From contig NZ_VKKX01000033.1 in assembly GCF_008271655.1 (NCBI RefSeq), positions 62,001-126,000 of the forward strand: a DNA stretch of 64,000 bases, given 5' to 3'. A program made the translations under genes and the position numbers. This document shows, piece after piece, positions 1 through 64,000 of this stretch. The notes under the pieces are model-generated. The model saw only the letters and a list, made by a program, of their open reading frames with translations, had not been told where the DNA came from and made no database searches. How positions within the stretch are numbered: position 1 is the first letter of the stretch; every line of letters starts with the position of its first letter. Source of the stretch: Gemmobacter caeruleus. GTDB lineage: Bacteria; Pseudomonadota; Alphaproteobacteria; Rhodobacterales; Rhodobacteraceae.

Positions 1-171
1 CGCATCCGCCCCACCGCATCCGAGGTGATGCAATTGCTGGGCGGCGCCGAAAAGGCACGGGCGCTGACCGGCTGGACCGCCGCCACGACACTGGACGATG
101 GGCTGGGGCGCACCATTGAATGGGTGCGCCGCAACCCGCAGATTTTCAAGGATCTTTCTTACAGAATCTGA
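1..171 (+). CDS. NAD-dependent sugar-nucleotide epimerase/dehydratase, C-terminal fragment (5' end outside window)
   Basis: Only the last 56 codons are present, in frame 1, ending in TGA. The tail has the usual end of extended SDR sugar-nucleotide enzymes: an R-P-x-x-SEV stretch, a 'KA-x-x-L-x-GW' helix (here KARALTGW), then a 'GL-x-x-TIEW' helix. In relatives this region closes the substrate pocket of NAD-dependent epimerases and 4,6-dehydratases acting on nucleotide sugars in the cytoplasm. The stop lies 17 nt before the nucleotidyltransferase start, so the two are probably co-transcribed and serve one sugar-nucleotide route. The exact substrate cannot be told from the fragment. Confidence 0.75.
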   Translation, partial: RIRPTASEVMQLLGGAEKARALTGWTAATTLDDGLGRTIEWVRRNPQIFKDLSYRI

Positions 172-187
172 TTGAACGGAGGGCATC

Positions 188-907
188 ATGAAGGCTGTCA
201 TTCTGGCCGGCGGACAGGGAAAGCGGCTCAGGCCCTTTACTTCCGTGCTGCCCAAGCCGCTGATCCCCATCGACGACCGCCCGATCCTCGACATTCTGCT
301 GAACCAGTTGGCCAATCACGGCGTGACCGAGGTGGTCATCGCGCTCAATTACCTCGGATCGCTGATCCAGTCCTATCTGGAGGCGTCGGAGGTTGGGAAG
401 CGGCTGAAGATCCGCTATCACTGGGAAAGCCAGCCGCTTGGCACCGCCGGCGCCATCGGGACGGTGGAAGACATCGCCGACGCGCCCTTTCTGGTGATGA
501 ACGGCGATCTGCTGACCACGCTGAACTTTGCCGAAATGTATGCGGCGCATCTGGCGCAGGGGGCGGATCTGACGGTGGGCACCACGCGGCTGTCGGTGCA
601 GGTGCAACTGGGCGTGCTGGATATCAGCGAGGCGGGGCTGATCACCGGCTATCACGAAAAACCAAGGCTGGATTATGCCGCCAGCATGGGGGTTTACGTC
701 TATTCGCCCGGCATCCTGCCCTTTATCCGGCCCAATACCTATCTCGATGCGCCAACCCTGGTGGTGAACCTGATCGAGGCGGGGCGCAAGGTCTATGCCC
801 ACGCGCCCGACTGCCGCTGGATCGACATGGGCAACCCCGGCGAACATGAACGCGCCTGCGAGGAATTCATCACCCATCGCGATCTTTACCTGCCGGGTGC
901 GGCATGA
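188..907 (+). CDS. Sugar-1-phosphate nucleotidyltransferase (NTP_transferase family)
   Basis: A 239-residue cytoplasmic enzyme expected to couple a sugar-1-phosphate to an NTP, giving a nucleotide sugar and pyrophosphate. The N-terminus carries the family signature: LAGG at residues 6-9, then a GKRLRPFT loop and LPKPLIPI ending near residue 28, followed by an NGD metal-binding motif near residue 99 and an EKP motif near 156. It lacks the left-handed beta-helix extension of GlmU-type enzymes. The start at 188 follows an ACGGAGGG ribosome site. The stop overlaps the next gene by 4 nt. Its partner is the upstream epimerase, which suggests synthesis of a sugar for the exopolysaccharide built by this locus. 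Substrate specificity (GDP-mannose or dTDP/UDP-sugar type) is not decided by the sequence. Confidence 0.88.
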   Translation: MKAVILAGGQGKRLRPFTSVLPKPLIPIDDRPILDILLNQLANHGVTEVVIALNYLGSLIQSYLEASEVGKRLKIRYHWESQPLGTAGAIGTVEDIADAPFLVMNGDLLTTLNFAEMYAAHLAQGADLTVGTTRLSVQVQLGVLDISEAGLITGYHEKPRLDYAASMGVYVYSPGILPFIRPNTYLDAPTLVVNLIEAGRKVYAHAPDCRWIDMGNPGEHERACEEFITHRDLYLPGAA

Positions 908-2103
908 AACGGCTGCTGGTCCTGCTCGCGCTGATCGGTGCTGCGCCGCTGGCCGTGATGGCGGGGCCGCAGCTTGACGAAGGCGATGTGCTGACCCTGC
1001 GCATTGCCGGGATGGCCGATATTTCGGGCGACTGGCCGGTGGGGCCGGGGCGCAGCCTGACCATCCCGGGCCTTGGGCGTATCGACGATCTGGCCGATGT
1101 CGAAGACCTGAACGGGCGCTTGACCACCCTGCTGGCCGAAAGGCTGGGCGCGCCGGGGGTCAGCTTTTCGCTGGTGGTGCGCAGCTATCGGCCGGTGCTG
1201 GTGGGCGGCGCGGTCGGCACCCCGGGGCCGGTGACCTATCGCCCCGGCCTGCGCGTGATCGAGGCGGCGGCGCTGGCCGGGGCCTCGGGCGGGGGGGATC
1301 TGGCGCGCCAGATCACCATCCAGCAGGAACGCGACCGCCTGTTGCAAGCCGAGGCGCGGCTGGCCCGTGCCCTGGTGCGTGCCGCCCGTCTGGGCGCGGA
1401 AATGGCCGGGCAGGAATTCACCGCCGATCCGATGCCCGAGGTTGCCGCGCTGATCGGCGCGGAGGAGGCCACCCGCCTCATCGCGGCGGAGCGCGAGATC
1501 GCGACCACCCGCGCCGAGACCCGGCGCCTTGCGCTGAGCCGGATCGAAAGCAGCCTGACCATCGGCGCCGAGGATATCACCGCGCAAGAGGCGGTGAATG
1601 CCAGCCTCGAACAGCAACTGGTGCTGGTGCGCGACAATCTGGTCAAGTTGCAGCCGCTGTTCGACACCGGATCGCTGACCGGCGCCCGCATCCTGGAACT
1701 GCGCCGCGATTTCGTCGATATCGAGGGCCGGGTGGGCGAGGCGCGCGCCACGCTTGCCAAGGCGCGCACCGGACAGGCCGTGCTGGCCGAGGAACGCGAC
1801 GCCTTTGATTTGTCGATCCGGCTGGATCTGCTGGATCAATGGATCCAGACCCAGTTGCAGATCGCCGAGGCCGAGGCCGCACAGGATACCGCCGCGACCG
1901 CGCTGACCGCGGCGGGGCTGGGCGGCGGCGCCACGCGCCCCGGCGATTGCCAAACCACGATCCTGCGCCGCAAGGCCGATGGCACGCCCGACCTGCTGCC
2001 GGCCGAAGCAATGACCGAAGTGTTACCGGGTGACTTTGTTCAGATCGGGCGCGCGACCCGCGCCTGTCCGCAATTCCTCCTGCTGGGAGAACCCGGACCA
2101 TGA
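904..2103 (+). CDS. Polysaccharide export protein, ExoF-like (OPX family)
   Basis: A 399-residue secreted protein with a signal peptide at residues 1-20 (KR, then a Leu/Ala-rich core, then VMAG). Residues about 24-90 match the polysaccharide export (Poly_export) beta domain beginning LDEGDVLTLRI. A SLBB-like segment follows to about 120. Residues 135-330 are largely helical and coiled-coil-like, rich in Glu, Arg and Ala, and a small beta segment closes the C-terminus. This layout resembles ExoF of succinoglycan export more than Wza, which is a lipoprotein; no lipobox Cys is seen here. The 4-nt overlaps with genes on both sides place it in one operon with the co-polymerase and ATPase, so a role in periplasmic transit of the polymer is likely. 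Confidence 0.8.
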   Translation: MKRLLVLLALIGAAPLAVMAGPQLDEGDVLTLRIAGMADISGDWPVGPGRSLTIPGLGRIDDLADVEDLNGRLTTLLAERLGAPGVSFSLVVRSYRPVLVGGAVGTPGPVTYRPGLRVIEAAALAGASGGGDLARQITIQQERDRLLQAEARLARALVRAARLGAEMAGQEFTADPMPEVAALIGAEEATRLIAAEREIATTRAETRRLALSRIESSLTIGAEDITAQEAVNASLEQQLVLVRDNLVKLQPLFDTGSLTGARILELRRDFVDIEGRVGEARATLAKARTGQAVLAEERDAFDLSIRLDLLDQWIQTQLQIAEAEAAQDTAATALTAAGLGGGATRPGDCQTTILRRKADGTPDLLPAEAMTEVLPGDFVQIGRATRACPQFLLLGEPGP

Positions 2104-3749
2104 ACTCTGCCTTTCAGAAGCGCCGGTCGGAACAGACCGCCTTCGACACGACCCCGCCCCGCGCCACCCCGGCGTCGCTGACCTGGACACCGCCCGATGT
2201 GCTGCGCCTGATGGCCGCGCTTGGCGGTGCGTGGCGGCAGATCCTGCTCTGGCCGCTGGTGGCCCTGGTCGCGGCGGTGATCTATCTGATCGCCTCGAAC
2301 CCGACCTATACGATCAGCGCCCAGCTCATGCTGCGGCCCGGGGCGGAACTGGCGACGCCGGCCACCGTGTCGGTGCAGACCAACCAGCCCAATAGCGGCG
2401 GCATGACCCGGATCGAGGATGTGACCGCCGAGGTGCAGATCATCAAGGATCCGGCCCTGGTGCATGCGGTGGTCGCGGAACTGGGCGAGGATTTCTTTTT
2501 TGGCGATGACCCGCCGCAGGGCTTTTTCCAGACGGTGAAGCATTACGCCAAGGCCAGCGTCGCCTGGCTGAAATCTTCGGCCCGGGGGGTGCTGGTCTGG
2601 ATCGGGCTGCTCAAGGATCTGTCGCGCGACGACATGGCCGAACTGATGCTGCAACGCGCGCTTGAGGTGACGCAGGTCACACGGTCGGATATCGTGGAAC
2701 TGTCGCTGGCCTATCCCGATCCGGTGGCGGGCAAGGTGGTGCTGGATACGTTTCTGGCGCGCTATCAGGCGCGGCGGGCCGAGATTTATCGCGACACCCG
2801 CCTGCCCGATTATTTCACCGGCCAGTTGGACGGCATCGCCACCCGCCTGCATGAAACCGAAGACCGCTACCGCGACACACGCGCGCGGCTCAAGGCCTGG
2901 TCGGTCGAGGAACAGCGCACCATCACCGTGCAGCGGCGCGAAAAGCTGGTGGAGGCGCTGGCCCTTGCCGCCGTCGAAACCCAGGAAACCGAGGCCCGGT
3001 TGGCAGAGATCGACCGCCTGCTGGCCGAGGCGCCCGATCAGGTGGAATCGAGCCTGGCCGAAAGCACCAATCCGGTGGTGACCGACCTGCACCGCCAGCG
3101 GATCAAACTGCAACTCGACCTTGCGGTGGAACGGCGGCTGCGCGGCGAAGGGTCGGCGCAGGGGCTGGTTCTGGCGCAGCAACTGGCTGAGGTGGACAGG
3201 TTTCTGGACTCCGAGCCCGCACGGGTGGCGGGCGACAGCATCACCCAGGCCAACCCGATCCGCGACAGGCTGCTGGCCGATCAATCCGACAGCGCGCTGA
3301 AACTGGCAACCCTGCGCGAACGCAGCGCCGCACAGCGCGCCGAGCTGGCGCAACTGGAGGACCGCCTGCATGAGGTGGATGCCGCCGCTGTCGATCTGGC
3401 ACGGATGGAGCGTGATCTGGCACAGCTGCGCGCCAGTCAGGATCGGTTCCAGCGCGGACTGCAAGAGGCCCGGATCGCCACCGATCTGTCCGAGGCGCGC
3501 ATCTCGAACCTGGTGGTGCTGGCCGAACCCAAGGCCGGCCTTGCCCCCGACAAACCGCGTGTGTCGCGCGTGCTGATGGTGGTGCTGGTCGGCGCGCTGG
3601 TCATGGTCATGGGCTGGATCCTGCTGCAAGACGCGCTGCACCCGCGCCTGCGCGCCAATGGTGACATTCGCGCCATCGTCGGCCCCGATGTCATCGTGCG
3701 CGCCGCCGGCGAACGGCGGGCCACCCCCTCCGAGGAGGGCCGGTCATGA
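2100..3749 (+). CDS. Polysaccharide co-polymerase / chain-length determinant (Wzz/GumC-ExoP type)
   Basis: A 549-residue inner-membrane protein. TM1 is near residues 48-66 and TM2 near 488-508, bracketing a large periplasmic region with long coiled coils (about 215-460), the hallmark of class 2/3 polysaccharide co-polymerases. The Wzz domain starts right after TM1 (TYTISAQLMLRPG). There is only a roughly 40-residue cytoplasmic tail, so the kinase/ATPase part found fused in ExoP or Wzc is missing and is supplied by the next gene, which overlaps by 4 nt. It is expected to set polymer length and bridge the Wzy polymerase to the export protein encoded upstream. Confidence 0.85.
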   Translation: MNSAFQKRRSEQTAFDTTPPRATPASLTWTPPDVLRLMAALGGAWRQILLWPLVALVAAVIYLIASNPTYTISAQLMLRPGAELATPATVSVQTNQPNSGGMTRIEDVTAEVQIIKDPALVHAVVAELGEDFFFGDDPPQGFFQTVKHYAKASVAWLKSSARGVLVWIGLLKDLSRDDMAELMLQRALEVTQVTRSDIVELSLAYPDPVAGKVVLDTFLARYQARRAEIYRDTRLPDYFTGQLDGIATRLHETEDRYRDTRARLKAWSVEEQRTITVQRREKLVEALALAAVETQETEARLAEIDRLLAEAPDQVESSLAESTNPVVTDLHRQRIKLQLDLAVERRLRGEGSAQGLVLAQQLAEVDRFLDSEPARVAGDSITQANPIRDRLLADQSDSALKLATLRERSAAQRAELAQLEDRLHEVDAAAVDLARMERDLAQLRASQDRFQRGLQEARIATDLSEARISNLVVLAEPKAGLAPDKPRVSRVLMVVLVGALVMVMGWILLQDALHPRLRANGDIRAIVGPDVIVRAAGERRATPSEEGRS

Positions 3750-4357
3750 CCCTGTTTGCCCGAAAACAGCCGCGCGAATGGCCCGATCCGGTGGCCGAGA
3801 CCGCCGCACGGGTCTGGCTGGATCTGCGGCGCCACAGCCTGAAAAGCCTGGTCGTGACCGGCTGTCGTGGCGGCGAGGGCGCGACCACCCTGGCCGAGGC
3901 CCTGGCCCGCGTGGCGCAGCAGATCGACGGGCGGCGCGTGCTGCTGATCGACGCCAATCCGATCGCGCCCGATCTGTCTTCGCGGCTGGCCGCGGGCGCC
4001 GACCGCGAAGACCCCGCCGCGCGGATCACCATCGCGCCGGGGATCACGCTTTGCCCCGGACTTGCCGCAGGCAGCGTCCTGCCGCCCGATGCCGAACTGA
4101 CGCGGTTTCAGGATCAGGCGCAAAAGGCGCATGACCTGCTGATCTGGGACAGCCGCGCGATCAGCCTGTCGCTGGATACAAGGCGATTGATCGGGCTGGT
4201 GGGGCTGGTCGTGCTGGTCACGCAATCGGATGTGACGCGGGCCGATCACCTTGCCGCTGCGATGAACGAAATCGCGGCCCTGTCGGCCCGGCCGCTGGCG
4301 GTGATCCGCAACCGGGCGGGGCGCACGCCATTTTCCATCAGCGCCGTGCAGGATTGA
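3746..4357 (+). CDS. BY-kinase-like cytoplasmic ATPase with degenerate P-loop (CpsD/ExoP-C family)
   Basis: A 203-residue protein with the ParA/CpsD fold expected for the cytoplasmic partner of the preceding co-polymerase. The Walker A region at residues 38-48 reads TGCRGGEGATT: the lysine of the usual GEGK(S/T) is Ala46. The Walker A' motif is LLIDANP (66-72) instead of the usual DxD form, and the Walker B-like strand LLIWDS lies near 131. The C-terminus has no tyrosine cluster, the usual autophosphorylation site of BY-kinases. It may therefore be a pseudo-kinase that acts as a structural or regulatory switch for the co-polymerase. Its last base is 2 nt from the stop of the convergent CDP-glucose dehydratase gene. 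Confidence 0.75.
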   Translation: MTLFARKQPREWPDPVAETAARVWLDLRRHSLKSLVVTGCRGGEGATTLAEALARVAQQIDGRRVLLIDANPIAPDLSSRLAAGADREDPAARITIAPGITLCPGLAAGSVLPPDAELTRFQDQAQKAHDLLIWDSRAISLSLDTRRLIGLVGLVVLVTQSDVTRADHLAAAMNEIAALSARPLAVIRNRAGRTPFSISAVQD

Positions 4358-4359
4358 CC

Positions 4360-5454
4360 TCAGCGCAGCGCGGCGACCGGGCTTTCCGCGCGATAGGCCG
4401 CCAGTTGCCGCAGGCTGGTGGCGCGCATGTCCTCCGCCCGGGCATGGGCGGCATACCAGGCCGCGGTTTCCGCGATGGCGCGGCTGGCGGGCCAGGCCGC
4501 CTGCCAGCCCAGAACCCGCTGCGCCAGACTGGAATCGACGCGCAGCACCGCCGCCTCGCCGGCCTGCGGATCCTCTTGCACGATGACGCGGGTGGCGGGC
4601 GCGCCCATCTCGGCCACGAAATGCCGGGCCACTGTCTCCACATCCGGCATTCTGGTTTCGGTCGGGCCGAAATTCAGCGCGGGGGGCAGATCCGCCCCGG
4701 CCAGCAACCCCGCGCCGAACAGAAGGTAGCCGCCCAGCGGTTCCAGCACATGTTGCCAGGGGCGGGTGGCCCGGGGCTGGCGGATGGTCTGGTCGCGCCC
4801 TTCGGCGATGGCGCGGACGAAATCGGGGATCAGCCGATCCGCCGCCCAATCGCCGCCGCCGATCACATTGCCCGCCCGCGCCGTGCCGATGCGCGGCACG
4901 GATACCGACCCCGCCGCGCGGTGAAAGGCGGCCGCGCGATAGGTCTCGGTCACGATTTCGGCCGCGGCCTTGCTGGTGCCATAGGGTTCGTGTCCGCCCA
5001 GGCGGTCACCCTCGCGAAAAGCCCAGGGGCCACCGTCATTGGCATAGACCTTGTCCGAGGTGACCACGACCACCGCCTGAACCGTGGGGCAATGCCGCGC
5101 CGCCTCCAGCACCGCCACCGTGCCAACGACATTGGTCATCACCGTGCAGACCGGATCGCGGAACCCTGCCCGCACGATGGGCTGCGCGGCGAGGTGGAAC
5201 ACGATGCGCGGCGCGGCAGCGGCCATGGCGGCGCGGACGGCCGGGGCCTCGGCGATCTCGCCGCGCCCGTCGGTCAGGTGATTGGCCAGATGCATGAGAT
5301 CAAAGGCCGCAGGCTGTGTCGGAACCGACAGGCTGTAGCCGCTGACCCGCGCGCCCAGTTCCGTCAGCCAGAGCGCCAGCCACGCCCCCTTGAAGCCGGT
5401 ATGGCCCGTCAGAAACACCGGACAGCCGGCATAGGTTTCGGCAATGGTGGTCAT
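4360..5454 (-). CDS. rfbG: CDP-glucose 4,6-dehydratase
   Basis: A 364-residue NAD-dependent SDR that converts CDP-D-glucose to CDP-4-keto-6-deoxyglucose. The Rossmann motif TGHTGFKG is at residues 16-23, typical of this family. The catalytic region shows TSDK (132-135) and YGTSK (158-162), giving the Tyr/Lys pair. The start chosen at 5454 makes an ATGA overlap with the upstream SDR gene; an in-frame ATG at 5469 would extend into that gene by five residues. With the cytidylyltransferase and SDR upstream it forms a tightly packed minus-strand operon for a CDP-6-deoxyhexose. Gene symbols ddhB and rfbG both apply to this family. Confidence 0.9.
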   Translation of the reverse strand: MTTIAETYAGCPVFLTGHTGFKGAWLALWLTELGARVSGYSLSVPTQPAAFDLMHLANHLTDGRGEIAEAPAVRAAMAAAAPRIVFHLAAQPIVRAGFRDPVCTVMTNVVGTVAVLEAARHCPTVQAVVVVTSDKVYANDGGPWAFREGDRLGGHEPYGTSKAAAEIVTETYRAAAFHRAAGSVSVPRIGTARAGNVIGGGDWAADRLIPDFVRAIAEGRDQTIRQPRATRPWQHVLEPLGGYLLFGAGLLAGADLPPALNFGPTETRMPDVETVARHFVAEMGAPATRVIVQEDPQAGEAAVLRVDSSLAQRVLGWQAAWPASRAIAETAAWYAAHARAEDMRATSLRQLAAYRAESPVAALR

Positions 5455-6383
5455 GCGTCCCGCCCCCAATCGGCCATTACCCCGGCCAATCCCTGCGACA
5501 GGCTGATCTGTGGCGCCCAGCCCAGGGCGCGCAGCCGGTCGGCATTCGAAATCTTGACCGAGGTTTCGCCCGGCGCGTCATCGGTGATGACCGGATGCAG
5601 GTCGGGCCGGCCAAAGGCGCGCAGCGCGGTCTGCGTGATTTCCAGCGTGGTCATCGGCGGGTCGCCTGACAGGTTGAAGGCCGTGCCGGCAATGCCCGGC
5701 TCACCCGCGCGCGCAACCAGAAGCCGCAGCCCCGCTACGCAATCCATGACATTCAGCAAGGCCCGGACCGCCCGCCCGCCGCCGCGCAGTTGCGGCGGCA
5801 CGCCGGCGCGGACGGCGGCGGCAATGCCGGGGATGATCCGCGCGCCATTGGCATCGCCCGGCCCATAGACATTGCCCAGCCGCGCGATGGTCACCGGCAG
5901 GCCATAGGTGCGGGCAAAGCTGACCGCCGCCAGTTCGGCCATATGCTTGCTGATCTCGTAGGGGCCTTGCGCACGCAGCGGGGCCTCCTCCGTCACGGCC
6001 TGGCCGCCGGTCTCGCCATAAAGGCTGTCGGTCGAGGCCAGCACGCAGCGCGCGGCGGGGGCATGGCGGCGCAGCGCCTCCAGCAGGGTCCAGGTGGTGC
6101 GGGCATTGGCCTCATAGACGGTCAGCGGGTTCTGCATCGCCGCGCCGATCTGGCTGAAGCCTGCCAGATGATACACCATGTCCGGCGCGGCCCGCGCCAC
6201 CGCCCCGGTCATATCGGGGTCGATCACGGGCGTCACCTGCGGGTGATCCACCAGACCCAACCTGCAAAACAGCGCCGAGGGCGCGCCGCGCATCTGCGCC
6301 ACGACCGGAATACCATCGGCGGCCAGCGTCGCGGTCAGCCAGCAGCCGACAAAGCCCGACGCCCCGGTGACCAGCGCCGTCAT
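5451..6383 (-). CDS. NAD(P)-dependent SDR, probable CDP-4-keto-6-deoxyhexose reductase/epimerase
   Basis: A 310-residue extended SDR with the dinucleotide motif TGASGFVG at residues 6-13 and the catalytic Tyr142/Lys146 pair (YEISK), preceded by an STDSLYG strand that supplies the Ser/Thr. It sits between the CDP-glucose cytidylyltransferase and dehydratase genes with 4-nt overlaps on both sides, so its substrate is very probably the 4-keto-6-deoxy product of the dehydratase. No 3-dehydrase (DdhC-like) gene is nearby, so a 6-deoxyhexose is more likely than a 3,6-dideoxyhexose. The start at 6383 (MTALVTG) is preferred over an upstream in-frame ATG because it gives the family N-terminus and an ATGA junction. 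Confidence 0.78.
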   Translation of the reverse strand: MTALVTGASGFVGCWLTATLAADGIPVVAQMRGAPSALFCRLGLVDHPQVTPVIDPDMTGAVARAAPDMVYHLAGFSQIGAAMQNPLTVYEANARTTWTLLEALRRHAPAARCVLASTDSLYGETGGQAVTEEAPLRAQGPYEISKHMAELAAVSFARTYGLPVTIARLGNVYGPGDANGARIIPGIAAAVRAGVPPQLRGGGRAVRALLNVMDCVAGLRLLVARAGEPGIAGTAFNLSGDPPMTTLEITQTALRAFGRPDLHPVITDDAPGETSVKISNADRLRALGWAPQISLSQGLAGVMADWGRDA

Positions 6384-7186
6384 CCCTGCCCGTCCGGCAC
6401 CCGCCAGGGCGCATTGCCGTCCGCCCAGAGCGCGTTGAGCATCCGGTAATCCTTGAACGTGTCCATGCACTGCCAGAATCCGGCGTGATCATAGACCTTC
6501 AATTCGTCACGCTCTGCCAGTGATTCCAGCGGCTCCTTTTCCAGAATGCACTCCGAATCATTGCCGATGGTTTCCAGAAATCGTTGTTCAAAGACGAAGA
6601 ATCCGCCATTCACCAGCGATTTCAGCGGCGGCTTTTCGACGAATGCGCGCACAGAATCACCCTGACAAATCAATTCGCCGAATTGCGACCGGGTATGAAC
6701 GCCGGTCAGCGTGCCGGTCTTGCCATGCGCCAGATGAAAGGACATGAGCGAGGCGAGGTTTATATCCGAAACGCCATCGCCATAGGTCAGGCAGAAACGA
6801 TCGTGCCGGATATGCGGCGCCACACGTTTTACGCGAGCGCCGGTTTGCGTAGTCGCGCCTGTTTCGGCAAAGGTGATTTCCCAATCCAGATGCTGCGACT
6901 GGCCGAGGAACTCTTGCCGACCATCCGACATATGCAGCCGCAAATCGCGTTGCCGCAATTCACGTTCCAGAAAATATTCTTTTATCATCAGCCCCTTGTA
7001 GCCGATGCACAGAATGAATTTGCGAAAGCCGTAGCTGGCGTAATGGCGCATGATATGCACCAGGATCGGCTCCTCCCCCAGGCAAATCAGCGGCTTTGGC
7101 GTATCCTGGGTGAGGGCGCCAAATCGCGTCCCTTCGCCACCGCAGAGAATGACCACCGGAATTTCGGCAAAGCTGTCATATTTCAT
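6380..7186 (-). CDS. rfbF: Glucose-1-phosphate cytidylyltransferase
   Basis: A 268-residue enzyme that makes CDP-glucose from CTP and glucose-1-phosphate, the first step of CDP-deoxysugar synthesis. The nucleotide-binding loop LCGGEGTRFG lies at residues 14-23 and a TPKPLI segment follows. A YGDGVSD metal-binding motif and the family-typical 'GGFFVFE' and 'FWQCMDT' segments are all present, and the length is normal for RfbF/DdhA. Base composition is striking: sampled 60-nt lines in this gene have only 40-47% G+C, while flanking genes are well above 60%. This suggests more recent acquisition than its neighbours. The gene is the first of a three-gene minus-strand operon. Confidence 0.93.
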   Translation of the reverse strand: MKYDSFAEIPVVILCGGEGTRFGALTQDTPKPLICLGEEPILVHIMRHYASYGFRKFILCIGYKGLMIKEYFLERELRQRDLRLHMSDGRQEFLGQSQHLDWEITFAETGATTQTGARVKRVAPHIRHDRFCLTYGDGVSDINLASLMSFHLAHGKTGTLTGVHTRSQFGELICQGDSVRAFVEKPPLKSLVNGGFFVFEQRFLETIGNDSECILEKEPLESLAERDELKVYDHAGFWQCMDTFKDYRMLNALWADGNAPWRVPDGQG

Positions 7187-7357
7187 GCAGGCCTCGGAAA
7201 ATTAAACGCCCCGGCCGCTACCGACGGATTGACAAGACATTTCCGGCAGAAACCGTTACGCAGAAAAATATTGATTGAACGTAATAAGGGTATAAGCTGA
7301 CCTTACTTTCGTCAAGCTCGTCAGGGCTGCCATTCATTTGAATAACGGGGCTGCATT
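7187..7357. promoter_or_regulatory. AT-rich divergent intergenic region between rfbF and the propeller gene
   Basis: These 171 nt separate two divergently transcribed genes and are clearly richer in A/T than the flanking coding DNA, for example around 7261-7300. They must hold promoters for the CDP-sugar operon (minus) and for the secreted propeller gene (plus). A TATAAG hexamer at 7291-7296 could be a plus-strand -10 element, but the TTGATT at 7271 lies only 14 nt upstream of it, so no precise promoter is claimed. Confidence 0.4.
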
Positions 7358-8410
7358 ATGCGTTTCGCATGGCAATGTGGTGCCTTATACAGTTGCATGA
7401 TTTTTTTCGGTCTGGCGCAAATTCCTCTTGTGCCACTGCACCTTGATGCGGCCATGGCCGAGACCTCGCCCGCCATGCGCAAGAGCGGGAAGTTCTATCG
7501 CGGCACCATCATCGCCTCGGATCCCAGCATCGAGGTGACCGAGGGCGGGCTGGTCATGGTCTATACCGATCTGGACATGACAACCGGCCGCACGGTGATC
7601 GCGCGGGCGGTCTCCTCCGACGGGCGGTCCTGGCAGCCCGAGGGCGGGGGCGGCGCGGTGAAGGGCATGATCATGGCCGGGCGGCCCGATGCCTGGGATC
7701 AGAATGTCGAGAGCGCCGAACTGGTGCGCCACGGCCGGCAATGGGAGCTGTTCTTCGCCGGTTATCGCGACGAGGGGGTGCCGGCCAAGGGCTTTCCCGC
7801 GGCCTTATGGATGGCAACCTCGGCCGACGGGCGAAATTTCACCCGGGTTAGCGACGATCCGGTGATGCGACCGACGCCCGGCTGGTATGACAATGACGCG
7901 ATCTACAGCCCGTCGATCTGGTTCGACGGCACGACCTATCACATGGTCTATGTCGGCCATGCCTACAGCGATTTTTCGCGCATAGGCTCAGGCGGGGTGT
8001 TCTTGCTGGGCGCCACGTCAAGCGATGGCCGCAACTGGACCAAATCGCCCGAGCCGATCGCCCGCCCGGGGCAGTTCAAGGGCTGGCGGCGTGACGGGCT
8101 GGCCGAACCCTGGCTGGTGCCCAACCCCGAAGGCGGGTTCCTGCTGTTCTATACCGGCCTGCACGACGAGGATCGCGCCATTGGCGTGGCAACCGGCCCC
8201 TCGCCCGACGGACCCTGGGATTTCGGCGCGCGCCCGCTGATTGACAAGGGCAAGCGGCGCGACCGGGACGGCCATCAGGTGCTGGCGCCGTCGGCCGTGG
8301 TGCAGAATGGCGTGCTGCGGCTGTGGTATCTGGCCGCCGATCGCAAAGGCGCCTTGACCATTGGCGAGGCGGAGGGCGCGCTGCCCGAGGCCATCGTCTC
8401 TACCAAGTGA
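7358..8410 (+). CDS. Secreted five-bladed beta-propeller protein (GH43/GH32-like fold)
   Basis: A 350-residue protein with a hydrophobic N-terminus (about 1-34, ending near DAAMAET) that should act as a signal peptide. The mature part shows repeated propeller strand patterns such as 'ATSSDGRNWTKSPEP' and 'LLFYTGLHDEDRAIGVAT', which recur in families GH43, GH32 and GH117 and in related glycosidases. Candidate acidic residues include D55 in the first blade (ASDPSIEV) and E in the GLAEPWL segment, but the catalytic triad was not assigned with certainty. In an exopolysaccharide locus, a secreted glycosidase or polysaccharide-binding lectin trimming the polymer is a reasonable guess. It could also be a non-catalytic propeller. 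Confidence 0.65.
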   Translation: MRFAWQCGALYSCMIFFGLAQIPLVPLHLDAAMAETSPAMRKSGKFYRGTIIASDPSIEVTEGGLVMVYTDLDMTTGRTVIARAVSSDGRSWQPEGGGGAVKGMIMAGRPDAWDQNVESAELVRHGRQWELFFAGYRDEGVPAKGFPAALWMATSADGRNFTRVSDDPVMRPTPGWYDNDAIYSPSIWFDGTTYHMVYVGHAYSDFSRIGSGGVFLLGATSSDGRNWTKSPEPIARPGQFKGWRRDGLAEPWLVPNPEGGFLLFYTGLHDEDRAIGVATGPSPDGPWDFGARPLIDKGKRRDRDGHQVLAPSAVVQNGVLRLWYLAADRKGALTIGEAEGALPEAIVSTK

Positions 8411-8431
8411 AACCGCATGCGGGAGAAACCC

Positions 8432-9268
8432 ATGCCCATGCCCGACCACAGAGCCGCCGCCAAGCAGGACCGCGAGGCCGCCTTCTGGGATGATGTCGCG
8501 GACCGCGCCGAGACGGATGACCACACGCTGCGGGTGCAGCGCCAGGACGGGCATGACCGCACGATGCCCTGGCTCGATCATTTCGACATGGCCGTCTTCC
8601 TTGACGCGATCGTCGCCCATATCGACCTGCGGCCCGGGCTGCGGGTGCTGGATCTGGGCTGTGGCCGGGGTTTTCTGTCGGTCGCACTGGCGCATCGCGG
8701 CGCCGAGGTGACGGGGGTCGATATCTCTCCCCGTTCGGTCACCACGGCGCAGCATCGCGCGGTGATTTCAGGCGTATCGCCGCGCTGCCGTTTTTGCGTG
8801 ATGGATTGCGAGAACCTGGATTTCCCCGATGCCAGCTTTGACGCGGTGGCCGGCAGCTGCGTCCTGCATCACCTCGATCTGCACCGCGCCGCGACCGAAG
8901 TCGGCCGCGTGCTGCGCCCTGGCGGCAAGGCGGCCTTTATCGAATCCATGGGCCTCAATCCGCTGCTGATGGCGGCGCGGGCGCTGCTGCCCGGCCGTTT
9001 TGGCATCGAAAAGGCCTCCAGCAGTGACGAATATCCGCTGACCAAGCGCCGTCTGGCCCAATTGCGCCGCAGCTTTGACGGTGAATTGCGGCATCTGTTT
9101 CCGCAGGTGGTGTTCCTGCGCATGGGTGCCTATCTGCCCTTCCTGCGCTCGCCGCTTGCCGAACGCACGCTGCGCGGGCTGGACCACGGTTTGAACACGA
9201 TCCCCTTTTGCAAATCCCTTGGCTATTTCGGACTGATTGCCGCAGAAAAACGAAGGAATGTTCACTAA
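8432..9268 (+). CDS. Class I SAM-dependent methyltransferase
   Basis: A 278-residue cytoplasmic methyltransferase. Motif I is LDLGCGRGF at about residues 73-81, followed by GVDIS (motif post I) and a CVLHHLD stretch typical of Methyltransf_11 proteins. The C-terminal 90 residues are basic and partly hydrophobic. The start at 8432 is preferred because a GGGAGAAACCC ribosome site precedes it; an in-frame ATG at 8417 would add five residues. The stop overlaps the next start as TAATG. Its place between a propeller gene and glycosyltransferases suggests methylation of a sugar or lipid-linked intermediate of the exopolysaccharide. The substrate cannot be read from the sequence. Confidence 0.8.
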   Translation: MPMPDHRAAAKQDREAAFWDDVADRAETDDHTLRVQRQDGHDRTMPWLDHFDMAVFLDAIVAHIDLRPGLRVLDLGCGRGFLSVALAHRGAEVTGVDISPRSVTTAQHRAVISGVSPRCRFCVMDCENLDFPDASFDAVAGSCVLHHLDLHRAATEVGRVLRPGGKAAFIESMGLNPLLMAARALLPGRFGIEKASSSDEYPLTKRRLAQLRRSFDGELRHLFPQVVFLRMGAYLPFLRSPLAERTLRGLDHGLNTIPFCKSLGYFGLIAAEKRRNVH

Positions 9269-10479
9269 TGCAGGATGAACGCCCGACAGGCGTTTCGCGT
9301 CCTCCGCCCGTTCTTGCACCCGGCACACTGGATTTTGTCTGTATCGCGGTGTCGAACTGGGGGGTTGTCGCCTCGAACCCCGATTACACCATCCGCCATC
9401 TCGCGCGGCTGGGGCATCGCGTTCTGGTCGTGGAGCCTTTTGAATCGCTGTCCTCCTGGGTGCGCAGCGCGCGTATCCAGAAACGCAAGCGCGCGGCCGG
9501 CACGGCGCTGCGCGAGGTGGAGCCGAATATCTGGGTCTATCGCCCGCCACCGCTGGCGATGATCGGCCAGTCGCGCCACCCCGCCGCCGCCCGGATCAGC
9601 GGGCGGCTGCTCTCGCGGCTGGTGCGGCGGGTGACGCGGCGGCTGGGCTTTCGCGACATCTGCCTGTGGAGCTTCATGTATAACACCGGCACGCTGCTGC
9701 GGGATTTTCCGGCGCGGCTGAAAATCTATGAATGCGGCGATGACGATGCCGCGTTGGCCCGGACCGAGGCGCAGCGACGCACCGTGCGCCAATTGGATGC
9801 CGAGGTTTGCGCCGCCGCCGATCTGGTCTTTGCGGTGACCGAGGAGCTGTGCGCGCCGCGTCGCGCCACCAACCCCGACACGCACGAGGTGAATTGCGGG
9901 GCCGATATCGGGTTCTTTGGTCAGGCCCTGCGCCCCGAAACCCCGGTGCCTGCCGCGATTGCCGGGCTGAAACACCCGGTCATCGGCTATTTCGGCGGGC
10001 TCGACCCGTGGAAGATCGACATACCGCTGATCGCCGCCATGGCGCGGCTGCGGCCCGACTGGTCTTTTGCCTTTGTGGGCTATGTCTGGTTCGGCTTTGA
10101 TCCGGCGGTATTCGGCGGGGTCAGCAATGTCCATATCCTTGGCCCGCAGGATTATGCGCGCATTCCGGGCTTCATGAAGGGGATGGATCTGGGGCTGATG
10201 CCCTTTCCGCTCAATGACATCACGCGCAATGGCGATGCGCTGAAATGCTACGAATACCTCGCGGCCGGCTTGCCGGTGGTGGGGCGCGACGTGCCGGTGG
10301 CGCGGCGGCTGCGGTCGCTGGTCGCCGTGGGTGACACACCCGAGGAATTCATCGCCGCCTGCGAGGCCCAACTGGCCAGCCCCGTCACCCGCGCCGCGCG
10401 GGCCAGCGCCATGGCGGGGCATGACTGGTCGGTGCGGGTGGAACGCAAGTTGCGCCTGATCGCGGAGCGGCTGCCATGA
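9268..10479 (+). CDS. Glycosyltransferase (GT-B fold, GT4-like)
   Basis: A 403-residue protein expected to transfer a sugar to the growing repeat unit on the cytoplasmic face. The N-terminal half contains a 'RHLARLGHRVLVVEP' acceptor-domain pattern. The C-terminal half has GYFGGLDPWK, GPQDYARIPGFM and the donor-site segment LKCYEYLAAGLPVVG, in which the EX7E-type glutamate precedes AAGLPVV as in GT4 enzymes. The start at 9268 overlaps the preceding stop (TAATG) with a GAAGGA ribosome site; an in-frame ATG at 9208 lies inside the methyltransferase gene and is rejected. The stop overlaps the GT2-fusion gene by 4 nt. Confidence 0.8.
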   Translation: MQDERPTGVSRPPPVLAPGTLDFVCIAVSNWGVVASNPDYTIRHLARLGHRVLVVEPFESLSSWVRSARIQKRKRAAGTALREVEPNIWVYRPPPLAMIGQSRHPAAARISGRLLSRLVRRVTRRLGFRDICLWSFMYNTGTLLRDFPARLKIYECGDDDAALARTEAQRRTVRQLDAEVCAAADLVFAVTEELCAPRRATNPDTHEVNCGADIGFFGQALRPETPVPAAIAGLKHPVIGYFGGLDPWKIDIPLIAAMARLRPDWSFAFVGYVWFGFDPAVFGGVSNVHILGPQDYARIPGFMKGMDLGLMPFPLNDITRNGDALKCYEYLAAGLPVVGRDVPVARRLRSLVAVGDTPEEFIAACEAQLASPVTRAARASAMAGHDWSVRVERKLRLIAERLP

Positions 10480-12650
10480 CGATCGGACAGCGCTTTGCCG
10501 AAACCGCGTCCCAGACCGCCGCGCCGGATCTGTCGATCCTCTTGGTCAGCCATGGCCATGGCGATTTCGTGCGCGATTGTCTGGCCTCGCTGGATGCGGC
10601 GGCGCTGCATGGCCTGCGGCACGAGGTGATCGTGCTGGACAACCTGCACGAACCCGATTTCGCCACCCGGATCGGCGGTCTGCACCCGGGGCTGATCTTG
10701 CTGCACAATACGCAGCCGATGGGCTTTGGCGCAAACATGAATAAATGTGCGGAAATAGCGACGGGGCGGGTCTTGCTGATCCTGAACCCCGACACGGCCT
10801 ATCATGCCGGCGATCTCGCACAGGCGCTGCGCCTGCTGGAGGATGACCCCGCCTGTGGCATCGTCGCGGCGCGGCTGGTGAACGAAGATGGCAGCGATCA
10901 GCGCAATTTCCGGCACTTTCCGACGGCAGCGATCACCGCGCTGCGCGGCTTTGGCGTGCAGGACTGGGCGCGCCAGCCCGGCTTTTATCGCCGCTACATG
11001 ATGGAGGACCGGCCGCTGGACGGCCCGACCGAGGTCGATTGGGTCTATGGGTCGTTCATGCTGATCCGGCGCAGCACCTTTGCGGCGCTTGGCGGCTTTG
11101 ATCCCGGCTATTTCATGTATTACGAGGATGTCGATCTCTGCCTGCGGCTGCGGCGGGCGGGGCTGAAGATCGTCGTCGATCCGCAGTTGCAGTTCTTGCA
11201 TCACCATCAGCGCAGCTCGGCCCAGCGTGGCGAAACGCGGCTGCGCGCGCATCACCTGCGCAGCTTTCGGCGCTATCTGTGGCGCAGCCATGCCTGCCTG
11301 TTTCCGCCCGCCACCTCGGACCGGCCCGATCCGGTACCGCAGCCGCTGCGCGGGGCGCTGCCGTTTCTGCTGGCCGCGGCGCAACTGGGCGCGGTCTGGC
11401 TGGCCGGGGGGCTGGCCGCCGCGCTGGCGCCGGCGGGAACGGGCAGTTTTCACGCCTTCGGACTGGGGCTGCTGCTGGTGCTGGCGCAGTATACGCTGGC
11501 GGAATATGCGCCCACGCGGCTGGGCGACACGCCGCGCCGGGTGATCGGCGTGCTGGAGGGGCTGGTGCTGGCCAGCCTGCCCTGGATCCTGCTGCGGTTG
11601 ATCCCCGGCGGGGCGCCGCCCTCTTTTCTGGCGCTGGCGGGGTTTCTGGCGCTGGCCGCGCTGCTGGCGGCCGGGGTGACCTATGGGGTGACACTGGCGA
11701 TCCCTGCGACCGGGCTGCGGATGGCGGTCGTGACCGATGGCAGGGCCGGCGGGCTGGCGCAGGGGCTGGGCCGGCCGGTGCCGGTCGCGATGACGGTGAT
11801 CGAGAGCCAGGACATCGCCGCGGGCACCGGCGCGGTGGCGCAGGCCATCGCCGCGGCGCTGCGGGCCGGGCGGATCGACGCGGTGCTGCTGGTCCTGCCC
11901 GAGGCGCGCGACGAACGCGCGCTGCGGCTGGTGCGGGCGCTGTCGATGTTCGACCTGCCGATCTGGCATCTGCGCCGCGAACCGGGTCAGCCCCCCGACC
12001 GCCCGATCCTGCTGCGCGGCCCGCTGCGGTCGCGCACGCGCGAGGGGTTGAAGCGCGGGCTAGACCTGCTGCTGGGCCTGTCGGCGCTGGCGGTGCTGGC
12101 AGTGCCGATGCTGATCGTCGCCGCGCTGATCAAGCTGGAGGATGGCGGCCCGGTCTTCTTTGCCCAGCCGCGTGACGGGCGCAACCAACAGCCCTTCGCG
12201 ATGCTCAAGTTCCGCACGATGAAGGCCCGCGATACCGACCGGCGCGGCGATCTGCTGACCCTGCGCAACGATGCCCGCATCACCCGGATCGGGGCCTTTC
12301 TGCGCAAGACCTCGATCGACGAATTGCCCCAGCTTTTCAACGTTGTGGCGGGGCATATGTCGATCGTCGGGCCGCGCCCCCTGCCGCTGCATTTCCACTT
12401 TCACGAGGTGCTGTTCGAGGCGGTCGTGCCCGACTGGCACCACCGCCACCGCGTCAAGCCGGGCATCACCGGCCTGTCGCAGCTGCGCGGCCTGCGCGGC
12501 ACGCCCGAAACCGCCGAGGGCGCGATCCGCATGATGACGGACCGGGGGCTTTACGACAATCTCTACATCGACAACTGGACGATCTGGCTTGATCTGCGGA
12601 TCATCGTCATGACACTCCTGTCGGGGGCTTTCATGGCCGGGGCCTATTAG
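10476..12650 (+). CDS. Fusion of GT2 glycosyltransferase and WcaJ/PssY-type phosphoglycosyltransferase
   Basis: A 724-residue protein with two enzyme modules. Residues about 18-245 form a GT2 domain (SILLVSHGHGDF, NPDTA at 104-108, YEDVDLCLR near 216). Four membrane segments follow near 293-318, 325-345, 357-377 and 383-408. Residues about 414-505 resemble the degenerate nucleotide-binding cytosolic domain of polyprenyl-phosphate hexose-1-phosphate transferases. The last 200 residues hold the catalytic module: a membrane helix near 528-552, then KFRTM (578-582), SIDELPQ (613-619) and GPRPLP (632-637). It should initiate repeat-unit assembly on undecaprenyl phosphate, and the GT2 part may add a following sugar. 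It is the last gene of the plus-strand exopolysaccharide operon, overlapping the preceding gene by 4 nt. Confidence 0.85.
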   Translation: MTIGQRFAETASQTAAPDLSILLVSHGHGDFVRDCLASLDAAALHGLRHEVIVLDNLHEPDFATRIGGLHPGLILLHNTQPMGFGANMNKCAEIATGRVLLILNPDTAYHAGDLAQALRLLEDDPACGIVAARLVNEDGSDQRNFRHFPTAAITALRGFGVQDWARQPGFYRRYMMEDRPLDGPTEVDWVYGSFMLIRRSTFAALGGFDPGYFMYYEDVDLCLRLRRAGLKIVVDPQLQFLHHHQRSSAQRGETRLRAHHLRSFRRYLWRSHACLFPPATSDRPDPVPQPLRGALPFLLAAAQLGAVWLAGGLAAALAPAGTGSFHAFGLGLLLVLAQYTLAEYAPTRLGDTPRRVIGVLEGLVLASLPWILLRLIPGGAPPSFLALAGFLALAALLAAGVTYGVTLAIPATGLRMAVVTDGRAGGLAQGLGRPVPVAMTVIESQDIAAGTGAVAQAIAAALRAGRIDAVLLVLPEARDERALRLVRALSMFDLPIWHLRREPGQPPDRPILLRGPLRSRTREGLKRGLDLLLGLSALAVLAVPMLIVAALIKLEDGGPVFFAQPRDGRNQQPFAMLKFRTMKARDTDRRGDLLTLRNDARITRIGAFLRKTSIDELPQLFNVVAGHMSIVGPRPLPLHFHFHEVLFEAVVPDWHHRHRVKPGITGLSQLRGLRGTPETAEGAIRMMTDRGLYDNLYIDNWTIWLDLRIIVMTLLSGAFMAGAY

Positions 12651-12698
12651 ACGCGCCCTTGCCAGACAGCCGCCACGCCGCTAAACCGTTCCGGCGTG

Positions 12699-12770
12699 GC
12701 CCCGTTAGCACAGTGGTAGTGCAGCGCTCTTGTAAAGCGAAGGTCGTTCGTTCAAATCGGACACGGGGCA
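12699..12770 (+). tRNA. tRNA-Thr (anticodon TGT)
   Basis: A 72-nt cloverleaf can be folded by eye. The acceptor stem GCCCCGT/ACGGGGC has 7 perfect pairs, the anticodon loop CTTGTAA has TGT at 12731-12733, and the T-arm is GTTCG-TTCAAAT-CGGAC. The discriminator base is A and the CCA end is not encoded. Only one anticodon-stem pair (27-43, G-A) is mismatched. The gene sits alone between the exopolysaccharide locus and a convergent methyltransferase gene. Confidence 0.93.
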
Positions 12771-12790
12771 CGCCGGTCCACCCGCCCGCC

Positions 12791-13543
12791 TCAGCCCTCG
12801 CCGGGGTCGCTTTTGGCCTGACCCAGCTTGAAGGCGATCTGCCGCAACATGCCGTGAAAGGTGCGCACCTCGGCCGTGGTCAGCGGCAGGCGCGACCACA
12901 TGTTGCGCAGCGACACCTTCATCCCCGGCGCCTTGGCCGGCGGGAAGAAAAAGCCCGCCTGCTCCAGCCGCTCCTCGAAATGATTGGCCAGTGCCTCCAC
13001 CTCATGCGCGCGGGCATATTCGGTACGGGCAAAGTTCATCACCTCGGGGGCGACCTCGGCCTTTTGCCGCGCCCATTCATAGCCCATCAGCAGCACGCAT
13101 TGGCCCAGATTGAGCGAGGGGAAATCCGGGTTCACCGGCACGGTCACGATGGCATTGGCCAGCACGACATCCTCATTCTCCAGCCCCGCACGTTCGGGGC
13201 CGAACAGGATACCGACGCGCTTGCCCTCGGCGCTCAGCGCGCGGGCATATTCCATCGCGCGTTCGGGGGTCATCACGGGCTTGGTCAACTCGCGCCCGCG
13301 GGCGGTGGTGGCAAAGACGAAATCGCAATCGGCGATGGCGGCCGGCAGATCGGCGAACAGGCCCGCATCATCCAGCACACGGCCGGCGCCGCTGGCCATG
13401 GCCACGGCACGCGGATTGGGCCAGCCGTCGCGCGGGCCGACGATGCGCATCCGGGTCAGGCCGAAATTCAGCATCGCCCGCGCCGCCGCGCCGATATTCT
13501 CGCCCATCTGGGGCCGCACGAGGATGAGAACGGGGTCGGTCAT
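12791..13543 (-). CDS. tRNA/rRNA 2'-O-methyltransferase, TrmJ-like (SpoU/SPOUT family)
   Basis: A 250-residue RNA ribose methyltransferase. The SPOUT signatures are present: an N-terminal VRPQMGENIGAAARAM segment, a central ILFGPERAGLENEDV motif (motif 2) and SLNLGQCVLLMGYEW (motif 3), which together build the knotted SAM site. The C-terminal extension (about residues 165-250) matches the length seen in TrmJ, which methylates the nucleotide at position 32 of tRNAs. The start at 13543 has an AGAGGAAA ribosome site; upstream in-frame codons to 13612 are read-through. It diverges from the TfoX-N gene across 67 nt. Confidence 0.87.
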   Translation of the reverse strand: MTDPVLILVRPQMGENIGAAARAMLNFGLTRMRIVGPRDGWPNPRAVAMASGAGRVLDDAGLFADLPAAIADCDFVFATTARGRELTKPVMTPERAMEYARALSAEGKRVGILFGPERAGLENEDVVLANAIVTVPVNPDFPSLNLGQCVLLMGYEWARQKAEVAPEVMNFARTEYARAHEVEALANHFEERLEQAGFFFPPAKAPGMKVSLRNMWSRLPLTTAEVRTFHGMLRQIAFKLGQAKSDPGEG

Positions 13544-13610
13544 GCGTTTCCTCTGGATTTGCCGCGCGGACGCCTTACGCTCAAACCCCCAGCAAAACAA
13601 GGAGCGGGCC

Positions 13611-13961
13611 ATGGCTTATGAGGAAGGGCTGGCGCAATTGCTGCGCGACGATCTGGGCGATGCGGCGTTCACCGAACAGAAGATGTTCGGGGGTCTGGCC
13701 TTTCTCATCGGCGGCAACATGGTCTGCGGCGTCCACAAGGGCGGCGCGATGTTCCGCCTCGGCAAGGAACGGATGGACCAGGCGCTGACGCTGCCGGGCG
13801 TCGCGCAGATGGCGATGGCGGGCCGCGCCATGACCGGCATGGCCGAATGCCCGCCCGAGGTGCTGGCACAGGATGCAACGCGCGGGGCGCTGATGGCGCT
13901 GGCGCTCGACTGCGTGCGGGCGCTGCCGCCAAAAGTAGCCAAAGCCCCGAAAACCCGGTAA
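13611..13961 (+). CDS. TfoX N-terminal domain protein
   Basis: A 116-residue cytoplasmic protein whose first 90 residues match the TfoX_N family: the KMFGGLAFLIGGNMVCGV strand pair and a 'MFRLGKERMDQAL' segment. The family is named after the competence regulator TfoX/Sxy, but stand-alone N-domain proteins in alphaproteobacteria have no settled function. The start at 13611 has an AAGGAGCGGGCC ribosome site; the frame upstream overlaps the divergent methyltransferase gene. The C-terminus ends in a basic lysine-rich tail. The ThiE-like gene starts 39 nt later, so the two may be co-transcribed. Confidence 0.8.
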   Translation: MAYEEGLAQLLRDDLGDAAFTEQKMFGGLAFLIGGNMVCGVHKGGAMFRLGKERMDQALTLPGVAQMAMAGRAMTGMAECPPEVLAQDATRGALMALALDCVRALPPKVAKAPKTR

Positions 13962-14000
13962 AGGGCGGCAAATCGCACCCATTCGCCCGAGAGCCATCGC

Positions 14001-14621
14001 ATGTCCGACGCCGACCGCCCGCAGCTTTACATCGTCACCCCGCCCGAATTCGATCTCGATCTCTTTCCCGACCGGCTGGCCGCCGTGCTGGACAGCGCCG
14101 AGGTTGCCTGTGTGCGGCTGGCGCTGGCCGCACGGGATGAGGATCGCGTGGCCCGCGCCGCCGATGCGCTGCGCGAGCTGTGCCATGCCCGCGACGTGGC
14201 GCTGGTGATCGAGCGTCATGTGCTGCTGGTGGAACGTCTGGGCCTCGATGGCGTTCACCTGACCGATGGCGGGCGCAATGTGCGCAAGCTGCGCAAGGAT
14301 CTGGGCGAGGATGCGATCATCGGCGCCTTTTGCGGCACCACCCGCCACGAAGGCATGGCTGCGGCCGAGGCCGGCGCGGATTATGTCAGCTTCGGCCCCG
14401 TAGGCGAGACGCCGCTGGGCGACGGGTCGCGCGCCGAAGCCGATCTGTTTCAGTGGTGGTCGGAGATGATCGAGGTGCCGGTGGTGGCCGAAGGGGCGCT
14501 GACCGCCGCCCTGGTCGAAAAGCTGGGCCCGATCACCGACTTTTTCGGCGTGGGCGAAGAGATCTGGACGGCAGATGACCCCGCCGCCGCGCTTCGCGCC
14601 TTGCTGGCGCCGCTCAGCTAA
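14001..14621 (+). CDS. ThiE/TenI-family thiamine phosphate synthase-like protein
   Basis: A 206-residue TIM-barrel protein of the thiamine monophosphate synthase superfamily. Recognisable parts are LYIVTPP at the N-terminus, DGVHLTDG, the GADYVSFGPVGETPLG segment and a C-terminal GVGEEIW. Several ThiE hallmarks differ: the usual HLGQxD reads HLTDG, the serine of the iiGxS loop is replaced (IIGAFCG), and the TxTK pyrophosphate loop reads ETPLGDG. It is therefore more safely called ThiE/TenI-like; a non-catalytic or altered-specificity role is possible. No TPP riboswitch is seen upstream. A strong terminator follows. Confidence 0.72.
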   Translation: MSDADRPQLYIVTPPEFDLDLFPDRLAAVLDSAEVACVRLALAARDEDRVARAADALRELCHARDVALVIERHVLLVERLGLDGVHLTDGGRNVRKLRKDLGEDAIIGAFCGTTRHEGMAAAEAGADYVSFGPVGETPLGDGSRAEADLFQWWSEMIEVPVVAEGALTAALVEKLGPITDFFGVGEEIWTADDPAAALRALLAPLS

Positions 14622-14648
14622 TCTGCCCAAAAAACGGGCATTTGTAGC

Positions 14649-14676
14649 ACCGCCGCCCAATCGGGCGGCGGTTTTG
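14649..14676 (+). terminator. Rho-independent terminator after the ThiE-like gene
   Basis: A perfect 10-bp GC-rich stem (ACCGCCGCCC / GGGCGGCGGT) around an AATC loop, followed by TTTTG. It lies 28 nt after the stop codon, ends the TfoX-N/ThiE-like unit and separates it from the transglutaminase operon. Confidence 0.85.
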
Positions 14677-14766
14677 CGTGACAAGGGGCGCAAAGCGCGC
14701 AGGATGGGCAGAAGCCCCGTCCGCGCTGACTAGACTGGGGCCAGCGCGACCAACAGGGGCCCCATC

Positions 14767-17700
14767 ATGGCGATCCATGCCAGCATCCATCACCTGACCC
14801 ATTACAAATACGACCGCCCGGTGACGCTGGGCCCGCAGATCATCCGGCTGCGCCCGGCGCCGCAATCGCGGACCAAGGTGCTGTCGCACAGTCTCAAGGT
14901 GTCGCCCGGCGGGCATTTCGTGAACCACCAGCAGGATCCCTATGGCAACTGGCTGGCGCGGTTCGTCTTTCCCGAGCCCGTGACCGAATTTCGGATCGAG
15001 GTCGATCTGGTGGCCGACATGTCGGTCTATAATCCCTTCGATTTCTTCGTCGAAGACAGCGCCGAATTCTGGCCCTTTGAATATCCGCGCGATCTGGCCG
15101 ATGATCTGGTGATCTACCGCACGCCAGAACCCGCCGGCCCGCTGCTGGAATCGTTTCTGGAAACCGTGCCGCGCGACAAGGCCCGCACCACCGATTTTCT
15201 GGTGGCACTGAATGCGCGGGTGAATGGCGTGGTGAATTACACCATCCGCATGGAGCCCGGCGTCCAGACCCCCGAAGAGACGCTGCATGCCAAATCCGGC
15301 TCGTGCCGCGATTCGAGCTGGCTTCTGGTGCAGGCGCTGCGGCATCTCGGTTTCGCGGCGCGCTTTGTCTCGGGCTATCTGATCCAGTTGGCGCCGGATG
15401 TGAAATCGCTTGATGGCCCTTCGGGGACCGAGGTCGATTTCACCGATCTTCACGCCTGGGTGGAGGTCTATATTCCCGGTGCGGGCTGGATCGGGCTGGA
15501 TCCGACCAGCGGCCTTTTGACCGGCGAAAGCCATATTCCGCTGGCGGCCACCCCGCATTACCGCAACGCCGCGCCAATCTCGGGCGGGTTTTCGGCGGTC
15601 GGCACGCCCGAGGTCAGCTTCGATTTCGACATGCAGGTGCGGCGGGTCGCCGAACATCCGCGCATCACCAAACCCTTCAGCGATACCGCCTGGGAGGATC
15701 TGAACGCGCTTGGCCGGAAGGTGGATGAAAGCCTGCGCGACAGCGATCTGCGCCTGACCATGGGGGGCGAGCCGACCTTCGTGTCGATCGACGATTTCGA
15801 GGGGGCAGAGTGGAACACCGCTGCCGTCGGCCCGCAAAAGCGCGACCGCGCCGATGACCTGATCCGCCGCTTGCGCAGCCGCTTTGCGCCGGGTGGTTTC
15901 CTGCATTACGGGCAAGGCAAGTGGTATCCCGGCGAAAGCCTGCCGCGCTGGACCTTCTCGCTCTATTGGCGGCGCGACGGGATGCCGGTCTGGCAGAACC
16001 CCGATCTCGTCGCGCGCGAGGCGCAGGATTACCAGGTCGGCGCCGCTGAGGCGGGGCGGTTCATGGAGGGGTTCGCCGAACGGCTGGGCATTTCGCCCGA
16101 ACACGCGCAGCCCGCCTATGAGGATCCGGCGGAATGGATCCTGAAAGAGGCCAATCTACCGCCCAATGTCAGCCCCGAGAACAGCAAGCTGAAGGATGCC
16201 GAGGAACGGTCGCGCTTCGCCCGGGTGTTTTCGCGCGGGTTGACCGAACCGTCGGGCTTTGTCCTGCCGATCCAGCGCTGGCAATCGCAGGCCAGTGGAC
16301 CACGCTGGCGGTCGGAGATGTGGAAGCCCCGGCGCGGGCATCTGTTCCTGGTGCCCGGTGACAGCCCGGTGGGCTATCGCCTGCCGCTGGCGGGGCTGCC
16401 CTATATCCCGCCGGCGCAATATCCCTACAGCTATCCGGCCGATACCTCGATCCCGCTGGCGCCGCTGCCCGATTTCCACGCGGCGCTCGCCGCCCGCCGC
16501 GCCGAGGTGCAGGCGGAAATCGACCGTCTGGCGCGAGAGGAGGCGCTGGAGCAGGCCGCCATGCTGCCCGAGGTCAGCGCCGATTTCGCCCAGCCGGGCG
16601 CGGTGAAGGCCGATACCGGCCGCCGACAGCCGGTCGTGGCGCAGATGGGCGTGGACCCCGCGCAAGGCTGGGTGCGCACCGCCATCGCGATGGAGCCCCG
16701 CGACGGGCGGCTCTGTCTGTTCATGCCGCCCTGCGAGACGCTGGAGGATTACCTTGAATTGCTGGCGACCGCCGAGGCGACGGCGGCCGATCTGAACCTG
16801 CCGGTGCATATCGAGGGCTATGCCCCGCCGCATGACGCGCGGCTGAATGTGATCCGCGTGGCGCCCGATCCCGGCGTGATCGAGGTGAACATCCACCCCG
16901 CCCATAGCTGGGAAGATTGCGTCGCCACCACCGAGGCAATCTATGAGGAGGCACGGCAAAGCCGTCTGGGCGCCGACAAGTTCATGATCGACGGGCGCCA
17001 TACCGGCACAGGCGGCGGCAACCATGTGGTTGTCGGTGGCGCCACGATGGAAGACAGCCCCTTTCTGCGCCGCCCCGATCTGCTGAAATCGCTGATCCTG
17101 ATCTGGCAGCGGCACCCTTCGCTGTCCTATCTGTTCTCGGGCCTGTTCATCGGCCCGACCAGCCAGGCCCCCCGCATCGACGAGGCGCGGCATGACAGCC
17201 TGTATGAACTGGAAATCGCGCTGGCCCAGATCGGCGATCCGGTGGCGGGCGGCCCCTTGCCGCCGCCCTGGCTGGTGGACCGGCTGCTGCGCAACATCCT
17301 GATCGACGTGACCGGCAATACCCACCGGGCCGAGATCTGCATCGACAAGCTTTATTCGCCCGATGGCCCGACCGGGCGGCTGGGTCTGGTGGAATTCCGC
17401 GGCTTCGAGATGCCGCCGCATCCGCGCATGAACCTCGCGCAGCAATTGCTGATCCGGGCGCTGATCGCGCGCTGCGCCAAGGCGCCGGTGCGGGGCAAGC
17501 CGGTCCGCTGGGGCACGGTGCTGCATGACCGTTTCATGCTGCCGCATTACATCTGGGCCGATTTCCTGTCGCTGCTCGACGATCTGGCGCAACATGGGTT
17601 CAAACTGGATCCGGTCTGGTATCAGGCGCAGGCCGAATTCCGCTTTCCCTTCTGCGGTCAGATCGAGGTGGAGGGCGTGCATCTGGAACTGCGGCAGGCG

Positions 17701-18192
17701 TTGGAGCCGTGGCATGTGCTGGGCGAAACCGGTGCCATCGGCGGCACGGTGCGCTATACCGACAGCTCGGTCGAACGGTTGCAGGTGCGCATGACCACCC
17801 TGTCGCAAGACCGCTACCGCATCATGTGCAACCGCCGCCCGGTGCCGCTGACCCGCACCACGACCAGCGGCGAAAGCGTGGGGGGCGTGCGGTTCAAGGC
17901 CTGGCAGCCGGCGGCCGCCCTGCATCCGGTCCTACCGGTCAATGCGCCACTGACCTTTGACATCTATGATGACTGGTCGGGCCGGGCCATCGGCGGCTGT
18001 GTCTATCACGTCGCCCATCCGGGCGGGCGGAATTACGACACCTTCCCCGTGAACGGATACGAGGCCGAGGCACGGCGGCTGGCACGGTTCGAGGCGCATG
18101 GCCATGCGCCCGGCAGCTATGTCCCCGCGACCGAGGCGCCGCATCCGGAATTTCCGATGACGCTCGACCTGCGGCGCGCGCCATGGATATAA
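14767..18192 (+). CDS. Large transglutaminase-DUF2126 fusion protein
   Basis: A 1141-residue cytoplasmic protein. Residues 1-90 are the bacterial transglutaminase-like N-domain. Residues about 165-260 are the transglutaminase core with a complete triad: Cys180 (GSCRDSSW), His229 (DLHAWVEVY) and Asp245 (LDPTSG). The remaining roughly 850 residues are the DUF2126 region, with conserved-looking [11 protein letters not shown] and [14 protein letters not shown] segments and an [13 protein letters not shown] segment that resemble glutamine-synthetase-like amidoligase motifs (tentative). It heads a three-gene operon with an ATP-grasp/alpha-E protein and a second transglutaminase. In other bacteria such genes accompany the Anbu protease and are predicted to make or edit peptide bonds on proteins or peptides. 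The substrate is unknown. Confidence 0.85.
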
Positions 18193-18199
18193 CGGGGGC

Positions 18200-20590
18200 A
18201 TGAACATCGCCACCGCCGCCCCCGATCTGCCCGAAATCCTTCGGGGTTATGTGCCGCAACCCGGCGTGGCGGACGAATTGTTCGACGCGCAGGGCGTCAT
18301 GCGGCCGGTCTGGGCGCCCTTCATCGCCCAGTTGGCCGGCCTGTCGGCCGAGGATGTGGCGGCGCGTTTTGCCCGGGGCGAGCAGTATCTGCGCGATGCG
18401 GGCGTCTATTTCCGGCTCTATAGCGGCGGCCCGGCGCAAGAGCGCGAATGGCCGCTGTCGCATGTGCCGGTGCTGCTTTCCGATGCCGACTGGCAGGGCA
18501 TCTGCGACGGGCTGGCCCAGCGGGCAGAGCTGCTGGAACAGGTCATGGCCGATCTCTACGGCCCGGGGCGTCTGGTGGCCGAGGGTCATCTGCCGGCCGA
18601 ACTTGTCGCGCAGAACCCGAGCTGGCTGCGCCCGCTGGTCGGCGTTGTGCCACGGTCGGGCCACTGGCTGCATCATCTGGCCTTCGAGATCGGGCGCTCG
18701 CCCGACGGGTCGTTCTTTGTGCTGGGCGACCGGGCGCAGGCGCCCTCCGGTTCGGGCTTCGCGCTGGAAAACCGCATGGCGACCATGCGCATCTTCTCCG
18801 ACCCGTTCCCCCGCGCCAATGTGCGGCGTCTGGCCGGGTTCTTTCGCGGCTTCCGGCAGGCGATGGAGGATCAGGCCGGGCCGGGCCGGCGCATGGCGAT
18901 CCTGACGCCGGGGCCGAATAACGATACCTATTACGAACATACCTATATCGCCCGCTACCTTGGCATGACCCTGCTGGAGGGCGAGGATCTGATCGTGCGC
19001 GACGGCGAAGCCATGGTGCGCACCGTGCGGGGGCTGGAGCCGCTGGGCCTGCTCTGGCGCCGCATCGACAGCGAATTCGCTGATCCGCTGGAACTGAACG
19101 AGGGCTCGCAGATCGGCACCCCCGGCCTGATCGAGGCGCTGCGGCAGGGCAATCTGGGCCTGGTCAATGCGCTCGGCTCAGGGGTGATCGAGGCGCGGGC
19201 GATGATGGCCTTCCTGCCCCGCATCAGCGAGGTCTTGCTGGGCGCGCCGCTCAAGCTGCCGAATATCGCGACCTGGTGGTGCGGTCAGCCGCTGGAACGC
19301 GCCTATGTCGAACAGAACGCGGCCGGCATGATGATCGGCGCGGCGCTTGATCCGGCCTTGCCCTTTGCGATCGGCGCCGAAACCGTGCTGGGCGGACAAT
19401 TTCGCGGCAGTGCCAGCCCCGGCCCCCTGCCCGAATGGCTGGCCCGCGAAGGGTCGCGGCTGGTCGGGCAAGAGGCGGTCACCCTGTCCACCACCCCGGC
19501 CTGGAGCGAGGGGCGCCTGGTGCCGCGCCCGATGACGATCCGCGTCTTTGCCGCCCGCACCCCCGAGGGCTGGACCTTCATGCCCGGCGGCTATGCCCGC
19601 ATCGGCAAATCCGACGATACGACCGCGCTGGCCATGCAGGCGGGCGGGTCGGTCGCCGATGTCTGGGTGGTGGCGCCGCGCGCCGTGGCGCCCGACAGTC
19701 TGGTCCCCGGCAGTAGCTTCGAGCGCAGCCCGCCCGGCATCCTGCCTTCACGCGCGGCCGACAACCTTTATTGGCTGGGCCGCTATATCGAACGGACAGA
19801 AGGCGCGATCCGCCTGCTGCGCGCCTGGCATCTGCGGCTGGCCGAGACCGGTGACCGCGATGAGCCGCGGTTGCAACTCATGTCGGCGCATATGGCGGCG
19901 CGCGGGCTCAACCCTGATTTGCCGATCCCCGAAGGGCTCGCACTGCTGATCGGGGCGGCACGCATTTCGGCCGCGCGCGTGCGCGACCGTTTCTCGCCCG
20001 ATGGCTGGGGGGCGCTGAACGATCTGGCGCGCACCGCCGACAAGCTGGCCGCCAAGGTGAGCGATGGCGATGACGCCGCGCTGGCCATGTCGATCCTGTT
20101 GCGCAAGATCTCGGGCTTTTCGGGGCTGGTGCATGAAAACATGTATCACTTTGCCGGCTGGCGCTTTCTGTCGCTGGGCCGGGCGCAGGAACGCGCCGAT
20201 GGCACGCTGATGTCGCTTCAGGCCTTTGCCGACCCCGCTGCCCCGCCCGGCACGCTGGATGTCGCGATCGAGATCGGCGACAGCACCATGACGCATCAGC
20301 GCCGCTACCGCTTTGGCCCCAGCCGCGAGACCGTGCTGGATCTGCTGCTGCTGGATGCGCAGAACCCGCGCTCGGTGCTGTATCAGATTGCGCAGATGCG
20401 CCACCATGTCGGCAAGCTGCCGCAGGCCGGCAGCGGCGGGCGCCTGTCGCCCCTGGAACGCGCCCTGCTGCTGCTCGATACCGATCTGCGGGTCTTCGGG
20501 CCGTCGGACGTGACGCCCGCGCAGCTTGACGACCTGCGCGCCCGCCTGGCCGAGGTGTTCGACCTGCTCGCGCTGTCTTTCCTGAGGTAG
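18200..20590 (+). CDS. Circularly permuted ATP-grasp / alpha-E domain fusion protein
   Basis: A 796-residue protein. Residues about 30-480 match the circularly permuted type 2 ATP-grasp pair (DUF404/DUF407), with segments such as ILTPGPNNDTYYEHTYIAR, LLEGEDLIVRDG and the basic/acidic pattern LWRRIDSEFADPLEL. Residues about 515-790 match the helical alpha-E domain (DUF403), beginning RAADNLYWLGRYIERTEGAIRLLRA. These two domains are often separate genes; here they are fused. ATP-grasp ligases activate a carboxylate with ATP and join it to an amine or thiol, so the protein is a candidate peptide ligase working with the two flanking transglutaminase-fold proteins. Spacing is 7 nt upstream and 3 nt downstream, so translational coupling is likely. 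Confidence 0.87.
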   Translation: MNIATAAPDLPEILRGYVPQPGVADELFDAQGVMRPVWAPFIAQLAGLSAEDVAARFARGEQYLRDAGVYFRLYSGGPAQEREWPLSHVPVLLSDADWQGICDGLAQRAELLEQVMADLYGPGRLVAEGHLPAELVAQNPSWLRPLVGVVPRSGHWLHHLAFEIGRSPDGSFFVLGDRAQAPSGSGFALENRMATMRIFSDPFPRANVRRLAGFFRGFRQAMEDQAGPGRRMAILTPGPNNDTYYEHTYIARYLGMTLLEGEDLIVRDGEAMVRTVRGLEPLGLLWRRIDSEFADPLELNEGSQIGTPGLIEALRQGNLGLVNALGSGVIEARAMMAFLPRISEVLLGAPLKLPNIATWWCGQPLERAYVEQNAAGMMIGAALDPALPFAIGAETVLGGQFRGSASPGPLPEWLAREGSRLVGQEAVTLSTTPAWSEGRLVPRPMTIRVFAARTPEGWTFMPGGYARIGKSDDTTALAMQAGGSVADVWVVAPRAVAPDSLVPGSSFERSPPGILPSRAADNLYWLGRYIERTEGAIRLLRAWHLRLAETGDRDEPRLQLMSAHMAARGLNPDLPIPEGLALLIGAARISAARVRDRFSPDGWGALNDLARTADKLAAKVSDGDDAALAMSILLRKISGFSGLVHENMYHFAGWRFLSLGRAQERADGTLMSLQAFADPAAPPGTLDVAIEIGDSTMTHQRRYRFGPSRETVLDLLLLDAQNPRSVLYQIAQMRHHVGKLPQAGSGGRLSPLERALLLLDTDLRVFGPSDVTPAQLDDLRARLAEVFDLLALSFLR

Positions 20591-20593
20591 CCG

Positions 20594-21478
20594 ATGCGCT
20601 ATGACATCCAGCTGACCATCGACTATCACTATGACGCACCTTCGGACCATGCGCGCAACATCCTGCGGCTCTTGCCGCTGGAGACACCGCAGCAGACCGT
20701 CACCGCGCGGTTGCTGACAGTCGATCCGCCCCCCGATGAACGTCGCGACCAGCAGGATTTCTTTGGCAATGCCATGACCACCGTCGCCTGGCATCAGCCG
20801 GTCGAAAAGATCAGCTTTCGCCTGCGCGCCCGGGCCGAGCGGCACCCCCAGCCCGTCAGTGACCTGTCGGCGCCGCTGGCCGATCTGGCGGCGGATCTGG
20901 AACAGGCGGGGCTTGAACCGGCCTCGCCGCTGCATTTCCTTGGTGCCTCGCCCCGCATCCCACCCGAGGCAGAGATTACCGCCTTTGTCCGCGCCGCCCT
21001 TCCCCCTGCCCCCAGCACCCGCGCCGCGGTCGAGGCCATCGGTCGCGCCTTGCATGAGGTGATGACCTATGACGCCGAGGCGACCGATGTCGGCACCACG
21101 CCGCAGGCGGCCTTTGCCCTGCGGCGCGGGGTTTGCCAGGATTTCGCGCAGATCATGATCGCGGGGCTGCGCGCGCTTGGCATTCCGGCGGGCTATGTCT
21201 CGGGGTTTCTGCGCACCTATCCGCCGCCGGGCCAACCTCGGCTGGAGGGGGTGGATGCCATGCATGCCTGGGTTGCCGCCTGGTGCGGGGCGGCGCAGGG
21301 ATGGGTGGAATATGACCCGACCAATGCGCAATGGGCGGGCGAGGATTACATCACCGTGGCAATGGGTCGCGACTATGCCGATGTGGCGCCGGTGCGTGGC
21401 GCGCTGCGCTCCGCCGGTGGGCAGGACAGCACGCAGGCGGTGGACGTGATCCCCCTCGACACCCCGACACCCGGCTGA
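20594..21478 (+). CDS. Transglutaminase-like cysteine protease family protein
   Basis: A 294-residue protein with a bacterial transglutaminase-like N-domain (about 1-80) and a transglutaminase core carrying the full triad Cys181 (RRGVCQDFAQ), His224 (AMHAWVAAW) and Asp241 (EYDPTNAQW). Proteins of this type usually hydrolyse or transfer amide bonds. It is the last gene of the operon begun by the 1141-residue fusion. The usual next gene in this neighbourhood, the Anbu proteasome-type protease, is not present: a terminator and the convergent clpB follow. With the ATP-grasp ligase, the pair of transglutaminases could form a ligation/cleavage cycle, which is an inference from family roles. Confidence 0.85.
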   Translation: MRYDIQLTIDYHYDAPSDHARNILRLLPLETPQQTVTARLLTVDPPPDERRDQQDFFGNAMTTVAWHQPVEKISFRLRARAERHPQPVSDLSAPLADLAADLEQAGLEPASPLHFLGASPRIPPEAEITAFVRAALPPAPSTRAAVEAIGRALHEVMTYDAEATDVGTTPQAAFALRRGVCQDFAQIMIAGLRALGIPAGYVSGFLRTYPPPGQPRLEGVDAMHAWVAAWCGAAQGWVEYDPTNAQWAGEDYITVAMGRDYADVAPVRGALRSAGGQDSTQAVDVIPLDTPTPG

Positions 21479-21551
21479 AGGCACGCGCGGGGGCGACCGC
21501 GACCGGCTGCTGCCGGCGGGCGCGATCTGCCGGGTCGCCCCTGTCTGACAA

Positions 21552-21575
21552 AAAGGGGGCCGTGTGGCCCCCTTT
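21552..21575. terminator. Bidirectional terminator between the transglutaminase operon and clpB
   Basis: A perfect 10-bp inverted repeat AAAGGGGGCC / GGCCCCCTTT with a GTGT loop. It has T-rich flanks on both strands, so it can stop both the plus-strand operon and the convergent clpB transcript. Confidence 0.8.
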
Positions 21576-21580
21576 CTGCG

Positions 21581-24196
21581 TCAATGCACCCTTGCTTCGG
21601 CCGGTTTTTCGCGGCGCGAGGCGATCACCCGGTCGCCCAGGATCAGGCCATCCGGCCCGGCAGTCACCGTCACTTCGCTGCCATCCAGCACATCGCCGGC
21701 CAGGAGCATCTCGGCCAGCGGGTCTTGCAGGTTGCGCTGGATCACCCGCTTCAGCGGGCGGGCGCCAAAGACCGGGTCATAGCCTTCATCGGCCAGCCAT
21801 GTCTTCGCCGCGTCATCCAGCGCCAGCGCGATCTTGCGATGCGCCAGCCGTTTCTCCAGCCGTTTCAGCTGGATTTCCACGATGCCGCCCATATCCGCCC
21901 GGTTCAGCCGGTCGAAGATGATCTGCTCATCCAGACGGTTGAGGAATTCGGGGCGGAAATGCGTCCGCACCGCCTCCATCACCTCGGCCCGCGCCGCCCC
22001 GGCATCCGCGCCCTCGGGGAGTTCGCTCAGCGACCGCGCGCCCAGGTTCGATGTCAGGATGATCAGCGTCTGCTTGAAGTCCACCGTGCGGCCCTGACCA
22101 TCGGTCAGGATCCCGTCATCCAGCACCTGCAACAGCACGTTGAACACGTCGGGATGGGCCTTTTCCACCTCGTCGAACAGAACGACCTGATAGGGCCGGC
22201 GCCGCACCGCCTCGGTCAGCACGCCGCCCTCGTCATAGCCGACATAGCCGGGCGGGGCGCCGATCAGCCGCGCGACAGAGTGCTTCTCCATGAATTCGCT
22301 CATGTCGATGCGCACCATCGCGGTTTCATCGTCGAACAGGTATTCGGCCAGCGCCTTGGTCAGTTCGGTCTTGCCGACGCCGGTCGGGCCGAGGAACAGG
22401 AAACTGCCCAGCGGGCGGTTCTCGTCATTCAGCCCGGCGCGGGCCCGCCGCACCGCCTTGGACACGGCCTCGACCGCCGGTCTCTGGCCGACGACGCGCT
22501 TGCCCAGCTCGTCCTCCATGCGCAGCAGCTTTTCCTTTTCGCCTTCCAGCATCTTGGTCGTGGGAATGCCGGTCCAGCGTTCGACCACCTCGGCGATCTG
22601 TTCGGGGCGCACGGCCTCGGCAACCAGGGCATCGCCCTGCTTCGCCTCGGCCTCGGTCAACTGCTTTTCCAGGCCCGGAATACGGCCATATTGCAGCTCG
22701 CCCGCCTTGGCGAAATCGCCCTCGCGCTTGGCCTGTTCCAGTTCGGCCCGGGCGCGGTCAAGCTGTTCCTTCAGCTCGCGCGCCTGTTCCAGCGTGTCGC
22801 GTTCGGCCTGCCATTTGGCGGTCATGGTCGCCGACTGATCCTGAAGATCGGCCAGTTCCTTTTCCAGCTTTTCCAGCCGATCGCGCGAGGCGGCGTCATC
22901 TTCCTTCTTCAGCGCCTCGGCCTCGATCTGGAGTTGCAGGATCTGGCGATCCAGCGCGTCCAGTTCCTCGGGCTTGCTGTCCACTTCCATGCGCAGGCGG
23001 CTGGCGGCCTCATCCACCAGGTCGATCGCCTTGTCGGGCAGGAAACGGTCGGTGATGTAGCGATGCGACAGCGTGGCCGCCGCGACCAGCGCCGCGTCGG
23101 AGATGCGCACGCCGTGGTGCATCTCGTATTTTTCCTTGATGCCGCGCAGGATGGAGATCGTGTCCTCCACCGTCGGCTCCTCGACCATCACCGGCTGAAA
23201 ACGCCGCGCCAGCGCCGGATCCTTCTCCACATATTTGCGGTATTCATCCAGCGTGGTCGCGCCGATGCAGTGCAATTCGCCCCGCGCCAGCGCCGGCTTG
23301 ATCAGGTTTGCCGCATCCATCGCGCCATCGGATTTGCCGGCGCCGACCAGGGTGTGCATCTCGTCGATGAACAGGATCACCTCGCCCGCCGCGGCCTCGA
23401 TTTCCTTGAGGATTGCTTTCAGGCGTTCCTCGAATTCACCGCGATATTTCGCCCCGGCAATCAGCGCGCCCATGTCCAGCGCCATCAGTTTCTTGTTGCG
23501 CAGGCTCTCCGGCACGTCGCCATCGACGATGCGCAGCGCGAGGCCCTCGGCGATGGCGGTCTTGCCCACGCCGGGTTCGCCGATCAGCACCGGGTTGTTC
23601 TTGGTGCGGCGCGACAGAACCTGCATGGCGCGGCGAATTTCCTCGTCGCGGCCGATGATCGGGTCGATCTTGCCCTCTGCCGCCGCGTCGGTCAGGTCGC
23701 GGGCGTATTTCTTCAGGGCCTCCATCGTGTCTTCGCTGGAGGCGCTGTCGGCTGTGCGGCCCTTGCGGATATCATTGATCGCGGCATTCAGACCCTGCGC
23801 GGTGACAGCCCCCGCCGAAAGCGCATCCTTGGCGCGGGTATTCACCAGCGCCAGCGCCGTCAGCAGCCGTTCCACCGGCACGAAGGCGTCGCCCGCCTTC
23901 TTGGCGACCTGCTCTGCCTCATCCAGCACCCGCACCAGCGAGGGGTCGATATAGGCCTGCCCGTCACCGCCCGAAACCTTGGGCTGCTTGGCGATGGTGG
24001 CATTGACGGCCTCGTTCACGCGCTCGGGCGCGCCGCCGGCACGGCGGATCAGGTTCGAGGCCAGCCCCTGTTCGTCATCCATCAGCGCCTTGAGCAGATG
24101 TTCGGGCAGCACGCGCTGATGGCTTTCCCGCATCGCGATGGTCTGCGCCGCCTGAAGGAAACCGCGCGACCGTTCCGTGAATTTCTCCAAATTCAT
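21581..24196 (-). CDS. clpB: ATP-dependent disaggregase ClpB
   Basis: An 871-residue Hsp100 chaperone that works with DnaK to solubilise aggregated proteins after heat shock. It has the Clp N-domain (about 1-145), NBD1 with Walker A GEPGVGKT near residue 207, a long coiled-coil M-domain (about 400-530), NBD2 with Walker A GPTGVGKT near 605, and the C-terminal D2-small domain. The length is normal for ClpB. The start at 24196 ([12 protein letters not shown]) matches the family N-terminus and sits 9 nt from a GGAG site; the ATG at 24202, two codons upstream, is also possible. A heat-shock-type promoter lies about 70 nt upstream. Confidence 0.97.
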
Positions 24197-24202
24197 CGGC
24201 AT

Positions 24203-24527
24203 TCTCTCCTTTCAAAAGCACCGTTCACGACCGCCCCCGAAAGGCACGGTCCCTCGGCCTTGTTCCTCAGATGGGATGATCATGCCCGCCCCGCAAGCCC
24301 GCCGCCATGACCTGCGACAACTTTTCGTTCGCGGCTTTCCGCCCATGGCCGGCGGGCGCATGGGGTGCGGGCATTTCCCCGCCGATGCGGCGGGCCCCGA
24401 TCGGCGGGCTTTGGCAGCAGGGCGCCGGGCGGCGCGGCTTTCGCTTGCTGCGGGCGGCGGCAGGACGCAGGCTCGCCCGTAACCGGAAACACCGTTCACG
24501 AAACGCCATCCCCACGCGCGAGGCCCG
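24203..24527. other. 325-nt divergent intergenic region of clpB
   Basis: Apart from the clpB ribosome site and the heat-shock-type promoter, no gene is seen here. Several short frames run through the GC-rich part from 24300 to 24500, but they lack a convincing ribosome site or family match. The region includes an arginine-rich read-through frame, which is rejected as coding. It should also hold the promoter of the 126-residue gene on the plus strand. Confidence 0.6.
24268..24297 (-). promoter_or_regulatory. Candidate RpoH (sigma-32) heat-shock promoter of clpB
   Basis: On the minus strand a CTTG core (complement of 24294-24297) is followed after 17-18 nt by CCCATCTG (complement of 24268-24275). 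This matches the alphaproteobacterial sigma-32 pattern of CTTG and CCCAT-T boxes, and its position upstream of clpB fits a heat-shock gene. It was found by eye and not scored. Confidence 0.5.
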
Positions 24528-24908
24528 ATGCAGCACGCCCTTCACCCCATTCTCAGCAAGGCCCGCGTGCATGGGTTGGCGATCAATGTCGCGAAATCGG
24601 GGCTTTGCCTGAACGACCCCGCCGAATTGCGCATCACCGATGAGGGCGTGCTGGAGGTGCACGCCATCATCCGCCGGCCGCTTCTGGGCCTGATCCCGCG
24701 CGCGGCGCGGTTGCCGCTGGGCCATCTGGGGCCGCATACCGTGGCGCGGATCGCGCCCTATCTGCGCGACGAGACGCCGCTCCGGCTGCGCATCGTCGGG
24801 CTGACGCCGGAATATATCGCCCAGCCCGAGATTTTCGTGTCGATCTGGGGGGCGTTCCGGCCGGAATTTCCCGGCCCCGCGCCGCTTACGCCGCCTGATA
24901 GCGCATGA
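24528..24908 (+). CDS. Small protein of unknown function, possible HIRAN-like fold
   Basis: A 126-residue protein without a clear family. Residues about 35-105 alternate beta strands and a helix: LEVHAIIRRPLLG, then PLGHLGPHTVARIAPYL and LRLRIVGLTPEYI. The 'G-H/Y-L-x-x-x-x-A-x-x-L/I-A-P' helix followed by a strand resembles the second half of HIRAN domains, which bind DNA ends or stalled forks, but the first half is not recognisable, so this is only a suggestion. The ribosome site is weak. The 3' end overlaps the convergent propeller gene by 23 nt, which is unusual and could mean that one stop is misjudged or that the transcripts regulate each other. Confidence 0.55.
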   Translation: MQHALHPILSKARVHGLAINVAKSGLCLNDPAELRITDEGVLEVHAIIRRPLLGLIPRAARLPLGHLGPHTVARIAPYLRDETPLRLRIVGLTPEYIAQPEIFVSIWGAFRPEFPGPAPLTPPDSA

Positions 24909-25692
24909 AGGCAAAGGCCCGCCCGTCGGGCGACCAGCAGGGCACGTTCAGGCTGCCCTGCCCGCCGTAAAGGTCGATCACCGGGCGCCGGTCGCGACCA
25001 TCGGGGGTCATGAGCCAGAGCTGCACCTCGAGATCGCGGGGATGGCCCTCGGTGCCGGGCGGGTAGGACAGATAGACCACCCGCCGCCCGTCGGGCGAGG
25101 GGTGGGGAAACCAGTTCACCCGGTCATCGACAAAGACCTGCGCCGCCGCGCCGCCCTCTGGTCCGCCCTCTGGCCCGATCCGCCAGATCTGCGCATGCCC
25201 GCTGGCATCGCTGTTGAACCAGATCGCGCCATCGGGGGCGAAATCCGGCCCGTCGTGATGGGCGGTGCCGGGGGTCAGGATCCGCTCCTGCCCGGTGTCG
25301 AGATCCATCACCGCGATGCGCACCACCCGGTCGCCCCGCGCGCAGGCATAGGCGATACGGTTGCCCTGCGCGCCATGCCACCAGCTTGGCCGCAGCGGCA
25401 CGATCTGCCCGGCACCCAGCACATAGATGCCCGCGCCATGGCCATCATGGGCGGAAAACACGATCTCACCCCCCGGCAGAAAGCCGTGATCGTTGTTGCA
25501 ACGCAGCCCTTCAGGCGTGGGGATCGGGGTCAGCCCCGCCGCCGTGGCACGCCAGAGCCGCCCCTCGCCATTGACCAGAAACCACCCCTCCGGGTGCCAG
25601 TTCGGCGCCTCGATCAGGCGGGGTGTGCGCAGCACCACGCGGGTTTCGCCGCTGGCGATGTCATGCACCTCCAGCGACGACCGCCAGGTCAT
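24886..25692 (-). CDS. TolB-like beta-propeller protein
   Basis: A 268-residue protein made of repeating WD40/TolB-type (PD40) blades: 'FLPGGEIVFSAHDG', 'FAPDGAIWFNSDASGHAQIW', 'PSPDGRRVVYLSYPPG' and 'WSPDGRAFAFMRY' each follow the Pro-Asp-Gly turn of PD40 repeats. No signal peptide is seen, so it is probably cytoplasmic, unlike TolB itself. The start at 25692 makes an ATGA overlap with the upstream gene; the frame continues to 25932 but reads antisense-like, low-complexity sequence there. It forms a two-gene operon with the 257-residue protein. Similar proteins in other bacteria are annotated only as biopolymer-transport TolB-like; the partner or substrate is not known. Confidence 0.72.
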   Translation of the reverse strand: MTWRSSLEVHDIASGETRVVLRTPRLIEAPNWHPEGWFLVNGEGRLWRATAAGLTPIPTPEGLRCNNDHGFLPGGEIVFSAHDGHGAGIYVLGAGQIVPLRPSWWHGAQGNRIAYACARGDRVVRIAVMDLDTGQERILTPGTAHHDGPDFAPDGAIWFNSDASGHAQIWRIGPEGGPEGGAAAQVFVDDRVNWFPHPSPDGRRVVYLSYPPGTEGHPRDLEVQLWLMTPDGRDRRPVIDLYGGQGSLNVPCWSPDGRAFAFMRYQAA

Positions 25693-26462
25693 TCGCGGGC
25701 TTTCGGGGTCAGCAATTTCGCCGGGCGCAACGCCTCGGCCGCCTTGAACAGGCCGAAGGTCTGGTTGACGTAATTCACCACGCCGCCGATCTGTTCCAGG
25801 TATTTCTGCAATTCGGGCGTCCGCTCGGCCTCCATCACCTGCACCGGGCGGTCGGGGCCGTCGCCCTCGAACTGCACATAGAACAGCGGCTCGCCGCGTT
25901 TCAGCACGATATCCTTTTCCGGCTCGTGCCATTCAAAGGCCCACATCAGCGGGCGCGGCCAGACATTCAGCGGGAAACGCCCGCCAAAGATCGTGCCGGG
26001 CAGCGGATCGCGGCGGTAATGCATGAAGGCCGAAAGCTGCGTCACATAGACCAGCTCATCGGCGATGAAGCAGTAGGGCAGCGACAGCTGGATCGTCGGG
26101 CGGTCGGGGTAGCGCCATTCGACCTCGTTCACCAGGGTCAGCACCTCGCCCAGCTTGTTGGCGCGGATGGTCGAGGCGGCACCGGCCCGGTTGATCAGAT
26201 GTGGCTTGCCCTTGTCGTCGCGGCCAAAGCCGATCTGGATGTCAAAGGGGCATTTGACCATGAAATACCGGCTTTCCAGCTGAATCACGCCGGGGCAGCG
26301 GCTGGCGGATTTGGCATGGGCGCGGTTGGTCTGGCGAAAGCTGACCCGTTCGGGCGGGTCATACAAAACCGCGCCCTTGTCAGAGGTCAGGAACCAGCCC
26401 ACGTTGATCGGGCCGGATTTCGGCCCCTCGTCGGGCCGGTCGAAACTCAGGTTGATCTGCAT
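25689..26462 (-). CDS. Conserved hypothetical protein (257 aa)
   Basis: No family is recognised. The protein is soluble, rich in Trp, Tyr, Phe and Pro, and looks like an all-beta or mixed fold: YRRDPLPGTIFGGRFPLNVWPRPLMWAFEWHEPEKDI is shown here only as separate short pieces, namely PGTIFGGRFPLN and WPRPLMWAFEW. No signal peptide or membrane helix is present. Codon use fits the genome. It overlaps the TolB-like propeller gene by 4 nt and must be co-transcribed with it. A 50-nt gap separates it from cutC upstream on the same strand, so it may belong to a longer minus-strand unit with cutC downstream of the ROK kinase. Confidence 0.7.
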   Translation of the reverse strand: MQINLSFDRPDEGPKSGPINVGWFLTSDKGAVLYDPPERVSFRQTNRAHAKSASRCPGVIQLESRYFMVKCPFDIQIGFGRDDKGKPHLINRAGAASTIRANKLGEVLTLVNEVEWRYPDRPTIQLSLPYCFIADELVYVTQLSAFMHYRRDPLPGTIFGGRFPLNVWPRPLMWAFEWHEPEKDIVLKRGEPLFYVQFEGDGPDRPVQVMEAERTPELQKYLEQIGGVVNYVNQTFGLFKAAEALRPAKLLTPKARE

Positions 26463-26512
26463 CGTTACGCCTCACTTGTTTGGGCAAAGCGTCCATCGCG
26501 GCGCGGCGGATG

Positions 26513-27226
26513 TCAACGCGGCGCTTGGGCCGCGGCAAGCAGCGCTGCCACGCGGTCGGCGCGGGTCTGGCGGGGGCAGGGCGGGGCAAATCCAAACGCC
26601 GTCACGCGCGGGTCCGCCGGCATTTCGGCCGCGCAAGAGGCGTGCAGTTCGGCAAAGCCCGCCGCCGCGAAACGCGCCGCATTGGCCGGGGTGATGCCCG
26701 ACCCGGGCAGGATCACGATCCGCCCCGCCGCCTGCGCGCGCAAGGCGACCAGCCTGTCGAACCCGTCCTCGGCCCGCAGCGCCTGACCCGAGGTCAGGAT
26801 ATGGTCAAAGCCAAGCGCGATGGCGGTTTCCAGCGCCGCCTGCCAATCGGGCACCAGATCGAAACAGCGATGCAGCGTGCGGCCCATGCCCTGCGCGGCG
26901 GCGGCCATTTCGGACAGGGCCGCAGCATCCAGCCGCCCATCGGGATGCGAGGCACCCAGCACCACCCCCTCCAGCCCCGCCGCGCGGGCCGTGGCGATAT
27001 CATGCAGGATCGCGTCCCGCTCCGCCGCAGACCAGACGAAATCGCCGTCACGCGGGCGCATCATCGCGCGGATCGGCAGATGGTGGGCGACAGCAGCCCG
27101 CATCAGCCCGGCAGAGGGGGTCAGCCCGCCCAGAGCCAGCGCCGAACACAGTTCGATCCGCCCGGCCCCGCCCGCCACAGCCTCGGCCAGACCCGCGGCG
27201 GTATCAACGCAAACCTCGATCAGCAC
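26513..27226 (-). CDS. cutC: CutC family protein (copper homeostasis, putative)
   Basis: A 237-residue TIM-barrel protein with the clear CutC beginning LIEVCVDT and GGAGRIELCSAL-GGLTPS, a central MIRPR-like segment (MMRPRDGDFVWS), and ILPGSGITPANA near residue 180. CutC was named for copper tolerance in E. coli, but that role is disputed and the true substrate is unknown. The GTG at 27226 gives the family N-terminus and a 7-nt overlap with the upstream ROK kinase stop; a TTG at 27238 would add four residues. Coupling to a ROK sugar kinase hints at a sugar-related role rather than metal handling, which is only an inference. Confidence 0.85.
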   Translation of the reverse strand: MLIEVCVDTAAGLAEAVAGGAGRIELCSALALGGLTPSAGLMRAAVAHHLPIRAMMRPRDGDFVWSAAERDAILHDIATARAAGLEGVVLGASHPDGRLDAAALSEMAAAAQGMGRTLHRCFDLVPDWQAALETAIALGFDHILTSGQALRAEDGFDRLVALRAQAAGRIVILPGSGITPANAARFAAAGFAELHASCAAEMPADPRVTAFGFAPPCPRQTRADRVAALLAAAQAPR

Positions 27227-28110
27227 AGCGCGCCCCAACCGCCATGCGAGGCGCCGATCAGCCCGGGTTCAACCGTCAGCGCGGCGGGGCGGATGACGCC
27301 CTCTTGCGGCCAGAGCCGCCGCGCGGCAACCGCCTTGTCCAGCGCGGCGACCAGGGGCAGCGCGCGGCCCAACCCGCCGCCCACCGGCACGGCGGTCGCC
27401 CCCACCACGTTCAGCACCATGGCCAGCGGGCCGGCCATGATCTCCAGCCAGATCGCCACGGTTTCGGCGGCGGCCGCCGCGCCGGATTGCCAGCCCGCCA
27501 CGATTTCCTCCGATCGCAGGCTTTGGCCGCTCAGATGGCGATGCAGTTTCTCGATCCCGCGCGCCGATCCGATGGCGTCCAGACAGCCGACCTGCCCGCA
27601 GCCGCAGGTCATGCGCGGCACGTCGCGGCCCAGCGGGCGGCTGTCCTGCACCGGGCCATGCCCCCATTCGCCGGCAAAGCCGCCCGCGCCGGTGACCAGC
27701 CGCCGGTCGATCACCAGACCGCCCCCGACCCCGGTGCCCAGGATGACCCCGAACACCGTGCGATGGCCGCGTGCGGCACCGCTGCCGGCCTCGGCCAGGG
27801 CAAAGCAATCGGCGTCATTGCCGATCCAGACCGGCAGGCCCAGTTCCGCCGCCAGATCCTCGGCCAGCGCGCGCCCGTCGAGACAGGGGATATTGGCGAT
27901 GCGCATCCGCCCGGTTTCGGGGTCGATGCAGCCCGCGATGGAGATGGCCACCCCCCGCGCCCCCGCGCTCATGCCGGCCAGCACCGTGGCAAAGGCGTTG
28001 AAATCGTCGCGCGGGGTGGGCGCCTCGTTCACCGGGCCAAGCTGGCCCGGGGCGGGTGACAGCGTGCCCCGGATGCGTGTGCCGCCGATATCAAAGATTG
28101 CCAGCATCAT
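27220..28110 (-). CDS. ROK family sugar kinase (NagK-like)
   Basis: A 296-residue kinase. The ATP-phosphate motif DIGGTRIRG starts near residue 7. The sugar/ATP loop GVILGTGVGGGLV lies near 136-148, and the zinc motif C-x-C-G-x-x-G-C is complete (CGCGQVGC), followed by the ROK signature 'LDAIGSARGIEKL'. A GNDADCFALAE segment supplies the catalytic Asp region. Such enzymes phosphorylate N-acetylglucosamine, glucose or fructose at C6; the choice cannot be made by eye. ATGATG at the start allows 28110 or 28107. It diverges from pyrF and overlaps cutC downstream. No sugar transporter gene is adjacent. Confidence 0.86.
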   Translation of the reverse strand: MMLAIFDIGGTRIRGTLSPAPGQLGPVNEAPTPRDDFNAFATVLAGMSAGARGVAISIAGCIDPETGRMRIANIPCLDGRALAEDLAAELGLPVWIGNDADCFALAEAGSGAARGHRTVFGVILGTGVGGGLVIDRRLVTGAGGFAGEWGHGPVQDSRPLGRDVPRMTCGCGQVGCLDAIGSARGIEKLHRHLSGQSLRSEEIVAGWQSGAAAAAETVAIWLEIMAGPLAMVLNVVGATAVPVGGGLGRALPLVAALDKAVAARRLWPQEGVIRPAALTVEPGLIGASHGGWGALC

Positions 28111-28216
28111 CGCCCCCCTGTGCCGCGCCCGCCCTTCCTAGCATCGGATGGCGCCGCTTGACAGCGCGCCGATCCCGCCGCAAACCGCCGCAAACCCGAC
28201 AGCGAAGGAGAAGCCG

Positions 28217-28912
28217 ATGAGCGATGACCGTCTGATCGTGGCACTGGATGTGCCGAATGTGGTGCAGGGCCTCGCACTGGCCGACCGGATCGGGGATGCC
28301 GCAAGCTTTTACAAGATCGGGTTGGGCATGCTGACCGGGGGCGGCTTCGCGCTGGCAAACGAGCTGAAGCATGAACGCGGCAAGCGGGTGTTTCTGGACA
28401 TGAAGCTGTTCGACATCGGCGCCACGATCGAGGCCGCGGTGCGGGGTATTGCCCAGCACGGGCTGGATTTCCTGACGGTGCATGGCGACCCGCAGGTGGT
28501 GCGGGCGGCCGCCCAGGGCAAGGCGGGCACCGACCTCAAAATCCTCGGGGTGACGGTGCTGACCTCGCTTGACCGGGCGGATCTGGATGCCAACCTGATC
28601 GTGCCGGGCGACATTCACCAGATCACGCTGGAACGCGCCGCCCGCGCGTTGGAGGCCGGGGCCGATGGCGTCATCGCCAGCCCGCAAGAGGCCGCGATGA
28701 TCCGCGCCCTGCCGCAGGCGGCGGGCAAGTTGATCGTCACGCCGGGCGTGCGTCCGGCGGGGGCGGCGCTTGGCGATCAAAAGCGGGTGGCGACGCCGGC
28801 GCAGGCCATCGGCGATGGTGCCGATCACATCGTGGTGGGCCGCCCGATCTGGCAGGCCGCCGATCCGGCCGCAGCCGCGCGGGCGGTGATTGCCGAATTG
28901 CCGCGCCGATAG
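28217..28912 (+). CDS. pyrF: Orotidine 5'-phosphate decarboxylase
   Basis: A 231-residue TIM-barrel enzyme that converts OMP to UMP, the last step of UMP synthesis. The signature ALDVPN is at the N-terminus, the catalytic cluster is FLDMKLFDIGATI (Asp-Lys-Asp), and the phosphate-gripper ends PGVRPAG and VVGRPIWQA are intact. The length is that of the bacterial type I enzyme. The start at 28217 has a GAAGGAGAAGCCG ribosome site; the frame upstream to 28148 is read-through. It is a single-gene unit ended by a strong terminator. Confidence 0.97.
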   Translation: MSDDRLIVALDVPNVVQGLALADRIGDAASFYKIGLGMLTGGGFALANELKHERGKRVFLDMKLFDIGATIEAAVRGIAQHGLDFLTVHGDPQVVRAAAQGKAGTDLKILGVTVLTSLDRADLDANLIVPGDIHQITLERAARALEAGADGVIASPQEAAMIRALPQAAGKLIVTPGVRPAGAALGDQKRVATPAQAIGDGADHIVVGRPIWQAADPAAAARAVIAELPRR

Positions 28913-28915
28913 GAA

Positions 28916-28940
28916 AACGGCCCCCGAAACGGGGGCCGTT
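28916..28940. terminator. Terminator after pyrF
   Basis: A perfect 10-bp stem AACGGCCCCC / GGGGGCCGTT with a GAAAC loop, starting 4 nt after the pyrF stop. The T-run is short, but stem strength and position are convincing. It also faces the convergent minus-strand 96-residue gene. Confidence 0.75.
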
Positions 28941-28971
28941 CACGCGGTCATTCAAGCGACCCGCCCGGCGA

Positions 28972-29262
28972 TCAGTTGCCTTGTTGGGCCGGGGCGGCGG
29001 GCTGTTCGGCCGCCGGGGCGGTTTCTGCCGGGGCGGCCGGGGCCGGGGTGGGGGTGTCCACGGTCACATTCACCTCGGACGGGGCCGAGGGCGTAGCGGA
29101 ACCGCTGTCCAGCCCCGGAACGCCGTTGGCGATCCAGATCACCCCCAGCAGCGCGACGACGCCGCCCAGGATGAACAGAATGAAAGAGGTGGCGCCGCCG
29201 CCGCTCTTTTCGGTTTCGATGACGGTGGTGCCGCGCGTGTCGGTCGTGCGATAGTCGGTCAT
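28972..29262 (-). CDS. Small single-pass membrane protein, Pro/Ala-rich tail
   Basis: A 96-residue protein with one membrane segment (about residues 21-43, FILFILGGVVALLGVIWIA) after a short charged N-terminus, then a periplasmic tail of about 50 residues dominated by Pro, Ala and Thr, ending in PAQQGN. Such low-complexity tails act as flexible tethers in the periplasm. No family was recognised. The start at 29262 has a GCAGGAG ribosome site; an upstream in-frame ATG at 29292 adds ten residues with no site. It follows the SPFH-NfeD pair by 63 nt on the same strand, so it may be a third member of that membrane-organising unit. Confidence 0.7.
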   Translation of the reverse strand: MTDYRTTDTRGTTVIETEKSGGGATSFILFILGGVVALLGVIWIANGVPGLDSGSATPSAPSEVNVTVDTPTPAPAAPAETAPAAEQPAAPAQQGN

Positions 29263-29325
29263 GGCGTTGCTCCTGCAAGGGATACTTGGCAAAGGAACGT
29301 GCGCCGGCCGCCGATGGTTCCCCGA

Positions 29326-29586
29326 TCAGTCGTTGATATCGCGCGTCCAGCGCTTCACCTCGCCGCGCTCATAGCGCAAGACGGCACGCAGCACCGCCCA
29401 GGCCAGCAGCGACAGCACGGCAAACAGCGCGAGCTGCGCCGCCAGCGACAGCGTCACCCAGCCGGTCCAGAGCAAGCCGCCCACCAGCACCGCACCGATG
29501 GCGAAACCCAGAAAGACATAGCCGGGCATGAACAGCTCCAGCCCGCCCAAGGCCATGCCCGCCACGATCCACATCCACCAGGTCAT
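29326..29586 (-). CDS. NfeD family membrane protein
   Basis: An 86-residue protein with two or three membrane helices (WMWIVAGMALGGLELF, YVFLGFAIGAVLVGGLLW and LAAQLALFAVLSLLAWAVL) and a short charged C-terminus. It is the short NfeD type that accompanies SPFH proteins. The typical 'GLxElFxPG' signature (GLELFMPGYVFLG) is present. The OB-fold C-terminal domain of longer NfeD proteins is absent. It begins 3 nt after the SPFH gene stop, so the pair is co-translated and probably forms one complex in the inner membrane. Confidence 0.88.
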   Translation of the reverse strand: MTWWMWIVAGMALGGLELFMPGYVFLGFAIGAVLVGGLLWTGWVTLSLAAQLALFAVLSLLAWAVLRAVLRYERGEVKRWTRDIND

Positions 29587-29589
29587 CGG

Positions 29590-30474
29590 TCATTTCCCCC
29601 GGAACATGGCAAAGGCATTGGCAAAGGCCTCGGCCGCCTGCGCCGGCAGGACCAGCGTATGCTTGCCCTCGCCCTCGGCCAGCTTGGCCAGCGCCTCGAC
29701 CTGCTTGAGCGCCACCTGATACTGTGCCGCCTCAATGCCGTTGTTCTTGATCGCCTCGGCGATGACGCCGGTCGAATAGGCCTCGGCCTCGGCCAGGACG
29801 CGGCGGGCCTTGGCCAGCTGTTCGGCGGCGTAAAGCTCGGCATCCGCGTTCAACTCGACCGCGCGGCGCTTGCCCTCGGCCTCGGTCACCTGGGCGCGGC
29901 GGGCGCGTTCGGCGTTCAGCTGCTGCAACATCGCGGCGCGGGTCGCATCGTCGAGATTGACATCCAGCACCTCGGCCCGCGTCACCTCGATGCCCCAGTC
30001 ATCGACCATGGCCGCGACCTGTTCACGCACCTTGGTAATCAGATCGGCGCGGTTCGACTGCACCTGATCCAGCTCCATCTTGCCGATCTCGCTGCGCACG
30101 ATCCCCGCCACGGTGGTGGCAATCGCACCATCCACATCGCGGATCCGGTAGACGGTCTTTTCCGGCTCGATCACCCGGTAAAAGACCGAGGTTTCCACCT
30201 TGACCAGCACGTTGTCGGCGGTGATCGCGTCCTGGGTCGCATTGGGCAATTGCCGTTCCAGCACCGAAACCTTGTGCGCGACGGAATCGATGAAGGGCAC
30301 GATCAGGTTGATGCCCGGCCCCAGCACGGCGCGCAGCTTGCCAAAGCGTTCGATCACATATTTCTGGCTTTGCGGCACGATCTTGACCGCCCAGAACACG
30401 ACGAGAATGACAAGCGCGGCCAGCCCCAGCAACACGGCATTGCCGCCCAGAAATCCCTCAAAATCCATCATCAA
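29590..30474 (-). CDS. SPFH/band-7 membrane protease-regulating protein (paraslipin/QmcA-like)
   Basis: A 294-residue protein with an N-terminal membrane anchor (about 8-30) and a band-7/SPFH domain beginning VKIVPQSQKYVIERFGKLRAVL, the standard signature of stomatin-like proteins. The helical C-terminal part (about 200-275), rich in Ala, Glu and Lys, forms the coiled coil by which these proteins ring together. In E. coli the relative QmcA organises membrane microdomains and influences FtsH-type proteolysis. The NfeD gene lies 3 nt downstream, the conserved partner. The upstream AT-rich 266-nt region should carry the promoter. Confidence 0.92.
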   Translation of the reverse strand: MMMDFEGFLGGNAVLLGLAALVILVVFWAVKIVPQSQKYVIERFGKLRAVLGPGINLIVPFIDSVAHKVSVLERQLPNATQDAITADNVLVKVETSVFYRVIEPEKTVYRIRDVDGAIATTVAGIVRSEIGKMELDQVQSNRADLITKVREQVAAMVDDWGIEVTRAEVLDVNLDDATRAAMLQQLNAERARRAQVTEAEGKRRAVELNADAELYAAEQLAKARRVLAEAEAYSTGVIAEAIKNNGIEAAQYQVALKQVEALAKLAEGEGKHTLVLPAQAAEAFANAFAMFRGK

Positions 30475-30740
30475 ATCTCCTCATGGTCCTGTGCGCAGGA
30501 TGATCTTCACAAGTCGCTCAATCAATAGGCAGTTGATTCTGCCCAGAATCAGCCAAATAGCCGTGCGATCTTGCGCCCCAGTATTGATAGTCGGAAATTT
30601 ATTCGAACATAGCACCAATATGCAGTGATTTCTTCGATCAAATCCCTGCGCCGCGCCGAAGGACGCCAAGAAATTCCATCTGTTTCAGATATCATTTCTT
30701 CAAGCCTTCCAGACAGCCCTTCCAGACAGCGGAGCGACCC
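30475..30740. other. AT-rich 266-nt divergent intergenic region (SPFH gene / dadA)
   Basis: Clearly lower in G+C than the genes around it, especially 30520-30710, and without a coding frame that looks real. It must hold both promoters. The segment nearest dadA contains a perfect 13-bp tandem duplication, listed separately. No regulator gene of the Lrp type, often found beside dadA, is present. Confidence 0.5.
30705..30730 (+). repeat. Perfect tandem duplication, 2 x 13 bp, just before dadA
   Basis: The 13-mer CCTTCCAGACAGC occurs twice head-to-tail and ends 10 nt before the dadA ATG, just upstream of its GGAGCG ribosome site. It therefore lies in the 5' untranslated region. Confidence 0.9.
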
Positions 30741-32039
30741 ATGAAGATCGTCATCCTCGGCGCCGGTGTGATCGGTGTGACCTCGGCCTGGTATCTGAGC
30801 CGCCAGGGCCATGAGGTGACGGTGATCGACCGCCAGCCCGCGCCCGCGCTGGAAACCAGCTTTGCCAATGCCGGCGAGGTCAGCCCCGGCTATTCCGCCC
30901 CCTGGGCCGCGCCGGGCATCCCGCTCAAGGCGCTGAAATGGATGTTCCAGAAACACGCGCCGCTGGTCATCCAGCCGCGCCCCGATCTCGCCAAACTGTC
31001 CTGGATGGCGAAGATGCTGATGAACTGCACCGCCGATGCCTATCATGTGAACAAGTCGCGCATGGTGCGGCTGGCCGAATATTCGCGCGATTGCCTGGGT
31101 GAGCTGCGCGCCGAGACTGGCATCGCCTATGACGAACGCATGCAGGGCACGCTGCAACTGTTCCGCACGCAAAAGCAGGTGGAAGGCGCCGCGAAGGATA
31201 TCGAAGTGCTGCGCGAGGATGGCGTGGCCTTCGAGGTGATGGACCGCGCGGGCTGCGTCGCGGCCGAGCCGGGCCTGGCTGCCAGCGCCGACAAGATCAT
31301 GGGCGGGCTGCGCCTGCCGGGCGACGAGACCGGCGATTGCTTCAAGTTCACCAACCGGCTTGCGGAAATGGCCACCGCTGCCGGGGTGAAATTCCGCTGG
31401 GGCGTGGCGATCAAGCGCATCCATGTGGAAATGGGGCGCGTGGCCTTTGTCGAAACCTCGGAAGGGCGGGTGCATGCGGACAGCTATGTGCTGGCCATGG
31501 GATCGTATTCGCCGCTGCTGGCCGGACCGCTGGGCATCAAGCTGCCGGTCTATCCGCTCAAGGGCTATTCGATCACCGTGCCGATCCTCGACGAAAGCCG
31601 CGCCCCGGTCTCTACGGTGATGGACGAAACCTACAAGATCGCGATCACGCGGCTAGGCGACCGGATCCGCGTCGGCGGCATGGCCGAGATCGCGGGCTTC
31701 GACATGTCGCTGAACCCCAAGCGTCAGGCCACGCTGACCCATTCGGTCGAGGATCTGTTCGGCGGCGCGGGCGATCAGGCCCGGGCAGAATTCTGGACCG
31801 GCCTGCGCCCGATGACACCCGATGGCACGCCGATCGTCGGCCGTTCGCCCATCGGCAACCTGTTCCTGAACACCGGCCATGGCACGCTGGGCTGGACGAT
31901 GTCCTGCGGCTCGGGGCGGGTGCTGGCCGATATCATCTCGGGCCGCCTGCCCGAGATCGAGCATGCCGATCTGGGTTATGCCCGCTATGAACGCCAGGGC
32001 GCCATCCGCCCGGTCCTGCGCCCCGCCCCGGCGGCCTGA
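30741..32039 (+). CDS. dadA: D-amino-acid dehydrogenase small subunit
   Basis: A 432-residue FAD flavoprotein, the same length as E. coli DadA, that oxidises D-alanine and other D-amino acids to 2-oxo acids and passes electrons to the respiratory chain at the inner membrane. The FAD motif [13 protein letters not shown] is at residues 7-19, the family segments [19 protein letters not shown] and [10 protein letters not shown] follow, and the C-terminal [19 protein letters not shown] site is complete. No alanine racemase gene (dadX) is next to it. The start at 30741 follows GCGGAGCGACCC. Confidence 0.95.
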
Positions 32040-32073
32040 CCCGCGCAGCCTGACTTTGCGGCCTGACCCGCGC
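32031..32073 (+). repeat. 16-bp direct repeat spanning the dadA stop codon
   Basis: GCGGCCTGACCCGCGC is found at 32031-32046, where it contains the dadA TGA, and again at 32058-32073 with 11 nt between. The second copy runs straight into the large palindrome that follows. Confidence 0.9.
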
Positions 32074-32110
32074 GAGGCGCAAATTTTCGACGAAAATTTG
32101 CGCCTCGCGC
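32070..32110. repeat. Perfect 20-bp inverted repeat (41-nt palindrome) between dadA and dinB
   Basis: The left arm 32070-32089 (GCGCGAGGCGCAAATTTTCG) pairs exactly with 32091-32110 around a single A. Each arm has a GC-rich outer half and an AT-rich inner half. There is no T-run after it, so it is not a standard terminator. It could fold into a very stable hairpin at the 3' end of the dadA mRNA or be a dyad binding site ahead of dinB (start 32139). Confidence 0.9.
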
Positions 32111-32138
32111 CCGGCGGGGGGCGTGGTATCCTGCGGCC

Positions 32139-33392
32139 ATGCCCGCGCTTTGCCGTTCTTGCCTCTGTCAGTTCGAAACCGGGCCGCGCTGCCCGGAATG
32201 CCGCAGTCCGCGCATTCTGGCCCATCCCGAGTTGTTCACGCTGTCCATCGCGCATATGGATTGCGACGCCTTCTATGCCTCGGTCGAAAAGCGCGATAAT
32301 CCCGATCTGCGCGACAAGCCGGTGATCGTGGGCGGCGGGCAGCGCGGGGTCGTCTCCACCTGCTGCTATATCGCGCGCATCTCGGGCGTGCGGTCGGCCA
32401 TGCCGATGTTCCAGGCGCTGAAGCTGTGCCCCGAGGCCGTGGTGGTCAAGCCCCGGATACAGGTCTATGCCGAGGTCAGCCGCGCCATCCGCGCCATGAT
32501 GCAGGAACTGACCCCCGCGATCGAACCGCTGAGCCTGGACGAAGCCTTTCTCGATCTGACCGGCACCGCCCGGCTGCATGGCGCCCCGCCAGCGGTCACC
32601 CTGGCGCGGCTGGTGCGGCGGATGGAGGCAGAGCTGGGCGTCTCCGGCTCCATCGGTCTGTCGCATAACAAGTTTCTGGCCAAGATCGCCTCCGATCTCG
32701 ACAAGCCGCGCGGGTTTTCGGCGATCGGCCGGGCCGATACCGCGGCCTTCCTCACGCCGCGCCCGGTGCGCATCATCTGGGGGGTCGGCACTGCCACCCA
32801 GACCGCGCTGGAACAGGCAGGCATCCGCAGCATTGCCGACCTCCTCCGTTGGGACAAGGCCGACCTGACCACGCGTTTCGGCCATATGGGCGCGCGGCTG
32901 TGGCATCTGGCGCGGGGTGAGGATCAGCGCCGCGTCACCCCTGATGAGCGGATCAAGTCGATCTCCAAGGAGACCACCTTTCTGGAGGATACCGCCGATG
33001 CCGATCTGCTGGACGGGCATCTGTGGCGGCTGGCGGTCGCTGTGTCCGACCGGGCCAAGGCCAAGGATCTGGCCGGGCGGACCGTCACGCTCAAGCTCAA
33101 GCGCGCCGATTTCACCACGATCACCCGGCGGCATGTGCTGGCCGCGCCCAGCCAGATGGCCGACCGCATCTATCGCGAGGCACGGGCGCTGTTTGACCAG
33201 GTGCCAAAAGGCGCGGCTTATCGGCTGATCGGCTGCGGCATCTCGGATCTGGTGCCGGGGGCCACGGCTGACAGCACGGGTGACCTGCTCGACCCGCAGG
33301 CAACCACCCGCGCCCGGGCCGAGGCCGCAACCGATGCGATCCGCGCACGCTTTGGCCGCGAGGCGATCATCAAGGGCCGCGCCCTGCGCTGA
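32139..33392 (+). CDS. dinB: DNA polymerase IV with N-terminal zinc ribbon
   Basis: A 417-residue Y-family translesion polymerase. It begins with a four-cysteine zinc ribbon (Cys5, Cys8, Cys18, Cys21) seen in alphaproteobacterial DinB proteins. The polymerase core has the first acidic motif HMDCDAFYASVE (39-50), the YxAR-like YIARISGVRSAMP, and the second acidic motif PLSLDEAFLDLTG near 130-142. The HhH thumb, the little-finger domain (RRVTPDERIKSISKETTF onward) and a basic C-terminus follow. A QLSLF-type clamp motif is not obvious at the end. The gene stands alone after the large palindrome; no LexA box was recognised upstream. Confidence 0.93.
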   Translation: MPALCRSCLCQFETGPRCPECRSPRILAHPELFTLSIAHMDCDAFYASVEKRDNPDLRDKPVIVGGGQRGVVSTCCYIARISGVRSAMPMFQALKLCPEAVVVKPRIQVYAEVSRAIRAMMQELTPAIEPLSLDEAFLDLTGTARLHGAPPAVTLARLVRRMEAELGVSGSIGLSHNKFLAKIASDLDKPRGFSAIGRADTAAFLTPRPVRIIWGVGTATQTALEQAGIRSIADLLRWDKADLTTRFGHMGARLWHLARGEDQRRVTPDERIKSISKETTFLEDTADADLLDGHLWRLAVAVSDRAKAKDLAGRTVTLKLKRADFTTITRRHVLAAPSQMADRIYREARALFDQVPKGAAYRLIGCGISDLVPGATADSTGDLLDPQATTRARAEAATDAIRARFGREAIIKGRALR

Positions 33393-33491
33393 AGCCGGGC
33401 CTCTTCGGCCAGATCTTCGGCGATCCGCCGAATTGCGCGTAGCGTCCGGGCCACAGCCTTCTGGGGACACCCAAGCGTGCCACAAAATGAA

Positions 33492-33521
33492 AAGGGCTCA
33501 GGCATTTCAGCCTAAGCCCTT
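33492..33521 (-). terminator. Terminator of tRNA-Arg (minus strand)
   Basis: On the minus strand a 12-bp stem (AAGGGCTTAGGC / GCCTGAGCCCTT, one wobble/mismatch) with a short A/T loop is followed by TTCATTTTG. It lies 9 nt past the tRNA-Arg 3' end. Confidence 0.75.
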
Positions 33522-33529
33522 GAATTTCA

Positions 33530-33606
33530 TGGCGGACCCGGAGCGATTCGAACGCCCGACCCTCAGATTCGTAGTCTGATGCTCTATCCAGCTGAGCTAC
33601 GGGTCC
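33530..33606 (-). tRNA. tRNA-Arg (anticodon ACG), CCA encoded
   Basis: On the minus strand the acceptor stem GGACCCG/CGGGTCC pairs fully, the D-arm reads GCTCAGCTGGATAGAGC, and the anticodon arm is TCAGA-CTACGAA-TCTGA with ACG at 33570-33572. The T-arm contains GTTCGAATC, the discriminator is G and CCA is encoded. The A34 is expected to be edited to inosine to read CGN codons. Confidence 0.97.
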
Positions 33607-33696
33607 GTCTTGAGCGCGGATTTAGCGGCAGCGGGGCGGGGATGCAAGGGACAAACGCATTGCGCGGCAACTTTCTTTTGGGCAGCGCGCGGCGGG

Positions 33697-35142
33697 TCAG
33701 GCCGGGTGATCGGCGCCGGCGGGGCTGTCTTCGCCCGCGTCGATCCCGCCGGAGCGCGGCAGATGCAGCATGAATTCGGTGCCTTCGGCATCGCTGCGCA
33801 CCAGATCAAGCCGGCCGCCATGGCCGCGCACAAGTTCGGCCGCGATGGCAAGACCAAGGCCGGAGCCTCCCTTGCGGGCCGAACCCTGAAAGGCCATGAA
33901 CAGATGCTCGCGCGCCTTGGGCGGCAGGCCGGGGCCGGTATCGCCGACGCGAATCCACCAATCCTGTTCGCCCTCGCCGCCCGACAGCTCGATCGTGCCG
34001 GGCTGGCCGGTTGCCTCGATCGCCTGCCGGGCATTGCGCACCAGATTGGACAGAACCCGGTGCAGCTGTTCGGCATCAGCGCGGATCATCATCCCGGCGG
34101 GCGCGTCGATCAGGCAGGCGGGATCGGTCTCGCGCGACAGGCCCTCGGCCTCGGCCACCTCCTCCAGCAGGGGGCGCAGGGCAAAGCGGGTCAGGCGTGG
34201 CGGATGTTCCTCGGCCTTGCCGAAGGCCAGCGTCGATTCGCACAGATTGACCGCCCGCGTGATGGAATTGAGCAGCTTGGGCGCGGCGCGGGCCACGCCG
34301 GGATCGGCGCTCTGCTCGATCCGGTCGGCGAAAAGCTGGGCCGAAGTCAGGATATTACGCAGGTCATGCGCAATCTTGGCCACGGCGCCGCCCAACTGTG
34401 CCAGCCGTTCCTTCTGGCGGAAGGCGGCGATCAGCTCGGTCTGCATCTGACCAAGCGCCTGTTCGGCGTCGCGCAATTCGCGCACCCGCGCATTGGGGGT
34501 GATAACGAGGCGGGCATCCTCGGGCGCGGCGGCATAGGCCTGCATATGCCGCACCACCCGGCGAATCGGCACCACCATCAGCCGGCGCACCGCAAAGAAC
34601 AGCATCGCCGCCGTGATGACCGAGATCAGCGCCGACAAAAGCAGGATCCGCAGCCCGTAATCCAGCATCTCGCCGCGCAGCGGCCCCTGGCGCAGCGTCA
34701 CCTCGATCAGTAGCCCGGCCTGCTGCACCGGCTGGCCGATGACGCGGATCACCGGGTCTTTCGGCGTCCACAGCACGTCGAGCGCGTCGCGGATCAGATC
34801 GAAAGGGCCAGCCATGCGCAGGTCGTAGGTGGCAGCGACGGGTTCGGGAATGGGCGAGGACAGCGCAAGCTGGCGCACCTCATCGCGCCGCAGCACCACG
34901 TTGAAGACGCCGGCATTCGCCAGCAGTTCACGTTCCAGATCGGCGCCGACCACGCCGCCCGCCTCCAGCGCCAGCGAGGCGATCTGTGCCTTTTCCAGCC
35001 GCGCCTGAAGGTAGTCGAGCCGGAAACGCGCGATCGAGGGCACAAAGATCAGCACCTCGGCCAGCATGACAAAGGCGACGGTCAGCAACAGGAACCGCCC
35101 CGAAAGCGTGTTCAGAATGCGCGCTGCCAGCCGACCTATCAC
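33697..35142 (-). CDS. Orphan membrane sensor histidine kinase
   Basis: A 481-residue two-TM sensor kinase. TM1 is about 17-36 and TM2 about 165-185, with a 130-residue periplasmic sensor between them. A HAMP-like segment follows, then an H-box AHDLRNILTSAQ with phospho-acceptor His259. N-box (NLVRNARQAIEA), G1 (GDTGPGLP) and G2 (GGSGLGLAIA) are all intact. The HDLRN form is closer to NtrB/HPK4-type kinases than to HELRT-type. The GTG start at 35142 has an AAGGGG site 8 nt away; the frame extends upstream across the rpmH promoter and gene, which cannot be coding. No response regulator is next to it, so the partner is elsewhere. Confidence 0.85.
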   Translation of the reverse strand: MIGRLAARILNTLSGRFLLLTVAFVMLAEVLIFVPSIARFRLDYLQARLEKAQIASLALEAGGVVGADLERELLANAGVFNVVLRRDEVRQLALSSPIPEPVAATYDLRMAGPFDLIRDALDVLWTPKDPVIRVIGQPVQQAGLLIEVTLRQGPLRGEMLDYGLRILLLSALISVITAAMLFFAVRRLMVVPIRRVVRHMQAYAAAPEDARLVITPNARVRELRDAEQALGQMQTELIAAFRQKERLAQLGGAVAKIAHDLRNILTSAQLFADRIEQSADPGVARAAPKLLNSITRAVNLCESTLAFGKAEEHPPRLTRFALRPLLEEVAEAEGLSRETDPACLIDAPAGMMIRADAEQLHRVLSNLVRNARQAIEATGQPGTIELSGGEGEQDWWIRVGDTGPGLPPKAREHLFMAFQGSARKGGSGLGLAIAAELVRGHGGRLDLVRSDAEGTEFMLHLPRSGGIDAGEDSPAGADHPA

Positions 35143-35332
35143 CTTGCCGCCCCTTGCCGGGCCGCCGATGCGCGCCCCTTGCGCAAGGAATATCAAAGAG
35201 TTTTGACAAAAGACAGGTGCGCCGAGGGCGGGCGGCGGGGCGTGCGACAGTCGAAACCGCGTGCGGATGTCACAAGGGGCCGGGAATGTTGTCGCAAAGG
35301 CGGAAAATTCGGGATTCCCGCCTGGCTTGGCG

Positions 35333-35361
35333 TTGACTTGGGGCCGTGCCGCCCTTAAGGA
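35333..35361 (+). promoter_or_regulatory. Candidate sigma-70 promoter of rpmH-rnpA
   Basis: TTGACT at 35333-35338, a 17-nt spacer and TAAGGA at 35356-35361. The -35 is near consensus and the -10 is only partly matched, as is common in alphaproteobacteria. It lies 78 nt before the rpmH start in a gene-free stretch. Confidence 0.5.
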
Positions 35362-35438
35362 ACGGGCCTCAGTTGCCGCGGCCCTCGAATCTTTCGGGGT
35401 TCGGGCTGCATATGAACGCTCGGTTACGGAGAGCCGCG

Positions 35439-35573
35439 ATGAAACGCACGTATCAACCGTCGAACCTGGTGCGCAAGCGCCGCCATGGTTTCCGCGCCCG
35501 CATGGCCACCAAAGGCGGCCGTCTGGTGCTGGCTGCCCGCCGTCGCGTGGGCCGCAAGAAGCTGTCGGCCTGA
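35439..35573 (+). CDS. rpmH: 50S ribosomal protein L34
   Basis: A 44-residue, highly basic protein with the canonical sequence start [20 protein letters not shown] and an [12 protein letters not shown]-like end, exactly the standard length of L34. It stabilises 23S rRNA structure in the large subunit. The frame is open upstream to 35346, but the conserved MKRTYQPS start at 35439 decides the call. rnpA starts 40 nt downstream, the usual pair; dnaA is not upstream here. Confidence 0.98.
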
Positions 35574-35613
35574 TTTCCCTCTGGTCCCTTCGGGCCGGAC
35601 AAGGAGACACGAC

Positions 35614-36039
35614 ATGACACCGCCGCAGGCAGAGGAAGCAGACCGCATCGCGGAGGCTTCCGACAGCCAAGCGGCGGTTTCGTCATGCGCGGGTTACACG
35701 ATTCTGGCCAAGCGCGCCGATTTCCTGCGCGCGGCCTCGGCCCGGCGGCAGGGGACCGGCGGTTTCCTGTTGCAGGCGCGCGAACGCCGCGACGGCAGCG
35801 ATGCGATTCGCGTGGGCTTCACCTGTTCCAAGAAGATCGGCAATGCGGTGATGCGCAACCGCGCCCGGCGCAGGCTGCGCGAGATCGTCCGCGCCGTGCT
35901 GCCGGGCCTGGCGCAGCCGGGTTGGGATTATGTCCTGGTGGGGCGACCCGGCGCCACGATCGAGCGCGACTTCGCCACGCTCAAGACCGATCTGGAGGGT
36001 GCGCTGCGCCAGATCCACCGCCCGCGCAGCGCGGCATGA
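35614..36039 (+). CDS. rnpA: Ribonuclease P protein component
   Basis: A 141-residue basic protein that binds the RNase P RNA and helps mature tRNA 5' ends. The family core GFTCSKKIGNAVMRNRARRRLRE contains the RNR motif (residues about 84-93). The first 30 residues are a non-conserved acidic extension (MTPPQAEEADRIAEAS) seen in many alphaproteobacterial RnpA proteins. The start at 35614 has an AAGGAGACACGAC ribosome site. The usual downstream yidD and yidC are missing here: a terminator and the convergent pheT follow, and yidD is found at 46940-47248. Confidence 0.95.
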   Translation: MTPPQAEEADRIAEASDSQAAVSSCAGYTILAKRADFLRAASARRQGTGGFLLQARERRDGSDAIRVGFTCSKKIGNAVMRNRARRRLREIVRAVLPGLAQPGWDYVLVGRPGATIERDFATLKTDLEGALRQIHRPRSAA

Positions 36040-36063
36040 AAAAGGGGCCTCGCGGCCCCTTTT
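36040..36063. terminator. Bidirectional terminator between rnpA and pheT
   Basis: A perfect 10-bp stem AAAAGGGGCC / GGCCCCTTTT with a TCGC loop, overlapping the rnpA stop end. It carries T-runs in both directions, so it can terminate both rnpA and the convergent pheT. Confidence 0.85.
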
Positions 36064-36065
36064 CC

Positions 36066-38483
36066 TTATTTCCGCAGCGCGCCGCCGGTGGCCTTGGCGA
36101 CCTTTTCGACGATCTTGGCCGACACGGCCTCGATATCCTTGTCGGTCAGCGTGGCCTGTTGCGGTTGCAGCCGCACCGTGATCGCGATGGATTTCTTGCC
36201 CGCCCCCATCTGCGCCTCGGCCTTGTCGCCGGTGAACTGGTCAAAGACCCGCACGCTGTCGATCAGCGCCTTGTCCGACCCGGCGGCGGCATTGACCAGG
36301 GTCAGCGCCTCGACCCCCGCATCCACCACGAAGGCGAAATCGCGTTCCACCGCTTGCAGGTCGGAAATCGCCAGCGCGGGGCGGGTCGGTGTCTTGACCT
36401 TGGGCTGCGGGACATTGGCGATCTGCACGGTAAAGGCCACGGCGGGGCCCTTCACGTCAAAGGCTTGCAGGAGGCGCGGATGCACCTCGCCAAAGGTGGC
36501 CAGCACGTTCGGCCCCAGCCCGATCACCCCGGCGCGGCCGGGATGGAACCAGGCCGGCACCTTGCGGGTGATCTGCACCTTGGCCGGAGCGCCGATGGCG
36601 GCCAGCGCCGCCTCGGCATCGGCCTTGGCGTCGAACACATCCACCGCACGGCGCGAGCCATAGGGATCACGCGCGGCCGAGGCCCCGATCAGCAAGCCCG
36701 TCGCCACCGTCACCTGTTCGCCCGGCTCACCGCCCGAAAAGACCGGCCCCACCTCGAACAGCGCCAGATCCATAAAGCCGCGCGCCTGATTGCGGGCCGC
36801 CGCCCGCAGCAGGCCCGGCAGCAGATCGGGGCGCAGATGGGTCATTTCCGACGAGATCGGGTTTTCCACCCGCACCGCATCGGCACCGCCCCCAAAGGCA
36901 GCCGCCGCCGTCTGGTCGATGAAGCTGTAGGTCACGCATTCATTGTAGCCCAGAGCCGCAATGGCCCGGCGCACCGCCTTTTCGCGGGTCTGAAGCGGGG
37001 TCAGAATCGGCTTTGGCACGCCCGGCTGGCGGCGCGACATCGGCTTGCCCACCAGTTTCGACAGCGAGGCGACGCGCGCCACCTCCTCCACCAGATCGGC
37101 CTCGCCCTGCACATCGGGGCGCCAAGAGGGCGGCGCGGCCTGATCGCCGGTCAGGGTGAAGCCCAGAGCCGTGAGCGTGGCGCGTTGATCGGCCTCGGGG
37201 ATTTCCATCCCCACCAGCCGCTCCACCCGCGCGGGATCAAAGCGATAGCTGCGGGCGGTATCGGGCACCGCGCCATCGACCACGATTTCCGACGCCTCGC
37301 CGCCGCAGAGATCCAGAATCATCTGCGTCGCCAGATCCAGCCCCGGCAGGGTGAAAGCCGGGTCCACCCCGCGTTCAAACCGATAGCGCGCATCGGAATT
37401 GATCTTCAGCGCGCGGCCCGTGGTGGCGATGGTGATCGGATCCCAATAGGCGGATTCGAGGAAGACATCGGTCGTATCCTCGGTGCAGCCCGACAGTTCG
37501 CCCCCCATGATGCCGGCAAGGCTTTCGGGTTGGGCATCGTCGGAAATCAGCATCATCCCGGGTTTCAGCGCATAGGTCTTGCCGTCCAGCGCCAGCAGTT
37601 CCTCGCCGCCCGCCGCCGGGTGGATCCGCAGATCGCCCTTCACCTTGGCCACGTCAAAGACATGCAGCGGGCGGTTCAGCCCGAAGGTGAAGTAATTGGT
37701 GATATCGACCAGCGCCGAGATCGGCCGCAGCCCGATCGCCTTGAGCCGCGCCTGCATCCAGTCGGGCGAGGGGCCGTTCTTCATGCCGCGAATGGTGCGG
37801 CCGGCAAAGAGCGGGCAGCCCCGGGCCTTCAGGCTGTCGTCGATCTTCACCCCGACGGGCGAGGCAAACCCGCCCTTGATCGCCGGGATTTCCAGCGCCT
37901 TCAGCGTGCCGAGACCGCGCGCCGCCAGATCGCGCGCCAGACCGCGCACGCCCAGGCCATCGGGGCGGTTCGGCGTGATCTTCACATAGATCATCGGGTC
38001 GTTCAGGCCGCGATAGTCGATGAAACGCATGCCAACCGGCGCATCCTCGGGCAGGTCGATGATGCCGTTATGATCGTCCGACAGTTCCAGTTCGCGTTCC
38101 GAACACAGCATGCCATTGCTGTCCACGCCGCGGATATTGCCGGGTTTCAGGTCAACCCCGGTGCCCGGAACATGGGTGCCGGCGGGGGCAAAGACGCCCA
38201 CCAGCCCGGTGCGCGCATTGGGCGCGCCGCAGACGACCTGCACCTCCTCCATCGCGCCCTCGGGGCCGTTGGGCCAGGTCGCCACGCGGCAGACGCGCAG
38301 GCGGTCGGCATTGGGGTGCTGCACCGCCTCGATCACGCGGCAGATGCGAAAGGCGCCCAGCCGGGCCTCCGGGTTCGACACGTCCTCGACCTCGTGGCCA
38401 AGGTCGGTCAACGCGGTCAGAATCGCGTCAAGCGTGGCGTCGGTGTCCAGATGATCCTTCAGCCAGGACAGGGTGAATTTCAT
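36066..38483 (-). CDS. pheT: Phenylalanyl-tRNA synthetase beta subunit
   Basis: An 805-residue subunit of the alpha2-beta2 enzyme that charges tRNA-Phe. Domains run in the normal order: N-terminal KFTLSWLKDHLDTD, the EMAP-like tRNA-binding domain (about 39-150), the B3/B4 editing domain (about 210-380), B5 (about 400-475), the catalytic-like core (about 490-690), and the C-terminal ferredoxin-like anticodon-binding domain (about 710-805). The start at 38483 has an AGAGGCCCGCC site. The alpha-subunit gene pheS, often adjacent, is not upstream in the 250 nt seen or in the next genes, so it is encoded outside the window. Confidence 0.97.
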   Translation of the reverse strand: MKFTLSWLKDHLDTDATLDAILTALTDLGHEVEDVSNPEARLGAFRICRVIEAVQHPNADRLRVCRVATWPNGPEGAMEEVQVVCGAPNARTGLVGVFAPAGTHVPGTGVDLKPGNIRGVDSNGMLCSERELELSDDHNGIIDLPEDAPVGMRFIDYRGLNDPMIYVKITPNRPDGLGVRGLARDLAARGLGTLKALEIPAIKGGFASPVGVKIDDSLKARGCPLFAGRTIRGMKNGPSPDWMQARLKAIGLRPISALVDITNYFTFGLNRPLHVFDVAKVKGDLRIHPAAGGEELLALDGKTYALKPGMMLISDDAQPESLAGIMGGELSGCTEDTTDVFLESAYWDPITIATTGRALKINSDARYRFERGVDPAFTLPGLDLATQMILDLCGGEASEIVVDGAVPDTARSYRFDPARVERLVGMEIPEADQRATLTALGFTLTGDQAAPPSWRPDVQGEADLVEEVARVASLSKLVGKPMSRRQPGVPKPILTPLQTREKAVRRAIAALGYNECVTYSFIDQTAAAAFGGGADAVRVENPISSEMTHLRPDLLPGLLRAAARNQARGFMDLALFEVGPVFSGGEPGEQVTVATGLLIGASAARDPYGSRRAVDVFDAKADAEAALAAIGAPAKVQITRKVPAWFHPGRAGVIGLGPNVLATFGEVHPRLLQAFDVKGPAVAFTVQIANVPQPKVKTPTRPALAISDLQAVERDFAFVVDAGVEALTLVNAAAGSDKALIDSVRVFDQFTGDKAEAQMGAGKKSIAITVRLQPQQATLTDKDIEAVSAKIVEKVAKATGGALRK

Positions 38484-38641
38484 GGCGGGCCTCTGCGGAA
38501 TGGGTCGCACTGGCCTTAGCGCATCGCGGCGCCAAGGGGAAGGGCGGGCCAGAGGCACGTTTCCGGGGTGGAAACACCTTGTCGCGCATAGGGGATGCGA
38601 AAATTTACCATTGCGTCAGAACTATGGCGTAAAATCGGCGC

Positions 38642-38761
38642 ATGGATGACTGGCTTCGCATTCCCAAGGATCGGCCCCGCCCCCACCCTGTCCGGTGGTC
38701 GCTGACGCTTGGCATGTTCATCCTGCTGCTGCTGATCCGCTACGGGCGCGTGGTGGACTGA
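38642..38761 (+). CDS. Possible 39-residue single-pass membrane micro-protein
   Basis: A short frame of 39 codons between pheT and the GNAT gene. It starts MDDWLRIPKDRP, then a hydrophobic helix (SLTLGMFILLLLI, about residues 20-33), then a short basic tail. The positive-outside-free layout (charged N-terminus, one helix, RYGRVVD end) looks like a real small membrane protein. No strong ribosome site is seen, and the end overlaps the convergent GNAT gene by 22 nt. It may equally be chance. Confidence 0.4.
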   Translation: MDDWLRIPKDRPRPHPVRWSLTLGMFILLLLIRYGRVVD

Positions 38762-39342
38762 TCGCCGGGCAGGTCGCGGATCATCGTCGCGGCACCCTCA
38801 AACCCGAAGGCGTGCCGTAAAAGACCCAGCCTGTCATGGCCGATCACGCGAAAGCCCATCCGCTCATAAAGCTGGCGGGCGCGGATATTGCGGTCGATCA
38901 CCTCCAGTTGCACTGCGCCATAGCCCCGGCGCACCGCCTCGGCGCAAAGCGCGTCAATCAGCGCGCGGCCGATGCCCTGCCCCCGCACCCCCCGCGCGAC
39001 ACAGATGCCATCGACCAGAAAGCGGCTGTTATCCACCTCGCGCATCAGCGCCGACAACAGCGCCAGACGCCAGAACGCCCCGATAGGGCCATAGACGGCG
39101 CGCAGATCCTGCCAGCCGCCATCGGCAAAGGCGCCCTGCGGCGACTTGAAACCGGCGAGGCCCAGCAACTCGTCCCCGACTTCGGCGATCAGCACATGGT
39201 CGGCCTGCATCACCCGTTCCAGGTAGGCCAGCGCCTTGCGCTCCGGCCCCATGACGCGGCCCAGCTTGCTGCCGAAGGCCTCCCAATACAGACGGGCGGC
39301 GGCGGCGCGGTGGTGGTCGGGCAGGCCCCGCGACAGCCGCAT
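38740..39342 (-). CDS. GNAT family N-acetyltransferase
   Basis: A 200-residue acetyl-CoA-dependent transferase. The acetyl-CoA pyrophosphate loop is VARGVRGQGIGRALIDAL near 116-133 (pattern R/Q-x-x-G-x-G/A), followed by LEVIDRNIRARQLYERMGF, the typical GNAT beta-5/alpha-4 region. The acceptor is unknown. The ATG at 39342 overlaps the upstream stop as TGATG; a GTG one codon earlier is possible. It is the last gene of a coupled minus-strand operon with the DUF429 protein and mobA. Confidence 0.82.
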   Translation of the reverse strand: MRLSRGLPDHHRAAAARLYWEAFGSKLGRVMGPERKALAYLERVMQADHVLIAEVGDELLGLAGFKSPQGAFADGGWQDLRAVYGPIGAFWRLALLSALMREVDNSRFLVDGICVARGVRGQGIGRALIDALCAEAVRRGYGAVQLEVIDRNIRARQLYERMGFRVIGHDRLGLLRHAFGFEGAATMIRDLPGDQSTTRP

Positions 39343-40178
39343 CACAAGGCCCCCGCCAGCGCGGCGCGATGGCCGGCACCCAGAATCCAGCCCTCTTCGC
39401 GGGCGATGGCCGGCACCGACCAGAGCGGCGCCAGATCGCCCCTGCCCGCCAGCCGCGCCAGGGCACGGGCCAGAAGGCGCACCTGTGCGCGGTCCTTGAT
39501 CGCATCGCCCGCCGCCCGCACCTCGGGCGCGAGGATCGAGGGATAGACCTCGGCCAGCGTGACGCGCGCCAGCGGGCCGGGCGGCGCAAAGGGCCAGACC
39601 GCGACCCCTGCCCGGCGCGCCAGCCGCGCGATCAGCGGCAGTCCGGTCAGGCTCTGCGATCCGACCGACCCGGTGGTATAGAGCTTCCAGACCGGCTGGG
39701 CGCCAGGCACCGCGCGCTCCACCGCGCGACGTTCGGCAAGGCCGAGCGCGGGATAATCCACCAGCTTGCGCGGCGGCAGGTCGGGCAGATCGAGCCCCGC
39801 CGGGCGGCCCCAGAACGGCCCTTGCCCAAAGCGGCGGTTGATCCCGGCGGCCACTTCAAAGCGGTTGTTGCGGTTGCGCGGGCCGTCGATGATGCGCGCG
39901 TCCAGCCAATCCCACACCGCGCGGGCGGTGGCCTGCCCGGTCAGCCGCGCCGCGAAACCTGTCGGATAGCCCATCGGGAAATCGAACCCGACCAGCCATT
40001 GCCCCGTCGCGGTCAGGCCGGTCAGCAGCGCCTCGGCCTCGGCCCGGCTGCGCAGGTAATGCACGGCCTCGCCCTCGGGGGTGCAGGTGCCGATCCAGAT
40101 CGCGTCGGCCGAGGGCGCGCGGGGCGAAAGCTGCGCCGCCGCCGACCAATCGACCACCGCCACCCGCAGCGCCATCAT
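39342..40178 (-). CDS. DUF429-like protein of unknown function
   Basis: A 278-residue soluble protein beginning LRVAVVDWSAAA, with WLVGFDFPMGYP near residue 63 and the segment VDYPALGLAERRAVE; this 'D-W-S ... G-F-D-F-P-x-G' pattern recalls RNase H-like DUF429 proteins, in which two acidic residues sit on the first and later strands. A nuclease-like fold is possible, but no activity can be claimed. The start at 40178 makes an ATGA overlap with mobA and the stop overlaps the GNAT gene, so all three are translated together. A link to molybdenum cofactor chemistry is suggested only by the operon. Confidence 0.6.
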   Translation of the reverse strand: MMALRVAVVDWSAAAQLSPRAPSADAIWIGTCTPEGEAVHYLRSRAEAEALLTGLTATGQWLVGFDFPMGYPTGFAARLTGQATARAVWDWLDARIIDGPRNRNNRFEVAAGINRRFGQGPFWGRPAGLDLPDLPPRKLVDYPALGLAERRAVERAVPGAQPVWKLYTTGSVGSQSLTGLPLIARLARRAGVAVWPFAPPGPLARVTLAEVYPSILAPEVRAAGDAIKDRAQVRLLARALARLAGRGDLAPLWSVPAIAREEGWILGAGHRAALAGAL

Positions 40179-40738
40179 GCCAGCGCCTGTTCCGCCAGGG
40201 CCAGGTCTTCGGCGGTGTTGATGTTGAAGAACGGGTCGGGCGTGGTGGCGGCAAAGCGGGCCACCGCCGCACCGGCGCAGAATTCCATCAGCCGGGCGCC
40301 ACCGCCGGCGAGAAAGGCGCGCAGCCGGTCGCGCTCCGTCCGGGGCCAGAGCGCGCAGGTCGGGTGCAGGCGGCCCGCGCTTTGCGCCACCGCCAGCCCG
40401 CCATCGCCGGCCAGCCAGAGCTGCGGCACCAGATCGCCGGGCAGAAAGGGCGTATCGACCGAGACCGACACGACGGCATCCGCAGCTTCGGCCCAGTCCA
40501 GCGCCGCCAACACGCCCGAAAGCGGGCCCTGCGATTGCGCATCGGGCAGCACCGTCAGGCCGGCAAAGGCCAGGCGCGCGGGGTCGCCATTGGCCGAAAG
40601 CGCCAGTTCCTCTACCTGCGGGGCAAAGCGGTCTTGCACATGGCGCAGCAGCGGCTGGCCGTGCAGCGTCACCAGTGCCTTGTCCGCGCCCAGACGCCGC
40701 CCCGCCCCGCCGGCCAGGATCACCCCGAAAATCCGCAC
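40175..40738 (-). CDS. mobA: Molybdenum cofactor guanylyltransferase
   Basis: A 187-residue cytoplasmic enzyme that attaches GMP to molybdopterin-Mo, forming the MGD cofactor needed by DMSO-reductase-type enzymes. The GTP-binding loop FGVILAGGAGRRLGADK is near residues 4-20, with the family-typical QGPLSGVLAALDWA and SVDTPFLPGDL (metal Asp) segments following, and a FFNINTAEDL C-terminal motif. GTG at 40738 gives the family start; a TTG at 40768 would add ten poorly conserved residues. It heads a three-gene overlapping operon. Confidence 0.88.
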   Translation of the reverse strand: MRIFGVILAGGAGRRLGADKALVTLHGQPLLRHVQDRFAPQVEELALSANGDPARLAFAGLTVLPDAQSQGPLSGVLAALDWAEAADAVVSVSVDTPFLPGDLVPQLWLAGDGGLAVAQSAGRLHPTCALWPRTERDRLRAFLAGGGARLMEFCAGAAVARFAATTPDPFFNINTAEDLALAEQALA

Positions 40739-40808
40739 CCCTGCCCCCGTTGCAACTGCCTGTCGCAAGGCCTAAGCCTTCGGTCACCTTCCGTAAAGCG
40801 GTCCGTCC

Positions 40809-41519
40809 ATGTCAGCCTTCCCGCGCCACATCTTTCGTCAGGGCCTGATGGCCTCGGCCCCGTTCACCCTGATGATCGTGCCCTTTGGCGCGCTGTTCGG
40901 GGTGCTGGCCACCGCGCAGGGCATGACCGTGACCGAGGCGATGGCCTTTTCGATCGTGGTCATTGCCGGCGCGTCGCAATTCGCGGCGCTGCAACTGATG
41001 CAGGAAGGCGCGCCGATCCTGATCATCATCCTGACGGCGACGGCGGTCAATCTGCGCATGGCGATGTATTCGGTGGCGCTGACCCCGCATCTGGGCCGGG
41101 CAAGCCTGTGGCAGCGCATCCTCGTGTCGTATTTCCTGATCGACCAGAGCTATGTGCTGGGCGCCGCGGAATTCGACCGCCGCCCGGATTGGGGTCTGGC
41201 CGAGAAGCTGACTTTCTACTTTGGCGTCATCACCCCGATCTGCGGCCTGTGGTATCTGGCGACCTGGGTCGGCGCCAGTTTCGGCCGTGCATTGCCGGCG
41301 GGCTGGCCGCTGGATTTCATCGTGCCGGTCAGCTTTCTAGCCATGGTATCGCCGCTGTTGCAGACCCGGGCGCAGCGGGTGGCGGCCGGGGTTTCGGCCG
41401 GGGGCACGCTGCTCTTGTGGTGGATGCCCTATTCCAGCGGGCTGCTGGTGGCCGCGCTGGCGGCGATGATCGCCGGGGCCGTCGTCGAAACCCAGGAGGA
41501 GCGCCGCCATGCCGGTTGA
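40809..41519 (+). CDS. azlC: AzlC family branched-chain amino acid exporter subunit
   Basis: A 236-residue inner-membrane protein with about five or six hydrophobic segments. The family signature is in 'PFGALFGVLA' and 'IVVIAGASQFAALQLM', with ATAVNLRMAMYSVAL following. With AzlD it forms a LIV-E-type exporter of branched-chain amino acids (known for azaleucine resistance in Bacillus). The downstream azlD overlaps by 11 nt. The gene is divergent from mobA across 70 nt. Confidence 0.92.
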   Translation: MSAFPRHIFRQGLMASAPFTLMIVPFGALFGVLATAQGMTVTEAMAFSIVVIAGASQFAALQLMQEGAPILIIILTATAVNLRMAMYSVALTPHLGRASLWQRILVSYFLIDQSYVLGAAEFDRRPDWGLAEKLTFYFGVITPICGLWYLATWVGASFGRALPAGWPLDFIVPVSFLAMVSPLLQTRAQRVAAGVSAGGTLLLWWMPYSSGLLVAALAAMIAGAVVETQEERRHAG

Positions 41520-41850
41520 GGCCATCGCCGACAAGGGCCAGCTCTGGACCATCATCCTGGGCCTGGGCCTGGGCACCTATCTGCTGCGGTTTTCCTTCCT
41601 CGGGCTGATCGGCAATCGCAGCCTGCCGCCGCTGGTGCTGCGGATGCTGCGCTATACGCCGATGGCGGTGATTCCGGGGCTGGTGGCGCCGGCCGCGGTC
41701 TGGCCCGCCGCCACCGGGGGCGAGACCGACCCCGCCCGGCTGATCGCGGTCGTGGTCACCGTGCTGGTCGGGATCCGCACCCGCAACACGCTCTGGGCGA
41801 TGGTCGCGGGGGCGGTGACGCTGGGGCTGGGCCTCTGGGCGCTTGGCTGA
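41509..41850 (+). CDS. azlD: AzlD family protein (small exporter subunit)
   Basis: A 113-residue membrane protein with three or four helices and the AzlD pattern LGLGTYLLRFSFLGLIGNR and LRYTPMAVIPGLVAPA. It is the usual small partner of AzlC and starts inside the azlC 3' end after a GGAGGAGCGCC ribosome site. Its stop directly abuts the stop of the convergent lipoprotein gene (41851), with no room for a terminator between them. Confidence 0.92.
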   Translation: MPVEAIADKGQLWTIILGLGLGTYLLRFSFLGLIGNRSLPPLVLRMLRYTPMAVIPGLVAPAAVWPAATGGETDPARLIAVVVTVLVGIRTRNTLWAMVAGAVTLGLGLWALG

Positions 41851-42468
41851 TCACTCGGTCAGGCGGGGATCGCCCGCCTGCACCATCAGGATACCGTGAT
41901 TGTCATCGGCATCGTCATCGGTGATCGTGCGTTCGGTCACGCCCGGCAGCCGGCCAAAGGCCTTCATGAAGGTCTTGGGGAACATGGTGGTCGGGAGCGT
42001 TTCAAAGCCCGGCACGCCATGCAGGATTTCTGAAATGGAATCGGTGCAATGGGCCTTGGGCACGGCGCCATAGGCCATGGCGCGCTGCATCACCAGTTCG
42101 GCCACGCCGGCCGGCACCTGCACGGTCTGTTCGACCACATTATAGGTCTCGCGGGCGTGGTAATCTATGTAGAAGTTGACCATCTTTTCGGTCATGCCGA
42201 AATGCACGTCATTGCGTTCGGCCAGACGCGGCAGTTTCCAGCTTCCGGCCGGATCGAACATGATGCGCTGCGATCCGTTGATCATCAGCCCCGAATGCGC
42301 GCCCGACTGGTTGGAATTGCTGATCACCGTGAACAGCGTGATCGCGGGCGGGCCGTCATGCACATAGCGCGCCTTGGCGACGGCCTCGTCCGGGGCCCAG
42401 GTGGGTTCGGCGGCACCACAGGCCGCCAATGCGCCGCACAGCGCAAGCACGATCAGATTGCGGCGCAT
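41851..42468 (-). CDS. Putative lipoprotein of unknown function
   Basis: A 205-residue protein with a lipoprotein signal peptide: MRRNL, a hydrophobic core and the lipobox LAAC near residues 14-17, so the mature protein should be anchored in the envelope. The body includes NQSGAHSGLMINGSQRIMFDPAGSW and HFGMTEKMVNFYIDYHARETY (given in pieces), which look like a folded enzyme-like domain, but no family was recognised with confidence. The His/Ser in GAHSGL is suggestive of NlpC/P60- or DUF4105-type proteins only in a loose way. The start at 42468 has GAGG 7 nt away; a GTG two codons upstream is less likely. Confidence 0.7.
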   Translation of the reverse strand: MRRNLIVLALCGALAACGAAEPTWAPDEAVAKARYVHDGPPAITLFTVISNSNQSGAHSGLMINGSQRIMFDPAGSWKLPRLAERNDVHFGMTEKMVNFYIDYHARETYNVVEQTVQVPAGVAELVMQRAMAYGAVPKAHCTDSISEILHGVPGFETLPTTMFPKTFMKAFGRLPGVTERTITDDDADDNHGILMVQAGDPRLTE

Positions 42469-42503
42469 CCGCACACCTCGGCTATTCGTCAGAAAACAGG
42501 AAA

Positions 42504-42638
42504 TCAGGCGTTCACAAGCGCCATGAAGATCAGCACGCCGATGGCGATGGCCGCACCCCAGGTGGTGAACTTGATGAAGGCCGCGAAGGTCTTTTCCTGG
42601 GCGCGGATGTCCATGCTGCCCTGCTGATGCTCGGCCAT
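42504..42638 (-). CDS. aa3-type cytochrome c oxidase subunit IV
   Basis: A 44-residue protein: a soluble N-terminus (MAEHQQGSMDIRAQEKTF), then one transmembrane helix (AIAIGVLIFMALV). This matches the small subunit IV family of alphaproteobacterial aa3 oxidases, first seen in Paracoccus and Rhodobacter enzymes, where it packs against the catalytic subunits. The other cox genes are not nearby, which is normal for this micro-gene. The start at 42638 follows a CAGGAGAGATCGGTC ribosome site. Confidence 0.88.
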   Translation of the reverse strand: MAEHQQGSMDIRAQEKTFAAFIKFTTWGAAIAIGVLIFMALVNA

Positions 42639-42696
42639 GACCGATCTCTCCTGTGATTGCGCGTTTTCCGCCTGTTAGCCGATTCAGGCGGGTCTG

Positions 42697-43194
42697 TCAC
42701 GCCCCCTGCTGTGCGACCTCGGCCTCGGGGGCGGTCGGTGTGTCCCAATCGGGGGCAAGTCGAAATCCGATGCGGCGGGCGGGCATTTCCGGCTCGGCAT
42801 GGGGCACCGCGCGCAAGACGACATTGAGCTGCGTGACATGCTGCACCAGCTGCATCTTCTGCCCGTCCTCGTCGCGGCCGTAGAAGGTGACCAGATCGGG
42901 GTCGAAATAACCCAGCCCCTCGATCATCAAGACCCCGGCCTCGCCGCCGGCAAAACCCATGGCAACCTCGTGCCGGGCGTCAAGCTGGCTTTCAAAGTTG
43001 CGGATATACAGGATCAGCCGCTCATAGGCCCATTGCGCCTCGCTTTTCTCCTCGACCGGCTGGCGGGCCAGCGCGGCGGGAAGGGGCTGCTGTTCAGGCG
43101 TGAGGGGTGCGTTCGGGTCGGCATGCACGACGCCCGCACAGGGCAGGGCCGCATCCTCCAGCATCTCGGCCGAGGTCTTGATCTCGTCGGTCAT
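42697..43194 (-). CDS. Conserved hypothetical protein (DUF6173-like)
   Basis: A 165-residue soluble protein. The central part contains WAYERLILYIRNFESQL, then HEVAMGFAGGEAGVLMIEG and GYFDPDLVTFYGRDEDG, which recalls a Rhodobacteraceae-restricted family of about 150 residues (DUF6173, from memory). The first 50 residues are low-complexity and acidic. The start at 43194 is an ATGA overlap with the MBL-fold gene, so it is the last gene of a coupled minus-strand run. Function is unknown. Confidence 0.65.
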   Translation of the reverse strand: MTDEIKTSAEMLEDAALPCAGVVHADPNAPLTPEQQPLPAALARQPVEEKSEAQWAYERLILYIRNFESQLDARHEVAMGFAGGEAGVLMIEGLGYFDPDLVTFYGRDEDGQKMQLVQHVTQLNVVLRAVPHAEPEMPARRIGFRLAPDWDTPTAPEAEVAQQGA

Positions 43195-44216
43195 GCGCGC
43201 TCCCACAGCCAGACACCTTCGGCTGTCAGGAAGCGACGGACCTGCCCGCGATGCAAGAGGTAATTCAGATGCGCGACGGCCTCGACCATGGCCAGCCCGT
43301 ATTCCGCCGGGCCGATCTGGCGGCGGAACAGCGCCGGAAAGCAATCGCAGGCAGAGAGGGGCGCGCGCAGGTGATCCAGCAGGCGGGCGATGGCGGAATG
43401 GTGGTTTTCCTCCATCTGGCGCAGGCGCAGCGGCAGGCCGGTGAAGGGCAGCTTGTGGCCCGGCAGGACGTGGTGGCGATCCTCCGCCAGGGCGGCAAAG
43501 CGGGTGCAAGAGGCGATCCAGTCGCCCAGCGGATCGGCCATCGGTTCGGTCGGATAGACCCCGATATTGGGCGAGATCGACGGCAAGAGCTGATCGCCGC
43601 CGATCACCAGATCGTCCTGCGCGCTCCAGAAAGTCGCGTGTTCGGGGGCGTGGCCATCCCCCATATGCACCCGCCAGTCACGCCCCGCCATGGTGATGCG
43701 GTCGCCCTCGGCGATGCGGATAAAGCCCAGCGGCAGCGGATGCACCATATCGGCAAAGTTGAAGGGGCGTTCGGCGGCGCGCTGTGCCAGCACATCCGGC
43801 GCCATGCCGGCGCCGCGCCAGAAGGCCATTTGCTCGGCCGTGGCCTGGGGCTGTTCATCCAGCGTCAGCATCCGGGCATAAAGCCAGGCGGTGCGGGTGG
43901 TCACCAGCTCGGCGCCACGCGCCTGAAACCAGCCCGCCAGCCCGACATGATCGGGGTGGTGATGCGTGACCACCACGCGCCGCAGCGGGCGCCCCGCCAG
44001 CGGTCCGGCCAGAAAACCCTCCCATATGGCGCGGGTCTTGCGGCTGTCAAAGCCGGTATCGACGATGGTCCAGCCATCGTCATCGGCCAGCGCATAGACA
44101 TTGACGTGATCCAGCGCCATGGGCAGCGGCAGGCGCAGCCACAAGACGCCTTCGGCCAGTTCCACGGCGGAACCGGCCTCGGGCGCCTCGCGCGGGTAAC
44201 GCAGCGCGGCGGTCAT
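43191..44216 (-). CDS. MBL-fold metallo-hydrolase
   Basis: A 341-residue metallo-beta-lactamase-fold enzyme. The metal-binding motif THHHPDHVG (HxHxDH) lies near residues 82-90; further ligands are likely in GDGHAPEHATFW near 187 and in VLPGHKLPF near 249. The length and the extra C-terminal domain (a winged-helix-like region in relatives) fit the LACTB2-like group found beside acyl-CoA dehydrogenases in alphaproteobacteria. Substrates range from thioesters to nucleic acids, so only hydrolase is claimed. Overlaps of 4 nt at both ends tie it to the acyl-CoA dehydrogenase upstream and the DUF6173-like gene downstream. Confidence 0.85.
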   Translation of the reverse strand: MTAALRYPREAPEAGSAVELAEGVLWLRLPLPMALDHVNVYALADDDGWTIVDTGFDSRKTRAIWEGFLAGPLAGRPLRRVVVTHHHPDHVGLAGWFQARGAELVTTRTAWLYARMLTLDEQPQATAEQMAFWRGAGMAPDVLAQRAAERPFNFADMVHPLPLGFIRIAEGDRITMAGRDWRVHMGDGHAPEHATFWSAQDDLVIGGDQLLPSISPNIGVYPTEPMADPLGDWIASCTRFAALAEDRHHVLPGHKLPFTGLPLRLRQMEENHHSAIARLLDHLRAPLSACDCFPALFRRQIGPAEYGLAMVEAVAHLNYLLHRGQVRRFLTAEGVWLWERA

Positions 44217-45913
44217 GAAGCCAGCAGATCGGGCGTCAGCGCGTAAAGCCCGGCGGCCCCTTCACGCATCTGCGCGATCAGCGCGGCATGTTCCGGCAGC
44301 AGGCGCTTGATCGCCACCGCGGCCAGCGGCAGGCGGGCCGGGTCGGCCAGCGCGGCCTTGAGGTGGTAATGCCCGCCCAGCACCCGGGCAAAGGCGCGCA
44401 GATAGGCGGTGGCGCCGGCATTGCGGTCATTGGCATCCTGCGCGACCAGCCATTCGGTTGCCTCGCGCAGCGCCTCGGCCGCGTTCCAGACCGCGCCGGC
44501 CAGATCGGGATTGGCCTCGCGCGCCTCGCGGGCGTGGTCCTCTACCTCTTGCAGCAGGCGATAGGCGGCGGCCCCTCCATCCATCATCTTGCGGCCCACC
44601 AGATCCATCGCCTGAATGCCGTTCGTGCCCTCATAGATCGCGGTCACCCGCACATCGCGGGCGAATTGCGCGGCGCCGGTTTCCTCGATGAAGCCCATGC
44701 CGCCATGGACCTGCACCCCCATCTGCGCCACCTCATTGCCGATATCGGTGCCAAAGGCCTTGGCGATCGGGGTCAGCAGCGCGGCGCGCGCCTGCCAGTC
44801 GGCATTGCCGGTGGCACGGCCCATGTCGATGGCCACCGCACAGGCCAGCGCGATGGCGCGGGCGGCAAAGGTTTCGGCCTTCATCACCGCCAGCATCCGG
44901 CGCACATCGGCATGGTCGATGATCGCGCCCTCGCCCAGCGGGGTCTTGCCCTGCTTGCGTTCCTGCGCATAGTCCAGCGCCTTCTGAAACGCGGCCTCGG
45001 CCACGGCCACGCCCTGCATGCCCACGCCCAGACGCGCGTTGTTCATCATGGTGAACATGGCGGCCATGCCCTTGTGTTCCTCGCCGATCAGCCAGCCGGT
45101 CGCGCCGTCATAGGCCATGACCGCCGTGGGCGAGCCGTGCAGGCCCAGCTTGTGTTCCAGGCTGACCACCTTGAGGCTGTTGCGCGGGCCGGGGTTGCCC
45201 GCCGCATCGGGCAGGAATTTCGGCACCATGAACAGGCTGATGCCGCGCGTGCCCGGCGCGCCATCGGGCAGGCGGGCCAGCACCAGATGGCAGATATTGC
45301 CGGCGAAATCGTTGTCGCCCCAGGTGATGAAGATCTTTTGCCCGGTGATCGCATAGGTGCCGTCGCCATTGCGTTCGGCCCTGGTGCGCAGCGCGCCGAC
45401 ATCCGACCCGGCCCCGCCTTCGGTCAGGTTCATCGTGCCGCACCATTCGCCCGAAATCAGCTTGGGGATATACAGCTCCTTGATCGCGTCGCTGGCGTGA
45501 TGTTCCAGCGCCTCGATCTGGCCTTGCGTCATCAGCGGGTTCAGTTGCAGCGCCAGACAGGCCGACCCCATCATCTCGTTCACTGCGGTCGCGACCGAGA
45601 TCGGCAGGCCCATGCCGCCATATTCCGGGTCGGCCGACATGCCGACCCAGCCGCCCTCGACAATCGCCTGATAGCCTTCGGCAAAGCCGGGCGAGGTGCG
45701 CACCACGCCGTTTTCCAGCCGCGCCGGCGTCAGATCGCCCGCGCGGTTCAGCGGCGCCAGCACATCGGAACACAGCTTGCCCGCCTCGGACAGGATCGCC
45801 TCGACGGTTTCGCCGGTCGCCTCGGCGAACAGATCGGTCGCAGAGACCTGTTCCAGCCCGACCACATGGTCAAAGACGAAACGATATTCGGAAACCGGGG
45901 CGCGATAGGGCAT
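44213..45913 (-). CDS. Acyl-CoA dehydrogenase with C-terminal extension (DmdC-like subfamily)
   Basis: A 566-residue FAD enzyme that introduces a 2,3-double bond into an acyl-CoA. The three ACAD domains are present, with the substrate/FAD segments MNLTEGGAGSDVGALRT and ITGQKIFITWGD. The catalytic glutamate is in YEGTNGIQAMDL. The C-terminal 130-residue helical extension marks the long subfamily that includes DmdC, which oxidises methylmercaptopropionyl-CoA from DMSP. The true substrate cannot be told: a straight- or branched-chain acyl-CoA is equally possible, and no other dmd gene is in the window. The start at 45913 has a ribosome site and heads a three-gene overlapping operon. Confidence 0.88.
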   Translation of the reverse strand: MPYRAPVSEYRFVFDHVVGLEQVSATDLFAEATGETVEAILSEAGKLCSDVLAPLNRAGDLTPARLENGVVRTSPGFAEGYQAIVEGGWVGMSADPEYGGMGLPISVATAVNEMMGSACLALQLNPLMTQGQIEALEHHASDAIKELYIPKLISGEWCGTMNLTEGGAGSDVGALRTRAERNGDGTYAITGQKIFITWGDNDFAGNICHLVLARLPDGAPGTRGISLFMVPKFLPDAAGNPGPRNSLKVVSLEHKLGLHGSPTAVMAYDGATGWLIGEEHKGMAAMFTMMNNARLGVGMQGVAVAEAAFQKALDYAQERKQGKTPLGEGAIIDHADVRRMLAVMKAETFAARAIALACAVAIDMGRATGNADWQARAALLTPIAKAFGTDIGNEVAQMGVQVHGGMGFIEETGAAQFARDVRVTAIYEGTNGIQAMDLVGRKMMDGGAAAYRLLQEVEDHAREAREANPDLAGAVWNAAEALREATEWLVAQDANDRNAGATAYLRAFARVLGGHYHLKAALADPARLPLAAVAIKRLLPEHAALIAQMREGAAGLYALTPDLLAS

Positions 45914-46029
45914 CTTCTCTCCTTCACCGCGCTTGGCTTCGGGCGGGCGCGGGTCTATCTGGGGGGCAGGTCTTGCGGCCAGAGATTAACGCAAGGTCAC
46001 ATCGCCTCAACATCAACGCTGCGTCACGA

Positions 46030-46980
46030 ATGCCCGAAACCCTTCATCTTGCCGCCACGTCCGACGGGATCGCACAGGCCGCCGCGTTGCTTCGGGCGGG
46101 CGGGCTGGTCGCGATGCCGACCGAAACGGTCTATGGGCTGGCTGCCGATGCACGCGATGACCGGGCGGTCGCGCGGATCTACGCGGCCAAGAACCGGCCC
46201 GCCTTCAACCCGTTGATCGTGCATCTGCCCGATCTGGCCAGCGCCGAACGGATCGCGCGGCTGTCGCCCGAGGCGCGGGCGCTGGCGGCGTCGTTCTGGC
46301 CGGGGCCGCTGACCATGGTCTTGCCGTTGCGCCCGGATGCCGGCCTGTCGCCGCTGGTGACGGCGGGGCTGGACACCGTCGCGATTCGCCTGCCCGCGCA
46401 TCTGGTCGCGCGTGATCTGCTGCGCGCCGCCGGGATTCCGCTGGCCGCACCTTCGGCCAATCCGTCGGGCCGCGTATCGCCCACGCGGGCCGAACATGTG
46501 CTGGCCGGCCTTTCGGGGCGGATCGAGGCGGTGCTGGATGGCGGCGCCTGTGCCGTGGGGGTGGAAAGCACCATTCTGGGGCTGGACGGCCCGCCCGCCC
46601 TGCTGCGCCCCGGCGGCGTGCCGGTCGAGGCGATCGAGGCGGTTCTGGGCGCCCCCCTCGCCTTGCCGGGCGACCCGACCCTGCCCAAGGCGCCCGGGCA
46701 GCTTGCCTCGCATTACGCGCCCGAGGCGCGGCTGCGGCTGAACGCGACCGAGGCGCGGGCGGGCGAGGTTCTGGTGGGCTTTGGCCCGGTGGCGGGCGCG
46801 TTGACCCTGTCGGCGCAAGGCGATCTGCTGGAGGCGGCGGCGAACCTGTTTCACCTCTTGCGCGAGGCCGATGCCCTGGCGGGCCCCGGCGGCGCCATCG
46901 CCTTTGCGCCCGTGCCTGAAACCGGACTGGGGCTTGCCATCAACGATCGTTTGCGCCGGGCCGCCGCGCCGCGCCCCTGA
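46030..46980 (+). CDS. L-threonylcarbamoyladenylate synthase (Sua5/TsaC long form)
   Basis: A 316-residue enzyme that makes threonylcarbamoyl-AMP from Thr, bicarbonate and ATP, for the t6A modification at tRNA position 37. The YrdC core is clear: MPTETVYGLAADA near 36-48, KNRPAFNPLIVHL, SFWPGPLTMVLP and APSANPSGRVSPT. The C-terminal 100 residues form the Sua5 domain, linked after PGQLASHYAPEARL. The start at 46030 is chosen because the family N-terminus begins there; an in-frame upstream frame adds 19 residues. The 3' end overlaps the convergent yidD gene by 41 nt. Confidence 0.93.
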   Translation: MPETLHLAATSDGIAQAAALLRAGGLVAMPTETVYGLAADARDDRAVARIYAAKNRPAFNPLIVHLPDLASAERIARLSPEARALAASFWPGPLTMVLPLRPDAGLSPLVTAGLDTVAIRLPAHLVARDLLRAAGIPLAAPSANPSGRVSPTRAEHVLAGLSGRIEAVLDGGACAVGVESTILGLDGPPALLRPGGVPVEAIEAVLGAPLALPGDPTLPKAPGQLASHYAPEARLRLNATEARAGEVLVGFGPVAGALTLSAQGDLLEAAANLFHLLREADALAGPGGAIAFAPVPETGLGLAINDRLRRAAAPRP

Positions 46981-47248
46981 TCTGCGCGTCATGATCCGGG
47001 TCGGCGCCCGGCACGGGGTCATAGCCGCTGCCGCCCCAGGGGTGGCACCGGCAGACCCGATGCACCATCAGCCAGCCGCCGCGCAGCCCGCCATGACGTT
47101 CCAGCGCCTCCAGCGCATAGGCGGAACAGGTGGGTTGATAGCGGCAGCCATGCCCGACCCAGGGGCTGAGAACCAGCCGATAGGCATGGACGGGCGCGGC
47201 CAGCACACGCGCCAGCGCCGTCATTCCCTGCGGCTGTTTCGCGACCAT
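46940..47248 (-). CDS. yidD: Membrane protein insertion efficiency factor YidD
   Basis: A 102-residue protein with the full YidD signature: YRLVLSPWVGHGCRYQPTCSAYALEALERHG and RVCRCHPWGGSGYDPVP (shown in parts, separated by GGLRGGWLMVH). The conserved cysteines are present. It helps YidC insert inner-membrane proteins and is amphipathic at the N-terminus. The start at 47248 has a GGGTAGGTG site; the ATG at 47224 is possible but its upstream AGGGA touches the start. In most bacteria yidD follows rnpA; here it is about 11 kb from rnpA, overlapping the end of the Sua5 gene. The C-terminal tail past DPVPG is non-conserved. Confidence 0.9.
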   Translation of the reverse strand: MVAKQPQGMTALARVLAAPVHAYRLVLSPWVGHGCRYQPTCSAYALEALERHGGLRGGWLMVHRVCRCHPWGGSGYDPVPGADPDHDAQIRGAARRPGANDR

Positions 47249-47368
47249 CGCGCACCTACCCTTCTGCCCCGCCATCCTCGCCCGGCACGCGGCCAAGGTC
47301 CAGCCCGCTTCGGGGTTTCGCGGCGCGGCGCTTTGCCCTAAAAGCGGGGCGATCATCAGGAGGCAGGC

Positions 47369-48469
47369 ATGAGCTTCAACACCTTCGGGCATCTGTTCCG
47401 CGTCACCACCTGGGGCGAAAGCCACGGGCCGGCGCTTGGCGCCACGGTGGATGGCTGCCCGCCGGGGGTGGAGATCGACGCCGCCGCCCTGCAACACTGG
47501 CTGGACCGGCGCAAACCCGGGCAGAACAAGTTCACCACCCAGCGGCAGGAACCCGACGCGGTCAGGATCCTGTCGGGCACTTTCGAGGGGCGTTCGACCG
47601 GCACGCCGATCCAGTTGATGATCGAGAATACCGACCAGCGATCCAAGGATTACGGCGATATCGCCCGGTCGTTCCGGCCCGGCCATGCCGATATCACCTA
47701 TCACCAGAAATACGGGCTGCGTGACTATCGCGGCGGTGGCCGGTCCAGCGCGCGGGAAACCGCGGCGCGGGTTGCGGCCGGGGGTGTGGCCCGGGCGGCG
47801 CTGGCCGCGCTAGCGCCCGGGCTGACGATCCGTGGCTATATGGTGCAGGTCGGCCCGCATCAGATCGACCGCAGCCGGTTCGATCCTGCCGAGATCGAGC
47901 GCAACCCCTTCTGGTGCCCCGACCCGGTCGCGGCGGCGGAATGGGCGGCCTATCTCGATGACCTGCGGCTGAACCACAATTCGGTCGGCGCGGTGATCGA
48001 GGTTGTGGCCTCGGGCGTGCCGGCGGGGCTTGGCGCGCCGATCTATGCCAAGCTCGATAGCGATCTCGCCGCCGCGATGATGACGATCAACGCCGTCAAG
48101 GCGGTGGAGATCGGCGAGGGCATGGCCGCCGCCGCCCTGACCGGGGTGGAAAATGCCGACGAGATCCGCATGGGGCCGAACGGGCCGGAATTCCTGTCGA
48201 ACCATGCGGGCGGCATTCTGGGCGGCATCTCGACCGGGCAGGATGTGGTGGTGCGTTTCGCGGTGAAACCGACCTCGTCGATCCTGACCCCGCGCAAGAC
48301 CATCACCACGACGGGCGATGAGACCGAACTCATCACCAAGGGCCGGCACGACCCCTGCGTCGGCATCCGCGCCGTGCCGGTGGGCGAGGCGATGATGGCC
48401 TGCGTGCTGCTGGATCATCTGCTGCTGGATCGCGGGCAGACCGGCGGCCAGCGCGGCGCGATCGGCTGA
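47369..48469 (+). CDS. aroC: Chorismate synthase
   Basis: A 366-residue enzyme that forms chorismate from EPSP with reduced FMN as cofactor, the last shikimate-pathway step. Family signatures are complete: [11 protein letters not shown] near residues 14-24, the RPGHADITY region, [18 protein letters not shown] near 125-142, and [16 protein letters not shown] near 278-293. The length is typical. The start at 47369 has a CAGGAGGCAGGC ribosome site. It is followed 7 nt later by the convergent TetR gene end. Confidence 0.97.
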
Positions 48470-48476
48470 CCGCGCC

Positions 48477-49067
48477 TCAGGCCAGCGCCTCGATATCGGA
48501 GGCGATGTCTTCGGCCAGACGCGCCACGCGGTCGGCGGCATCGGTGCGCTGCGCATAGGCCCGCAGCCCGAAGATCGACGCCTGCAACCGGCTGGCTAGG
48601 CGCGCCGTATCCTGATCCGGGCCAAGCTGACCGGCGGCGCGGGCGGCCTGAAATGCCGCCTCGAACTGCGCCTCGATCCCGCGCATCATGTCTTCGGTCA
48701 GGCCCCGCAGCGCCGGGTCATCGTCAGGCGTTTCCAGCAGGGTCTTGACCAACATGCAAGCGCGCGAGGGCGCCGCCTTGCGTGCGGGGCTGCCAAGCTG
48801 GCGCACATGGGCGGCCAGCCCGGCCAGAGGTGACGGCGCCGCGGCCAGCGTCGCCTGCAATTGCCGCTCCGATTCGGCGGCATAGCGGCGCAGGGTTTCG
48901 GCAAACAGCGCCTCTTTCGATCCGAAGGCCGCGTAGATCGAGCCCGGGCGCATATCCAGCGCGGTCTCCAGATCCTTCAGCGAGGTGGCGTGATAGCCCT
49001 TGGCCCAGAACAGCGCCTGCGCCTTTTGCAGCACCTCGTCGCGATTGTAACTGGCCTGTCTGGGCAT
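48477..49067 (-). CDS. TetR family transcriptional regulator
   Basis: A 196-residue repressor. The N-terminal helix-turn-helix spans about residues 7-55 (NRDEVLQKAQALFWAKGYHATSLKDL, with SIYAAFGSKEALF as recognition region), and the rest is the ligand-binding helical domain. It is divergent from the AhpD-like gene, with 113 nt between the start codons. That interval holds three copies of a 16-bp palindrome, one inside the regulator's own predicted promoter, so it probably represses itself and its neighbour until an inducer binds. The inducer is unknown; the neighbour suggests a reactive or peroxide-like compound. Confidence 0.9.
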   Translation of the reverse strand: MPRQASYNRDEVLQKAQALFWAKGYHATSLKDLETALDMRPGSIYAAFGSKEALFAETLRRYAAESERQLQATLAAAPSPLAGLAAHVRQLGSPARKAAPSRACMLVKTLLETPDDDPALRGLTEDMMRGIEAQFEAAFQAARAAGQLGPDQDTARLASRLQASIFGLRAYAQRTDAADRVARLAEDIASDIEALA

Positions 49068-49085
49068 TCCGCCATCCGCTGAATT

Positions 49086-49101
49086 TTGAGTGATCGTTCA
49101 A
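49086..49101. promoter_or_regulatory. Operator copy 1 (imperfect palindrome)
   Basis: TTGAGTGATCGTTCAA. It is related to the other two sites by two changes and lies just downstream of the predicted tetR -10 box, around the expected start of transcription. Confidence 0.75.
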
Positions 49102-49130
49102 TTTATATCTTGAGTGATTGCTCAAGTAAA
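49102..49130 (-). promoter_or_regulatory. Predicted tetR promoter
   Basis: On the minus strand TTTACT (complement of 49125-49130), a 17-nt spacer that is almost entirely operator copy 2, and TATAAA (complement of 49102-49107). Transcription would start close to operator copy 1, about 30 nt before the tetR ATG. Confidence 0.6.
49110..49125. promoter_or_regulatory. Operator copy 2 (16-bp palindrome)
   Basis: TTGAGTGATTGCTCAA. It sits exactly between the predicted -35 and -10 of the minus-strand tetR promoter and overlaps the predicted -35 of the plus-strand promoter, so one bound repressor could block both. Confidence 0.85.
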
Positions 49131-49138
49131 GCTATTCA
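49110..49138 (+). promoter_or_regulatory. Predicted promoter of the AhpD-like gene
   Basis: TTGAGT at 49110-49115, a 17-nt spacer and TATTCA at 49133-49138. The -35 hexamer is part of operator copy 2. Confidence 0.5.
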
Positions 49139-49150
49139 CCGGAATCATTA

Positions 49151-49166
49151 TTGAGCAATCACTCAA
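49151..49166. promoter_or_regulatory. Operator copy 3 (16-bp palindrome)
   Basis: TTGAGCAATCACTCAA, the exact reverse complement of copy 2. It lies between the predicted plus-strand promoter and the ribosome site of the AhpD-like gene. Confidence 0.85.
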
Positions 49167-49180
49167 GAAAGGAACCCGCC

Positions 49181-49750
49181 ATGACCGCCTTCCCGATCCA
49201 CAGCATCGAAACCGCCCCCGAGGCCAGCCGCGCGCTTCTGGAACAATCGAAAGCCGCCTTTGGCCGTGTGCCCGGCCTGCATGGCGTGATGGCCGAAGCG
49301 CCGGCCCTCCTGGACGGCTACAAACACCTGCACCGCCTGTTTGCCGAGGAGACAAGCTTTGACAAGGATGAGCTGACGGTGGTCTGGCAGAGCATCAATG
49401 TCGAACATGAATGCCATTATTGCGTGCCGGCCCATACCGGCATCGCCCGGATGATGAAGGTGGATGACGCGATCAGCACCGCGCTGCGCGACGAAACTCC
49501 GCTGCCGACCCCGCGGCTGGAGGCGCTGCGCCGCTTTACCCTGCAAGTCGTGCGTCAGCGCGGCGCGCTGGAGGAGGCGCAGGTTCAGGCTTTCCTTGAT
49601 GCCGGCTTTACCCGGCAGCAGATTCTGGAGGTGATCCTCGGCGTGGCGCAAAAGGTGATGTCGAACTACACCAACCATATGGCGCAGACGCCGGTCGATG
49701 CGGTGATGCAGCCCTTCGCCTGGCGGAAGGCCACCCCGAACGCCGCGTGA
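49181..49750 (+). CDS. Carboxymuconolactone decarboxylase / AhpD-like protein
   Basis: A 189-residue all-helical protein of the AhpD/CMD superfamily. The redox motif ECHYCVPAH (C-x-x-C followed by His) is near residues 78-86, the signature of alkylhydroperoxidase AhpD-type proteins, and a LEVILGVAQKVMSNYTNHMA helix follows near 150. Such proteins reduce peroxides or take part in ring-cleavage pathways. The start at 49181 has an AAAGGA ribosome site; the TTG frame from 49151 lies within operator copy 3. It is the likely target of the divergent TetR regulator. Confidence 0.87.
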   Translation: MTAFPIHSIETAPEASRALLEQSKAAFGRVPGLHGVMAEAPALLDGYKHLHRLFAEETSFDKDELTVVWQSINVEHECHYCVPAHTGIARMMKVDDAISTALRDETPLPTPRLEALRRFTLQVVRQRGALEEAQVQAFLDAGFTRQQILEVILGVAQKVMSNYTNHMAQTPVDAVMQPFAWRKATPNAA

Positions 49751-49777
49751 CGGCAGGGGTGCGGGCGTGCCCTGCCG
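49751..49777. terminator. Possible terminator between two convergent genes
   Basis: An 8-bp GC-rich stem CGGCAGGG / CCCTGCCG around an 11-nt loop directly after the AhpD-like stop. There is no clear T-run on either strand, so its strength is uncertain. Confidence 0.35.
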
Positions 49778-49786
49778 CCCGCGCCT

Positions 49787-50521
49787 TCACGGCGCCGCGC
49801 CCAGGCTGATCTCCACCGCGCGGGCATAGCTCAGCTCGGGGTCGAAACGGCCCTCGTTCAGGAACAGGATGGTCTGGGCGATCACCTCGGGGTTCAGCAT
49901 CATGAAGGTATGCGTCACCGGCAGGGTCAGATGCGCCTTCATGCCCGCCACCTTGGTAGACAGGACTGAAACCTTGCCATCATCCGGCCCCGCGATGATC
50001 GAGGAATAGATGGGATTGAGCGAACGGTTGCCCGCGATCACCCCCAGTTCGAAATCCGGCAGCGGCAGGGCGCGCGGCACCGATTGGCCGTCGGTGCCCA
50101 GCTCCATCCCCGCCGGGCCGTTCAGCCATTCAAACGCCCCCACCTCGCCAAAGGCATCGACCAGTTCCGACCCGTGATTGGGCGGGGCCAGCATCACCAC
50201 CCGGCCCATCAGCGGCGGATGGTTGTCGCGCAGCCAGGCGCGCAGCAGGATGCCACCCATCGAATGCGTGACGAAATCCACCCGGTCGGCGCCGCATTGC
50301 GCCACCGCTTCGCCCACCCGGGGCGCCAGATCGGCAATCGTGGCCGAGGTCGAGGGGTAGCCCTCATTCACCACGCGATAGCCTTGCGCGGCCAGCGCGC
50401 TTTCCATCGCCAGCAGCGATTGCTCGGTCCGCGCCAGGCCGTGCAGCAGCACCACGCAATCGGCCCGCAGCGCGCCTGCGGGCGCCAGAAACACAAGGAT
50501 CAGAAACAGGATACGCGCCAT
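49787..50521 (-). CDS. Secreted alpha/beta-hydrolase, lipase-like
   Basis: A 244-residue protein with a signal peptide (residues 1-20, ending GALRA). The oxyanion-hole strand is [15 protein letters not shown], the nucleophile elbow is THSMGG (Ser near residue 87), and the last His is probably in THTFMM near 207. The layout resembles extracellular lipase LipA-like esterases. It should act in the periplasm or outside on acyl esters, but no substrate can be assigned. It is a single gene, convergent with the AhpD-like gene and divergent from the Nudix gene. Confidence 0.84.
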
Positions 50522-50581
50522 GGGTCACCTCTCTTGCCGGAAAAGATGGACAAAGCCGGGCGGCTCGGCAAGTGTCGGGCG

Positions 50582-51028
50582 ATGAAGACGCCCTCACCCC
50601 GCCTGGCCGTGCGCGGCCTGATCCTGCATGAAAACCGCTTGCTTCTGGTCAATGCCTGGGGCGGCGGAGTGTCCGATTTGTGGTGCGCCCCCGGCGGCGG
50701 GGTGGAGCGTGGCGCCTCGCTGCCCGACAACCTGATCCGCGAGATCCGCGAGGAATGCGGGCTGACCGTCGCGGTGGGTGACCCCTGTCTGGTCAACGAA
50801 TTTCACGACCCGGGCGGCACATTTCATCAGGTCGATGTCTATTTCCGCTGCACCATCACCGCGGGCAGCCTGTCGCCCGACTGGCGCGACCCCGAAGGCG
50901 TGGTGACCGAACGGCGTTTCTTTGCACAAGCCGATCTGGCCGCGATCCGGTTCAAGCCCGACAGCCTGCCCGCCGCCGCCTGGGGCGAGGGCGTGCTTTA
51001 TGACCCGCTGGAGCCGATTGTCCGATGA
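50582..51028 (+). CDS. Nudix hydrolase-like protein with altered box
   Basis: A 148-residue Nudix-fold protein (VRGLILHENRLLLVNAW at the start). The Nudix box would be G39-x5-E-x7-R-E-U-x-E-E-x-G-U; the REIREECGL part at 53-61 is perfect, but position 45 (RGA) is Ala where the first conserved Glu belongs. The E of the first half is often a structural or metal helper, so activity may be kept, changed or reduced. The start at 50582 is followed by an operon with the GreB-like and GNAT genes (overlap 4 nt, then 8 nt). The substrate is unknown. Confidence 0.83.
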   Translation: MKTPSPRLAVRGLILHENRLLLVNAWGGGVSDLWCAPGGGVERGASLPDNLIREIREECGLTVAVGDPCLVNEFHDPGGTFHQVDVYFRCTITAGSLSPDWRDPEGVVTERRFFAQADLAAIRFKPDSLPAAAWGEGVLYDPLEPIVR

Positions 51029-51522
51029 GCCGCGCCTTCGTCAAGGAAGACACCGCCGATATCGCGCCGCTGCCCGATCTGCCGGTCTCGCCGCATCCCA
51101 ATCTGGTGACGCCGCGCGGGCTGGCCGATCTGAACCGGCGCCTGCTGGCCGCGCAAGAGGTGCTGGCCGCGCTGCGGGCGCGGCCCGAGCGGCTGGACAA
51201 ACTGCCCGAGGCCGCCGCCGAACGCGATATCCGCTATCTTGAGGCGCGGCTGCGCAGCGCGATCCTGATCGACCCCCGGGCGCAGGATGCGACCGAGGTG
51301 CGTTTTGGCCATCGCGTGACGGTGACCGATGAAGACGGGCAAGACGCCGTCTATGAAATCACCGGCGAGGATGAGGCCGATGCCCGGCTGGGGCGGGTGG
51401 CGCCGCATTCGCCGCTGGCCCGTGCCCTGTTGGGGGCCGCCGTCGGCGACAGCGTCGTCTGGCGCCGGCCCGCCGGTGCGGTCGAGCTGGAGATCCTGAA
51501 GATCGAGGTCGCCGATGACTGA
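51025..51522 (+). CDS. greB: GreA/GreB family transcription elongation factor
   Basis: A 165-residue factor that enters the RNA polymerase secondary channel and helps cleave backtracked RNA. The N-terminal half is the coiled coil (about 30-82), which includes the conserved ERDIRYLEARLRSAILID stretch ending in a pair of acids at the loop tip as in GreB. The C-terminal half is the FKBP-like domain, with EITGEDEADARLGRVAPHSPLARALLGAAVGD. An N-terminal extension of 25 residues precedes the coil. It overlaps the Nudix gene by 4 nt and the GNAT gene by 8 nt. Confidence 0.85.
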   Translation: MSRAFVKEDTADIAPLPDLPVSPHPNLVTPRGLADLNRRLLAAQEVLAALRARPERLDKLPEAAAERDIRYLEARLRSAILIDPRAQDATEVRFGHRVTVTDEDGQDAVYEITGEDEADARLGRVAPHSPLARALLGAAVGDSVVWRRPAGAVELEILKIEVADD

Positions 51523-52015
51523 GTTTGCCATCCGCCCGCTTGACCCCACGTCCGATCGCGCGGCGGTCGAGGATCTGTTCCGCCGCGCCGCCGATTATGT
51601 GGAACTGGAGCGCGGCCCCACCGACCCCGCCGCGCTGGCCGAGGAGTTCTTTACCGATGCCCCGCCGGGGATCGACCCGGCGACCAGCCTGCGTCTCGGG
51701 CTGATCGGCCCGGCGGGGCTGATCGGCAAGGTGGATGCGGCCTTTGGCTATCCCGACCCGCAGGACGCCTATATCGGGCTGATGATCCTGGACCCCGCCG
51801 CGCGCAGCGGTGGCCACGGCGCGCGGCTGTTGCGCCATGTGGAGGCTGCGGCCCGGGCGCGCGGGGCGACGCGGATCCTGATCGCCGCGCTGGAGGCGAA
51901 TGTGAGGGGCCGCGCGTTCTGGACGCGCGAAGGCTTTGTTCTGGAACAGATCTTTCCAGACCGCGACTATGGTCAGCGCCGGCACAACCTGCACCGGATG
52001 ACCAAGGCGCTGTGA
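51515..52015 (+). CDS. GNAT family N-acetyltransferase
   Basis: A 166-residue acetyltransferase. Residues about 84-100 form the beta-4 strand and pyrophosphate loop (MILDPAARSGGHGARLLRHVEAA), with an 'R-x-x-G-x-G/A' like turn; the usual Q/R before it is ARSGGHG here, so the loop is slightly atypical. An ALEANVRGRAFWTREGF strand/helix follows. The start at 51515 overlaps the greB end by 8 nt with a coupled frame. The acceptor is unknown; it could modify a component of transcription or translation given its operon, but that is a guess. Confidence 0.8.
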   Translation: MTEFAIRPLDPTSDRAAVEDLFRRAADYVELERGPTDPAALAEEFFTDAPPGIDPATSLRLGLIGPAGLIGKVDAAFGYPDPQDAYIGLMILDPAARSGGHGARLLRHVEAAARARGATRILIAALEANVRGRAFWTREGFVLEQIFPDRDYGQRRHNLHRMTKAL

Positions 52016-52021
52016 CCGGGG

Positions 52022-53626
52022 TCAGGCCGCGGTCACCCCTGCGTCACAATGGCTCCAGACCCAGCCGCAGGGGGCCAGTGTCAGCGCCCCACCCTTCAGA
52101 ACCGCCCCCGATTGCGGGCCCTCCAGCGCCGCCAGCCCCTTCACCCGCAGCGTGACCGGCGCATCTGACAGGTTGAAGACGCAAAGGACAGACCCCGCCG
52201 CCCCGTCGCGCCGGAACGCGAGCACCGGATCTGGCACGTCGAAAAACACGCTGCGCCCGTCGCGCAGCGCACTGCCCTTGCGCCAGTCGAGCAGCGCCCG
52301 ATAGAGGTTCAGCACCGATCCCGGCGCCTCTTGCGCCGCCACATTGCGCGCGCGCTGCGGGGGCTTGACCGGCAGCCAGGGCGTGCCGCTGGTAAAGCCC
52401 GCCTGCGCCGAGCCATCCCAGACCATCGGCGTGCGGCATCCGTCACGCCCCTTGTAATCGGGCCAGAAGCGGAAACCGGGCGGATCGGTCAGTTCGTGAT
52501 ATTCAATATCGGTTTCGGTCTGGCCCAGCTCCTCGGCCTGATACAGACAGATCGACCCCTCAAAGGACAGAAGCATGGCCGCCGCCAACCCGGCCACGGC
52601 ATCCTGCGCCCCATATTCGGCCCAGCGGCTGACATGGCGGATCACGTCATGGTTGGAAAACGCCCACATCGGCCAGCCCTCGGGCGCGGCGGCAAAGAAG
52701 CCCTCGATCCGGCTGCGGAAATGGGCAGGCGTGAATTTCGGCCCCAGCATGTCAAAGCTGTAGGCCATGTGCAGCCGGCCCGGCGCGGTATATTCCTCCA
52801 TGATGCGCAGGGCGCGGCGCGGGCCTTCGCCCACCTCGCCCACCATGCTGCGATCGTCATATTCATCCAGCATCGCGCGCATCCGTTCCAGAAACGGCAG
52901 GTTCTCGGGCCGGCATTTGGAATATTCGTGGTCCTGCATTTCATAGGGATTGGCGGGGGGCAGGTTTTCCTCGCGCGGTTCCGGCCCGTTGTCGCGCAAC
53001 TGCGCATCGTGGAAATAGTAGTTCACCGTATCGAGGCGGAAGCCGTCCACCCCCCGATCCAGCCAGAAACGCATGGTGTCCAGCAGGTAATCCTGCACTT
53101 CGGGGTTATGAAAGTTGAAGTCGGGCTGGCTGGTCAGGAAATTGTGCAGGTAATATTGCCGGCGCCGGCTGTCCCATTCCCAGGCCGATCCGCCAAAGAC
53201 CGACAGCCAGTTGGAGGGCGGCGCGCCATTGGGCTGCGGGTCGGCCCAGACATACCAGTCGGCCTTGGGGTTGGTGCGGCTCTGCCGGCTTTCGACAAAG
53301 GCGGGATGCTGGTCGCTGGAATGGCTGATGACCTGATCCACGATCACCTTCAGGCCCAGCTCATGCGCCCGCGCCAGCAGCGCGTCGAAATCGGCCAGCG
53401 TGCCGAACAGCGGGTCGATGTCGCAATAGTCGCTGACATCATAGCCCATGTCGGCCATCGGGCTTTTGAAGATCGGTGACAGCCAGATCGCATCGACGCC
53501 GAGCGAGGCGATATGCGGCAGCCGCGCGGTGATGCCGGGCAGATCGCCGATCCCGTCGCCGTCGCTGTCCTGAAACGACCGCGGATAGATCTGATAGACC
53601 ACCGCCCCGCGCCACCAATCCGCCAT
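52022..53626 (-). CDS. Cytoplasmic alpha-glucosidase (GH13)
   Basis: A 534-residue glycoside hydrolase. It begins WWRGAVVYQIYPRSF, the classic GH13_23/31 N-terminus. The catalytic nucleophile Asp is in DGFRLDTVNYY, the acid/base Glu in MVGEVGEG, and the third acid in FSNHD. There is no signal peptide, so it should cleave alpha-glucosides (such as maltose, sucrose-type or trehalose-type substrates) in the cytoplasm. No transporter or regulator of the agl type is adjacent, so it is orphaned. The ATG at 53626 has an excellent GGAGGATGCG ribosome site; the frame continues upstream across the intergenic region, but only the start given has support. Confidence 0.9.
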   Translation of the reverse strand: MADWWRGAVVYQIYPRSFQDSDGDGIGDLPGITARLPHIASLGVDAIWLSPIFKSPMADMGYDVSDYCDIDPLFGTLADFDALLARAHELGLKVIVDQVISHSSDQHPAFVESRQSRTNPKADWYVWADPQPNGAPPSNWLSVFGGSAWEWDSRRRQYYLHNFLTSQPDFNFHNPEVQDYLLDTMRFWLDRGVDGFRLDTVNYYFHDAQLRDNGPEPREENLPPANPYEMQDHEYSKCRPENLPFLERMRAMLDEYDDRSMVGEVGEGPRRALRIMEEYTAPGRLHMAYSFDMLGPKFTPAHFRSRIEGFFAAAPEGWPMWAFSNHDVIRHVSRWAEYGAQDAVAGLAAAMLLSFEGSICLYQAEELGQTETDIEYHELTDPPGFRFWPDYKGRDGCRTPMVWDGSAQAGFTSGTPWLPVKPPQRARNVAAQEAPGSVLNLYRALLDWRKGSALRDGRSVFFDVPDPVLAFRRDGAAGSVLCVFNLSDAPVTLRVKGLAALEGPQSGAVLKGGALTLAPCGWVWSHCDAGVTAA

Positions 53627-53872
53627 CGCATCCTCCGCGCCCGTGTTCGCGCTAACATCCCAAGATTGCTGCATCGCCGCAAGCCTTGCCCGCCATAAGG
53701 CCGGCGCTGTGCCCCGGCGACAACGCCGGACCCGCTTGCGCGGCGACCAGGCCCTTGCCGGGCCGCGAAAACCGGCGCTTCGATCACAAGGCGGCATTGT
53801 ATGGATCACAAAAATGAAATTGACCCTGCCGCCCCCACGCCGCACCTTCCGCCGAGTTTGTCGGAGCGCGCC

Positions 53873-55108
53873 ATGACCCGTCCTGCCCTTTTTACGCCGG
53901 TGCTGATCGCCGGCTGCGTCATCTTGCTGTTGAATTTCGCCCTGCGGGCCAGCTTTGGGGTGTTCCAGCTGCCGATTGCCAATGAATTCGGCTGGCCACG
54001 CGCCGAATTTTCGCTGGCGATTGCCATTCAGAACCTGGCCTGGGGCATCGGCCAGCCGCTGTTCGGCGCCGTGGCCGAAAAGATGGGCGACCGCATGGCG
54101 ATCATCATCGGCGCGGTGCTTTACGCGCTTGGCCTTGTGCTGACCTCGATAGCGACGACCCCGGCCGCGATGCAGATGCTGGAGGTGATCGTGGGCTTCG
54201 GCATCGCCGGCACCGGCTTTGGCGTAGTGCTGGCGGTAGTGGGGCGCGCCTCGGCGCCGGAACACCGCTCGCTCGCGCTTGGCATCGCCACGGCGGCCGG
54301 ATCGGCCGGGCAGGTGGTGGGGGCGCCGCTGGCCGAGATATTGCTGTCCTTCTATCCGTGGCAGACGGTTTTCGTGATCTTTGCCGGCATCATCCTGTGC
54401 AGCCTGCTCGCGCTGCCCTTCCTGAAATCCGATCACGTCGCCAGCCGGGCCGAGCTGGAGGAAAGCCTGGGCACGGTGCTGAAGCGCGCCTTTGCCGACC
54501 CGTCTTACATCATGATCTTCCTGGGGTTCTTTTCCTGCGGCTATCAGCTGGCCTTCATCACCGCCCATTTCCCGGCCTTCGTGACCGAGATGTGCGGCCC
54601 GATCGACCCGAACGGGCCGCTGGCGGCGCTTGGCATCACCTCCACCTCGGCGCTTGGGGCGATCTCGATCGCGGTGATCGGGCTGGCCAATATCGTGGGC
54701 ACGATCTGGGCCGGTGCGCTTGGCAAGAAATACACCAAGAAATACCTGCTGGCGGGGATCTACACCGCGCGGACCATTGTCGCGGCGCTGTTCATCATGC
54801 TGCCGATGACGCCGACCTCGGTCCTGTTGTTCTCGCTGTCGATGGGTGCCCTGTGGCTGGCCACCGTGCCGCTGACCTCGGGTCTGGTCGCGCATATCTT
54901 CGGGCTGCGCTACATGGGCACGCTCTATGGCTTTGTCTTCCTGTCGCATCAGATCGGCGGGTTTCTGGGCGTCTGGCTGGGCGGCAAGATGTATGACCTG
55001 ACCGGCGGCTATACGCTGGTCTGGTGGATCGGGGTCGGCGTCGGCGCCTTCTCGGCGCTGGTGCATCTGCCGATCCGCGAGGCGCCCTGGGCGGCGAAGG
55101 CGGCCTGA
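53873..55108 (+). CDS. MFS transporter (12-TM type)
   Basis: A 411-residue inner-membrane major facilitator protein with twelve hydrophobic segments, starting with FTPVLIAGCVILLLNFAL. The MFS loop 2-3 pattern is recognisable in GAVAEKMGDRMAIIIG. Related proteins (oxalate/formate-type or CP family) move small organic acids. A second MFS gene follows 1 nt after its stop, which suggests a paired operon. The start at 53873 has a CGGAGCGCGCC site; the frame to 53801 is not supported. Confidence 0.85.
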   Translation: MTRPALFTPVLIAGCVILLLNFALRASFGVFQLPIANEFGWPRAEFSLAIAIQNLAWGIGQPLFGAVAEKMGDRMAIIIGAVLYALGLVLTSIATTPAAMQMLEVIVGFGIAGTGFGVVLAVVGRASAPEHRSLALGIATAAGSAGQVVGAPLAEILLSFYPWQTVFVIFAGIILCSLLALPFLKSDHVASRAELEESLGTVLKRAFADPSYIMIFLGFFSCGYQLAFITAHFPAFVTEMCGPIDPNGPLAALGITSTSALGAISIAVIGLANIVGTIWAGALGKKYTKKYLLAGIYTARTIVAALFIMLPMTPTSVLLFSLSMGALWLATVPLTSGLVAHIFGLRYMGTLYGFVFLSHQIGGFLGVWLGGKMYDLTGGYTLVWWIGVGVGAFSALVHLPIREAPWAAKAA

Positions 55109-55109
55109 G

Positions 55110-56279
55110 ATGAAGCTGGGAATTGCCTGTCTGTTCGCCGGCTATGTACTGAGCCAGTTCTACCGCGCCTTCCTTGCGGTGCTGACCCCGGTGCTGAAGG
55201 CCGATCTGGGTGCCACGGCCGAGGATCTGGCTGCGGCATCGGGCCTGTGGTTTCTGGTCTTTGCCGCCATGCAGGTGCCGGTCGGCGTGGCGCTCGATCG
55301 GGTGGGGCCGCGGCTGACGGCCTCGGTCCTGCTGATGGTCGGAGCCCTGGGCGCGGCGGTCTTTGCGCTTTCCACCGGGCCGGGCGGGATCAAGATCGCC
55401 ATGGCACTGATCGGGGTCGGCTGTTCGCCGGTGCTGATGTCGGGCTATTTCATCTTTGCCCGCAGCTTTCCGCCCGCCGTCTTTGGCACGCTGGCGGGCG
55501 CGATGGTGGGGATCGGCAATCTGGGCAATATCGGATCGTCGCTGCCCCTGTCGCTGGCGGTGGAGGCCTTTGGCTGGCGCGGCACGGTCTGGGGGCTGGC
55601 GGCGGTGACGGCGCTGATCGCCGGGCTGATCGTGCTTCTGGTCCGCGATCCGGCCCGGGTCGAGACGCAGGCACGGGGCTCGCTGCTCGATCTGCTGCGG
55701 ATGCGCAGCCTCTGGCCGATCTTTGTCATGATGGCGCTGTGCTATGCGCCGGTCGCGGCGCTTCGCGGGCTGTGGGTCGGCCCCTATTACACAGATGTCT
55801 TCGGCGCCACGCGCGACCAGATCGGGCAGGTCACACTGATGATGGGGCTGGCCATGGTCGCGGGCAGCTTTGCCTATGGCCCGCTGGAGCGGATGTTGAA
55901 AACCCGCAAATACCTGATCATGGGCGGAAATCTGGTGGCGCTGATCGCGTTGCTGGGCTTGTGGGCCTGGCCGCTGGCAGGGGGCTGGACGACGGCGGGG
56001 CTGCTGATCCTGTTCGGGTTGGCGGGCACCTCATTCCCGATGGTCATCGCGCATGGCCGCGCCTTTCTGCCCGCGCATCTGACCGGGCGGGGGGTGACGC
56101 TGCTGAACCTGTTCGGCATCGGGTCGGTCGGGGTCGCGCAATTCATCACCGGGCGTCTGTCGGCGGCCGTGGCCACCCCGCCGGTCGAGGCGCCCTATGC
56201 CGCCATATTCCTGTTCTTTGCGGTCACGCTGGCTGCCGCGCTGGCGATCTATGCCTTGTCGCAGGACCGCACCGATTGA
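55110..56279 (+). CDS. MFS transporter, second of a tandem pair
   Basis: A 389-residue transporter of another MFS subfamily, with about twelve hydrophobic segments. The pattern LDRVGPRLTASVLLMVGALG is the loop 2-3 signature, and IAMALIGVGCSPVLMSGYFIFAR is a typical TM4. It is closer to CynX/NimT-like or nitrate/nitrite-type facilitators than to its upstream neighbour. The 1-nt gap suggests coupled translation. Whether the two proteins act alone or as a pair is not known. Confidence 0.82.
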   Translation: MKLGIACLFAGYVLSQFYRAFLAVLTPVLKADLGATAEDLAAASGLWFLVFAAMQVPVGVALDRVGPRLTASVLLMVGALGAAVFALSTGPGGIKIAMALIGVGCSPVLMSGYFIFARSFPPAVFGTLAGAMVGIGNLGNIGSSLPLSLAVEAFGWRGTVWGLAAVTALIAGLIVLLVRDPARVETQARGSLLDLLRMRSLWPIFVMMALCYAPVAALRGLWVGPYYTDVFGATRDQIGQVTLMMGLAMVAGSFAYGPLERMLKTRKYLIMGGNLVALIALLGLWAWPLAGGWTTAGLLILFGLAGTSFPMVIAHGRAFLPAHLTGRGVTLLNLFGIGSVGVAQFITGRLSAAVATPPVEAPYAAIFLFFAVTLAAALAIYALSQDRTD

Positions 56280-56334
56280 CCTTTGCCGGCCGGCCCCGCA
56301 GTCTGGGCCGGCTACTGACCGCAAGGGCCGCCCG

Positions 56335-57453
56335 ATGATCGTTTATCCCGCCGAATACAACGCCCGCAAAGAGGCGGTCTTTGCCGCGCTTGCAGGGCTG
56401 GAGGGGCAGGCCAGGCGGTTGCGCATGATCCCGCTGCGCTTTCGTGACTGGCCCGAGACCCCGGCCCGGGTCGAGGCCGCGCTGGCCCGCGCCAAACGCC
56501 AGCCCAAGGGGCCGCTGGCGCGCTGGTTCAAGCGGCAGTTGATCCGCGGGCAATACAACTGGGCGCGGGCGCATTTCACCGCGCATCCCGAGGATCTGGC
56601 GCTGGCCTGGAACGGGCTGACCGGGTCGCGCATGGCCTTCATGGCGGGGGCGCGCGATGCGGGCGCCGCCACGCTTTACGCGGAATTGGCGCCGCTGCCC
56701 GGGCGGATCACGCTGGACGCTGGGGGGGTGAATGCCGAAGGATCGGTGCCGCAAGACCCGGGCTTTTACCGTGCCTGGGCGCAGGATCAGGACATGTCCA
56801 ACTGGCGCGAGATCGGCGCCGGGCTGACCGCCCGCGCCTCGCGCCGTGCCGATGTCGGCCAAGGCGGCGGGGCGCTGCCGGAAACCCCCTTCCTGTTCTG
56901 CCCACTTCAGGTGCCCGATGACAGCCAGGTCACGCTGTTTGCCGGCTGGTGCGGCGGGATGGACGGCTTTCTGGCGGCGCTGGCGCAGGCGGCGCAAGCC
57001 TTGCCCGAGGGTTGGCACCTGCGGCTGAAGGAACATCCCTCGGCCCGGATTTCGCTGGCCGAACGGCTGGGGCCGCTGCTGCAATCGGGGCGGCTCGTGC
57101 TGGACAATGCGACCGACAGCTTTGCCCAGATCGCGGCCAGCCGGGGGGTGGTCACGCTCAATTCCTCGATGGGGTTGCAGGCGTTCTTTCACGACAGGCC
57201 GGTGGTGACACTGGGCCGGGCCTTCTTCAACCTGCCGGGCCTTGTGCAGCATGCCGAAAGCCAGCCCGCGCTGGATCGGCTGTTTGCCGCACCCGACCGA
57301 TTGACCTATGACGCGGGTCTGCGCGCGGCCTTTCTGTGCTGGCTCGACCGGGTCTATTACCCGCGTTATACCCTTGATGCCGAGGGGCGCGCCGAATTTG
57401 ACCGTGGCGCTTTCGCCGCAAAGCTGCGCGATGCGCGGGCGCGGGCGAAATAG
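56335..57453 (+). CDS. KpsS/LipB-like capsule polysaccharide protein
   Basis: A 372-residue cytoplasmic protein. The C-terminal 180 residues match the Capsule_synth/KpsS-type glycosyltransferase region: 'FCPLQVPDDSQVTL', LRLKEHPSARISLAERLG, GVVTLNSSMGLQAFFHDRPVVTLGRAFFN. KpsS and KpsC start group 2 capsules on a lipid by adding Kdo residues. Only this gene is present here, far from the exopolysaccharide locus, with a roughly 150-residue N-terminal part that I do not recognise. The start at 56335 has an AAGGGCCGCCCG site. It lies 55 nt after the second MFS gene, so it may be in the same unit. Confidence 0.75.
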   Translation: MIVYPAEYNARKEAVFAALAGLEGQARRLRMIPLRFRDWPETPARVEAALARAKRQPKGPLARWFKRQLIRGQYNWARAHFTAHPEDLALAWNGLTGSRMAFMAGARDAGAATLYAELAPLPGRITLDAGGVNAEGSVPQDPGFYRAWAQDQDMSNWREIGAGLTARASRRADVGQGGGALPETPFLFCPLQVPDDSQVTLFAGWCGGMDGFLAALAQAAQALPEGWHLRLKEHPSARISLAERLGPLLQSGRLVLDNATDSFAQIAASRGVVTLNSSMGLQAFFHDRPVVTLGRAFFNLPGLVQHAESQPALDRLFAAPDRLTYDAGLRAAFLCWLDRVYYPRYTLDAEGRAEFDRGAFAAKLRDARARAK

Positions 57454-57541
57454 CCCGCCGTTGCCTGCAAGAATCCCTTTCCCCCGCCCCCCCTTTGCGC
57501 TAACGGGCAGGCGTCGCTTTTGACACTTGGAGGACCCCCCG

Positions 57542-58564
57542 ATGGGCTACAAAGTCGCCGTCGTCGGCGCCACGGGCAACGTGGGCAAAGAAATGCTGAA
57601 CATCCTCGCCGAGCGCGAGTTTCCGGTGGACGAGATTGTCGCGCTTGCTTCGCGCAACTCGCTGGGCACTGAGGTCAGCTTCGGGGACAAGACTCTCAAG
57701 ACCAAGGATCTGGCTGAATTCGATTTCACCGGCTGGGACATCGCGTTTTTCGCCATCGGGTCGGATGCGACCAAGATCTATGCGCCCAAGGCCGCGAGCC
57801 AGGGCTGCGTGGTGATCGACAATTCGTCGCTCTATCGCTATGACGCCGATGTGCCGCTGGTCGTGCCCGAGGTGAATGCCGAGGCCGTCGATGGCTACAA
57901 GGCCCGCAACATCATCGCCAATCCCAACTGCTCCACCGCGCAGATGGTGGTGGCGCTGAAGCCGCTGCATGACCGCGCCAAGATCAAGCGCGTCGTGGTT
58001 TCGACCTATCAATCCGTGTCGGGCACCGGCAAGGAAGCCATGGACGAGCTGTGGAACCAGACCAAGGGCCTGTTCGTGCCCGGTCAGGAAGTGGCGCCCA
58101 AGGTCTATCCGAAACAGATCGCCTTCAACGTGATCCCGCATATCGACGTTTTCCTGGACGATGGTTCGACCAAGGAAGAATGGAAGATGGTCGCGGAGAC
58201 GAAGAAAATCCTCGACAAGTCGATCAAGGTCACCGCGACCTGCGTGCGCGTGCCGGTTTTCGTCGGCCATTCGGAATCGATCAATATCGAGACCGAAGAG
58301 CCGCTGGACTGGCAAGAGGCGCAAGACATCCTGCGCGAGGCGCCCGGCGTCATGGTGGTGGATAAGCGCGAGGCCGGCGGGTATATCACCCCGGTCGAAT
58401 GCGTGGGCGATTACGCGACCTATGTCAGCCGCATCCGCAACGATTCCACCATCGAGAACGGGCTGAACCTGTGGTGCGTCAGCGACAACCTGCGCAAGGG
58501 CGCGGCGCTGAACGCGGTGCAGATCGCCGAGGTTCTGGGCAAGCGCTGCCTGAAAAAGGGCTGA
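57542..58564 (+). CDS. asd: Aspartate-semialdehyde dehydrogenase
   Basis: A 340-residue NADP-dependent enzyme that turns aspartyl phosphate into aspartate semialdehyde, the branch point to Lys, DAP, Thr and Met. The N-terminal KVAVVGATGNVGKEM dinucleotide motif is at residues 4-18, the catalytic cysteine is in NPNCSTAQM near 133, and a VSTYQSVSGTGKEAM segment follows. A GGAGG site is at 57528, 9 nt before the chosen ATG; an upstream ATG at 57527 adds five unconserved residues. It is followed by a clear terminator. Confidence 0.97.
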   Translation: MGYKVAVVGATGNVGKEMLNILAEREFPVDEIVALASRNSLGTEVSFGDKTLKTKDLAEFDFTGWDIAFFAIGSDATKIYAPKAASQGCVVIDNSSLYRYDADVPLVVPEVNAEAVDGYKARNIIANPNCSTAQMVVALKPLHDRAKIKRVVVSTYQSVSGTGKEAMDELWNQTKGLFVPGQEVAPKVYPKQIAFNVIPHIDVFLDDGSTKEEWKMVAETKKILDKSIKVTATCVRVPVFVGHSESINIETEEPLDWQEAQDILREAPGVMVVDKREAGGYITPVECVGDYATYVSRIRNDSTIENGLNLWCVSDNLRKGAALNAVQIAEVLGKRCLKKG

Positions 58565-58584
58565 TCCGGCCCCGCCAGACGGCA

Positions 58585-58612
58585 AAAGGCCCCGCCTTCG
58601 CGGGGCCTTTTT
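58585..58612 (+). terminator. Terminator after asd
   Basis: An 11-bp stem AAAGGCCCCGC / GCGGGGCCTTT with a CTTC loop and a following T-run. It also lies at the 3' end of the convergent sulfotransferase-like gene. Confidence 0.85.
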
Positions 58613-58619
58613 CATGCGG

Positions 58620-59336
58620 TTACAGCTTGAATCGCGCCAGTCTTTCGTAATGCGGCAGGGCCTGATCGCACAGCGCCCGGCCCCCTGCATCCAGTTCCGG
58701 CAACGGCCCTTCGGGTTCATCAAAACCGGTCGAGGCATGGACCGCGTTATACCAATGCGGCGCCCAGACCCCGTCAAAGGGCTTGGCCCCCGCCGGCCAG
58801 CGCAGCATTGCCTCGGTAAAGGGAATGCCAAGCGCGGCACAGAGCCGGGCCAGCGTCTGATGCGGCATCTCGCGGATATCGGCGCTGTCCACCACCGGGG
58901 GCGCGGCGCCGATCCGCTGCGCGACCTGATCGAACAGTTCAGCCTGCTGGACAAAGCCGATATCGGCCAGCGTCGGGCTTTCGCGCTTGCGCGAATAGCT
59001 GGCGATCACCCGCGCCGGGTGGCGGATGAGAAAGACATTGGTCAATTCGCGCAGAAAGCCCCGGTCGAAACCGGGGATCATGTGCAGCGTCATGTGCTTT
59101 TGATACCAGAGCGGCTTGCCTTCGGGGTTGGGGCCGATGCAGTCCGCCACGACCTGCGCCGGATCGACCGGCTGCGCCGCCATGACCGCGTCGCGCATCG
59201 GATGGTCGATGCCGGTCGCCGCCAGATAGGCCGCATAAAACGGCTCGTCGCTGACCGCGCAATCGCCGCGCGCGGCAAAGGCATACATCATGGCTGTCGA
59301 AAGGTTGCGTGGCCCCGACCACATCGCGATTTTCAT
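58620..59336 (-). CDS. Sulfotransferase-like protein
   Basis: A 238-residue P-loop sulfotransferase-fold protein. The 5'-phosphosulfate loop is seen in SGPRNLSTAMMYAFAAR near residues 7-23, and the 3'-phosphate motif in FLIRHPARVIASYSRKR near 102-118. The family's Arg and Ser at these sites are present. Such proteins could transfer sulfate or be catalytically altered. The gene overlaps the class IV aminotransferase by 4 nt, a pairing often seen in alphaproteobacteria, so both likely share one pathway. Substrate is unknown. Confidence 0.82.
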   Translation of the reverse strand: MKIAMWSGPRNLSTAMMYAFAARGDCAVSDEPFYAAYLAATGIDHPMRDAVMAAQPVDPAQVVADCIGPNPEGKPLWYQKHMTLHMIPGFDRGFLRELTNVFLIRHPARVIASYSRKRESPTLADIGFVQQAELFDQVAQRIGAAPPVVDSADIREMPHQTLARLCAALGIPFTEAMLRWPAGAKPFDGVWAPHWYNAVHASTGFDEPEGPLPELDAGGRALCDQALPHYERLARFKL

Positions 59337-60232
59337 GCGCCCACCAGTTGCTTGTAAAGCCCTCGCAGCCGTTCCGTCATCGGCCCCATCTGGCCGGTGC
59401 CGATCTGGCGGCCGTCGATCACGCCCACCGGCGTCTGCGCGCCAAAGGTGCCGGTCAGAAAGGCCTCATCGGCGGAATAGGTATCGACCAGGCTGAAATT
59501 GCGTTCAAAGACCGGAATGCCATTGGCCCGGCACAGCTCGATCACCTTGCGCCGCGTGATCCCGTTCATGCAGTAGTCGCCGGTCGAGGTCCAGACTTCG
59601 CCCTTTTTCACGATGAAGAAGTTGCAGGCATTGGTGGTGTTCACGAAACCATGCACATCCAGCATCAAAGCCTCGTCCGCACCGGCCTTTTGCGCGGCGA
59701 TGCAGGCCAGGATGCAGTTCAGCTTGGAATGGCTGTTGAGCTTGGGGTCTTGCGTCATCGGCAGGCCGCGCAGATGCGGCACCGTGGCCAGCGTGATCGG
59801 GCGCGGGATGCGCGGGCGCGAATGTTCCATGATGATGGCCACGGTCGGGCCCTGCTGGCTCAGCGCCGGGTGCTGAAACGGGCGGGTCTTCACCCCGCGC
59901 GTCACCATCAGCCGCGCATGGGCATCGGTCTGCATCCCGTTCGCGGCTTGCAGATCAAAGATTGCCTGTTTCACCTGATCGGGGGTCAGGCCGATTTCCA
60001 GATCAATCGCCTTGGCGGCCTCGAACAGGCGTTCCATATGCTCGTCCAGAAAGGTCCAGCGCCCGTTATAAAGCCGCACCCCTTCCCACACGCCGTCGCC
60101 CAGCATGAAGCCGGAATCATAGATCGACACCACCGCCTCGGCGCGGGGCACGATGCGGCCGTTCAGATGGAACAGAAGCGCCGCGTTACGGGCGTCTTCC
60201 TCGGCCTGATGGGTGGAAACGTGATCGGTCAT
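59333..60232 (-). CDS. PLP-dependent class IV aminotransferase (BCAT/D-amino acid type)
   Basis: A 299-residue PLP enzyme. The Schiff-base lysine lies in the segment LNSHSKLNCILA, and VNTTNACNFFIVKKG and GITRRKVIEL are typical fold type IV elements. The family comprises branched-chain aminotransferase, D-amino acid aminotransferase and aminodeoxychorismate lyase, which cannot be told apart by eye. The start at 60232 has an AGAGGGG site; an upstream frame to 60250 is unsupported. It is the first gene of a pair with the sulfotransferase-like protein. Confidence 0.87.
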   Translation of the reverse strand: MTDHVSTHQAEEDARNAALLFHLNGRIVPRAEAVVSIYDSGFMLGDGVWEGVRLYNGRWTFLDEHMERLFEAAKAIDLEIGLTPDQVKQAIFDLQAANGMQTDAHARLMVTRGVKTRPFQHPALSQQGPTVAIIMEHSRPRIPRPITLATVPHLRGLPMTQDPKLNSHSKLNCILACIAAQKAGADEALMLDVHGFVNTTNACNFFIVKKGEVWTSTGDYCMNGITRRKVIELCRANGIPVFERNFSLVDTYSADEAFLTGTFGAQTPVGVIDGRQIGTGQMGPMTERLRGLYKQLVGA

Positions 60233-60301
60233 GGCCCCTCTCCTGTGCAAGGGTCAGGCTAGGGCCGGACCGCCGGCGCCGCAAGGGCCGGCACTGCCGC
60301 A

Positions 60302-60619
60302 TCAACGCGGCAGGTTGGGACCGCGTTCTTGCAGACGTTTCAGATTGGCACGGGTGCGGCGGCGCACCGGCTTCAGCGCCGCCATGGCGACAGAGGCCGC
60401 ACCCTTGCCGCTCAGCGCCGCTTCGCCCGCGCGCAGGGTGGATTGCAGCACCGCATCGGCCTTTTCGGCAACCATGCGATAGGATTCCTCCGGCGTGGTG
60501 TTCCAAAGCCCCGCAAGGCCCCAAAGCCGCATCGCGATGACCATCTGCGCCTCGGCCATCATCATGCCTGCGGTGGTGGACAACTGCATCGCCTGTTTCG
60601 GTGTGAAAAACATGACCAT
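60302..60619 (-). CDS. Small phasin/antifreeze-like protein
   Basis: A 105-residue helical, Met-rich and Ala-rich protein: FFTPKQAMQLSTTAGMMMAEAQMVIAMR at the start, then a basic C-terminus (KPVRRRTRANLKRLQ). Rhodobacteraceae carry short proteins of this appearance, sometimes labelled antifreeze or phasin-like, whose function is not established. No membrane helix is clear. Two starts are possible (60619 or 60613, ATGGTCATG). It stands alone between the aminotransferase and the urease accessory genes. Confidence 0.6.
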   Translation of the reverse strand: MVMFFTPKQAMQLSTTAGMMMAEAQMVIAMRLWGLAGLWNTTPEESYRMVAEKADAVLQSTLRAGEAALSGKGAASVAMAALKPVRRRTRANLKRLQERGPNLPR

Positions 60620-60717
60620 TCCCGCTCGCTGCACATGGCAGGGAGCATGACAGGCGCAGGGGGCTTCGCAAGGTTGACCTTGGGTCAATATGACGAAAGT
60701 CGAATATGTTTGCCCGA

Positions 60718-61338
60718 TCAGGCCAGGATCAGGCCGCCTTCCTCCTCCAGAAAGCGCACGATCTGATCAACCCCGCGGTTGTGCCGCATCTGCGCCAGCA
60801 CAAAGGGGCGGGTGCCGCGCGCCAACCGCGTATCCGATTCCAGTTGCGCCAGATCGACCCCGACATGCGGCGCGAGATCGGTCTTGTTCACCACCAGGAG
60901 GTCCGACCGCGCCAGCCCCGGCCCCTTCTTGCGCGGAATATCCTGACCCGCCGCAGTGTCGATCACATAGATCGTCAGATCGGCCAGTTCGGGCGAAAAG
61001 GTCGCCGCCAGATTGTCGCCCCCGCTTTCGATCAGGATCAGGTCAAGGTCGGGAAAGGCCGCCCGCAGATCCGCCAAGGCGGCGAGGTTGATGCTTGCAT
61101 CCTCGCGGATCGCGGTATGTGGGCAACCGCCGGTTTCCACCCCCCGGATCCGGTCCGAGGCCAGAACCTGCGCGCGGGTCAGGTAATCGGCATCCTCGCG
61201 CGTATAGATGTCATTGGTGATGACGGCCATCGAACAGCGCGGCGCCAGCGCGGCGCAAAGCTTTTCGGTCAGCGTGGTCTTGCCGGCGCCCACAGGGCCG
61301 CCAATGCCGACACGCAGGGGTCCGTTCGGGCTGGTCAT
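60718..61338 (-). CDS. ureG: Urease accessory GTPase UreG
   Basis: A 206-residue GTPase that drives nickel delivery to urease with UreE, UreF and UreD. The Walker [16 protein letters not shown] is near residues 13-27, the family CPH metal-binding motif is in [11 protein letters not shown], and the NKTDL guanine motif is present. The length is standard. It overlaps ureF by 4 nt and is the last gene of the urease accessory run. Confidence 0.96.
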
Positions 61339-61964
61339 GTGCGAAATATCCTGACTTCCTGTGTTTCGTGCCGCATCGCCGCCATATCGGCGCCGGGGGT
61401 AAAGGTGGTCACCTCGTCCAGCGGCAGCGCCGCCGCCTCATGCGCCAGTTCGGCGATCAGCGGCGCCAGCCGGGTCAGGATCGCCTGCGCCTCGGTCTGG
61501 CCCAGCGGCAGAAAGCGCGTGGCGGCCGAAACCAACTGCGCCGCCGCGCCATGCAGCAGCAGCGACAACACCTCAGGGGTCGAGACCCGCAGCGCCCGCG
61601 TCGCCAGCCCCACCGCCACCGGATAGGGCCAGATTGCCGGTGCCGTCCCGTGTATCCCGGCAATCAGCGTGGCAAAGGCGCGGCCCTGCTCCATAAGTTC
61701 GACCGCGCGCTCGGCGCTGCTGGCCATGGCGTGTAACAGATCGGCCAAGCCTTGCGAATCGTCGCCCGCCCGCGCCCGCGCCACCACCACCGCATCCAGC
61801 CGGGGCGTGCCCAGCCGCAGCACGTCGCGCACCCATTGCTCCACCCCCGCCGCATCGGGGACAAGGCCGGTGGCCATCGGCTCCTCCAGGCCCTGACTAT
61901 AGGCAAAGCCGCCGATCGGAAAGGCGGGTGAAAGCCATTGCACAAGGCGCAGCCGGTCATCCAT
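61335..61964 (-). CDS. ureF: Urease accessory protein UreF
   Basis: A 209-residue all-helical protein that works as a GTPase-activating partner of UreG during nickel insertion. The start [13 protein letters not shown]-type signature is here [20 protein letters not shown], and the C-terminus holds the [11 protein letters not shown] end typical of UreF. The start at 61964 has an 8-nt overlap with ureE; upstream in-frame codons to 62051 fall within ureE's His-rich end and are rejected. Confidence 0.94.
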
Positions 61965-62463
61965 GGCTGTGCAGAACCCCGTCGCCATGGTGATGGGCAA
62001 AGCCATGATCGTGGCTGCCATGGTCATGCCCCATCGTGCGGCCGTGGCCATAGGCGCCCCCTTCGGGGCGGAAGGCGGCCTCGGCGATGGTCAGGCTGGC
62101 ACCCAGCCCGGTCAGCATGCGTTCCAGCACATGATCGCGGCGGATCACCAGATGATCCTCCTCGATCTGGCAGGGCGTGTGACGATTGCCGATATGCCAG
62201 GCCAGGCGCGGCAGGTCGCCCCGCACCTGAACCACAGGCTCTACCGCCGCGATGACAACGATCAGCCGCCCGTCCGACAGCGCAAAGGCGTCGCCCTGTT
62301 CCAGGCTGACAGTTTCGGGCAGATCGACCAGAAAGGCGGTGCCGTCTTCGGCCACCAGGCGCTTGCGGCGCAGAAACCGCGCGTCATAGCCCAGCACCAC
62401 GCGGCTGTCGGCGCGCAGCCAGGTGCCGGCGCGTTGAATGGAATGGGAATGGGGCTGTTGCAT
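61957..62463 (-). CDS. ureE: Urease accessory protein UreE (nickel chaperone)
   Basis: A 168-residue metallochaperone that supplies nickel to the urease maturation complex. The N-terminal half is the UreE N-domain, and the central segment holds WHIGNRHTPCQIEEDHLVI with the conserved metal-site histidine. The C-terminal 31 residues contain ten histidines (HDHGSHDHG and HHHGD stretches), the classic high-capacity nickel tail. It starts 31 nt downstream of the plus-strand small gene that separates it from ureC. Confidence 0.95.
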   Translation of the reverse strand: MQQPHSHSIQRAGTWLRADSRVVLGYDARFLRRKRLVAEDGTAFLVDLPETVSLEQGDAFALSDGRLIVVIAAVEPVVQVRGDLPRLAWHIGNRHTPCQIEEDHLVIRRDHVLERMLTGLGASLTIAEAAFRPEGGAYGHGRTMGHDHGSHDHGFAHHHGDGVLHSHG

Positions 62464-62493
62464 GATTCCTTAACCTTCCGCGCGGAGGCTGAG

Positions 62494-62685
62494 ATGGAGA
62501 GTTTGATGAAGGGAATCGCCATGCCGGACCGCACCCCCCAGGAAGAACTGACCGAACTGCGCGCCCAGATCCGCCGCCTGCAATCGCGCGAAGCCGCCCT
62601 CGCGCTGGAGGTGGAGGGGACGGGCCCCGCCCCCCTGCGGCCCGGCTGGCCGATCCGCCGCATGGTGACCCCGGCCCTGCATTAG
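62494..62685 (+). CDS. 63-residue small protein encoded against the urease operon
   Basis: A short plus-strand frame between ureE (ends its divergent start at 62463) and ureC. It has a GCGGAGGCTGAG ribosome site before ATG 62494; inner ATGs at 62506 and 62521 are possible starts. The central half, [32 protein letters not shown], is a charged coiled coil (shown here only as [13 protein letters not shown]), and the end [10 protein letters not shown] is basic. The end overlaps the ureC stop by 4 nt. No family was recognised, but the shape is that of a real small protein. A gene opposite to the operon could also affect ureC-ureE transcript continuity. Confidence 0.6.
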
Positions 62686-64000
62686 AACAGGAAATACCGC
62701 TGGGCCAAGGGCAGCTCGACCGCCGGCTGGCAGGTCAGCAATTCGCCATCGGCGCGCACCTCATAGGTTTCGGGATGCACCTCGATCATCGGCGTGGCGG
62801 CGTTCAGCCGCATGTCGGATTTGCCGATGGCGCGGGTATTCTCCACCCCGTAAAGCCGCTTTTGCAGCCCCAGCGCCGCGCCCACGCCCCCCGCCATTGC
62901 CGCCGCGGACAGGAAGGTGGCGCAGGCCTCGGCCCGCGCGCGGCCCAGGGCGCCGAACATCGGGCGCGAATACATCGGCTGCACCGGGATCGACCCGTTC
63001 GGATCGCCCATCTGCGCCAGGACGATCAGGCCGCCCATCAGCACCATGTCGGGCTTGGCCCCGAAAAACGCCGGCGACCAGATCACCAGATCAGCGCGCT
63101 TGCCGATCTCCACACTGCCGATATGGCGCGCAAGGCCATGCGCGATGGCCGGATTGATGGTGTATTTCGCGATGTAGCGGCGCACGCGCCGATTGTCGTT
63201 GGCGCCGGTTTCATCGGCCAGCCGGCCCCGCTGCACCTTCATCTTGTGCGCGGTCTGCCAGGTGCGGGTGATCACCTCGCCCACCCGCCCCATGGCCTGA
63301 CTGTCGGAGGAGATGATCGAGAACGCCCCCATGTCATGCAGGATGTCTTCGGCCGCGATGGTTTCCTTGCGGATACGGCTTTCGGCAAAGGCCACATCCT
63401 CGGGGATCGAACGGTCAAGGTGGTGGCAGACCATCAGCATGTCGAGATGTTCCTCCACCGTGTTGACGGTATAGGGCATCGTCGGATTGGTGGAAGACGG
63501 GATGACGTTCTGGCTGCTGACCACCTTCATGATGTCGGGCGCATGGCCGCCGCCCGCGCCCTCGGTGTGAAAGGCATGGATCGTGCGGCCCTTGATCGCG
63601 GCCAGCGTGTTTTCCACAAAGCCGCTTTCATTCAGCGTGTCGGTGTGGATCATCACCTGCACATCCATGTCATCGGCCACCGACAGGCAGCAGTCGATGG
63701 CGGCCGGGGTGGTGCCCCAATCCTCATGCAGCTTGAGCGCACAGGCCCCCGCCGCGACCTGCTCCACCAGCCCCTCCGGCAGCGACGCATTGCCCTTGCC
63801 CGCCACCGCGAAATTCATCGGGATCGCATCCAGCGCCTGCAACATGCGCTGGATATGCCAGGGCCCGGGCGTGCATGTGGTGGCCAAAGTGCCATGCGAC
63901 GGGCCGGTGCCGCCGCCCAGCATGGTGGTGACGCCGGAATGCAGGGCATCCTCGGCCTGTTGCGGGCAGATGAAATGGATATGCGCATCCATCCCGCCCG
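62682..64000 (-). CDS. ureC: Urease subunit alpha, C-terminal 439 residues (5' end outside window)
   Basis: The catalytic subunit that hydrolyses urea to ammonia and carbamate with two nickel ions. The visible part starts at the MDAHIHF nickel-ligand histidines and includes the lysine that is carbamylated to bridge the nickel ions (ALKLHEDWG). It also has [26 protein letters not shown], the flap histidine region MVCHHLD, and the C-terminal [14 protein letters not shown]. The full protein is usually about 570 residues, so some 130 N-terminal residues lie beyond the edge. It lies upstream of ureE, ureF and ureG on the minus strand. Confidence 0.97.

Follow-up and report, generated by a model that had tools for sequence, protein, structure and literature searches.

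Operons built around Anbu have the ATP-grasp, alpha-E and transglutaminase families in common with the operon described here (PMC5666114, PMC6376114). In such an operon, the ATP-grasp protein of Yersinia bercovieri releases phosphate from ATP, whereas the ATP-grasp of the present operon lacks the expected residues; pull-downs gave no stable complex of Anbu with the proteins of its operon, and one study found no activity of Anbu on three standard proteasome substrates (PMC6376114). The operon analyzed here differs in carrying DUF2126 and a fused ATP-grasp/alpha-E protein and in having no Anbu. The complete ATP-grasp/alpha-E/transglutaminase/Anbu operon is referred to below as the canonical arm.

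The second described relative is the DUF2126 family. Rv2566 of M. tuberculosis, like gene 1 of the present operon, has an N-terminal transglutaminase-like domain fused to a domain of the carboxylate-amine ligase superfamily, and profile searches have tied DUF2126 to the ATP-dependent ligases of this superfamily; peptide formation was proposed for the family, with no Pup-like ORF nearby (PMC2588565, 2008 Biology Direct). A fused ATP-grasp and a dependence on the canonical arm are not discussed in the DUF2126 passage of that paper. The PafA-type pupylation ligase belongs to the same superfamily, where the DUF2126 region has also been placed (PMC2588565), but the present operon, with gaps of 7 nt (genes 1 and 2) and 3 nt (genes 2 and 3), holds no Pup-like gene. 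In RloABC of Pseudomonas aeruginosa, ATP-grasp, transglutaminase-type and protease genes also share one operon; however, the families are different, the RloB transglutaminase being inactive and membrane-bound and RloA a retropepsin-like protease (PMC12239564).

The three-gene operon and its domains

The window, i.e., the whole stretch of 64,000 nucleotides of Gemmobacter caeruleus DNA that was analyzed, carries three coupled genes at 14767–21478, with ORFs as drawn in the initial annotation. By ORF and Pfam evidence, gene 1 (14767..18192, + strand; 1141 aa) encodes a transglutaminase (residues 1–281) followed by DUF2126 (residues 282–1136), gene 2 (18200..20590, +; 796 aa) encodes a fusion of a circularly permuted ATP-grasp with Alpha-E, and gene 3 (20594..21478, +; 294 aa) encodes a stand-alone transglutaminase. 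The Pfam families bear out the gene content and the kinship to predicted peptide-ligation families that had been claimed, and none of the three proteins matched an NCBIfam family. The operon had also been described as sealed by a terminator. Hairpins do stand on either side, one at 14649..14672 (+; z −3.9), which probably terminates the thiE-like gene that precedes the operon, and one at 21552..21575 (+; z −4.3), between the operon and the convergent clpB. Because both have short T-tracts and the consensus terminator scan listed neither, their role as terminators sealing the operon can be called likely and no more.

A fused CP-ATP-grasp/alpha-E gene and a second transglutaminase gene (Tg2) accompany DUF2126 in the window and at 33 of the 38 loci from its class. 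The same gene content was found in 46/52 loci outside the class and in 71 of the best 80 of at least 591 matches, a set nearly all named as alphaproteobacteria. Hence, the operon is a DUF2126-type transglutaminase/amidoligase operon, whose architecture is already published and common.

Both transglutaminases are complete, in agreement with the initial annotation. Gene 1 matched the Pfam profiles Bact_transglu_N (2e-27), Transglut_core (1.4e-17) and DUF2126 (E = 0, 1315 bits). Its transglutaminase core (residues 140–246; 15184..15504, +) contains the catalytic triad C180, H229 and D245 in invariant alignment columns; in a count that took 127 of the 137 DUF2126 proteins, Cys and His were present in 127/127 and Asp in 125/127, the other two being gaps. 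Foldseek matched the transglutaminase part to 3isr (1.1e-12), and in a PDB sequence search this part alone was matched, with no credible match for DUF2126. Gene 3 (Bact_transglu_N 3e-19, Transglut_core 7.4e-18) has the triad C181/H224/D241, of which Cys and His are kept in 129/129 relatives and Asp in 128/129.

The fused protein of gene 2 presents a different picture. Pfam assigned CP_ATPgrasp_2 (1.1e-120) and Alpha-E (1.5e-55; residues 515–794, 19742..20581, +), and the structural model (pLDDT 89.6) showed the glutathione-synthetase-type ATP-grasp fold, matching 3n6x (E 1.9e-28) and human glutathione synthetase (1.1e-10). In glutathione synthetase, Glu281 and Asn283 bind Mg (PMC11117183). The corresponding Glu-x-Asn metal pair was found in all 74 separate ATP-grasps and in none of the 163 fused proteins, the roles of the Mg-ATP residues being assigned from conservation and likeness to GshB E281/N283 and not from a ligand-bound structure. 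Gene 2 has G176-D177-R178 at this place (18725-18733, +) and also lacks the expected nucleotide Lys and Gly-rich loop, with G176, R178, G380 and I391 at the positions concerned. In a comparison of 52 separate ATP-grasps (>440 aa) with 130 fused proteins (>700 aa), Lys334 was retained in 2/130 fused proteins, Asp441 in none, Asn472 in one and Lys381 in 17, and 24 of 65 invariant polar or Gly positions were retained in at least 90% of the fused proteins. The ATP-grasp tree separated fused from separate proteins cleanly (FastTree support 1.0). The ATP-grasp half of the fusion (18467..19603, +) is therefore predicted, from residue conservation and the fold match to 3n6x, to be probably a pseudo-enzyme that retains the fold. 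Loss of catalytic residues, which the initial annotation had named beforehand as refuting its proposal, was thus found, and ligation chemistry by this domain is doubtful.

If the fused ATP-grasp is probably a pseudo-enzyme, DUF2126 (15610..18174, +) is left as probably the sole ATP-dependent ligase of the operon, with a predicted glutamine-synthetase-like fold. The curated profile PF09899 is named 'Putative amidoligase enzyme', and 323 columns were conserved at ≥97% over 37 full proteins; alignment A1 comprised 36 of the 38 class DUF2126 proteins, L039 being excluded for its over-long start and L041 because its gene is interrupted. Among the invariant columns are E683, E706, N708, H753, R854, E876 and R878, chosen here as candidate pocket residues of a ligase. 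The idea that DUF2126 is an amidoligase, for which structure prediction had been named as a check, still stands, with weak matches to the glutamine synthetase (GS) family: the model (pLDDT 78.2, with the conserved stretches 741–749, 845–872 and 982–997 below 50) gave Foldseek E values of 0.056–0.2, the lowest to 4hpp (E 0.056). Alignment by hhalign of DUF2126 with the GS and GCS2 profiles gave no match, and neither did the positive control of GS with GCS2. In glutathionylspermidine synthetase/amidase of E. coli, the amidase and the synthetase work within one chain. Gene 1 resembles this enzyme (Gss), annotated in strain K-12 as an amidase and an ATP-dependent synthetase in a single polypeptide, but its synthetase part is DUF2126 and not an ATP-grasp. 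An hhalign run of the separate ATP-grasp profile against the single E. coli Gss sequence, made without a control, also gave no match.

Distribution of the two arms

The absence of Anbu had been noted from the neighborhood. No Anbu gene is present in the window, and the operon does not show the Anbu-operon gene set; the absence does not extend to the genome, which has two proteasome-family places, both outside the window, and a complete canonical arm on another contig (G000:C52; L003:6065–10111).

Among the 241 genomes of the class sample, 38 carried DUF2126. The CP-ATP-grasp family occurred in 38/38 of these as against 65/203 genomes without DUF2126, and in the phylum sample in 96/96 as against 79/203, related genomes being counted as independent. 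A separate, canonical-type ATP-grasp was likewise present in 38/38 DUF2126 genomes of the class sample and in 96/96 of the phylum sample, where scores decided the type (each DUF2126 genome reached E ≤1.2e-157 with its best match, the top fused gene in the class sample 2.5e-154). The 42 genomes with a fused gene (open frame of at least about 780 aa; G215, with two partial matches, excluded), counted by eye, all had a separate ATP-grasp match too, two of these partial (G172, G194). The three genes do not form an obligate trio, as the fused gene and Tg2 occurred without DUF2126 in 8/42 genomes and the fused gene was missing from 4/38 DUF2126 genomes. Anbu was present in 32/38 DUF2126 genomes as against 49/65 (p 0.33), i.e., with no specific tie to DUF2126 once ATP-grasp was accounted for.

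DUF2126 without an adjoining Anbu is the rule in the class of the window: among the 38 class stretches, Anbu was present in two and a separate ATP-grasp in six. Outside the class, 34 of 52 DUF2126 loci had a separate ATP-grasp within the stretch, 23 of them at a distance of up to 4 kb; the 52 loci comprised 20 hand-picked after such proximity had been seen in some (15/20) and the remaining 32 added afterward (19/32), and three of the genes were partial (L208, L272, L298). Five fused genes among the 32 (L277, L282–L285), all without the Glu-x-Asn pair, were assigned to the fused type by hand. Anbu occurred in 12 of the 52 stretches, directly adjoining the DUF2126 gene in 11. All six non-Anbu genes formed a single run in L194, L199 and Burkholderia cenocepacia L263, and an Enterobacter plasmid (L266) carried five of the six. 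Clustering of ORFs of at least 100 aa over 138 loci revealed no extra gene of constant position among the nine representatives scanned, which belonged to ABC transporter, solute-binding, SDR and similar families, one having no family; the exception was the metallopeptidase family Peptidase_Mx, found near DUF2126 in 14/138 loci. The two arms thus accompany each other in the genomes sampled. The transglutaminases have intact triads, and the fused ATP-grasp, as judged from sequence and model, has kept its fold without the expected Mg-ATP residues.

Possible nitrogen regulation and roles

In B. cenocepacia, a cluster of similar kind is NtrC- and sigma54-dependent, with four genes listed and neither the fused gene nor Tg2 among them (PMC5491218). 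Nitrogen-limitation data from P. putida (PMC7801951; PMC8050072) also speak for a link to nitrogen starvation. Two of the three strains, however, showed hardly any rise of the Anbu gene PP_2685 itself (1.12, 4.81, 1.45; PMC7801951), and Anbu operon expression was unchanged under various conditions in another study (PMC5666114). Since the B. cenocepacia cluster depends on NtrC and sigma54, the pathway probably serves nitrogen starvation, by analogy. This link rests on other species, as neither NtrC nor sigma54 patterns stand out upstream of either arm in this genome; in the window, the sigma54 pattern matched 103 times against 91.7 expected. Anbu located elsewhere in the genome and co-regulated had been named as evidence against the initial annotation, and what was found is its presence in the genome.

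We favor, at about even chances, a reading in which peptide conjugation is shared between two arms, the present operon being the accessory (DUF2126) one and the canonical operon on another contig its partner. Using ATP, the canonical ATP-grasp would form a product with a peptide or amide bond, and the fused pseudo-ATP-grasp/alpha-E protein, being non-catalytic, would bind or present that product or pair with the live ATP-grasp. DUF2126 would then make a second ATP-dependent amide bond, the transglutaminase-type Cys domains may reverse or transfer such bonds in the manner of Gss, and Anbu, if present, would trim or degrade the product.

A rather unlikely alternative is a catabolic operon that frees nitrogen from peptides when nitrogen is scarce, with the transglutaminase-type domains as the peptidases or amidases and with DUF2126 and the pseudo-ATP-grasp limited to binding or activating the substrate. 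Transglutaminase folds serve as Cys peptidases too, Peptidase_Mx lies near DUF2126 in the loci counted above, and Anbu has a peptidase fold. Nitrogen regulation, known from other species for joined as well as canonical clusters, points the same way (PMC5491218; PMC7801951). Against it stand the many invariant residues of DUF2126 and its kinship to ATP-dependent ligases in profile searches (PMC2588565), neither of which is proof of synthesis.

An extended form of the two-arm reading, which we consider unlikely, would unite both operons in one nitrogen-starvation pathway with two live ATP ligases in series, the canonical ATP-grasp and the GS-like DUF2126. The pseudo-ATP-grasp/alpha-E protein would stand between them, its emptied nucleotide site now carrying or receiving either the growing peptide or a nucleotide-linked donor, and the outcome would be a reversible peptide or isopeptide modification removed by Anbu. 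In the emptied site of the fused proteins, Asn is replaced by Arg or His and other conserved Arg residues are retained.

It is improbable that the operon ligates peptides independently, on its own substrate and by means of a catalytically active fused ATP-grasp. The three-gene unit between hairpins, the 32/38 class stretches with no separate ATP-grasp, the intact transglutaminase triads, the Pfam assignment of gene 2 to ATP-grasp and the retention of Lys381 in some fused proteins would agree with it, but the Glu-x-Asn pair is absent from 163/163 fused proteins. Moreover, because the Anbu operon is in the same genome and no sampled DUF2126 genome was without the CP-ATP-grasp family, the suggestion that the operon acts alone on its own substrate finds no support. 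Redundancy between the arms, as paralogues that perform one function in parallel and co-occur through shared ancestry and transfer, is very improbable. The ATP-grasp, alpha-E and transglutaminase families are common to both, but the canonical arm has nothing that corresponds to DUF2126, the ATP residues are gone from only one of the two ATP-grasp groups, which separate cleanly in the tree, and the two gene sets are joined in varied layouts outside the class.

Anbu is discussed as an ancestor of the proteasome. If the DUF2126 arm belongs to the same pathway as the canonical arm, as in the favored reading, tests of the canonical arm alone may miss half of the components where both arms exist. 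The predicted pseudo-ATP-grasp redirects assays as well, the ATP-dependent step being one to seek in DUF2126 and not in the annotated ATP-grasp. The architecture being a published one, the pseudo-ATP-grasp and the strict dependence on the canonical arm are the predictions open to test, and cheaply so.

Operon structure and the Anbu locus of the same genome

The three genes were found as open reading frames on the forward strand where the initial annotation had placed them, each with its Pfam domains: gene 1 (14767-18192; Bact_transglu_N, Transglut_core and DUF2126), gene 2 (18200-20590; CP_ATPgrasp_2 and Alpha-E) and gene 3 (20594-21478; Bact_transglu_N and Transglut_core), with intergenic gaps of 7 and 3 nt. 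The Cys-His-Asp triads of the transglutaminases are intact. A thiE-like gene (TMP-TENI) lies upstream of the operon and a convergent clpB downstream. The operon had been described as sealed by a terminator; hairpins do lie on either side (14649-14672, z -3.9; 21552-21575, z -4.3), but their T-tracts are short and neither appeared in the consensus terminator scan. At 10476-12650 the window also encodes a 724-aa protein combining a GT2 glycosyltransferase domain and a bacterial sugar transferase domain in one chain.

The reported absence of the protease holds within the window but not for the genome. Searching the organism's own assembly (3.99 Mb, 55 contigs) for the Proteasome family yielded two loci, neither of them in the window. 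One, beside HslU, was taken for HslV, judged by eye from its sequence. The other is Anbu, the final gene of a canonical operon on contig C52, the window operon being on C23. In the fetched Anbu locus (L003), ATP-grasp (6065-7528), alpha-E (7491-8483) and transglutaminase (8483-9316) are followed by Anbu, with its ATG at 9386. Beside this operon, a large ORF (L003 3965-5791) resembles M3 oligoendopeptidase, and beyond it lies an apparent amino-acid ABC transporter set, both assigned by eye.

Co-occurrence and joining of the two arms

Among 241 alphaproteobacterial genomes, DUF2126 was present in 38, Anbu in 81 and CP_ATPgrasp_2 in 103. The CP-ATP-grasp family occurred in 38/38 genomes with DUF2126 versus 65/203 others (Fisher p 8e-17, with related genomes counted as independent, as in all these co-occurrence tests), and a separate ATP-grasp match, judged by eye and only partial in two cases, was present in all 42 genomes carrying the fused gene. 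Across the phylum (299 genomes, the separate type being inferred from match score), the family was found in 96/96 genomes with DUF2126 and in 79/203 without. Anbu was also commoner with DUF2126 in the class (32/38 versus 49/203), but the difference disappeared among ATP-grasp genomes (32/38 versus 49/65, p 0.33), so that DUF2126 is associated with the canonical ATP-grasp arm and not with Anbu as such. The fused gene occurred without DUF2126 in 8 of the 42 genomes, and a Tg2-type transglutaminase adjoined it in all seven of these eight that were fetched (L092-L098). Two DUF2126-bearing genomes contain divergent Anbu relatives (L110 5328-6113 and L111 5008-5814; 40% and 37% identity), with no ATP-grasp, alpha-E or transglutaminase within the fetched 11 kb.

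The fused gene and second transglutaminase accompanied DUF2126 in 33/38 loci of the class sample, where two stretches (L042, L070) contained Anbu and six had a separate ATP-grasp. Among the best 80 of at least 591 matches in genome contigs, both genes were present in 71, and Anbu or a separate ATP-grasp in none of the stretches. In other lineages the two arms can be joined. The comparison covered every one of the 52 phylum-sample genomes with DUF2126 outside the class (20 + 32; stretches of 11-20 kb): the fused gene and second transglutaminase were present in 46, a separate ATP-grasp in 34 (partial genes in three; gap <4 kb in 23) and Anbu in 12. In 11 of these 12 (L198, L202, L210, L270, L271, L273, L275, L276, L279, L280, L281), Anbu overlaps the transglutaminase-DUF2126 gene or is no more than 150 nt away from it; thus, the two can be immediate partners in one operon. 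A six-gene run of ATP-grasp, alpha-E, transglutaminase, transglutaminase-DUF2126, fused gene and transglutaminase was found in L194 and L199 and, in identical order, in a Burkholderia cenocepacia record (L263). A five-gene joined cluster on an Enterobacter IncFII plasmid (L266), with arsC nearby, shows that the system can be plasmid-borne, and Granulicella (Acidobacteriota, L264) has the three-gene form of the window. The DUF2126 gene carries an in-frame stop in L041 (G194) and L279 (G284), and is split and shortened in L294 (G421).

In 14 loci (L056, L068, L148, L150, L161, L164, L167, L182, L183, L184, L190, L204, L205, L211), DUF2126 has a neighbor, mostly divergent, from a family resembling zinc metallopeptidases (Peptidase_Mx, PF15887, in the one representative scanned), at ≤300 nt in 12 and ≤3 kb in two. 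Nineteen genomes of the class sample matched this family at <1e-70, all 19 with CP-ATP-grasp and 13 with DUF2126; the window's genome gave no match.

A link to nitrogen is on record in other species for the joined and the canonical clusters. The B. cenocepacia H111 cluster I35_5080-83, annotated as DUF404/DUF407, DUF403, transglutaminase and "large protein containing transglutaminase-like domain", is described as NtrC- and sigma54-dependent (PMC5491218). By order and names it corresponds to genes one to four of L263, a record of a different strain; the published list includes neither the fused gene nor Tg2. In the Pseudomonas putida Anbu operon, PP_2686-2688 were up under nitrogen limitation, with PP_2685 (Anbu) barely up in two of three strains (PMC7801951); PP_2685 and PP_2688 were named nitrogen-sensitive elsewhere (PMC8050072), and Anbu operon expression is given as unchanged under various other conditions (PMC5666114). 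Operon genes lie near glnL and ntrC on an Acidithiobacillus plasmid. In the window's genome, neither arm has a conspicuous NtrC or sigma54 site upstream.

Residue loss in the fused ATP-grasp

Comparison of 52 separate with 130 fused ATP-grasps (numbering of the Anbu-arm protein) showed Glu173 and Asn175 in 52/52 separate proteins; among the fused, Glu remained in 2/130, Asn in none and both in none. Asn was replaced by Arg in 115/130 and by His in 9/130. Other sites were likewise lost, with Lys334 remaining in 2, Asp441 in 0, Asn472 in 1, Gly387 in 6 and Lys381 in 17 of the 130; 24/65 invariant polar or Gly positions were kept in ≥90% of fused proteins. In a FastTree phylogeny, the separate and fused proteins fell into two unmixed groups (support 1.0). 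Seven named records, spanning actinobacterial and acidobacterial fused and deinococcal and bacteroidete separate proteins, lacked the Glu-x-Asn pair in 4/4 fused and kept it in 5/5 separate proteins; 32 later loci gave 29/29 and 17/17, and the pooled set, mostly related alphaproteobacteria, 163/163 and 74/74. The window's fused protein lacks the pair, carrying Gly176 and Arg178; loss of catalytic residues in the ATP-grasp core had been named in the initial annotation as telling against its candidate ligation system.

In glutathione synthetase, Glu281 and Asn283 bind two Mg of ADP (PMC11117183), a site likened to that of the fused family by motif and fold only. The fold of the fused protein is kept (model pLDDT 89.6; top structure match 3n6x, E 1.9e-28, glutathione synthetases next). 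PEARL enzymes are described as having undergone the same Asn to His change when the site took aminoacyl-tRNA (PMC11117183). By this precedent, the fused-family site could conceivably be altered for another use instead of dead.

The proposed accessory arm and its predicted ligase

The DUF2126 region is strongly conserved in alignment and has been placed in the carboxylate-amine ligase superfamily by profile searches, with Rv2566 as an example (PMC2588565). In its model, GS-family structures matched weakly outside the transglutaminase part (E 0.056-0.2), and pLDDT was <50 in several conserved stretches; a profile comparison gave no match, nor did its positive control.

The gene fusion has been described before, and operons of this type are common. 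Our literature search found no report of ATP-site loss across the fused family or of strict arm dependence, which may be known already. Sequence comparison establishes the co-occurrence, the joined layouts elsewhere, the residue loss and the intact triads; the product, step order, reversibility and role of Anbu in the pathway are matters that we infer. The reading that fits best makes the window operon the accessory arm of the Anbu-type system: DUF2126 would be the one plausible ATP-dependent ligase in it, and the fused ATP-grasp/alpha-E protein a non-catalytic partner.
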